From positions 1 to 32,383 of the forward strand of contig CAIVCR010000112.1 in NCBI GenBank assembly GCA_903904515.1: a DNA stretch of 32,383 nt, read 5' to 3'. Shown here one piece after another: positions 1 to 32,383 of this stretch. Position numbers and translations under genes: made by a program. This DNA comes from an uncultured Bacteroidia bacterium. GTDB taxonomy: Bacteria > Bacteroidota > Bacteroidia > Bacteroidales > Prolixibacteraceae. Positions within the stretch are counted from its first letter, which is position 1. Each line of letters opens with the position of its first letter. Below the pieces are notes generated by a model. The model was given only the letters and a program-made list of their open reading frames with translations, was not told where the DNA came from and did no database searches.

Positions 1-1
1 C

Positions 2-2356
2 AACCTTGATGATGTAATTATTCCTCCTGTAAAAACCGAAATGGTTGCTGAAGGATATGCTGAAGTTGAGGAGGTATTGAATACCTATAACATGGGATTC
101 ATTACCAACAACGAACGATACAATGGTGTAATCGATCTCTGGACACATGTAAATGCCAGGTTGACTCAGAGTGTAATGACAACAATCAGCACCGATAAAC
201 AAGGATTTAACTCTGTTTATATGATGTTGGATTCCGGTGCCCGTGGATCTAAAGAACAGATCCGCCAGCTTTGCGGAATGCGTGGATTGATGGCAAAACC
301 ACAAAAATCTGGTTCAACAGGCTCTCAGATTATTGAAAACCCGATCCTTGCTAACTTTAAAGAGGGACTTTCGGTTCTTGAGTACTTTATCTCAACCCAC
401 GGTGCTCGTAAAGGTTTGGCGGATACCGCGTTGAAAACGGCTGATGCTGGTTACTTAACCCGTCGTCTTGTCGACGTTGCTCAGGATGTGATTATTAATC
501 TTGACGATTGCGGTACCTTACGTGGATTGATCGCGATGGCTCTGAAGAACAACGAAGAGGTTGTCGCTTCCTTGTCTGAGCGTATCCTCGGACGTACAAC
601 AGTTCATGATATTTACCATCCACTTACCGGTAAACTGATTATCAGCGCCGGAGAAGAGATTATTGAAGATGTGGCTGCAGTGATTGAAGATTCACCGATC
701 GAACGAGTTGAGATCAGGTCCGTTTTGACCTGTGAAGCAGAGAACGGTGTATGCGCAAAATGTTACGGACGGAATCTGGCAACAGCCAAGATGATCCAGC
801 TCGGAGAGGCTGTAGGGGTTATTTCTGCACAGTCGATCGGGGAACCGGGAACACAGCTTACCCTTCGTACCTTCCACGTTGGGGGTATCGCGGGTAACGT
901 TTCAACGCAGTCAACTGTCGTTGCCCGCTATGATGGTATCGCTGAAATTGAGGAATTACGCTCGGTTGAATGGACAGACGAAAAGGGTGATATTATTGAT
1001 ATCGTCGTAAGTCGTCTTGCTGAACTAAAGATTATTGATAAAAATACAGGAATTACCCTTTCTACCCACAGTATGCCTTATGGTTCTAAATTATTCGTCA
1101 AGAATGGTGCAGACATTAAAAAGGATACCGTAATTTGCGAATGGGATCCATATAATGGTGTAATTGTCAACGAATTCAATGGCCGTGTTTCTTACAGCGA
1201 TTTAATTGACGGTGTAACCTGTCGTGAAGAATCGGATGAACAAACCGGTTACAAGGAGAAGGTAATCATCGAAACCAGGGATAAAACCAAAAACCCAACC
1301 TTACAGATTGTTGATGAGAACGATATGGAAATACGTTCGTACAACCTTCCGGTAGGTGGTCACTTAAGTGTTGATGATGGTCAGATGGTACGAAGCGGTG
1401 AAGTATTGGTGAAGATTCCGCGTGCATCCGGTAAAGCGGGTGATATCACGGGTGGTCTGCCACGTGTGACGGAACTTTTCGAAGCCCGTAACCCTTCTAA
1501 TCCTGCCGTTGTCTCTGAAATCGATGGAGAAGTTACCTTAGGAAAAATTAAACGTGGTAACCGTGAGGTGGTGATTACATCCCGCACCGGTGAAGTTAAA
1601 AAATATCTTGTTCCGCTCTCCCGCCAGATTCTGGTTCAGGAAAGCGACTATGTCCGCGCAGGTATTGCCCTCTCTGATGGTGCAATTACCCCGTCTGATA
1701 TCCTTGCCATCAAAGGTCCGACTAAAGTTCAGGAGTATATCGTGAATGAAGTGCAGGATGTATACCGTATGCAGGGTGTGAAGATCAATGACAAACATTT
1801 CGAGGTTATTGTTCGCCAGATGATGCGAAAGGTTGAAATTGAAGACGCCGGAGATACCCGTTTTCTTGAAAAACAGATCGTTGACAAGGGTGATTTCACC
1901 ACTGAAAATGACTGGGTTTATGCCAAGAAAATTATCACCGAATCAGGAGATTCTGAAGCATTGCGTCCAGGTATGATCATTACTGCCCGTCGCCTGAGAG
2001 ACGAAAATTCGTTGCTTAAACGCCGCGACAAGAAAACTGTAGAGGCCCGCGACGCGGTTCCTGCAACTTCAAGTCAGGTTTTACAGGGGATTACCCGTGC
2101 ATCTCTTCAGACGAAATCGTGGATGTCGGCAGCCTCGTTCCAGGAAACTACAAAAGTCCTGAATGAAGCGGCTATCAATGGTAAGATCGATTACCTGGAA
2201 GGTTTGAAAGAAAACGTGATATGCGGACACCTTATTCCTGCCGGTACCGGTAATCCAATGTTTAAAAACATCGTGGTTGGCTCTAAAGACGAATACGATC
2301 GGTTGATCGATTCGAAAAAGGGTGATAGCAATGGTGACGAAGACGAAGATTATTAA
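2..2356 (+). CDS. rpoC: DNA-directed RNA polymerase subunit beta' (C-terminal part, 5' end outside window)
   Basis: This is the C-terminal 784 residues or so of the beta' subunit, which forms the catalytic core of RNA polymerase with beta, alpha and omega. The reading frame is open from base 2, upstream of the first in-frame ATG at 41, so the gene enters from the left. Seen: the trigger-loop region [20 protein letters not shown] (about 823-882), the second zinc-site cysteines in [15 protein letters not shown] just before it, the [13 protein letters not shown] segment near 1450, and the conserved C-terminal stretch [18 protein letters not shown]. It ends in an acidic tail ([10 protein letters not shown]). 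A DUF3467 gene follows 9 bases after the stop, so the two are probably cotranscribed. Identification is very secure. Confidence 0.98.
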
Positions 2357-2365
2357 TCAACTGTT

Positions 2366-2686
2366 ATGAACAACGAAAATCAGGATCAAAATCAGCTGAA
2401 TATTGAGCTCACCGAAGAGGTTGCTCAGGGTACCTATTCTAATCTGGCCATTATCACCCACTCTCCATCTGAGTTTGTGGTCGATTTTGTGCTCGTGATG
2501 CCAGGTATTCCAAAAGCTAATGTCAAGTCCCGGATCATTCTGACTCCGGAACATGCCAAAAGGCTGATGATGGCTCTCCAGGAAAATGTATCCAAGTATG
2601 AAACAATTCATGGTCATATCCAGATTCATGAAGGACCCAACAATATGGTTCCAATGAGTTTCAGCGGTCCGACAGGTCAGGCATAA
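2366..2686 (+). CDS. DUF3467 family protein
   Basis: A 106-residue soluble protein with no signal peptide or membrane segment. The body (EEVAQGTYSNLAIITHSPSEFV, then FVLVMPGIPKANVKSRIILTPEHAKRLMMAL) matches the DUF3467 family as I know it: small proteins of unknown function, frequent in Bacteroidota and often directly downstream of rpoC. That position is seen here: the ATG lies 9 bases after the rpoC stop, which suggests cotranscription and perhaps a link to transcription. The first 12 residues are Asn/Gln-rich and probably disordered. Two strong terminator-like hairpins follow the stop. The family call is good; the function is unknown. Confidence 0.85.
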   Translation: MNNENQDQNQLNIELTEEVAQGTYSNLAIITHSPSEFVVDFVLVMPGIPKANVKSRIILTPEHAKRLMMALQENVSKYETIHGHIQIHEGPNNMVPMSFSGPTGQA

Positions 2687-2713
2687 CTTTTCAGGATAGA
2701 ATATATTAAGGCT

Positions 2714-2756
2714 AGTCCCGGCCCCGACATTGAGTTGGGGCCGGGACTTTTTTTTT
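2714..2756 (+). terminator. Rho-independent terminator after rpoC-DUF3467
   Basis: A perfect 12-bp inverted repeat (AGTCCCGGCCCC at 2714-2725 with GGGGCCGGGACT at 2737-2748) and an 11-base loop, followed directly by a run of nine T. It lies 27 bases after the DUF3467 stop and is a textbook intrinsic terminator. Confidence 0.93.
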
Positions 2757-2760
2757 AGAA

Positions 2761-2833
2761 AGCCCGGGTCCGACTTTAAGTCGGGCTCGGACTGACTATA
2801 AGTCGGACCCGGACTTGGCCCGGACTTTTTTTT
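2761..2833. terminator. Second compound hairpin with T run, alternative pairings
   Basis: Immediately after the first terminator comes a GC-rich segment built from reiterated AGTCGGRC/GTCCGACT units. GGGTCCGACTT (2766-2776) pairs perfectly with AAGTCGGACCC (2800-2810). AGCCCG (2761-2766) can instead pair with CGGGCT (2782-2787), and the outer ends also pair imperfectly (2761-2770 with 2816-2825) ahead of eight T at 2826-2833. It probably acts as a back-up terminator, but the mutually exclusive folds are unusual for one. Confidence 0.65.
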
Positions 2834-3157
2834 CAATAATCATTCTAAATTATCAGGTTCAATATCAGCATTTTGATTCCTGTTTTTAGGAAATGTAAGA
2901 TTTTATCCCCTTGAAGTCTTTGAAAAACAGTAGAGTTACGAATGAACTCGCTCTGCCACTATGGATTGACCTATATTACACTTCCTCATAGGGTACCTTC
3001 AGGGAATTTGTCAGCAACTCCTTAAGTTTTATATTTGCCTTCCGAAACCCTCATGCACGCCGGTTTGTCAAAGAATACGAGCATCAATGAGGGTTTAATA
3101 TGGCCTTTAAAAGCTTATTGTTTTCACATTAATGATTAAAAACCAGACAGAAAAATT
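2834..3157 (+). other. Intergenic leader of the etf operon
   Basis: No gene was found here. The stretch holds the promoter candidate at 3007-3037 and an untranslated leader of about 115 bases before the etfB ATG. There is no clear Shine-Dalgarno sequence ahead of the ATG at 3158, only A-rich sequence, which is usual in Bacteroidota. Confidence 0.5.
3007..3037 (+). promoter_or_regulatory. Bacteroidota-type sigma promoter for etfBA-acd
   Basis: TTTG at 3007-3010, a 19-base spacer, then TATATTTG at 3030-3037, which matches the Bacteroidota -33 (TTTG) and -7 (TAnnTTTG) elements at the expected spacing. Transcription should start a few bases downstream, giving a leader of roughly 115 bases to etfB. 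Confidence 0.6.
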
Positions 3158-4033
3158 ATGAAGGGTTTAAAAATAATCGTACTCGCCAAGCAGGTTCCCG
3201 ATACACGAAATGTAGGGAAAGATGCCATGAAAGCTGATGGAACGGTGAACAGAGCCGTCCTTCCAGCAATTTTTAATCCGGAGGATCTCAACGCACTGGA
3301 GTTGGCCCTTAGGGTCAAAGACCAGATTCCCGGAACTATAGTGACCATTTTAACCATGGGTCCAGGACGTGCCGCCGAGATTATCCGCGAAGGTCTCTAT
3401 CGCGGAGCTGACGGTGGAATTCTTTTGACCGACCGGGCTTTTGCCGGCTCGGATACCCTGGCAACCTCCTATGCCTTATCTCAGACCATAAAGGAGATGG
3501 GTAAGTTTGATCTTATCATTGCCGGTCGTCAGGCAATCGATGGTGATACCGCACAGGTGGGTCCCCAGGTTGCTGAGAAACTTGGCATTAACCAGGTAAC
3601 CTATGTTGAAGAGATTCTTCAGATTGAAAAATCGTCCATCAAAGCCCGCCGCCGGCTGGACAATGGTGTTGAAACGGTAAAAGCACCACTGCCACTACTT
3701 CTGACAGTAAACAGTTCGGCACCCGATTGCCGTTCACGTAACGCAAAATTATTGATGAAATATAAGCATGCCCGAACAGTGACCGAGCGTCAGGATGCTG
3801 CTGAAGATTATCTTTACCTTTATGATTCCCGCCCATTTCTGAATATTCAGGAGATGACGGTTAATGAGATTCAATCTACCCCGGAACAATTGGGGCTGGC
3901 AGGATCTCCAACAAAGGTGAAGCGAATCGAAAATGTTATCTTACAGGCAAAAGACGCGAAACGATTGACTGCTGCCGATGAAGGCATCAATGACCTGATG
4001 AAGGAATTAATCGAGAGTCATGTAATTGGTTAG
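3158..4033 (+). CDS. etfB: Electron transfer flavoprotein subunit beta, bifurcating-type motif
   Basis: A 291-residue EtfB/FixA. With EtfA it forms a soluble flavoprotein heterodimer that takes electrons from, or gives them to, an acyl-CoA dehydrogenase. Seen: the N-terminal MKGLKIIVLAKQVPDT and the nucleotide-binding segment GRQAIDGDTAQVGP at residues 123-136. In mammalian-type EtfB the corresponding stretch reads more like DDDCNQTG and binds AMP; the DGDTAQVGP form is known from electron-bifurcating Etf, such as that of Acidaminococcus, where a second FAD binds. That suggests, without proving, NADH-linked bifurcation. It is the first gene of a tight etfB-etfA-acd operon (gaps of 30 and 40 bases). 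At 291 residues it is slightly longer than typical (about 255-265), owing to its C-terminal part. Confidence 0.94.
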   Translation: MKGLKIIVLAKQVPDTRNVGKDAMKADGTVNRAVLPAIFNPEDLNALELALRVKDQIPGTIVTILTMGPGRAAEIIREGLYRGADGGILLTDRAFAGSDTLATSYALSQTIKEMGKFDLIIAGRQAIDGDTAQVGPQVAEKLGINQVTYVEEILQIEKSSIKARRRLDNGVETVKAPLPLLLTVNSSAPDCRSRNAKLLMKYKHARTVTERQDAAEDYLYLYDSRPFLNIQEMTVNEIQSTPEQLGLAGSPTKVKRIENVILQAKDAKRLTAADEGINDLMKELIESHVIG

Positions 4034-4063
4034 TAGTTATTTACTGGTAAAAAAATATTCAAA

Positions 4064-5083
4064 ATGAATAACTTATTTGTATATTGTGAAGTTGAAGATG
4101 GAGTTGTGGCCGATGTGAGCCTCGAACTCCTCACTAAAGGGCGCTCATTAGCCAATGAACTCAAATGTCAGCTCGAAGCAGTCATTATAGGCTCCGGTCT
4201 TAAAGAAATTGAAAAACAGGTGATCCCCTATGGTGCCGACGTAGTTCATATTATTGATGATCCCCGTTTAGCCCCGTATACCACTGCGCCTCATGCATCG
4301 GTTCTGATTAAATTGTTCCAGGAGGAGAAACCTCAGATCGCCCTGATGGGAGCAACACCCATCGGCCGTGATTTAGGCCCACGTGTCTCCTCCGCACTGC
4401 ACAGCGGTTTGACTGCCGATTGCACAAGCCTTGAAATCGGTGACCATGAAGATAAAAAAGCGGGCAAGACCTATAAAAATCTGTTGTACCAGATTCGTCC
4501 AGCCTTTGGAGGGAATATCATCGCATGGATTATTAATCCCGACTGCCGCCCCCAGATGGCGACTGTTCGCGAAGGGGTTATGCGAAAACTGATCATAAAT
4601 GACAATTATCCCGCTAAAGTAAACCATCTCGAAGTCTCAAAATATGTTTCTGACACCGATTTTGCTGTTCAGATCATCGAACGCCACCTCGAGAAACGGA
4701 AAATCAATATTAAGGGGGCTACCATTGTCGTTTCAGGAGGTTATGGTGTAGGTTCAAAAGAGAATTTTAAACTCCTGTATGAGCTTGCCGACCTGCTTGG
4801 CGCCGAAGTTGGGGCTTCCCGTGCAGCCGTTGACGCAGGTTATGCCGATCATGAGCGACAGATCGGACAAACCGGAATTACCGTCCGTCCAAAACTCTAC
4901 ATTGCCTGTGGTATTTCAGGTCAGGTGCAGCATCGGGCAGGAATGGAGGAGTCGGCTCAGATCATCTCCATAAATACAGACCCTGATGCCCCGATTAACT
5001 CACTGGCCGATTATGTGATTACCGGCGATATCTCAGAGATAATTCCAAAAATGATCAAGTATTATAAACAAAATACGAAGTAA
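4064..5083 (+). CDS. etfA: Electron transfer flavoprotein subunit alpha
   Basis: A 339-residue EtfA/FixB, partner of the preceding EtfB. Seen: an N-terminal alpha/beta domain (residues about 1-200) with GATPIGRDLGPRVSSAL and RPAFGGNIIAWI, then the C-terminal FAD domain from about 215, containing VVSGGYGVGSKENF, AEVGASRAAVDAGY and the flavin-contacting GISGQVQHRAGMEES (283-297) followed by INTDPDAPI. All family landmarks are present and the length is normal. No iron-sulfur cluster extension is seen at the N terminus. It lies 30 bases after etfB and 40 bases before the acyl-CoA dehydrogenase, so the three are almost certainly one transcript. Confidence 0.96.
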   Translation: MNNLFVYCEVEDGVVADVSLELLTKGRSLANELKCQLEAVIIGSGLKEIEKQVIPYGADVVHIIDDPRLAPYTTAPHASVLIKLFQEEKPQIALMGATPIGRDLGPRVSSALHSGLTADCTSLEIGDHEDKKAGKTYKNLLYQIRPAFGGNIIAWIINPDCRPQMATVREGVMRKLIINDNYPAKVNHLEVSKYVSDTDFAVQIIERHLEKRKINIKGATIVVSGGYGVGSKENFKLLYELADLLGAEVGASRAAVDAGYADHERQIGQTGITVRPKLYIACGISGQVQHRAGMEESAQIISINTDPDAPINSLADYVITGDISEIIPKMIKYYKQNTK

Positions 5084-5123
5084 ATCGGGATTAACCGGTT
5101 TGTATCATAAAATATAAAGAGCA

Positions 5124-6827
5124 ATGGCAAATTTATATAACGACAATAAAGACTTAAAATTCCACCTGACGCACCCGATGATGCAGAAGCTGGTGATGCT
5201 GAAGGAACGGAATTTCACCGATAAAGCTGATTTTGATTACGCCCCGATCGATTTTGAGGACGCCATGGATAGCTATGAGCGGGTTCTTGAAGTTGTTGGC
5301 GAAATCAGCGGGGATATCATCGCCCCAAATGCCGAATCTATTGATGCCGAAGGGCCTCAGGTAGTTGACGGAAGAGTGATTTATGCCCGGGGAACTCAGG
5401 AAAACCTCGATGCCCTGATTAAAGCAGGCTTGCTCGGAATTACACTTCCCCGTCGATTTGGGGGGCTTAATTTTCCGATTGTCCCTTACATCATGGCTGC
5501 AGATATTGTTTCAAGAGCAGATGCTGGATTTGTCAATATCTGGGGACTTCAGGATTGCGCCGAAACATTGAACGAATTTGCCTCCGAAGAGCAAAAAGAG
5601 CGGTGGCTTACACGTGTGGTTCAGGGCGAAACAATGGCGATGGACCTTACCGAACCTGATGCCGGTTCTGACCTTCAGGCTGTTCAGCTTAAAGCGACCT
5701 GGTCTGAAAGTAAAGGCACCTGGCTGCTTAACGGCGTTAAGCGTTTTATTACCAATGGTGATGGAGACATAGCACTGGTACTCGCCCGCTCGGAAGAGGG
5801 GACACGCGACGGCCGTGGTTTGTCAATGTATGTTTACGATAAACGCAAAGGTGGCGTTTCAGTTCGAAGAATCGAGCACAAGATGGGGATCATCGGATCG
5901 CCTACCTGCGAACTGGTTTTTAAAGATGCACCGGGTGAATTGATTGGAAACCGGAAAATGGGTCTGATCAAATATGTAATGGCACTGATGAACGGAGCCC
6001 GCCTTGGAATTGCAGCACAAGCCGTTGGAATCTCAGAGGCAGCATATCGTGAGGCATTGCAATATGCCAAAGAGAGAGCTCAGTTTGGAAAAACAATTAT
6101 TCATTTTCCTGCTGTTTACGAAATGCTCTCTGTAATGAAGGCAAAACTAGATGGCTCGCGTACGTTACTCTATGAAACAGCGCGGTTTGTCGATCTCTAT
6201 AAAACGTATCAGCATATCTCCGAAGAGCGCAAACTAACCACCGAGGAGCGTGATGAGATGAAAGAATATCAGAAACTTGCCGACATCTTTACACCATTGG
6301 TAAAGGGGATCTCCTCTGAATACTGTAACCAGAATGCGTACGATGCGATTCAGATTCATGGCGGTTCAGGGTTTATGAAGGATTATGCTGTTGAACGGAT
6401 CTATCGCGACGCCCGAATCACATCAATTTATGAAGGTACTACGCAGTTACAGGTTGTCGCCGCGATCAGGGGAGTTACTACTGAAGGATACCTCAAGCAA
6501 ATCCGGGTCTATGAAAAACAGGATCTGAGACCTGATCTTGAAAAATATCGCCGCGTCTTAATCTCTCTAACCTGGGATTTTGAGGAAGCTGCTGAAAAGG
6601 TGATCAATGTTGGAGATACGGAATTTATCGATTTCCACGCCCGCCGTTTGGTGGAGATGGCTGGTTATATCATTATGAGCTACCTGCTGGTTCTGGATGC
6701 CAACCGCGATATTGAATATTCACGCTCGGCACAGAATTTCAATAAGATGGCCAAGGGAGAGGTTAAAGCCCGCGCTGAATTTATCCGCGCATCATCACTT
6801 GAAGATATCGGCCACTATAAATATTAA
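5124..6827 (+). CDS. Acyl-CoA dehydrogenase
   Basis: A 567-residue FAD-dependent acyl-CoA dehydrogenase that would oxidise an acyl-CoA to the 2-enoyl-CoA, or reduce the enoyl-CoA if the neighbouring Etf runs in reverse. Seen: the flavin/substrate segment MAMDLTEPDAGSDLQ (171-185), FITNGDGD, the ERAQFGKTI motif near 317, QIHGGSGFMKDYAVERIYRDAR (410-431) and the catalytic glutamate in YEGTTQLQ at about E437. The core ends near 455; a further 110 residues make it longer than the usual 380-residue enzyme, as in the larger family members common in Bacteroidota. No membrane segment was seen. Third gene of the etf operon. Substrate cannot be told from sequence. Confidence 0.93.
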   Translation: MANLYNDNKDLKFHLTHPMMQKLVMLKERNFTDKADFDYAPIDFEDAMDSYERVLEVVGEISGDIIAPNAESIDAEGPQVVDGRVIYARGTQENLDALIKAGLLGITLPRRFGGLNFPIVPYIMAADIVSRADAGFVNIWGLQDCAETLNEFASEEQKERWLTRVVQGETMAMDLTEPDAGSDLQAVQLKATWSESKGTWLLNGVKRFITNGDGDIALVLARSEEGTRDGRGLSMYVYDKRKGGVSVRRIEHKMGIIGSPTCELVFKDAPGELIGNRKMGLIKYVMALMNGARLGIAAQAVGISEAAYREALQYAKERAQFGKTIIHFPAVYEMLSVMKAKLDGSRTLLYETARFVDLYKTYQHISEERKLTTEERDEMKEYQKLADIFTPLVKGISSEYCNQNAYDAIQIHGGSGFMKDYAVERIYRDARITSIYEGTTQLQVVAAIRGVTTEGYLKQIRVYEKQDLRPDLEKYRRVLISLTWDFEEAAEKVINVGDTEFIDFHARRLVEMAGYIIMSYLLVLDANRDIEYSRSAQNFNKMAKGEVKARAEFIRASSLEDIGHYKY

Positions 6828-6836
6828 ATAGGACCA

Positions 6837-6869
6837 GACCCTCAAGGTTTCCAAAACCTTGAGGGTCTA
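6837..6869. terminator. Bidirectional hairpin between acd and higA
   Basis: A perfect 15-bp inverted repeat (AGACCCTCAAGGTTT at 6837-6851 with its complement at 6855-6869) and a 3-base loop. It starts 9 bases after the acd stop and touches the last codon of the convergent higA gene, so it can end both transcripts. There is no proper T run. The ACCCTCAAGGTTT arm resembles a short dispersed hairpin that I believe is common in Bacteroidota genomes. Confidence 0.65.
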
Positions 6870-7220
6870 ATTAACAATCAGCGATTCGTACGGAATATTT
6901 AGTTTCTCATGCAGGTTAATAATCATTTTTAGCGTTAATTTTCTTTTACGGCTAAAAATCTCCGAAACTCTGCTCTTATACCCAATTACCTTTGCCAGAT
7001 CGTTTTTGTCCATCCCTATTTGTTCCATCCGAAACTTAATAGCTTCAATTGGATCTGGAGCATCAATTGGATAATATTCATCTTCGTACTTCTCAATCAA
7101 TACTCCTAATAGCTCTGCTTTGTCACCTTCAGCAGAGTCTGCCGGTGCATCAAATATTGCTTCAAGCCATCTAAGAGCCTGATTATATTCTTCTTCCGTT
7201 TTTATAACCTTTATTGTCAT
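6867..7220 (-). CDS. higA: HigA-type antitoxin with helix-turn-helix domain
   Basis: A 117-residue protein. Residues 1-60 are acidic (DAPADSAEGDKAE, EKYEDEYYPIDAPD), and an XRE-type helix-turn-helix follows from about 62 to 112 (IKFRMEQIGMDKNDLAKVIG, then RVSEIFSRKRKLTLKMIINL). This is the layout of HigA antitoxins of the HigB/HigA family, which bind the toxin through one part and their own promoter through the HTH. The ATG lies 5 bases after the toxin stop codon, so translation is probably coupled. Toxin-first order is typical of hig loci. It would autoregulate the operon through the palindrome at 7556-7570 (inference). Confidence 0.85.
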   Translation of the reverse strand: MTIKVIKTEEEYNQALRWLEAIFDAPADSAEGDKAELLGVLIEKYEDEYYPIDAPDPIEAIKFRMEQIGMDKNDLAKVIGYKSRVSEIFSRKRKLTLKMIINLHEKLNIPYESLIVN

Positions 7221-7225
7221 TGAAT

Positions 7226-7519
7226 TTAAATTTTATCAGCATCTATTTGATCATATTGCAAATGTGTTCCAATGAATCTTATAAATACCCATTGTCTTAG
7301 ATAATTTATCTGAACAATTAGACGGTACTTATTTCCACATATATCGAAAATAACTCTACCACTTTTTAAAATGCTTGCTCTAGGATATTCCAATTTAATA
7401 CTAACCGGTGAAGTCCACTTCGCTTTAGCGCTTTCACTATACCATGTCTTAAGCTGTTCTTTTGAATCCGGTTGCTTTTCCCAAAACTCCCGAAGTATCT
7501 TTTTTGCAACTACTCTCAT
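7226..7519 (-). CDS. higB: HigB-type mRNA interferase toxin
   Basis: A 97-residue protein of the HigB_toxin family, RelE-fold ribosome-dependent mRNA endonucleases. Seen: the N-terminal MRVVAKKILREFWEKQPDSKE, the WYSESAKAKWTSP helix, and a C-terminal sheet with GNKYRLIVQINYLRQWVFIRFIGTH followed by the aspartate-rich tail YDQIDADKI, all usual for the family. The frame could start one codon earlier at a TTG (7522), but I chose the ATG at 7519 because it gives the normal N terminus. It overlaps no other gene and precedes the antitoxin by 5 bases. The complete frame suggests the toxin is intact. Confidence 0.87.
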   Translation of the reverse strand: MRVVAKKILREFWEKQPDSKEQLKTWYSESAKAKWTSPVSIKLEYPRASILKSGRVIFDICGNKYRLIVQINYLRQWVFIRFIGTHLQYDQIDADKI

Positions 7520-7555
7520 CAAGGTTTAACAATTCCTGGTAAAGATAACGCTTTG

Positions 7556-7570
7556 TTACCAATTTGGTAA
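7556..7570. promoter_or_regulatory. Palindromic operator candidate for higBA
   Basis: TTACCAA (7556-7562), one T, then TTGGTAA (7564-7570): a perfect 7-bp inverted repeat, 37 bases upstream of the higB ATG on the minus strand. On that strand TATCTTTA (7547-7540) is one base from the TAnnTTTG -7 consensus, so the palindrome would overlap the promoter spacer. That is a sensible place for HigA to repress (inference). Confidence 0.5.
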
Positions 7571-7695
7571 ATATAATTGCTGCATATTTTTGAAATAATT
7601 ATTCCATATTGGTTCGTAGTAGGGTCAAGGGCATTTATAACGGTTTTATTATAAAAAAGAGATAACAATAATTAAACTTAATAGTATTTTTACCC

Positions 7696-8349
7696 TTGCC
7701 TAAAATCAAAATATTGAAATCATTTTTTTTCCTTACATTTTTAACATTCGTAACATCATTACCAGTTTTTGCAGCTGATAACGGCAGTACTAAAGGGAAA
7801 GGGCAAATAGGCATAACCTCATCCTTTGGATCCAATGACCTCCTTAGTTTTCGAAAAACTGTTGGTGGTCCGGGGTATCGTGGTAATGGATTTTTCACCC
7901 TCGGACTATCTTATCTTTATCCTTTGAACAAAACATTTGATTTTGAAACCGGACTTGAATATTCAGAACATAAATTTCTAATTGAACCGAATCTTCCCCT
8001 GATTTACGGAGGTATCTCAACTCATGACCGATTTTCATTAATTACAATTCCTGCTACAATCCGGTTGAATTTCATGAAGTATTTTTTCCTTAAAGGCGGT
8101 TTGTTTCTTGGTTTTGGCGGTGGCAATTCAACCTCAGTTGAAAATCAAAACGGTATTGGATTAAATCTGGGACTGGGTATAAAATATAATTTAAACAGCA
8201 AACTCTCAATTTTTGTAAATCCTTATGCAAAAGTACATTCCATAATTCCCTTTACCTCGGTAGGAGGGGAGGGTAGACTTGTCGAATCCGGGTTCAAAAT
8301 TGGCATCCTGGTTCGCCTGAATTGCCCGGTTAAGGCTGTTAACCGGTAA
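7696..8349 (+). CDS. Outer-membrane beta-barrel protein, non-ATG start
   Basis: About 211-217 residues with a clear signal peptide (KSFFFLTFLTFVTSLPVFA, cleavage before ADNGST) and then alternating hydrophobic/polar strands rich in Gly and aromatic residues (YLYPLNKTFDFETGLEYSEHKF, FLKGGLFLGFGGG, IGLNLGLGIKYNL), ending in KIGILVRLN. This fits the small eight-stranded outer-membrane barrel families of Bacteroidota; ligand and role are unknown. No ATG or GTG exists between the upstream in-frame stop (7669-7671) and the signal peptide. The choices are TTG at 7696, or TTG at 7714, which gives the more typical MKSFFF start. No obvious operon partner. Confidence 0.72.
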   Translation: MPKIKILKSFFFLTFLTFVTSLPVFAADNGSTKGKGQIGITSSFGSNDLLSFRKTVGGPGYRGNGFFTLGLSYLYPLNKTFDFETGLEYSEHKFLIEPNLPLIYGGISTHDRFSLITIPATIRLNFMKYFFLKGGLFLGFGGGNSTSVENQNGIGLNLGLGIKYNLNSKLSIFVNPYAKVHSIIPFTSVGGEGRLVESGFKIGILVRLNCPVKAVNR

Positions 8350-8832
8350 TCCCAACCTTTGTGACAACTTTTATGGTTGTCCGCAGATCATAAACTCCGG
8401 CGCATCTTCCCTCCATTATTTTTTTACTGTTTGACCGACTTTTTGTGATTAAGGACTCATTTGCCTCCTGGAAATTGTTGATTATTTTCTGATCCGGGTT
8501 ATTGAACGGGATTTATTTTTTAGCCTAACCTGTTTAGCAGCCTCAGAGTTACTAATTTTTAAAGGAAGCGAGTTGAAATTGGAGTAAGCCGTAAATCGAT
8601 AAAAATAATCTGAAAACCAAGTGCATGTACACAGCGATTAAAATATATTTACAATGGTTGAATATTTTACGCACGGGTAAATTAATTGGCATTAACAAGT
8701 TGTTTCCTAACAGGATTTTCACTATTTTTGGCTGATATCTAGCCTAAGTAATCAAAAGCTATTAATGTTTTATCCTTTCGATTATTTAACAAACATTTCC
8801 GGGTTTAAAATTATCGGGGTAATTAAATTAAG
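8350..8832 (+). other. Intergenic region with hairpins and promoter
   Basis: No gene was found. A perfect hairpin CCGGTTAA/TTAACCGG (8326-8333 with 8339-8346) straddles the preceding stop region, and GACAAC/GTTGTC (8363-8368 with 8376-8381) follows; either may help terminate the barrel-protein transcript, though a T run is missing. The promoter candidate of the next gene lies at 8700-8730. The middle of the region shows nothing I can interpret. Confidence 0.4.
8700..8730 (+). promoter_or_regulatory. Promoter candidate for the hybrid-kinase cluster
   Basis: TTG at 8700-8702, a 20-base spacer, and TATTTTTG at 8723-8730, fitting the Bacteroidota -33/-7 pattern. The predicted leader to the ATG at 8833 would be about 95 bases. 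Confidence 0.45.
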
Positions 8833-11800
8833 ATGAATATGGATGATCAGGATTTATCCAACGGATTGCTTGATGGGGAGTTGGAGAGACTTAAGTTGGA
8901 GGTTAGTTCGCTGAAGATCTCAATTAGTCGGGAATCTGAACTTCGGGCTCGTGCTGAGCAGGAGTTGAATCAAAGCAAAGCCTGGCAGAAATCACTATTT
9001 GAAGGCAATCATTCCGTTTTTTTGATAGTAGATCCCATGAACGGAGCGATTGTGGAGGCGAATCCGGCGGCAAGCCATTATTATGGTTGGACCCATTCTG
9101 AACTTTGCAGAATGAATATTTCCCAGATCAATACCCTGACTCCCGAAGAGATTCAAATGGAAATGGAGTTGGCCAAACAGGAAAAGCGAAAATATTTCTT
9201 TTTTAAACACCTTTTAGCCAATGGTGAAATTCGGGAAGTGGAAGTTTATTCGGGCCCTATTCAATTTAATGATTCAGAATTTCTTTTCTCAAAAATCCAG
9301 GACATTACCGAACGAAAGGAAACAGAAAATGTACTTAAAGAGAGTGAGCGGAAATTTAAGTTAATTATTCAGTCTCAAGCCGATGGAATTGGTGTGGTTA
9401 ATCAGGATGAAATATTTGAATTTGTAAATCCTGCAGCTGCAAAGATATTTGAAACCACAGTTGATGACCTTACCGGTTCTTCTTTAACCGAATATTTGAA
9501 TAACGAAGGAATTGAGAAAATAATTAACCAGTCAGCGAGTCGAAAAAATGGAATTACCAATGATTATGAGCTGAAGATCATCACCAAACGCGGGAATACA
9601 AAATACATTGATGTAAGTTCTTCACCCCGATTTGATGAAAATGACAATTACGCTGGTGCTTATGGAATCATTCGGGATATCACTGACCGCAAACTTGCAC
9701 AGGAGGCACTCAAAGAAAAGACAACGCTTCTCAGTAATTTGATTATAAATATGCAGGAGGGTATTTTGCTTGAAAATTCAAACCGAAGTATTGTCCTGAC
9801 TAACCAGTTGTTCTGTGATATGTTTTCGATTCCTGCTCCACCCGAAGCATTAATCGGGGCCGATTGCACCGACTCGGCAGAGCAGAGTAAAGGACTTTTC
9901 AAAGACCCTGTAAAATTTGTTGCTGATATTCAAAAGATCCTTTCTGATAAAGTTGTTATTCTCAGTGATGAGCTGGAATTAGCCGACGGCCGTTATTTTG
10001 AGCGGGATTATATCCCTACCTACCTGGATAACGCCTATAACGGACATTTATGGAAATACAGGGATATCACAAGCCGTAAACGTTCAGAACAGAAGATTAG
10101 TCAACAAAATGAACGATTAAATGCGATCATTACAGCAATGCCCGACCTGATCTTCGTAATGGATAAGCTTGGAAATAGTACGGAGTATTACACGAATACC
10201 CCCGAAAAATTGATTGTCGCTGAAGAACAAGTCGTGGGTATAAATATTGAAGCTTTGTTCGATCCTGAAACGGTTCAGTTTCACCTGCAACGGATAAATG
10301 AATGCATCGACCAGAAAAAATTAGTTTCGTATGAATATCGGGTAACGGGAATTTCCAATCCTGGATATTACGAAGCCAGACTTGTTCCCCTTGGACTCGA
10401 CAAAGTTTTAGCTTTTGTCCGCGATGTATCGGAGAAAAAGCAAAAAGAGGATGAAATACAAAATCTGAATTCAACCCTCGAGATGCGCATTGAAGAGCGG
10501 ACTTCCCAATTGTCTGAGACCAATGAAATTCTTCAAACCGAAATCCTCGAACGTAAACTGGCATCGGCCGCTACGGCAGAAGCCCTTGATCGCTTAAATA
10601 AGATCGCAGACCAGGTTCCCGGAGCAGTTTACCAATTCCGGATGAACCCCGATGGTACCTCCTGTTTCCCCTATGCCAGCGAAGGGATACACCAAATTTA
10701 CAGGGTTTCTCCGCAGGATGTAGCAACCGATGCTTCTATCGTATTTTCAAGGATTCACCCCGATGATCTGGAGAATGTATCTGCTTCAATTCAGATTTCT
10801 GCCAGGGACCTCTCACTCTGGCGCCACGAATACCGGGTAAAGTTTGAAGATGGTACGGTCAACTGGTTATTTGGCAATGCATTACCACAGCTTCTTTCCA
10901 ATGGCGCCGTTCTCTGGCATGGATTTATTACCGATATTACCATGCGCAAGCAAATTGAAGCTGCTTTGTCTGCATCCGAGAGGAGTTACAAAACTGTTTT
11001 GGAAAATATTAAGGAGATTATTTTCCAGACAGATGCAGACGGTTTGTGGATATTCCTGAATAAATCGTGGGAAGAGGTAACCGGTTTTACGGTGGAAGAG
11101 TCATTGGGGCAACTGTTTACTAATTATGTTCACCCTGATGACCGGCAACGGAATATGGATCTGTTCCATCCGTTGATTATGCGCCAAAAAGAGTATTGTC
11201 GCCACCAGGTCCGTTATCTGACTAAAGATGGTGGCTTCCGCTGGATTGAGGTGTTTGCCCGGTTAGGACTAAATGAGCAGGATGAAATTATCGGCACTTA
11301 CGGCACACTGCAGGATATTACCGAACGTAAGGAGGCAGAAGATAACCTTAAGCAGGTGTCATCTCGTCTGGCTCTTGCCGTACAGGCTGGCGGTGTTGGT
11401 GTGTGGGAATACGATATTGCAAACAACAGGCTTGTCTGGGATGATCAGATGTTCGCCCTATATGGTATTACGGAAGAGGATTTTGCAGGCGCGTATGAAG
11501 CATGGCTTGCCGGTGTTCACCCTGACGATCGGGATAGGGGCAACGAAGAAATACAGATGGCATTAAGCGGAGTGAAAGATTTCGACACTGAATTCAGGCT
11601 TTTATGGCCTGATGGATCAATTCACAATATCCGGGCGCTTGCAGATGTCCATCGCGGTAACTCGGGAGAGCCCTTGCAAATGATAGGAACGAACTGGGAT
11701 ATTACAGCTCAGAAAAAGGCAGAGGAAGAGATCATTCAGGCCAGAAATGAAGCGGAGAAAGCCAATCTTGCCAAGAGTGAATTTCTGTCACGCATGAGCC

Positions 11801-12915
11801 ATGAGCTCAGAACACCAATGAATTCAATTCTGGGATTTGCCCAATTGATGGAGATGAGCGAACTATCATCCGCGCACAAAAAAGGGGTGAAACATATTTT
11901 GAACAGCGGCAGACACCTCCTCAGTCTAATCAATGAAGTGCTTGATTTATCGCGCATCGAAGCAGGTATGCTCTCCCTCTCATTGGAACCTGTTGGGATA
12001 AACTCGGTTATCGTCGAGATGATCGATATGGTTCAACCCCTTGCCAATGTACGCCATATCGAAATAAGCCAGATAAATTTGGCAGGGGACCATCTTTATG
12101 TAAAGTCCGACCACCAGAGCATCCGACAGGTTCTTTTAAACCTGCTTAATAATGCAGTCAAATATAACCGGGAGGGTGGTACCATTGTGGTGAAAACAAA
12201 TACTAAGCCACAAAATATTGCCGGTATTGTCCCTCTTCGAATCTCGATTACAGATAGCGGTTATGGAATCTCTTCTGAGGATATTTCAAAACTTTTTAAA
12301 CCATTTGTTCGCCTTGGATCAGGAAAAACAGTAGCCGAAGGCACCGGGCTGGGGCTTGCATTAGTCAAAAAACTTATGGATGCGATGGGTGGCGCAATAG
12401 GCATGGAGAGCGTCGAAGGTGAAGGAACAACTTTTTGGATTGAACTTCCCCTTTGCAGCCGTCAGCTTGAAATTAGTCAACGATTACCCGGTTTATCCGA
12501 CAACGACCAACTCCAGGAAAGCCAGGTCGGAACCGTCCTGTATATCGAGGATAACAGGTCGAATATCGAACTGGTTGAGCAAATTCTTTTAAACGGACGC
12601 AAAAATATCAAACTCATCACAAATCCGGTTGGTGCCGGAACGCTGGAGATGGCAATTCAATATAGTCCCGATTTAATTCTTCTCGATCTTGACTTACCCG
12701 ATATCCATGGCAGTAAAGTGATTGAATCACTCCAGTCTGACATCCGGACATCTTCGATTCCGATTGTTATTATCAGTGCGGATGCTATGCCTCAGCAACT
12801 TGAAAAACTATTGAACGCAGGGGCGCAGAATTATTTAACCAAACCTCTGGATGTATACGCTTTTTTGGAGGAAGTTGATAAATGGCTGGGTTATAAAACA
12901 AAAAACAAAGAATGA
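8833..12915 (+). CDS. Multi-PAS hybrid sensor histidine kinase with receiver domain
   Basis: A 1360-residue soluble hybrid kinase; no membrane segment or signal peptide was seen. About seven PAS/PAC units can be counted from their (R/Q)DITxRK-type ends near residues 157, 281, 410, 530, 700, 827 and 955. A short coiled coil (NSTLEMRIEERTSQLSETNE) lies between the fourth and fifth. Then come a HisKA domain with the phosphorylated histidine in RMSHELRTPMNS (H990), an ATPase domain with N, G1 and G2 boxes (NLLNNAVKYN, DSGYGISSED, GTGLGLALVKKL), and a C-terminal receiver (acidic pair in YIEDN, phospho-acceptor D1285 in LLDLDLPD, conserved lysine in LTKPLD). It starts a run of four signalling genes. 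What the PAS units sense is unknown, and no output domain is present. Confidence 0.95.
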   Translation: MNMDDQDLSNGLLDGELERLKLEVSSLKISISRESELRARAEQELNQSKAWQKSLFEGNHSVFLIVDPMNGAIVEANPAASHYYGWTHSELCRMNISQINTLTPEEIQMEMELAKQEKRKYFFFKHLLANGEIREVEVYSGPIQFNDSEFLFSKIQDITERKETENVLKESERKFKLIIQSQADGIGVVNQDEIFEFVNPAAAKIFETTVDDLTGSSLTEYLNNEGIEKIINQSASRKNGITNDYELKIITKRGNTKYIDVSSSPRFDENDNYAGAYGIIRDITDRKLAQEALKEKTTLLSNLIINMQEGILLENSNRSIVLTNQLFCDMFSIPAPPEALIGADCTDSAEQSKGLFKDPVKFVADIQKILSDKVVILSDELELADGRYFERDYIPTYLDNAYNGHLWKYRDITSRKRSEQKISQQNERLNAIITAMPDLIFVMDKLGNSTEYYTNTPEKLIVAEEQVVGINIEALFDPETVQFHLQRINECIDQKKLVSYEYRVTGISNPGYYEARLVPLGLDKVLAFVRDVSEKKQKEDEIQNLNSTLEMRIEERTSQLSETNEILQTEILERKLASAATAEALDRLNKIADQVPGAVYQFRMNPDGTSCFPYASEGIHQIYRVSPQDVATDASIVFSRIHPDDLENVSASIQISARDLSLWRHEYRVKFEDGTVNWLFGNALPQLLSNGAVLWHGFITDITMRKQIEAALSASERSYKTVLENIKEIIFQTDADGLWIFLNKSWEEVTGFTVEESLGQLFTNYVHPDDRQRNMDLFHPLIMRQKEYCRHQVRYLTKDGGFRWIEVFARLGLNEQDEIIGTYGTLQDITERKEAEDNLKQVSSRLALAVQAGGVGVWEYDIANNRLVWDDQMFALYGITEEDFAGAYEAWLAGVHPDDRDRGNEEIQMALSGVKDFDTEFRLLWPDGSIHNIRALADVHRGNSGEPLQMIGTNWDITAQKKAEEEIIQARNEAEKANLAKSEFLSRMSHELRTPMNSILGFAQLMEMSELSSAHKKGVKHILNSGRHLLSLINEVLDLSRIEAGMLSLSLEPVGINSVIVEMIDMVQPLANVRHIEISQINLAGDHLYVKSDHQSIRQVLLNLLNNAVKYNREGGTIVVKTNTKPQNIAGIVPLRISITDSGYGISSEDISKLFKPFVRLGSGKTVAEGTGLGLALVKKLMDAMGGAIGMESVEGEGTTFWIELPLCSRQLEISQRLPGLSDNDQLQESQVGTVLYIEDNRSNIELVEQILLNGRKNIKLITNPVGAGTLEMAIQYSPDLILLDLDLPDIHGSKVIESLQSDIRTSSIPIVIISADAMPQQLEKLLNAGAQNYLTKPLDVYAFLEEVDKWLGYKTKNKE

Positions 12916-13216
12916 ACAAATCAATTTTTAATTAAGTAAACGGGAAGATAAAATGTACTACTTTAGATACTTGATTTTGACTTATCTAAATCTTCCTGAA
13001 TGGGAGAATTATGTCCTGTATCTGAAAGAATAACAGCATATTACTTCCTTTCTTTGGAGGGGTTAAAGGAACTCCGGGGTTGGGGGAGATTCCGGTAAAA
13101 ATGAAATAATTACGACTATCTGGTGTTCTCATTAATTAGAAATAAGATAATCTAAATTTAAACATGGAAGAAATGAGCATGATTTCAGCATCACAAGCCG
13201 AAAGGATAATAAACTC
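12916..13216 (+). other. Intergenic gap between the two hybrid kinases
   Basis: No gene, hairpin or convincing promoter was seen in these 301 bases. The next gene starts at 13217 after AAAGGATAATAAACTC, which has a weak ribosome-binding match (AAAGGA). Confidence 0.4.
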
Positions 13217-15904
13217 ATGCGAGTTCAATCTGGTAATCAAAAATCAAATTATTATCAGATGAAATTTAACCGGTTTAAATATAGTTTTGACCTGCCTAAA
13301 GTCCTTTTGCGAATTGGTTGGAGGGGTTTTATTGTCCTGACTATTGGACTTCTTTTGACAGTTGGTGCAGCTCTTTATACCGGAAATCTCGAAGTGAAAA
13401 CCAGGAAAAAGGAATTTGCTGCCGATTGCAGGGATATTGAATTAAGGATGTCCCGAAGACTGCATACCTATGCTTTACTTTTACGTTCAGGCTCCGCTTT
13501 TTTATATGCAACTGACTCGGTTACACGGAAGGAATGGAGAGAATTTATTGAAAAGACTCGAATCGACAAAAATCTGGCAGGGGTTCAAGGGGTTGGTTAT
13601 GCTGTGATTATACCCGAAAATAAATTGCAAAAACATTATCAGCAGTTGCAGGAAGATGGGTTTAAAGAAAATATCGTGAAGCTGGTTGGGAAAAGAGATA
13701 TTTACACCTCAATCATTTATCTCGAACCACAAAAGGGTCGAAACCTTCGGGCAATTGGCTATGATATGTTTTCGGAGCCTGTCAGGCGCAAAGCAATGGA
13801 GCTTTCGCGCGACTCAGATCAGGCTATCCTGTCGGGAAGGGTGATCTTGGTGCAGGAATCTGATAAAGATGTACAGTTTGGTACATTGATGTATGTCCCT
13901 GCTTATCGCTATGGACTTCCGGCAAATACCGTGGAAGAGCGCCGAAAAGCTATCCAAGGTTGGGTCTATAGCCCTTTCCGGATGAACGATTTGATGTATG
14001 GAATTTTAGGTCATTGGGATGCCCTGCTATTGGATCGGATCCAGTTACAGGTGTACGATGGGACAATATCAGACGCCAACTTATTATTCGATAGTCAGGC
14101 GGCCGATTCGTTAGCCATAGGAAAAACCCCTTTTCAGACCTTTGATCAATCGGTAAATTTCAATGGCAAGTCGTGGATTCTCCATTTTACGCAATTGCGC
14201 GAAAATTATTTGAGCAGCAAAGTCCGGATCATTTTGGTCTCAGGCATTATTATAAGTATTTTAATAATGGCCTTGTTCCTTTTACTCTTTAATACAATAT
14301 CCCAGGCCCGGCTAATTGCAGGAGACTCGACCAATAAACTTAAAAAAAGTGAAGAACGGTTTAAGAAGCTACTTAACTCCACCGCTGAAGCAATATATGG
14401 GCTTGATATGAATGGTCGCTGCACTTTTTCCAATAGCTCCTGTATTCGGATGCTGGGATATGCCACTGAGGAACAATTAATCGGGGAAAACATGCATGAA
14501 CTTATCCATCATTCAAATGCCGACGGAACTCCCCTGGCTTTGGATGATTGCAGGATTCATAACTCATTCAACACGCAGAAGGGAACCCATGTTGAAGATG
14601 AAGTACTTTGGCGGAAGGATGGAACCTGCTTCCCATGTGAATATTGGTCATACCCACTTTTTATCAATGGGCAGATAGAGGGCGCCGTAGTCACCTTCTT
14701 TGATATCACCGAACGAAAGCAGTCGATCGAAAAGATTAATAATGCGCGAAATGAAGCTGAGAAAGCAAACCAGGCCAAGAGTGAATTTCTCTCCCGTATG
14801 AGCCATGAACTTCGGACTCCAATGAATTCAATCCTTGGATTTGCACAGCTGCTTGAAATGGGAGGAAAACTAAATCTGCAACAAAAAAAAGCAGTAGGAC
14901 ATATTCATAACAGCGGAAAACACTTGCTTAACCTGATTAATGAAGTCCTTGAAATTTCACGTATCGAAGCAGGCCATCTTGAACTAATTCTGGAACCTGT
15001 TTTGCTTCAACGTGTCATTCGCGAAATGCTCGACTTTGTGAAGCCTCTTGCCGCCGCAAGAGAGATCAAAATAGCAGTTTTAGATGCAACTCAAGACTCA
15101 CTTTTTGTGTATGCCGACCGGCGACATTTAAAACAGGTGCTGCTAAACCTGCTTAGTAATGCAATTAAGTACAATAGGGAGGGTGGGACCATCTCTTTAA
15201 AGAGCGAAATTTTACCGGCAAATAAAGCTGGGGTTGTTTCTGTAAGAATTGCTATCACCGATACAGGATCAGGAATCCTGTTCTCAGATATTCCCAGATT
15301 ATTTACACCTTTCGAACGAATAGGGGCAGAAAAAACTACCACGGAAGGAACTGGCCTGGGTCTGGCAGTAGTCAAAAAACTGATCAACGCAATGAACGGG
15401 ACAATTGGGGTGGAGAGTGTCCCCGGAGTTGGTAGCACCTTCTGGATTAAGCTGCCACAAAGTAAAGGGAATAGGAATAAATCTGAAATCCCTGAAGAGA
15501 AAATAATTGATGAGCTCCCATCGGCAGGGAAAGCCGGAACTATCCTCCTTATCGAAGATAATCCTTCTAATATTGAATTGATTGAACAAATCATAGCTTC
15601 TCAACGTTTAAATATCACTCTCATTTCAAATGTGAATGGGAAACAGGCAGTTCCATTGGCTATCGAACTGGAACCCGATCTTATACTCCTCGATCTGAAC
15701 CTTCCCGATATTCATGGTTATGAAGTGATATTGCTGCTTCAGGCTGAATTGAAAACCAGAGAAATTCCGGTTGTAATTATCAGCGCAGATGCGACTCCCC
15801 TGCAAATTGAAAATTTGTTGAACGCGGGAGCCCGAAACTATTTAACCAAACCGCTGGATGTTTCGGCATTTTTATTTGAAGTTGATAAATGGATTCGAAA
15901 TTAA
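13217..15904 (+). CDS. CHASE-PAS hybrid sensor histidine kinase with receiver domain
   Basis: An 895-residue membrane hybrid kinase. Seen: a first membrane segment at about 36-56 (FIVLTIGLLLTVGAALYTG), a periplasmic CHASE domain at about 75-280 (SGSAFLYATDSVTRKEW, GVQGVGYAVIIP, YLEPQKGRNLRAIGYDMFSE, GWVYSPFRMNDLM), a second membrane segment at about 336-360, and one PAS/PAC domain at about 380-505. A HisKA domain (H530 in RMSHELRTPMNS), an ATPase domain (NLLSNAIKYN, DTGSGILFSD, GTGLGLAVVKKL) and a receiver (acceptor D826 in LLDLNLPD) complete it. CHASE domains bind small extracellular ligands; the ligand here is unknown. The kinase-receiver half is closely similar to that of the preceding gene, pointing to duplication. 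A second possible start is the ATG at 13259. Confidence 0.95.
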   Translation: MRVQSGNQKSNYYQMKFNRFKYSFDLPKVLLRIGWRGFIVLTIGLLLTVGAALYTGNLEVKTRKKEFAADCRDIELRMSRRLHTYALLLRSGSAFLYATDSVTRKEWREFIEKTRIDKNLAGVQGVGYAVIIPENKLQKHYQQLQEDGFKENIVKLVGKRDIYTSIIYLEPQKGRNLRAIGYDMFSEPVRRKAMELSRDSDQAILSGRVILVQESDKDVQFGTLMYVPAYRYGLPANTVEERRKAIQGWVYSPFRMNDLMYGILGHWDALLLDRIQLQVYDGTISDANLLFDSQAADSLAIGKTPFQTFDQSVNFNGKSWILHFTQLRENYLSSKVRIILVSGIIISILIMALFLLLFNTISQARLIAGDSTNKLKKSEERFKKLLNSTAEAIYGLDMNGRCTFSNSSCIRMLGYATEEQLIGENMHELIHHSNADGTPLALDDCRIHNSFNTQKGTHVEDEVLWRKDGTCFPCEYWSYPLFINGQIEGAVVTFFDITERKQSIEKINNARNEAEKANQAKSEFLSRMSHELRTPMNSILGFAQLLEMGGKLNLQQKKAVGHIHNSGKHLLNLINEVLEISRIEAGHLELILEPVLLQRVIREMLDFVKPLAAAREIKIAVLDATQDSLFVYADRRHLKQVLLNLLSNAIKYNREGGTISLKSEILPANKAGVVSVRIAITDTGSGILFSDIPRLFTPFERIGAEKTTTEGTGLGLAVVKKLINAMNGTIGVESVPGVGSTFWIKLPQSKGNRNKSEIPEEKIIDELPSAGKAGTILLIEDNPSNIELIEQIIASQRLNITLISNVNGKQAVPLAIELEPDLILLDLNLPDIHGYEVILLLQAELKTREIPVVIISADATPLQIENLLNAGARNYLTKPLDVSAFLFEVDKWIRN

Positions 15905-15926
15905 ACAAACACTAAAAATTGATATT

Positions 15927-16409
15927 ATGCTTGATTCTAACCTGAAAAATGCGAAAATTCTGATTGTGGATGACCATCAGCCCAATATTGATCTTTTGGA
16001 AGGGTACCTCCAAATGCAGGGATTTGAAAATATCCTTTCTACGACAGATCCTGTGAAGACAGTCGAACTATTTAATACATATCAGCCCGATTTAATCCTG
16101 CTCGATTTAATGATGCCCAAACTCTCAGGATACGAGGTGCTCGAACAACTTAAACCATTGATGGCTCCAAGCGTCTTCTGGCCAGTCCTGGTTCTTACTG
16201 CCGATATCTCGCCAAATGCCAAACAACGGGCTCTTGCCAGTGGAGCGCGCGATTTTCTGGCCAAACCATTTGATTTTATAGAGGTATTTCTTCGGATCAG
16301 AAACCTGCTCGAAACACGCTACCTCTATCAACAACTGGAACATAAAAATCAAATACTCGAAGAAAAAGTGGCCGTCCTGATTAAGGTGATGAGTGGTTGG
16401 AACAAATAA
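15927..16409 (+). CDS. Single-domain response regulator with short coiled-coil tail
   Basis: A 160-residue receiver protein. I start it at the ATG at 15927, 22 bases after the previous stop; a longer frame from 15858 would overlap that gene. Receiver landmarks: acidic pair D15-D16 in LIVDDHQPN, phospho-acceptor D60 in LILLDLMMP, T in VLTADIS, and K in FLAKPFD. After the domain there is only LLETRYLYQQLEHKNQILEEKVAVLIKV, a coiled coil, and then the stop. It aligns without gaps with the receiver of the next gene, including the start of the same coiled coil, so it looks like a copy of that gene without its kinase half. With no DNA-binding output it probably shuttles phosphate within the cluster (inference). 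Confidence 0.88.
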   Translation: MLDSNLKNAKILIVDDHQPNIDLLEGYLQMQGFENILSTTDPVKTVELFNTYQPDLILLDLMMPKLSGYEVLEQLKPLMAPSVFWPVLVLTADISPNAKQRALASGARDFLAKPFDFIEVFLRIRNLLETRYLYQQLEHKNQILEEKVAVLIKVMSGWNK

Positions 16410-16503
16410 ATTTTCTGCAGACAATAAATAAAAAATACTTTTTTTGACCAATAAATTAATATTTTTGTCAATTCGTGGACTAACCCCTTGAACAGATAGT
16501 ATA

Positions 16504-17736
16504 ATGAAGGAGATCTTATTTCAAAATGCAAATATCCTGATTGTCGATGATCAGCAACCTAATGTTGATTTATTGGAAGGATTTCTTGAGATGGAGGGAT
16601 ATATCCATGTTAGAAGTACGACAGACTCCAGAAATGTTTTGCAGCTGTTCGAAACCTTTGCTCCCGATCTGATCTTACTCGATCTGGCTATGCCCTACCT
16701 GTCAGGATTCGATATTCTGAACCAGTTAAAACCACTTATTGACAATTCCACATTTCTCCCTATCCTGGTCCTCTCTGCCAATATTACAACCGAAGCAAAA
16801 CAGCGAGCCCTGTCAGAGGGTGCAAGTGACTTCCTGTCAAAACCTTTCGACCTCACAGAAGTCGGATTACGTATTCGGAATTTGCTCTATTCCAGGTCTC
16901 TTCACCTGCAATTAAAAAATCAAAATCAACTGTTGGAGATTAAGGTAAAAGAGCGTACTCTGGAACTTGAAAAATTGGCAGTTGATTTGCTCGCATCCAA
17001 GGAGAAGGCTGAGGCCAGCGACAGGCTAAAGACCTCCTTTTTGCAAACCATCTCCCATGAAATTCGAACCCCGATGAATGGTATTCTCGGATTTGCCTCC
17101 CTGTTGGCCGATGCGGAACTGAGTAATTCGGAGAAACAGGAATATATCGATTTGATGAAAACCTCAACTGATCGCCTGGTTAATACAATCACCGACTACG
17201 TGAATATATCACTGATTTATTCATCAAATATCGAAGTTAAATACCAACCGGTTCGCCTTATGCATCTCCTTTATGATGTAGAGAAGAAATTCCATAAAAT
17301 TTGCGCACAAAAAGGTCTGACAATCGAGTTATCTCTTCCGGAACAACCTTTGGAATTAACTGTAATTACAGACCCTGAATTACTGAAGATTGTGCTATCC
17401 CATATTTTAGGGAATGCAATTAAATTTACCAATGCCGGAACAATCACATTTGGTTTTTTAATGAATCCGCAAATCATCGAATTTTTTGTGAAAGATACCG
17501 GAATTGGGATCAATGAAGAAACGCAAAATCAGATATTTGAAAAATTCATGCAGGGAGATGGTTCCTCTACCCGAAATTTTGAAGGAAGTGGATTAGGGTT
17601 GTCAATTTGTCACGGAATCGTAAACCTTTTTGGTGGAGAAATCCGAGTCGATTCAACTCCCGGAGTAGGATCAACTTTCTTCTTCACCCTGCCCATTCGT
17701 GCCGATCTATCTGAATCCCCCAGCCTGAAAAACTAG
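16504..17736 (+). CDS. Receiver-histidine kinase (N-terminal REC, HisKA, ATPase)
   Basis: A 410-residue soluble protein with the receiver first: acidic pair D15-D16, acceptor D60 in LILLDLAMP, and lysine in FLSKPFD. A coiled-coil linker (LKNQNQLLEIKVKERTLELEKLAVDLLASKEKAEAS is the region, about 140-175) leads to a HisKA domain (H185 in TISHEIRTPMNG) and an ATPase domain (HILGNAIKFTNAG, DTGIGINEET, GSGLGLSICHGI, DSTPGVGSTF). Such REC-kinase proteins act as regulated kinases within phosphorelays. It lies 94 bases after the single receiver gene. TATTTTTG at 16460-16467 fits the -7 consensus, but the nearest TTTG is only 13 bases upstream, so a separate promoter is doubtful. It converges with the minus-strand group that follows. 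Confidence 0.93.
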   Translation: MKEILFQNANILIVDDQQPNVDLLEGFLEMEGYIHVRSTTDSRNVLQLFETFAPDLILLDLAMPYLSGFDILNQLKPLIDNSTFLPILVLSANITTEAKQRALSEGASDFLSKPFDLTEVGLRIRNLLYSRSLHLQLKNQNQLLEIKVKERTLELEKLAVDLLASKEKAEASDRLKTSFLQTISHEIRTPMNGILGFASLLADAELSNSEKQEYIDLMKTSTDRLVNTITDYVNISLIYSSNIEVKYQPVRLMHLLYDVEKKFHKICAQKGLTIELSLPEQPLELTVITDPELLKIVLSHILGNAIKFTNAGTITFGFLMNPQIIEFFVKDTGIGINEETQNQIFEKFMQGDGSSTRNFEGSGLGLSICHGIVNLFGGEIRVDSTPGVGSTFFFTLPIRADLSESPSLKN

Positions 17737-17784
17737 TTATCAGCCGATCCTTCAGCGTTGACCCGTTTGGATTAAATTTATATC

Positions 17785-17965
17785 CTAATGATCCAACATC
17801 TGTTGAAGAGCCTTAAAATCAAAATTATGAGTCAGCTGTGATCCCTCCTTTTTTATTTGACTGTGTTCCGTTTATTGACAGGAGACTGTCAGGATCATAT
17901 TGCCCATGTACCAGTGAGCTGCTCACTACCACGAGTATAATTAAAATACATACTGACTTTTTCAT
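17785..17965 (-). pseudogene. Frameshifted remnant resembling the neighbouring secreted-protein gene
   Basis: On the minus strand an ATG at 17965 opens a frame with a clear signal peptide (MKKSVCILIILVVVSSSLVHG, cleaved before QYDPD), which stops at 17825 after 46 residues. Shifting frame near the A/G run AAAAAAGGAGGG extends it to a TAG at 17785 and ends in FDFKALQQMLDH. That tail resembles the C terminus of the neighbouring gene (IDFAALKNMLGK), and both begin with a signal peptide. The most economical reading is a paralogue that lost its centre and then shifted frame. It could also be an intact 46-residue secreted peptide, or a sequencing error in a 59-residue one. It starts 33 bases after its neighbour's stop. 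Confidence 0.5.
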
Positions 17966-17998
17966 ACCACGGTTTTTGTTAGGCTCTGTTCATGCCAG

Positions 17999-19108
17999 CT
18001 ATTTCCCCAACATATTTTTCAATGCTGCAAAATCAATTGCTTTAACCACGTCTGCAATCGATTTGGCTGAAATCTTGTTATTCATATCTCCAATAACTTG
18101 TATTGTAATGAATTGTGGAGTAGACCGGGGTAGCTTTTTAGTGAAGTACCCTGGATTGGGCTGGATCAGTACCCGACCGAATGGATCATCGTCGGTAGTA
18201 AAAAGATAGGATAAATAGTCGTTTGGATCCTGTTTTACAATGGCCGGCTGCTCCAATTCTGAAGGGGCCATTTTTAGCATCGTTTCAATGCTTGCGAAAG
18301 TATTTTTAAAATCCAGTTCAGTTTTAATAATCGTTTTTTCAAACTTCTCCTTATTGTAGAGATAGGTATTTTTTAAATATCGTTTGAGTTTCTCCGGATC
18401 AGATTGATACTCCTTCTCCAGTTGGATTTTCTGTCCTTCAAGCGATTTTAAATTCTCCTGAAGACTGGCAAGCGCAGACGGCCGGTCCCTGGACAATAAT
18501 TGTTTCCGCTTCTCGAGGAATGTTTTTTTACTAACATAGGCATACGGGAGCTGACCATTTTGAGTGATTAGCCACATTTTGCTCTTTCCGTTAATACCAA
18601 ACCCAAGATTGGCATTCTTCTCTTTAAAAAAATAATAGCCATCCATTTGAACAGGCATATCATCCATACTGTGAAACCCCTTTCCCTCCGAACTATTTTC
18701 CGCGAACGTCTCATATATCTCACTGTCAAACAGGTTGATTCCTATCGTCAAAGTCGTAGATGTTTCGTGAGCTGTTTTCTGTGTATTGCCATCACAATAA
18801 AAGGGAAGAAACCGGATATTATAACTGCAGGTATTTGCCGGCATTTCGGGATAAGGGGTATAAAATGCATTGTTGAAATCAGCCTCCAACCCAATAGGGG
18901 AATAGTTGGCTTTTACCATCGCGTGTATCGATCCCAAAACCGCTTTTTCTCTGGCAAGATCGGTCGCAGCTATCCCGGTCACTGACCCTTTAGGCCCCTC
19001 TTTCCATACTCCGGGTTTTTGAGCTAAAGACGACTCATCGCACACCTGAGCCTGGGAAAACAAGGTGATGAAAAATAAACTTAGAAAAATCAGAATCTCT
19101 TTTTTCAT
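17999..19108 (-). CDS. Secreted protein of unknown function with central coiled coil
   Basis: 369 residues from the ATG at 19108, chosen because it begins the signal peptide MKKEILIFLSLFFITLFSQA (cleaved before QVCDESS); an upstream in-frame ATG at 19150 would add 14 unlikely residues. I do not recognise a family. Seen: an N-terminal domain with cysteines (VCDESS, TCSYN, PFYCDGN), a glycine-rich stretch with FGINGKSKMWLI, a charged helical region (about 205-275, rich in K/E/L, probably a coiled coil), then a domain ending in FITIQVIGDMNNKISAKSIA and a C-terminal amphipathic helix. It is probably periplasmic or surface exposed. Third in a minus-strand set with the cytochrome b561-like and YncE-like genes (54-base gap). 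Confidence 0.8.
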   Translation of the reverse strand: MKKEILIFLSLFFITLFSQAQVCDESSLAQKPGVWKEGPKGSVTGIAATDLAREKAVLGSIHAMVKANYSPIGLEADFNNAFYTPYPEMPANTCSYNIRFLPFYCDGNTQKTAHETSTTLTIGINLFDSEIYETFAENSSEGKGFHSMDDMPVQMDGYYFFKEKNANLGFGINGKSKMWLITQNGQLPYAYVSKKTFLEKRKQLLSRDRPSALASLQENLKSLEGQKIQLEKEYQSDPEKLKRYLKNTYLYNKEKFEKTIIKTELDFKNTFASIETMLKMAPSELEQPAIVKQDPNDYLSYLFTTDDDPFGRVLIQPNPGYFTKKLPRSTPQFITIQVIGDMNNKISAKSIADVVKAIDFAALKNMLGK

Positions 19109-19162
19109 AGCAGTGGCTAGTTTAAGTTGAAATCGTAAGGAGGAATTCAAAAACTGAACGGG

Positions 19163-20182
19163 CTATTTTGCCGGTTCGATTTCGATGACTTTAAATGAAT
19201 TTGGTTTGACACCCCTTCTTCTGTCTGTGCCAGGTAAATATTCCCCAACAGAGAGAAAGATATGATGAGTTGTCGGATCTGCAGTGATGGTTCTTGCGCC
19301 GGGCTGAGTGGTGAAATTCTCTTTAACCTCATATTTATCGGCATTAATCTGCTGAATAACCGTCATCGTCCCCTCTCCGTTAGAGGCAAAAATACATTTC
19401 GTCCCGGGATCGAAAGCCACACCATCACACCCATTGCCAATGGGAACTGAAGTAATAATCTTTCCGGATAGTGCATCGGAAACGATCATCATCTTATTAC
19501 TGCAAACAGAGAATAAACGGTGATTTATGCGGTCAAGTGCCAATCCGGAAGGCTCTTCACCGGGAGCAATAGACCAGCTTTTTTCGACCTGAAGCGAATT
19601 GGAATTGATTAGTGTCAGACTGCTTTTATCCTCAATATTGACAAATATCTTCCCTTGTCCATCGGTTTGTGCAAATTCAGGCTTTCCTGAAAGCGGAATC
19701 GTACCAATAACTTTAAGCGTGCTGGCATCAATCACTGTCGAATTGTTTGTCCTACCGTTAAAGGTGAACACTTTTTTCGAAAACGAATCATAAAGAATGG
19801 CATCCGGATTTTTGCCTGTTACCGCTATTTTAGCAATAAGCTTAAAATCTCCGAGCCCAACCACCAAAACCGATGAGTCCCTGCCACAGGAAATAAAGGC
19901 CCGATTCAGATCATTGGCAACGGCAATGCCATGAACCCCTTCTGTTCCGGGAATTACGGCTATTTGTTCCCCCTTTATTAAATCAACGACATTCACCACG
20001 GTACTATGTGACACAAACAGTCGATGATTAATTTCATCAACTGAAAGGTAATCCCAGCCACCGTCACCTTCAAGCTGAATCGTTTTGGCAACACGATAAG
20101 AAGATTTTTGCGCGGAAACATTCTGCTTCGAAAAACAGATCATCGCGGAAATGACTGCAATAATTAAAAATACTTTTTTCAT
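19163..20182 (-). CDS. YncE-like secreted beta-propeller protein
   Basis: 339 residues with a signal peptide (MKKVFLIIAVISAMICFSKQNVSA, cleaved before QKSSYR) followed by repeated blades of about 42 residues: DEINHRLFVSHS-VVNVVDL, NDLNRAFISCGRDSSVLVV, DSFSKKVFTFNGRTNNSTVID, DRINHRLFSVCSNKMMIV and FDPGTKCIFASNGEGTMTVI. This is the YncE/40-residue YVTN-type propeller layout. Such proteins are exported and their ligands are mostly unknown; some relatives lie near cytochromes or metal-handling genes. It lies 47 bases after the cytochrome b561-like gene on the same strand, so the two are probably cotranscribed. No catalytic residues can be assigned. Confidence 0.87.
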   Translation of the reverse strand: MKKVFLIIAVISAMICFSKQNVSAQKSSYRVAKTIQLEGDGGWDYLSVDEINHRLFVSHSTVVNVVDLIKGEQIAVIPGTEGVHGIAVANDLNRAFISCGRDSSVLVVGLGDFKLIAKIAVTGKNPDAILYDSFSKKVFTFNGRTNNSTVIDASTLKVIGTIPLSGKPEFAQTDGQGKIFVNIEDKSSLTLINSNSLQVEKSWSIAPGEEPSGLALDRINHRLFSVCSNKMMIVSDALSGKIITSVPIGNGCDGVAFDPGTKCIFASNGEGTMTVIQQINADKYEVKENFTTQPGARTITADPTTHHIFLSVGEYLPGTDRRRGVKPNSFKVIEIEPAK

Positions 20183-20212
20183 AATATTATTCAGTTTAAG
20201 AGTTAACCTCCC

Positions 20213-20238
20213 GCCTAATTGCCTAATGCCTATTGCCT
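20213..20238. repeat. Short GCCTAAT-type tandem repeat
   Basis: GCCTAATT, GCCTAAT, GCCTATT, GCCT in tandem (period 7-8), spanning the stop codon of the cytochrome b561-like gene and the gap to the YncE-like gene. A similar array sits at 26631-26670. Confidence 0.6.
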
Positions 20239-20904
20239 CTTCTTATTCCCATTAATCATTCCTGAAACAACCCCGTTTGAATGTGTAATATCTGCAACGA
20301 TTACCCCAATAAGGTGGAGTGCCACAAATGCGTACATGAGGTATTGGCAAAATTCATGTATCTGCTTTATCAGGCGGTGGTTATGATCAAGAAATGCAAC
20401 ATCATGGCTAAAGGCAATCCCCAATCCTGTGAGAACAATAACCAGCAGTAACAGATAGAATGCGAAATATCCCCGTTTAACGATCAGGTAGTGTTTTTTC
20501 AATTTTTGACCATCAGCAGATTTCATATCAAGGTTTAACCCTTTTTTTATGCGTTCCAGTACTTTCTCCCCGCCCGGTTGAACAACTTCTATAATTATCC
20601 TGGATAACAGTAAAAAGGCGAGTCCATAACCGATCAGTTTATGAAAATCCCACATTTTATCATCAAAGGAATGAGAAACTGAAAAAGCCTGCTCGTCATT
20701 TACCGTAACCCCCTTATTCGCTAACTGCTCCTGCACCAGCTTGATGTTTTTTCGAGGTTCCAGGGCTGTTGATGCCAATAATACAGTGGTCATCAATGTT
20801 GTGATTGTAATAAAAGTAAGCCAATGCCAGATGCGGATTAGCGTTGAATGGCTTTGAAGAAAAGGGGAGGAGTCGATAGTTGAAGAAGTCTCTTGCTGAT
20901 TCAT
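20230..20904 (-). CDS. Cytochrome b561-like membrane protein (Ni_hydr_CYTB type)
   Basis: 224 residues from the ATG at 20904, preceded by AAAGAGAC as a ribosome site; a longer frame to 21045 adds 47 residues unlike the family. Four membrane segments are visible: IRIWHWLTFITITTLMTTVLL, MWDFHKLIGYGLAFLLLSRII, GYFAFYLLLLVIVLTGLGIAF and FCQYLMYAFVALHLIGVIVA, with histidines (WHW, DFHK, IHEF, ALHL) placed as haem ligands of the cytochrome b561/hydrogenase cytochrome b fold. It would carry electrons across the inner membrane, probably between quinol and a periplasmic partner. A loop of about 35 residues between helices 1 and 2 carries VQEQLANKGVTVNDEQ. First gene of the minus-strand set ending at 17785. 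No hydrogenase gene is nearby, so the partner is unknown. Confidence 0.86.
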   Translation of the reverse strand: MNQQETSSTIDSSPFLQSHSTLIRIWHWLTFITITTLMTTVLLASTALEPRKNIKLVQEQLANKGVTVNDEQAFSVSHSFDDKMWDFHKLIGYGLAFLLLSRIIIEVVQPGGEKVLERIKKGLNLDMKSADGQKLKKHYLIVKRGYFAFYLLLLVIVLTGLGIAFSHDVAFLDHNHRLIKQIHEFCQYLMYAFVALHLIGVIVADITHSNGVVSGMINGNKKRQ

Positions 20905-21145
20905 AGTGTCTCTTTTATTTAGTGGTTTGAATTTTAACGGCGCCAGGGACAACCAATTTGTCAATAAACTGCGAATGACCTCCTCAAAAATAGTATAATT
21001 AACCAATTTTCTCATGGATATTAATTTTTCCTTAATTTTAACCATATGAGGTAGGTTACTCTTCGGGAGACGTATTTATTGATTAACTTTACGTCGCTTT
21101 TTAAAACAGTAATTTTTTATAGTGTTCATCCATAATATCATAACA

Positions 21146-22801
21146 ATGATTAAAAGTGTATTTCAGATTGAACGTTCAAAGTATACTCCGAAAATGCCAA
21201 AGGCACTGTCAGGTACAGTAAAAGTGGTTGAAGGGGGTAAAACCAATTCTGTGGCTGATCAGGACGATATTAAGAAATTTTTTCCGGGTACTTACGGAAT
21301 GCCAATTATCACTTTTGAGGAGAGTGGAGTTGCCGCAACATATCCGGTTCTTAATGTGGGTGTAATCCTGTCAGGTGGACAGGCGCCGGGCGGACACAAC
21401 GTGATCTCCGGCCTGTTTGACGGACTGAAAAAGCTGAATCCTTCAAATAAATTATTTGGTTTTCTGGGTGGTCCCGCGGGGCTTGTTGATCACAAATACG
21501 TTGAGTTAACCTCCGATATCATTGATGAGTACCGTAACACGGGTGGTTTTGATATTATCGGATCGGGACGGACCAAACTCGAGGAGACTGCACAGTTCGA
21601 TAAAGGAATTGATATTTGTAACAAATTGGGAATTAAGGCTATTGTGGTTATTGGCGGAGATGATTCGAATACCAATGCCTGTGTTTTGGCCGAATACTAC
21701 CTGCAAAAGAATTCGGGAATCCAGGTAATCGGCTGCCCGAAAACCATTGATGGAGACCTTAAAAATGAGATGATTGAAGCCTCATTTGGTTTTGACACCG
21801 CTTGTAAAACCTATTCTGAGCTCATTGGTAACATCATGCGTGATGCCAACTCAGCTAAAAAATACTGGCACTTTATTAAACTGATGGGGCGTTCAGCTTC
21901 ACACATCGGTCTGGAATGTGCCCTTCAGTCACGACCTAATGTCTGCCTGATATCTGAAGAGGTTGCCGAGAAGAAACTTACCCTGGAGCAGATCGTCAAC
22001 GATATTACCGATGTAGTCGTCAAACGTGCCCAAAACGGTGAAACTTTCGGTGTCGCTCTGATTCCTGAAGGTCTTGTGGAATTTATTCCAGAAATGAAAG
22101 TACTCATCGATGAGCTCAATGACCTGCTTGCTGAAGGTCACGCAACAGCCGAAAAATTCCAGAATCTGACCACCAACACCGAGCGTCGCGATTTTGTTAT
22201 CGACACACTTTCAAAAGAATCTTCAAAAGTATTTGCCTCCCTTCCCAATGGTATCGGTCGTCAGCTGACTCTCGACCGTGACCCTCATGGAAATGTTCAG
22301 GTTTCACGCATCGAAACAGAGCGTCTTCTGATCGAGATGGTTGAAAAAAGACTTGCTGAGTTAAGAAGAGGAGGATTGAAAATCAGTTTTTCTGCCCAAA
22401 ACCATTTCTTTGGTTATGAGGGGCGTTGCGCTGCACCTTCCAATTTTGATTCCGACTACTGCTACTCACTTGGTTTTGTGGCCTCCCTGTTGATTGCCAA
22501 CGGTAAAACAGGTTATCTCTCCTCAATCCGTAATACAACCGCTCCTGCAGCTGAGTGGATTCCGGGCGGAGTTCCAATCACAATGATGATGAACATGGAA
22601 CGCCGTCATGGCGAAATGAAACCGGTAATCCAAAAGGCACTTGTTCTTCTTGATGGTGCCCCTTATAAAGCTTTTGCAGAGAAAAGAGAGGAGTGGGCAA
22701 TTAAAACATCGTTTGTATATCCTGGTCCTATTCAATATTGGGGACCCTCGACAGTCTGTGACGCGACAACAAAGACCTTACAACTCGAAAGGACAAAATA
22801 A
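21146..22801 (+). CDS. pfp: Diphosphate--fructose-6-phosphate 1-phosphotransferase (PPi-PFK)
   Basis: 551 residues from the ATG at 21146; a GTG 24 bases upstream is in frame but gives an unusual N terminus. This enzyme reversibly phosphorylates fructose 6-phosphate with pyrophosphate, in place of ATP-PFK in glycolysis. Seen: [14 protein letters not shown], the phosphate-donor motif GGDD at residues 170-173 (the aspartate in place of the Gly of ATP enzymes), and PKTIDGDL with K199, both marks of PPi use. The catalytic base is expected at D202. [15 protein letters not shown] and the substrate site [13 protein letters not shown] also appear. Length fits the long 'plant-type' PPi-PFK found in Bacteroidota. 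It stands alone, divergent from the cytochrome gene across a 241-base gap. Confidence 0.95.
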
Positions 22802-22943
22802 TTTGACAATTCGTTAATTTGACAATTAATTGGGTAAGTGTCCTGAAAGCTTTCTCTTTTCACATCTGTGAATTCGAAATGAATTAATGATAGATATACC
22901 CTTTGCTTAACCGCGATTGAATAATTTTTAATCAATACAAAAG

Positions 22944-22965
22944 ACCCCGGGAAACCGGGGTTTTT
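22944..22965 (+). terminator. Rho-independent terminator of pfp
   Basis: CCCCGG (22945-22950), a GAAA tetraloop, CCGGGG (22955-22960), then five T. The flanking A-T pair extends the stem to 7 bp. It lies about 145 bases after the pfp stop. Confidence 0.78.
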
Positions 22966-23006
22966 CTATTGGATGATGCGATTTCAATCGCCGTTGCACC
23001 TGGGTG

Positions 23007-23031
23007 ATGCGATTTTTAATCGCATTTTTTT
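23007..23031 (+). terminator. Second hairpin with T run (GCGATT repeat family)
   Basis: ATGCGATT (23007-23014), a TTT loop, AATCGCAT (23018-23025), then a T run to 23031. A shorter relative, GCGATT-TC-AATCGC, sits 29 bases upstream. It can serve as a back-up terminator between convergent genes. Confidence 0.6.
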
Positions 23032-23104
23032 ATTTTGTATAAAATGCTGATATGTAAGAATATGAATTACGCGATTAAATATCGAGTGACCCAATCACGT
23101 GGCC

Positions 23105-23806
23105 CTATTGATTGATCAGATTGACCGTATGACACGCCACCAGGGCTGCTGTTTCTGTCCTTAACCTCGCCTCCCCAAGTGAGACAGGGATAAACCCTTC
23201 CGCAACCGCAGCTTCAACTTCTTCTACCGAAAAATCCCCCTCAGGCCCGATAAGTATCATCACATCCTTTCCCTTGATTACTGCATCACGTAACAAAACT
23301 TTATCACCCGCATTGCAATGAGCAATAAAGCGCTGACCTTCGAACGGAGTTTTTAGAGCAACTTTAAATGATTGCAATGGTTGCAGTTGAGGAAGATAGG
23401 CTTTGATCGACTGCTTAATTGCCGATATCATGACCTTCTCAAGACGCTCGGGTTTAATCTCTTTGCGCTCCGAATAGCGACCAATCACCGGGATAACAGC
23501 ATCGATCCCGATCTCGGTTGCCTTCTCCAGAAACCATTCATACCGGTCGATGTTTTTGGTGGGGGCTACAGCCATTGTGAGCCGGAACTCACGCTTTCCG
23601 TATTCCACTTTCCGGTTAACGATTTTCAGTTCGCAGGCTTTGGGATGGGCTATCGTGATTATCGCCTCGCAAAATAAACCCTTGCCATCTACAAGGAATA
23701 AGGTATCCCCTTCTGCAAGACGAAGCACCCTTACACAATGCTTCGATTCTTCTTCACTTAACCGGTAAGTGTCGTTTTGTAGATCAGGAGTATAAAACAG
23801 GTGCAT
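23105..23806 (-). CDS. rsmE: 16S rRNA (uracil(1498)-N(3))-methyltransferase RsmE
   Basis: A 233-residue SPOUT-class methyltransferase that methylates N3 of U1498 in 16S rRNA using S-adenosylmethionine. Seen: the N-terminal PUA-like domain (MHLFYTP, EEESKHCVRVLRLAEGDTLFLVDGKG), the helix with KNIDRYEWFLEKATEIGIDAVIPV, and the knotted SAM site ILIGPEGDFSVEEVEAA with SLGEARLRTETAALVA at the C terminus. Length and motifs are normal. It stands alone, and its 3' end faces pfp. The ATG at 23806 is the only sensible start. Confidence 0.96.
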   Translation of the reverse strand: MHLFYTPDLQNDTYRLSEEESKHCVRVLRLAEGDTLFLVDGKGLFCEAIITIAHPKACELKIVNRKVEYGKREFRLTMAVAPTKNIDRYEWFLEKATEIGIDAVIPVIGRYSERKEIKPERLEKVMISAIKQSIKAYLPQLQPLQSFKVALKTPFEGQRFIAHCNAGDKVLLRDAVIKGKDVMILIGPEGDFSVEEVEAAVAEGFIPVSLGEARLRTETAALVACHTVNLINQ

Positions 23807-23934
23807 CTAAAAAGTATAATTGATCAATTTGCATGCGAAGATAGTAAGGATTTCTATGATATTATTGGTCGGCAATCGGGGTAGCTTAAAAGTGAAAAAG
23901 TATATCATTCAAACAATACTTCTTTTTAATATTT

Positions 23935-23994
23935 TTCGAACAGATTTTAAATATGTTCGAAACATGCTGAATAATATGCATTTAAAATTGAACA
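23935..23994. promoter_or_regulatory. Operator-like cluster 1 (TTCGAACA repeat, AACATGCTGAATAATATG, GAACA)
   Basis: TTCGAACA (23935-23942) and TGTTCGAA (23954-23961) form a perfect 8-bp inverted repeat with 11 bases between. AACATGCTGAATAATATG follows at 23961-23978 and, 11 bases later, GAACA at 23990-23994. The same block and spacing recur at 28124-28157, so a shared regulator is likely (inference). Confidence 0.6.
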
Positions 23995-24027
23995 TTTGAT
24001 TTTTGTAATTTAATTTTTATAACTTTG
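23995..24027 (+). promoter_or_regulatory. Promoter 1, Bacteroidota type
   Basis: TTTG at 23995-23998, a 21-base spacer, and TAACTTTG at 24020-24027, matching the -33/-7 pattern. The start site should lie near 24033, leaving a leader of about 285 bases. Confidence 0.6.
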
Positions 24028-24258
24028 TTTATATATAGCACTTTTTGTCGCGTAAAATCAAGCAAGAATTAAAGTTAACCAGTCCTGATTTTAGCTGAAG
24101 GAAACCAGAAACCATTTTAAAACCTGGCAAAACTGAAAAGTCAGATGACCAGGAAAACTTAAAACCAATAAAAATCTAACTTGATATTTAAGGACTTTTG
24201 AAAGGTATAAAGAGACCGGTTTTTTTTGTTGTCCAGCTTTCCTAACGATATTGGTATA

Positions 24259-24297
24259 ATGGAGGAATCCGAAAATCCGTGAAAAGAGTAGGAAAAT
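24259..24297 (+). promoter_or_regulatory. Degenerate copy of the shared leader element
   Basis: TGGAGGAATCCGAAAA and then GTGAAAAGAGTAGGAAAAT, ending 26 bases or so before the ATG at 24319. Compared with 28415-28481 it keeps TGGAG..TC(C)GAAA and TGAAAAG...AGTAGG but lacks the middle CCTGATG and the GGGGC arm, so it could not fold as the same pseudoknot. Confidence 0.4.
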
Positions 24298-24318
24298 CCA
24301 GAACTAAACATTAAAACT

Positions 24319-24774
24319 ATGACAAACGAAAATTCAAGCAGCAGTAACAACGAAGCCCGCGAAATCCTGTTTCATGGCGGAATCATGACTCTTCTCAGTT
24401 TACTTTCAGGTTTTACGACCTTTTTCGCCCTGGCACCCCGGATTGCCCTTAGCTCACATACCGTTGGTCTTTTACAGGGGGCTATGCTTATTGCCATAGC
24501 CGGAGCCTGGCACCTGCTGAATGCTCCCCCTAAAACCTTAAAGATTCTCAAATACACACTGCTTGTTGGATTTTATGCCAATTGGGTAAGTACTCAGTTG
24601 TCAGCGTTGTGGAGTGCCGGGAAAAGCACCTATCCCATCAATGGAAAAGAGATGCCTGAAGGGGCTACATCATGGCAGGATATGACCGTTTCTGTTTTAG
24701 GATTTCTATCAGTATTAATCCTGGTATCTGCAGTTCTAATCATATTAGCTGCAAAAAACAAAGAATCTAAATGA
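24319..24774 (+). CDS. HAB-mutase-like four-helix membrane protein
   Basis: 151 residues with about four membrane segments (IMTLLSLLSGFTTFFALAP, LLQGAMLIAIAGAWHLL, LKYTLLVGFYANWVSTQL, SVLGFLSVLILVSAVLIILA). The pattern LFHGG, APRIALSSHTVGLLQGAM, FYANWVSTQLSALWSAG and TSWQD near the end resembles the (hydroxyamino)benzene mutase HabA/HabB family, whose known members rearrange hydroxylaminobenzene to aminophenol; many relatives carry only a vague 'hydrogenase' label. The substrate here is unknown. The stop overlaps the start of the next gene (ATGA), so the two are translationally coupled. The long leader and operator upstream suggest tight control. Confidence 0.62.
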   Translation: MTNENSSSSNNEAREILFHGGIMTLLSLLSGFTTFFALAPRIALSSHTVGLLQGAMLIAIAGAWHLLNAPPKTLKILKYTLLVGFYANWVSTQLSALWSAGKSTYPINGKEMPEGATSWQDMTVSVLGFLSVLILVSAVLIILAAKNKESK

Positions 24775-25259
24775 TGGATAAAAGGACAAAATTTCTTTTT
24801 CTTCAGGTAGTATTCATGTTTATTCTTTTGTTAACAGTATATTCTGTGTCAGCGCAAAAATCGTCTGACAAGGTGAAAAATGAAATTGCCGAAACCCTGA
24901 AAGTCTGGAACACTGCCTGTAAAAATGCGAATCTCGATCAGGTTATGTCAATGCTTGATATAACCGATGGTTTAATGGTTGTAGGTTCTGATAAAGGAGA
25001 AATTAATAAAGGCAAGGATGAGGTTAAAGCCTGGTTGAGTAAAATTTTTGGATTTGCAGGTTTTTCCTGGGAAATGACCCGGGTTGATATTGATAGCAAC
25101 GGAAAAACCGCCTGGGTTTTTATGGATGGAAAAATGATTGTTGATTTTCATAAAGGAGGCCAAAAAATCACACCTTACCGGTTTGCCGGAATTCTGGTCA
25201 GGAAAAAAGATGGTTGGAAATGGAGGTTGTTTGACGGGTCGGTACCACAAAAGGAATAG
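24771..25259 (+). CDS. Exported NTF2/SnoaL-like (DUF4440-type) protein
   Basis: 162 residues beginning with a signal peptide (KFLFLQVVFMFILLLTVYSVSA, cleaved before QKSSDK). The rest is one alpha+beta cone-like domain: VKNEIAETLKVWNTACKNANLDQVMSML, VVGSDKGEINKGKDEVKAWL, FSWEMTRVDIDSNGKTAWVFMDG and YRFAGILVRKKDGWKWRLFDGSVP. This is the SnoaL-3/DUF4440 pattern of the NTF2-like superfamily, which spans enzymes and ligand-binding proteins, so the role cannot be told. It overlaps the preceding gene by four bases (ATGA); a second ATG three bases later is equally possible. Probably periplasmic. Confidence 0.8.
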   Translation: MMDKRTKFLFLQVVFMFILLLTVYSVSAQKSSDKVKNEIAETLKVWNTACKNANLDQVMSMLDITDGLMVVGSDKGEINKGKDEVKAWLSKIFGFAGFSWEMTRVDIDSNGKTAWVFMDGKMIVDFHKGGQKITPYRFAGILVRKKDGWKWRLFDGSVPQKE

Positions 25260-25561
25260 CAGAAAATAATTAAGAAAGGGCTTCATATGGGTTTTTGACT
25301 TGTATGAAGCCCTGGTTATAGTGTTCATATTCTGATAATTAATTTATTCTTATTGCGCAAACTGCAAGGAAGAAATAAATAGAGTTGTCGCTCGAAATTA
25401 TCACCCTTGCTCAGACAGAATTAAAATATAACCAAATTCACGCTTTAAAAAGAACAATATTTTTGAGCGTCCACCAAACAGCTCAAACAAATTTAAGCCA
25501 ATGCTGTTAATATACTTTGTAACAATTCTTAAATTCTGAAAACTAACTTAAAAAGAGAAAT
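25260..25561 (+). other. Intergenic gap before doxX-osmC
   Basis: No gene was found. It holds the hairpin at 25277-25313. TATTTTTG at 25458-25465 fits a -7 element but no TTTG lies at the right distance upstream, so the promoter of the next operon is not firmly placed. Confidence 0.4.
25277..25313. terminator. Hairpin after the SnoaL-like gene
   Basis: AGGGCTTCATA (25277-25287) and TATGAAGCCCT (25303-25313) form a perfect 11-bp stem with a 15-base loop, 17 bases after the stop. No T run follows, so termination is likely but not certain. Confidence 0.6.
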
Positions 25562-25933
25562 ATGAATGTAGTGATTTGGATAATCCAGGTATTACTGGCT
25601 GCGGCTTTCCTAATGAGCGGGATAATGAAACTCACAGTCTCAAAGAATAGAGTTAAAGAAAAAGTTGGCGGATGGGTTGAAGATTTTAAAGTGATGGAGA
25701 TAAAAATGATTGGTTTGGTCGAAATACTAGGCGCTATCGGTTTGATCCTCCCAATGGTAATGAATATATTCCCCTTCCTGACACCAATTGCTGCCAGCGG
25801 ACTTGGAGTTACGATGATTGTGGCAGCGCAAACACATTTGAAAAGGAAAGAATCCATTTTCATTAACATTATCTTCCTGATCATGGCCCTTTTGATTGTC
25901 CTGGGAAGGTTGTTACTTGTTCCGGCAGCTTAA
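25562..25933 (+). CDS. DoxX family membrane protein
   Basis: 123 residues with four membrane segments: VIWIIQVLLAAAFLMSGIMKL, IGLVEILGAIGLILPMVM, LTPIAASGLGVTMIVAAQTHL and FINIIFLIMALLIVLGRLLLV. The LAAAFLMSGIMKL start, EILGAIGLILP and the arginine in the last helix are typical of the DoxX/DoxX-like family. Relatives are linked to redox and thiol stress in some bacteria, but the activity is unsettled. The OsmC-type gene starts 19 bases downstream, so they form an operon; pairing with a peroxide-reducing protein fits a stress role (inference). Confidence 0.85.
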   Translation: MNVVIWIIQVLLAAAFLMSGIMKLTVSKNRVKEKVGGWVEDFKVMEIKMIGLVEILGAIGLILPMVMNIFPFLTPIAASGLGVTMIVAAQTHLKRKESIFINIIFLIMALLIVLGRLLLVPAA

Positions 25934-25952
25934 TAGTTGAAATAAATCATCA

Positions 25953-26504
25953 ATGATGAATTCAGATGAACTAAAAAGCCTCCAGGGTCCTTTAAAAGAA
26001 AAATACCGCGAAAATCCCGAATCAGCAACGATCATACTTAAAGCGCAAGGAGTGATTGGGGAAGGAATATCCTGCAAAGTTGATACCGGAAAAGCCCTTG
26101 TTGAAGCCGGCCTACATCCTGCAACCGGTGGAAGCGGCTTGCTCGCCTGCTCGGGTGATATGTTACTTGAGGCACTGGTTGCCTGTGCCGGGGTTACCCT
26201 TAAGGCCGTATCAACAGCGATTGGTGTAGATATCAAATCGGGGTCGGTCAGTGCAGAGGGCGACCTGGACTTTCGGGGTACCCTGGGTGTTTCAAAAGAG
26301 GCAGAGGTGGGATTTAAGGCAATTCGCCTCTCTTTTCTGCTGGATTGTGATGCGACACAGGAACAACTGCAGACGCTCACCAAACTGACCGAGAGATATT
26401 GTGTCGTGTATCAGACACTGGCCAAAGGAGTTCCGGTTTCTACGGCACTTAGCAACAATCAATTATTTATTTTAGATAATCCTGTCACCCTTTCAGGGTT
26501 GTAA
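25953..26504 (+). CDS. OsmC family peroxiredoxin-like protein
   Basis: A 183-residue soluble protein of the OsmC/Ohr superfamily, which reduces organic hydroperoxides through two cysteines. Both are present in the right setting: C78 in LLEALVACAGVTLKAV and C150 in LTERYCVVYQTLAKGVPV. The PATGGSGLLACSGDMLL segment precedes the first cysteine. The N-terminal half is longer and less conserved than in Ohr, so this is a general OsmC-like member and not clearly Ohr. Two overlapping ATG codons open the gene; either may be used. It follows the DoxX-type gene by 19 bases. Confidence 0.88.
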   Translation: MMNSDELKSLQGPLKEKYRENPESATIILKAQGVIGEGISCKVDTGKALVEAGLHPATGGSGLLACSGDMLLEALVACAGVTLKAVSTAIGVDIKSGSVSAEGDLDFRGTLGVSKEAEVGFKAIRLSFLLDCDATQEQLQTLTKLTERYCVVYQTLAKGVPVSTALSNNQLFILDNPVTLSGL

Positions 26505-26630
26505 AGTCAAAATTGAATCTTATGCTATATTCAGGTTATCCGTTCCGGGTTTCAACTTTAATTCGTTCGAAAACTGTATGCTTTTACTTTAAACCTATTT
26601 CAGGACCAGACAAATTTTCAAATTGCCGAA

Positions 26631-26670
26631 TTAGCCTATTAGCCTATTAACCCATTAACCCATTTACCAC
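26631..26670. repeat. Octamer tandem array before the HGSNAT-like gene
   Basis: Five 8-base units in a row: TTAGCCTA twice, TTAACCCA twice, and TTTACCAC, ending one base before the ATG at 26672. The array occupies the ribosome-binding region. Similar phrases occur in many Bacteroidota intergenic regions, so it may be a dispersed low-complexity repeat. Confidence 0.7.
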
Positions 26671-26671
26671 A

Positions 26672-27844
26672 ATGACACTGCCATCCAGGCCCAGAATTGA
26701 ATCAATAGACCTGCTCAAAGGATTGGTCATGGTGTTTATGGCACTTGATCATACGCGCGACTATTTTCACGCTTCAGCTTTCCTCTTTGATCCCACAGAC
26801 CCTACCCAGACTTCGCTGGTAATATTCTTCACGCGGTGGATAACCCATTTTTGCGCCCCTGCATTCAGTTTTCTCGCAGGTATTTCCGCCTTTATGGTTG
26901 GGCGGAGGAAAACCAGGAATCAATTATCGGAGTTTCTAATAAAGCGGGGCATTTGGCTGATCATTATTGAATTAACGATTGTCAATTTTGCCTGGTATTT
27001 TGATCCCCAGTTCAGGACCTTTAATTTATTTGTGATCTGGTCACTGGGAGTTAGTATGGTGGTTTTAGCAGGATTGATTCACCTTCCGCGCAAATTCATC
27101 CTGCTCTTTAGCCTTACCCTTATTTTAGGGCATAACCTTCTTGATACCGTTCATTACCCCGGGAACCTGCTGTGGTCGGTCCTGCATGAATTCAATATAT
27201 TTAAATTTTCCGGTACTCTTCAGCTCTATACCGGCTATCCGCTTATTCCATGGATCGCTGTGATGGCACTGGGATATTATTTCGGCTCGCTCTACGACGG
27301 CTCATTTGACCCCCTGAAACGGAAAAAAATATTCAATCTTTTGGGGGTTGCAGCAATATTCTCCTTCATTTTGATCAGATGGATAAACAGGTATGGCGAT
27401 CCATTGGGATGGAATCAATATGAGACTTTCAGCCAATCGTTAGTTTCATTTTTAAATCCGAATAAATACCCACCTTCCTTACTTTATCTGCTTATGACCC
27501 TGGGAGGTGTTTTCCTGTTCCTGGCAAATTCCGGGAAACTTAAAGGGAGGGTTGTTAACTTCTTTTCAACTTTTGGCAGAGTCCCCTTTTTCTATTACAT
27601 ACTCCATCTTTACCTGATCCATCTGGTTGCCATGATCTTTGCCCAGCTCTCCGGATTTGGCTGGCAAAAGCTGATTTTACCAGGATGGATCGGCGAAACA
27701 CCTGGTTTTAAAGGATATGGCTTCGGTCTTTGGGTCGTCTATGCGGTGTGGATCGGAATTGTCGCATCACTTTATCCCCTGTGCAAGAAGTTTGACACCT
27801 ATAAAATGAACCATAAGGAGAAATGGTGGCTCAGCTATCTTTAA
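26672..27844 (+). CDS. HGSNAT-like (DUF1624) membrane acyltransferase-family protein
   Basis: 390 residues with about ten membrane segments. The N-terminal RIESIDLLKGLVMVFMALDHTRDYFH is the hallmark of the heparan-alpha-glucosaminide N-acetyltransferase catalytic domain/DUF1624 family, where the D and H residues after the first helix are conserved. Other family features: THFCAPAFSFLAGISAFMVG and GYPLIPWIAVMALGYYFG. Bacterial members are thought to transfer acyl groups to sugars or envelope components, but few have a proven substrate. It is flanked by a 167-base gap and the octamer repeat upstream and about 400 bases without a gene downstream, so it is probably transcribed alone. Confidence 0.85.
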   Translation: MTLPSRPRIESIDLLKGLVMVFMALDHTRDYFHASAFLFDPTDPTQTSLVIFFTRWITHFCAPAFSFLAGISAFMVGRRKTRNQLSEFLIKRGIWLIIIELTIVNFAWYFDPQFRTFNLFVIWSLGVSMVVLAGLIHLPRKFILLFSLTLILGHNLLDTVHYPGNLLWSVLHEFNIFKFSGTLQLYTGYPLIPWIAVMALGYYFGSLYDGSFDPLKRKKIFNLLGVAAIFSFILIRWINRYGDPLGWNQYETFSQSLVSFLNPNKYPPSLLYLLMTLGGVFLFLANSGKLKGRVVNFFSTFGRVPFFYYILHLYLIHLVAMIFAQLSGFGWQKLILPGWIGETPGFKGYGFGLWVVYAVWIGIVASLYPLCKKFDTYKMNHKEKWWLSYL

Positions 27845-28021
27845 TAACCCTTTGATTCCAGCGATAAAACTTAAACCTGCTTGAATTTTATTATCCGGTC
27901 TTTAGCGATTTAGCGCATTCGAATAATGGTTTTCTGATCGACTGTCTATTTATTTTACATTTATAGTTATTAACATAAATAGTTTTATTGTTTTTATTAA
28001 TTTCTGCCTGGTATTTTATAA

Positions 28022-28157
28022 ATATCGAACAGACTCTGTTTATTTGCTTCTGAAAAGAGTAAAAGACGTTCGATATAGGCTGTATGGGGTGTAAATGGTG
28101 GGGGTAAAATTGAATTATCTAAAAACATGCTGAATAACATGTTCTTGGAAGTGAACA
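28022..28157. promoter_or_regulatory. Operator-like cluster 2 (ATATCGAAC repeat, AACATGCTGAATAACATGTT, GAACA)
   Basis: ATATCGAAC (28022-28030) and GTTCGATAT (28068-28076) form a perfect 9-bp inverted repeat. AACATGCTGAATAACATGTT at 28124-28143 is itself an inverted repeat (AACATG-N8-CATGTT). TGTTC (28140-28144) and GAACA (28153-28157) add another pair. The AACATGCTGAATAA block and the 11-base distance to GAACA match cluster 1. Confidence 0.6.
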
Positions 28158-28188
28158 ATTAGTCCTGTAAAACCATTTACTTGTAAAA

Positions 28189-28196
28189 TATTTTTG
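28189..28196 (+). promoter_or_regulatory. Promoter 2, -7 element
   Basis: TATTTTTG fits the -7 consensus; the -33 side has only CTG at 28165-28167, 21 bases upstream, so it may depend on an activator bound at cluster 2 (inference). The predicted leader is about 290 bases. Confidence 0.42.
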
Positions 28197-28245
28197 CACG
28201 AAGTGGATTGGAGTCATTGAAGTAACCTTAACCAAACAGGAACTT

Positions 28246-28389
28246 ATGAATACCCATTACCTGAGAATCACCAACCGAAAAGTATTACAACTTTTAGCTT
28301 TGCTGGCCCGTCAATGGATCAATTCCGTGCGCGGCCAATTAAAAGATATTTCTAAATTTCAACATTGCTCTCAAAATCTGACTTTTTGA
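28246..28389 (+). CDS. Possible small leader ORF, 47 residues
   Basis: An ATG preceded by AACAGGAACTT opens 47 codons to a TGA at 28387-28389. It lies inside the long leader downstream of promoter 2 and just before the structured element. The predicted peptide (starting MNTHYLRITNRKVLQLLALL) is basic with an amphipathic helix, no signal peptide and no family I recognise. It could be a leader peptide, a small protein or a chance frame; no counterpart was found in the leader of the gene at 24319, which lowers confidence. Confidence 0.28.
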   Translation: MNTHYLRITNRKVLQLLALLARQWINSVRGQLKDISKFQHCSQNLTF

Positions 28390-28414
28390 ATTCGTTAAAA
28401 ATATTCATAGAAAC

Positions 28415-28481
28415 AGTGGAGTCGAAACCACTTAAAAAAACGGGGCGGTACTGAAAAGCCTGATGAGTAGGGAAAATTTAA
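28415..28481 (+). promoter_or_regulatory. Candidate structured leader RNA, copy B
   Basis: Hairpin AGTGG/CCACT (28415-28419 with 28428-28432), an A-rich linker, then GGGC (28443-28446) pairing with GCCT (28458-28461) and TACT (28449-28452) pairing with AGTA (28466-28469): an H-type pseudoknot. The core TGAAAAGCCTGATGAGTAGG is repeated exactly at 29929-29948. It ends 22 bases before the ATG at 28494. ATGAGTAGG inside it could also start a 13-codon frame that overlaps the next start codon. Confidence 0.5.
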
Positions 28482-28493
28482 CGATGAAAAAAA

Positions 28494-28904
28494 ATGAAAA
28501 CTAACAAAATTTTAGTCGGTGGTGTTGTTGGAGGTGTTGTTTTATTTTTAGTTAGCTGGGTAGTTTGGGGAATCCTTTTGAAGGATTTCATGATTGCCAA
28601 TTACAACCAGTGTTTTATGAATAAAGATATGATCTGGTGGGCTTTGATTGTTTCCAATATTGCTGTTGGATTGTTGTTTTCCACAGTATTTAGCTGGGCT
28701 AAAACCAGTGGAATTGTGGACGGGGCAAAAGGTGCTGCTATAATTGGTTGCCTCGTAACGGTTTTTATAGATCTTCAGTTTTATGCAATGAGCTCCATGT
28801 TTAATGGTATCGGAATTGTTGCAGTGGATATCCTCTTGTCAACAGTGGTATTTGCCATCGGCGGAGCAGCTGTAGCCTGGGGTATGGGTCTTGTAAAGGA
28901 TTAA
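28494..28904 (+). CDS. Small four-helix membrane protein, function unknown
   Basis: 136 residues with four hydrophobic segments: ILVGGVVGGVVLFLVSWVVWGILL, MIWWALIVSNIAVGLLFSTVF, GAAIIGCLVTVFIDLQFYAMS and VAVDILLSTVVFAIGGAAVAWGMGL. Only the loop after helix 1 (KDFMIANYNQCFMNKDM) is polar, with one cysteine. I do not recognise a named family, although Gly-rich N-terminal helices of this type are frequent in conserved hypothetical membrane proteins of Bacteroidota. It has a long regulated leader that shares elements with the gene at 24319 and with the DUF4242 gene. The ATG at 28494 overlaps a short upstream frame ending at 28504. Confidence 0.78.
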   Translation: MKTNKILVGGVVGGVVLFLVSWVVWGILLKDFMIANYNQCFMNKDMIWWALIVSNIAVGLLFSTVFSWAKTSGIVDGAKGAAIIGCLVTVFIDLQFYAMSSMFNGIGIVAVDILLSTVVFAIGGAAVAWGMGLVKD

Positions 28905-28956
28905 ATTCTTTTGCTTTTCCAGGGGTTGATGGCGTTTTTAACGCTGACAATCGTTA

Positions 28957-29054
28957 AGATTTGCACTAACCGGGTCTGACAGTTGCCTCTTTTCGTTAAT
29001 GGCAAGCTTAAACTCTCAGCTACTGGATTACCGGTCTCCGGTTAGTGCAAATCT
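28957..29054. repeat. 98-bp inverted-repeat element
   Basis: AGATTTGCACTAACCGG (28957-28973) is repeated as an exact reverse complement at 29038-29054, a perfect 17-bp pair around a 64-base interior. It fills most of the gap between two membrane-protein genes. No clear target duplication flanks it and the interior has no open frame, so it could be a tiny mobile element, a transcribed hairpin or a long-stem terminator. Confidence 0.7.
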
Positions 29055-29105
29055 GTCTTTACAGGATTCCAAAACCAACGGATACGAAGATTAAACACTA
29101 AGTTC

Positions 29106-29741
29106 ATGGAAAAATCATATAAATATTTGGGATATTTTCTGATGCTGCTCATTCCCCTGACCATCGCCGGTTTCTATAAGACCTATATTGGCCTGTTTCC
29201 CGACTTTGGCGAGAGAATTGATTTCTATATCCATCTCCACACCCTCTTTGCTTCACTCTGGATTGTGATGCTGATTGTTCAGCCAATCTTAATTGTGAAT
29301 AAGAAATGGGCACTTCACCGCAAGGTTGGCAAACTCTCCTATGTTCTTTTTCCGCTCCTTATCCTCTCATTTATACCCCAGATGATTAAGATGGTTAACC
29401 GGGGAGAGGCTCACGACCTTTTTTTCCCGGTCAGCGACAGCATCATGCTGACGCTCCTTTATTCCCTGGCGATTTATAACAGGAAAAGAAGCTCGAGGCA
29501 CATGCGTTATATGATTGCCATAGCCCTGGTATTTTTAGGTCCGACAATCGGGCGGATTGGCCCGCACCTGTTGGGATGGTCAATGCTTTTCACACAGAGT
29601 CTTGTCTATGCAATCATCTATTGCATACTGGTGAGCCTTATAATTTATGACCGCTGGAATAAGCGGCAATTTCGACCCTATTTAATTGCAACGATCTTCT
29701 TTGTCATTCACCAATCGGTTTTTTACTGGGTGTTCTTGTAG
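29106..29741 (+). CDS. Multi-pass membrane protein, DUF2306-like layout
   Basis: 211 residues with about six to seven membrane segments. Seen: IDFYIHLHTLFASLWIVMLIVQPILI followed by KKWALHRKVGKLSYVLFPLLIL, and later FLGPTIGRIGPHLLGWS. The histidines at the start of the second helix and in LHRKVGKLSY resemble the HxHxLxA...Q...LHRxxG pattern of DUF2306-type and related uncharacterised membrane proteins, where haem binding has been suggested but not, to my knowledge, shown. It follows the 98-bp inverted repeat and has its own ATG, with no overlap on either side. Function unknown; family assignment tentative. Confidence 0.75.
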   Translation: MEKSYKYLGYFLMLLIPLTIAGFYKTYIGLFPDFGERIDFYIHLHTLFASLWIVMLIVQPILIVNKKWALHRKVGKLSYVLFPLLILSFIPQMIKMVNRGEAHDLFFPVSDSIMLTLLYSLAIYNRKRSSRHMRYMIAIALVFLGPTIGRIGPHLLGWSMLFTQSLVYAIIYCILVSLIIYDRWNKRQFRPYLIATIFFVIHQSVFYWVFL

Positions 29742-29815
29742 AGGTTTTATTAAAAGTCAGTTGTCACGGAAAGCTCGCTTAATGAAACGTAAAGTTTTAA
29801 GCCATGATATTTCTC

Positions 29816-29845
29816 CTTTGCGCTCCTTGCGTCTTTGCGTGAAAC
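29816..29845. repeat. TTTGCGCTCCTTGCGTCTTTGCGTG dispersed-type repeat
   Basis: CTTTGCGCTCCTTGCG followed by TCTTTGCGTGAAAC: three CTTTGCG/CTTGCG words in tandem. I know very similar 'CCTTGCGTCTTTGCGTGAAA' phrases as dispersed repeats in many Bacteroidota and other genomes. Only one copy is in this window. Confidence 0.5.
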
Positions 29846-29893
29846 CATTTTAGATTCTTTTTTTCCTTTTGAAGTAATCTTTGCGCGATAGCA

Positions 29894-29955
29894 GGAGGAG
29901 ACCGACCTCCATAAAAACGGGGCGTAACTGAAAAGCCTGATGAGTAGGAGACTAA
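29894..29955 (+). promoter_or_regulatory. Candidate structured leader RNA, copy C
   Basis: Hairpin GGAGG/CCTCC (29894-29898 with 29906-29910), linker ATAAAAAC, then GGGC (29920-29923) with GCCT (29935-29938) and ACT (29927-29929) with AGT (29943-29945). The hairpin sequence differs from copy B but keeps the pairing, while TGAAAAGCCTGATGAGTAGG is identical. It ends about 20 bases before the ATG at 29968. ATGAGTAGG opens an eight-codon frame that stops 4 bases before that ATG. Confidence 0.52.
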
Positions 29956-29967
29956 AAATTTAAGAAT

Positions 29968-30240
29968 ATGCCAAAATATGTAATCGAGCGGGAAATTCCC
30001 GGGGCAGGTAATCTGACTACTGAACAGTTGAAAGGGATTTCACAAACCTCCTGCGGAGTTTTAAGCAAAATGGGTTCAGAAATACAGTGGCTTCAAAGCT
30101 ATGTAACGACCGACAAAATTTATTGTGTTTATATCTCGCCTAATGAAGAGTTGGTCCTTGAGCATGCCAGACAAGGTGGATTTCCTGCAAATAGTGTGAG
30201 CAAGGTATCAGCAATTATTGATCCCACTACAGCGGAATAA
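29968..30240 (+). CDS. DUF4242 family small protein
   Basis: 90 residues, soluble, no signal peptide. Motifs VIEREIPGAGNLTTEQL, VLSKMGSEIQWLQSYVT, KIYCVYISPNEELVLEHARQGGFPAN and the C-terminal TIIDPTTAE are those of DUF4242, small ferredoxin-like-fold proteins; one Streptomyces member has been described as binding nickel. The role here is unknown. It is the cleanest gene controlled by the leader element (copy C), which ends about 20 bases before its ATG. Two hairpins follow within 85 bases, so it is likely transcribed alone. Confidence 0.88.
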   Translation: MPKYVIEREIPGAGNLTTEQLKGISQTSCGVLSKMGSEIQWLQSYVTTDKIYCVYISPNEELVLEHARQGGFPANSVSKVSAIIDPTTAE

Positions 30241-30255
30241 TTACCTCTTTTTTGC

Positions 30256-30285
30256 GGGGATATTGATCCTTTACCTCCCCTTTTT
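30256..30285 (+). terminator. Weak terminator after the DUF4242 gene
   Basis: GGGGA (30256-30260) and TCCCC (30276-30280) pair around a 15-base loop and are followed by five T. The stem is short, so it may work together with the next hairpin. Confidence 0.5.
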
Positions 30286-30297
30286 AGTGCCCGATGG

Positions 30298-30325
30298 CAA
30301 ACCGGATAATGATCCTGCCGGTTTG
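30298..30325. terminator. Second hairpin after the DUF4242 gene
   Basis: CAAACCGG (30298-30305) and CCGGTTTG (30318-30325) form a perfect 8-bp stem with a 12-base loop, followed by TTCTTTC. Confidence 0.5.
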
Positions 30326-30554
30326 TTCTTTCGGGTTAATGTCATTATATCTTATCGGCCTTTTTTGCAGCTCTGCTGATCTATCCTGTGTCCGATTCAA
30401 TCCGACCTTTCTAAGTGAAATAATTTACAGGCGTAAAACAATTACGCTGATTTGTAAAAAATATTCAACTATATCAAAATAATTAAAAGAAATATTACAC
30501 GAATATTGTTTTTTTTATCCATCATCTATTAATTATGATAATTTTGTCGTTGAT

Positions 30555-30574
30555 CCCCCTCTTTAAGAAGGGGG
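30555..30574. repeat. CCCCCTCTTTAAGAAGGGGG hairpin
   Basis: CCCCCT (30555-30560) pairs with AGGGGG (30569-30574). Phrases of this CCCCCTCTTTAAGAAGGGGG type are, as far as I know, widespread intergenic repeats in bacteria; here it is a single copy. Confidence 0.55.
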
Positions 30575-30675
30575 TTGAAAGGGAATTTATTGATGAGCAT
30601 ATTCTCGTTTCACTATTAATACCAGGCCTTTATTGTCTTTTGTCAAATCTATTAATTCGAACCATGAGAAAAACA

Positions 30676-30698
30676 AATCCTGATATATTGTCAGGATT
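30676..30698. promoter_or_regulatory. Inverted repeat upstream of the AraC-type gene
   Basis: AATCCTGA (30676-30683), 7 bases, TCAGGATT (30691-30698): a perfect 8-bp inverted repeat 26 bases before the ATG. It could be a binding site, perhaps for autoregulation, or a small leader hairpin. Confidence 0.4.
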
Positions 30699-30724
30699 AA
30701 TGATTAACTGAACTGAACCTGATC

Positions 30725-31651
30725 ATGAATAGCGATAAGAACATCCCCTCAGTACCTAGTCTTACACCCGAAAACTCACTGAAGACTCTTATTGAAAACC
30801 GAACCGTTTATAACCTGGAAAGTTGTGAGCTTAACCTTTTTGAAACGTATGAGAAATCGGCACAGGTCCCTTTAAAGTTTAATGATCTCGTTGTTACCAC
30901 TATGCTGAAGGGGAAAAAGGTAATGCATTTACTTGATAAACAAGGATTTGATTATTTACCTGGGGAGTCAGTTATTGTTCCGTCAAATACCGAGATGAAA
31001 ATCGACTTTCCGGAGGCCTCAATGGATAACCCAACCCAATGTCTTGCACTGGCAATTGATGATAAAAAGATAGCTGATACACTTAATTTTCTGAATGAAA
31101 AATATCCCAGAGAGGAAACCAAAAGCCAGTGGCAACTCAACAGGCAAAATTTCTTCTTCCAAAATAATGAAGAGATGGCCAGTATTATCAATCGAATGAT
31201 ACTCCTGTGCCAAAGCACTAACCTTTTTAAAGATACCCTGGCTGATCTGTCGTTACAGGAGTTACTGGTGAAAATTGTTCAATTACAAACCTTAAAAGAG
31301 GTGAATGAAGGTGATTCAAAAACATTTAATCAATATCTCCATCAGGTGGTTTCCATTATCCGGGTGAACCTCTCCAATAAAGTTGAACTTAAAACAATTG
31401 CAAATAAAGCTGGAATGAGTACCTCGGCACTTTACCGGTTATTTAAAAACGAATTGGGAATGAGTCCCATTGAATTTATCCTTCTGGAGCGGATAAAACT
31501 GGCTAAACACTATTTGACGGATAAGAAAATATTTATTAAGAATGTATCGTTTGAAACGGGTTTTCAGGATACCAACTATTTTATCCGTGTTTTTAAACAA
31601 TATGAAGGGATTACACCAAAACAGTATCAGCAATTGCTGCATAAAGAGTAG
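30725..31651 (+). CDS. AraC family transcriptional regulator
   Basis: 308 residues. The C-terminal 100 residues carry the double helix-turn-helix of the AraC family: ELKTIANKAGMSTSALYRLFKNELGMSPIEFILLERIKLAKHYL and then VSFETGFQDTNYFIRVFKQYEGITPKQYQQ. The N-terminal 190 residues form an AraC_N-type cupin/sensor region (LPGE-like YLPGESVIVPSNTEMKIDFPEA) that would bind the inducer. It converges on the DUF779 and aldehyde dehydrogenase genes 8 bases away; in related genomes such regulators often neighbour these genes, so it probably controls an aldehyde or alcohol catabolic function (inference). Confidence 0.92.
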   Translation: MNSDKNIPSVPSLTPENSLKTLIENRTVYNLESCELNLFETYEKSAQVPLKFNDLVVTTMLKGKKVMHLLDKQGFDYLPGESVIVPSNTEMKIDFPEASMDNPTQCLALAIDDKKIADTLNFLNEKYPREETKSQWQLNRQNFFFQNNEEMASIINRMILLCQSTNLFKDTLADLSLQELLVKIVQLQTLKEVNEGDSKTFNQYLHQVVSIIRVNLSNKVELKTIANKAGMSTSALYRLFKNELGMSPIEFILLERIKLAKHYLTDKKIFIKNVSFETGFQDTNYFIRVFKQYEGITPKQYQQLLHKE

Positions 31652-31659
31652 AATACAGA

Positions 31660-32034
31660 TTATCCTTCCAAAAACGTCAGTTGCGTTAAGTTCTCCAGTT
31701 CCGCTGCTGAAAACATCCTTGACTGTGTGATAAACCTTAATCCCATTGGAATTTCCAATGAAAAGCTCGAGCCCCTTCCATTTGTAATCCCAATATTCAA
31801 TTGGGTATATTTCCAGTATTCGAATTGATCCTTGCTCATCCAGAACTCACACTCTTCAATTAATCCAAGACAAACATCGCTGTTTCCGACTTTGAATTCC
31901 CCCTTTTCAAAGCACATGGGTTGCGAACCATCACAACACCCCCCGCTTTGATGAAACATCAAATCTCCAAATCGCCGCTTTAAGTCATTGACCACGGAAA
32001 TAGCCTCAGAATTTATTGTCACTCTTGGTGTCAT
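31660..32034 (-). CDS. DUF779 domain-containing protein
   Basis: 124 residues, soluble. Motifs: LKRRFGDLMFHQSGGCCDGSQPMCF near the N terminus with three cysteines that could bind metal or act in redox, then VCLGLIEECEFWMSKDQFEYWKYTQLNIGI and GRGSSFSLEIPMGLRFITQSRMFS. This is the DUF779 family, whose members very often sit next to an aldehyde dehydrogenase of the AldB/ExaC type, as here. Its exact role is unknown. The ALDH gene ends 76 bases upstream on the same strand, with a strong hairpin between. Confidence 0.9.
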   Translation of the reverse strand: MTPRVTINSEAISVVNDLKRRFGDLMFHQSGGCCDGSQPMCFEKGEFKVGNSDVCLGLIEECEFWMSKDQFEYWKYTQLNIGITNGRGSSFSLEIPMGLRFITQSRMFSAAELENLTQLTFLEG

Positions 32035-32052
32035 CTATGATGGGGTTTAAAA

Positions 32053-32087
32053 TCAAACCGACAAGGAGCAACTCCCCATCGGTTTGA
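32053..32087 (-). terminator. Hairpin between aldehyde dehydrogenase and DUF779 genes
   Basis: On the minus strand TCAAACCGA (32087-32079) pairs with TCGGTTTGA (32061-32053), with an inner GGAG/CTCC stem, and is followed by TTTTAA. It lies 23 bases after the ALDH stop and 19 before the DUF779 start, so it could end or attenuate transcription into DUF779. Confidence 0.6.
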
Positions 32088-32110
32088 AAATTATTATCTG
32101 AGACTTATAA

Positions 32111-32383
32111 TTAAAAGAATCCAAGCTTTTTCTTATCGTAAGAGATCAGCATGTTTTTGGTTTGACGATAATGCCCTAACATCATAAGGTGGTTTTCCCT
32201 TCCGAAACCTGACTTTTTGTACCCTCCAAATGGTGCATGTGCCGGATAGGCGTGATAGCAATTTACCCATACACGCCCTGCTTTGATTGCACGGGGGACC
32301 TGGTAAAGCTCATGAGCATCGCGTGTCCAGACACCGGCACCCAAACCATAGAGGGTGTCGTTTGCAATCTCAATAGCCTCCTC
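32111..32383 (-). CDS. Aldehyde dehydrogenase, C-terminal part (5' end outside window)
   Basis: The frame is open to the right-hand window edge, giving the last 90 residues. Seen: the [20 protein letters not shown] segment typical of NAD(P)-dependent aldehyde dehydrogenases, [29 protein letters not shown], the signature that closes the substrate tunnel, and the C-terminal [10 protein letters not shown] that resembles AldB/ExaC-type acetaldehyde dehydrogenases. The catalytic cysteine and glutamate lie outside the window. The following DUF779 gene and the convergent AraC-type regulator support the AldB-type assignment. Confidence 0.93.

Follow-up and report, generated by a model that had tools for sequence, protein, structure and literature searches.

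DUF805 RNA leaders before unrelated small genes of Bacteroidota share a predicted pseudoknot core with DUF805b RNA

Why should two nearly identical structured segments stand just before the start codons of two unrelated small genes? We took up this question in a 32,383-nt contig of an uncultured bacterium of the Prolixibacteraceae (CAIVCR010000112.1; this whole stretch is called the window here), in which the initial annotation had described such a pair of leaders. We found both copies where it had placed them: the 20-mer TGAAAAGCCTGATGAGTAGG is present in each, with AAAACGGGGCG 5' of it and a hairpin visible in the letters, and the likeness of the two is far beyond chance. The annotation had recognized no published family in the element, but both copies match the DUF805 RNA of Rfam (RF03081; clan CL00115) over model positions 1-68, with 71.6 bits (E = 1.7e-11) for copy 1 and 59.9 bits (E = 9.3e-9) for copy 2, against a gathering score of 51.1 bits. 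Thus, the leaders are members of a known family and the element is not new; a hit to a known Rfam family had been named beforehand as refuting, and the claim of novelty falls because of this match, with a second family, DUF805b RNA (RF02914), matched nearby. No other Rfam family was matched at the leader positions in the window. The window copies have the same hairpin, GGC/GCC stem and place before a start codon as RF03081 and differ from it in nothing, the second stem (P2) described below being added by the present analysis. A resemblance of one segment to the hammerhead core had been mentioned together with the absence of the remaining fold, and we agree: no hammerhead model matched anywhere in the window (E up to 0.1), and we rejected that ribozyme.

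The features of the window are collected in Table 1. Besides the two leaders, positions 24093-24294 hold a degenerate DUF805 RNA, with ACCA in place of AGUA, and a DUF805b RNA (gathering score 35.6 bits) in tandem, in the same leader and before one start codon. Pfam gives a name to just one of the three genes served in the window, that of the SCO4226-like protein, which had been called a DUF4242 protein from its sequence. The gene behind copy 1 had been described as a four-helix membrane protein; the 136-aa reading frame is there, but neither it nor the 151-aa gene behind the tandem has a Pfam match at E up to 0.001. We also noted a gene for an AraC-family regulator (Pfam AraC_N and HTH_AraC; 30725-31651) 3' of the second leader's gene, and a 17-mer, ACATGCTGAATAAyATG, at 23962-23978 and 28125-28141, upstream in two leaders carrying these RNAs, one of which also has the palindrome TTCGAACAGATTTTAAATATGTTCGAA at 23934-23960. 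Of 18 genomes of the genus, 4 hold the 17-mer, seven times in all, and it stands once in locus L253, 108 nt 5' of an element; the shared 17-mer and palindrome are perhaps the operator of a regulator.

Table 1. Positions of the RNA elements, their paired strands and the genes behind them in the window
Feature	Positions	Strand	Basis
DUF805 RNA (RF03081), copy 1	28411..28478	+	cmscan
Copy 1 hairpin, AGTGG/CCACT	28415-28419 with 28428-28432	+	letters
Copy 1 P1, GGC with GCC	28444-28446 with 28458-28460	+	family covariation
Copy 1 P2, CU with GG, one U-G pair	28451-28452 with 28470-28471	+	family covariation
Copy 1 GAA opposite AGUA	28453-28455, 28466-28469	+	inferred module
Gene downstream of copy 1, 136 aa	28494..28904	+	ORF list
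DUF805 RNA (RF03081), copy 2	29890..29954	+	cmscan
Copy 2 hairpin, GGAGG/CCTCC	29894-29898 with 29906-29910	+	letters
Copy 2 P1	29921-29923 with 29935-29937	+	family covariation
Copy 2 P2, CU with GG	29928-29929 with 29947-29948	+	family covariation
Copy 2 GAA opposite AGUA	29930-29932, 29943-29946	+	
Gene downstream of copy 2, 90 aa, PF14026 SCO4226-like	29968..30240	+	Pfam, E = 8.6e-27
Degenerate DUF805 copy	24093..24159	+	40.9 bits, under gathering score (51.1)
DUF805b RNA (RF02914)	24259..24294	+	cmscan, 46.9 bits, over gathering score
DUF805b P1, GGA with UCC	24261-24263 with 24276-24278	+	
DUF805b P2, UCC with GGA	24268-24270 with 24291-24293	+	
Gene 3' of the DUF805/DUF805b tandem, 151 aa	24319..24774	+	ORF list

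We examined the fold in about 270 relatives, mostly the best-scoring matches of the genomes searched rather than all of them: 183 DUF805 elements (106 and 77) gathered from fetched loci with a model built on 63 copies (ten added by hand, eight of those for showing variants), and 90 DUF805b elements excised at their Rfam positions. Among these relatives, paired changes occur in the hairpin and in both stems of the pseudoknot set out below. In the 63 partly hand-picked copies, 95.6 percent of hairpin cells are paired, with two-sided changes in all four pairs, which extends to the family the compensatory difference seen between the two window hairpins; the GGC/GCC stem (P1) is paired in 99.5 percent of cells in the same 63 copies. 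For P2 we used all 183 DUF805 elements, not the 63-row alignment, and tabulated the letters 5' of GAAAA and 3' of GAGUA with only these words as anchors, which parsed 168 of 183 DUF805 elements (15 unparsed) and 88 of 90 DUF805b elements (2 unparsed). In DUF805b, the outer P2 position is paired in 75 of 82 distinct cores, compared to 34.2 +/- 4.1 (maximum 49) in 5000 shuffles (relatedness among the cores is not removed by such shuffling), and it uses all four Watson-Crick types (GC 36, TA 24, CG 8, AT 5); the inner and middle pairs barely vary there and therefore say little. In DUF805, the inner pair forms in 106 of 109 distinct cores and the middle pair in 107 of 109, above their shuffled values (91.4, maximum 99, and 99.6, maximum 103, respectively), while the outer pair is unsupported (45 of 109; shuffle 38.5, maximum 49), such that P2 of DUF805 often has two pairs only. 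Sliding the partner strand lowered pairing from 397 of 504 cells in register to at most 257 in DUF805, and from 253 of 264 to at most 121 in DUF805b.

Since P2 (NCC/GGN') is interleaved with P1 (GGN/N'CC), a stem with over ten different sequences of three pairs in DUF805b, the pairing is that of an H-type pseudoknot common to both Rfam families. The comparison of sequences thus strongly supports a core predicted to fold as a tight H-type pseudoknot, in which the loop NCC pairs with GGN' after GAGUA. The initial annotation was right in proposing such a knot, as the family supports a second stem, but the register it gave (ACT/AGT) is not conserved: its letters can pair in both window copies, and it fits only 22 of the 109 distinct cores of DUF805 and, in DUF805b, 4 of 82. 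DUF805b (RF02914, same clan) has the same core as DUF805, namely P1, NCC, GAAAA, P1', GAGUA and GGN', but is without the upstream hairpin and AACGGGG, and its loop before GAGUA is longer and more variable. The RF03081 model prints the P2 strands as unpaired. The family was reportedly described in a 2017 paper, which may already have drawn the pseudoknot; we found no account of DUF805 RNA, the DUF805 motif or DUF805b in the literature searched. The sarcin-ricin (G-bulged) module has as its consensus AGUA facing GAA beside a helix. AGTA with two purines is present in 176 of the 183 DUF805 elements and YYGAAA in 173, counts to be read with the fact that the models that found the elements hold these letters. 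We infer, no more firmly than this way of finding the elements allows, that the invariant GAA and AGUA strands flanking P2 form a module of the sarcin-ricin (G-bulged, loop E) type.

The element is not confined to this locus. The counts that follow all include the window's own genome (seven RF03081 matches, six over the cut-off; two RF02914 matches, one over the cut-off). A search of relatives found RF03081 in 59 of 101 genomes (47 over the cut-off), with up to 17 matches per genome. In a draw of 392 genomes from across the phylum, 74 have RF03081 matches (59 over the cut-off) and 118 have RF02914 matches (74 over the cut-off). A sequence pattern found at least 118 stretches in genome contigs; among the 80 matches listed, most are titled Bacteroidota and a few Ignavibacteriae, Chlorobiota, Cloacimonadota, Bifidobacterium, Syntrophomonadaceae or Parcubacteria, and some of these non-Bacteroidota labels may be binning errors.

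The genes behind the elements are very diverse. The 183 DUF805 elements gave 177 downstream ORFs (six gave none), which form 116 clusters, 91 with a single member; one of the 116 cluster representatives was left out of a follow-up analysis. At pattern-found loci, and with a simple ORF caller, the targets are enriched in exported and membrane proteins: an N-terminal hydrophobic segment is present in 0.58 of 114 targets compared to 0.32 of 629 other ORFs, and a lipobox-like motif in 0.20 compared to 0.05. Among the best 25 of 62 families in a Pfam tally of 104 of these 114 targets (ten were left out, mostly as doubtful assignments), the most frequent are SCO4226-like (9), TM2 (9), Por_Secre_tail (5), OMP_b-brl (5) and DUF805 (4). 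By eye, DUF805b lies directly 5' of double-glycine type leader peptides at eight loci (L332, L334, L338, L347, L352, L359, L368 and L385) and also precedes other small secreted proteins.

The distance to the start codon is nearly constant. Placement about 20 bases before unrelated genes had been noted for the window, where 22 nt (copy 1) and 19 nt (copy 2) separate the last G of GAGTAGG from the ATG; counted in the same way, 139 of 177 DUF805 elements lie 17-24 nt from the ATG, and for DUF805b (86 of 90 with an ORF) the median is 23, with quartiles of 21 and 26. Upstream, 182 stretches hold no promoter motif that is common or fixed in position: TANNTTTG is found in 39, TGACA in 34 and CTGACA in 6, at varying positions, and we rejected a promoter element. 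GCTGAC is over-represented in these stretches (8 compared to 0.7 expected), an excess that we attribute to a block like GGGCTGACCACCCAATGTGACA, which lies just 5' of the element in seven loci (L011, L018, L022, L036, L072, L111 and L259), L011 and L111 being near-identical. The elements are therefore phased to the start codon and not to a promoter. This points to translation initiation, and it is thus likely that the leader controls translation of the gene about 20 nt downstream. Of the earlier proposal of a cis-acting RNA that controls translation, the structured, cis-placed leader is borne out by these data, while control of translation keeps this lesser strength. A conserved upstream ORF beginning at the ATG of ATGAGTAGG was discarded, that ATG being present in 76 of the 174 elements in which GAGTA was found.

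We considered whether the start site is hidden by the leader. The spacer is A-rich (0.55 A) and the start region is slightly more open than other starts (0.58 compared to 0.51 unpaired); thus we saw no sequestered start site or ribosome-binding site, the start regions being as open as others or more. No terminator-like site is present on the + strand between 28000 and 30300, such that neither form of riboswitch expression platform, terminator or sequestered start, was found at the window leaders or the start regions.

Copies outside the Bacteroidota came from a pattern scan of IMG/VR, which gave nine contigs, eight of them over the RF03081 cut-off. The gene that follows is shared by seven of the nine and codes for a protein of 89-96 aa with a QVVxG-type motif, which we read as cystatin-like and which has no Pfam match; leader and protein occur together at L389-L392, L394-L396 and L410 (viral contigs and a Bradyrhizobium plasmid). 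On the L396 contig there are also genes for an integrase, a DNA methyltransferase and an exonuclease. The conjugative plasmid pNK6d of Bradyrhizobium diazoefficiens carries an 82 percent identical relative of the protein, with an RF03081 match of 62.2 bits directly 5' of its gene. The element is also present in the Bacteroidota relatives L303 and L305; two Bacteroidota plasmids (L411 and L412) with more distant relatives, at 37 and 43 percent, gave no element match. Of 80 relatives of the protein, 19 are named Pseudomonas and 7 Chryseobacterium, most others having no name. The L390 protein is identical to P0001, from a cluster named Pseudomonas fluorescens, and the contig is therefore likely from Pseudomonas, an attribution made via the protein name and not via named Pseudomonas DNA.

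At the eight GC-rich loci (GC 0.54-0.59), the elements are 0.91-1.00 identical in pairs. Between L396 and L410, element identity is 0.97, compared to 0.66 at third codon positions and 0.49 in the upstream 60 nt (Fisher p = 4e-6), and between L396 and L394 it is 0.93, compared to 0.53 and 0.51 (p = 7e-8), both tests using rounded identities and counts; the contrast is weaker for L389 and L410 (0.97, 0.79 and 0.76). Having diverged less than third codon positions in these pairs, the element appears to be under selection outside the Bacteroidota, in one gene family. A Shine-Dalgarno-like tetramer is in the spacer of 5 of 5 GC-rich copies tested, compared to 13 of 161 Bacteroidota copies, and the start site of the GC-rich copies looks adapted to other ribosomes. 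The joint occurrence suggests that element and gene are a transferable module. A common phage element was not borne out: against 50,697 phage records, the L396 element gave two partial matches, both weak (E = 0.8), a longer L396 stretch gave none in the same records, and the element had no match in the E. coli genomes searched.

Our leading explanation, which we hold tentatively and would not quite call probable, is that the DUF805 RNA is a pseudoknot leader likely to gate translation initiation, through an aptamer or contact with a conserved factor. P1 and P2 would stack into a compact knot, with the putative sarcin-ricin type module formed by the GAA and AGUA strands beside P2. The leader would then be an aptamer that recognizes a small, widely shared signal or, as an alternative within the same explanation, contact a broadly conserved factor, for example the 30S subunit. 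On binding, the knot would be stabilized where the ribosome footprint has its upstream edge, and the stabilized knot would change translation initiation, on or off. We propose a signal that is widely shared, or a factor that is broadly conserved, because the element also looks selected outside the Bacteroidota. The preQ1-I riboswitch is a very small H-type pseudoknot in which a 3' tail pairs into a hairpin loop. The DUF805 core is likewise a small H-type knot with a 3' tail into a hairpin loop, but has no Rfam match to preQ1-I, and its tail lies about 20 nt 5' of the AUG and not over the Shine-Dalgarno sequence. GEMM/c-di-GMP-I riboswitches, in the part of the published account available (PMC7266159), are found before a large number of disparate genes, as DUF805 leaders are, and by this analogy we prefer sensing, although DUF805 leaders give no match to the Rfam family of those RNAs. 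Weighing against our leading explanation, neither an alternative fold of the leader nor a sequestered ribosome-binding site was found.

Nearly as likely as an aptamer-type leader is one bound by a protein, in which a trans-acting RNA-binding or ribosomal protein would recognize the knot and the GAA and AGUA strands and co-control dispersed envelope and secreted genes, as the Csr/Rsm proteins co-control translation of dispersed genes in other bacteria. This possibility, to which we give less weight than to our leading explanation, is favored by the many copies before unrelated genes, the bias of the targets to exported and membrane proteins, and the fixed place of the leader, which the size of the 30S footprint puts just beyond its usual edge. 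However, the Pseudomonadota-type loci would require that two phyla possess the protein or one that takes its place, and no RNA-binding family recurs among the best 25 of 62 target families. A constitutive enhancer of translation or a 5' stabilizer, which would keep the start open or protect the mRNA and sense nothing, would fit the tight phasing and the A-rich, slightly more open spacer, but is improbable for genes that are lineage-specific, envelope-biased and not visibly housekeeping. Least probable of all is a mobile or repeat element that recombination has spread and that regulates nothing, since the 182 upstream stretches have no common flank and a passive repeat is not expected to show paired changes in its stems or phasing to a start codon, even granting the abundance of copies (at times a few kb hold several of them, ahead of different small ORFs), the upstream block common to seven loci (two near-identical), the co-occurrence of element and gene in distant hosts and, raising its chances a little, an integrase gene in L316, some 6.5 kb away from an element. 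We keep mobility as a rival because this integrase lies in one of seven regions mapped by ORF. It is a tyrosine integrase (Phage_int_SAM_5, Phage_integrase; L316 12518-13762) on a contig rich in elements, from genome G072. Spacing is irregular in the seven regions, and we set aside a regular cassette array.

We return to the aptamer-type leader, which we prefer, in considering what these RNAs may mean. In its broadest form, which we regard as doubtful, DUF805 and DUF805b would together be a superclass of minimal pseudoknot riboswitches (core of about 35 nt) for a cross-phylum signalling metabolite. They would govern the translation of many genes for envelope proteins, secreted proteins and peptides in each genome and would travel between phyla as a unit of leader plus gene. 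DUF805 RNA is a class common in Bacteroidota, and a shared core, predicted to be a pseudoknot, unites two Rfam families. The supported register of P2 tells which mutants matter, and the natural copies outside the Bacteroidota provide a handle on whether a ligand or a phylum-specific protein is recognized. The position of DUF805b before double-glycine type peptides hints at a tie to exported peptide products. If a messenger is indeed sensed, many uncharacterized envelope and secreted genes would gain one common signal.
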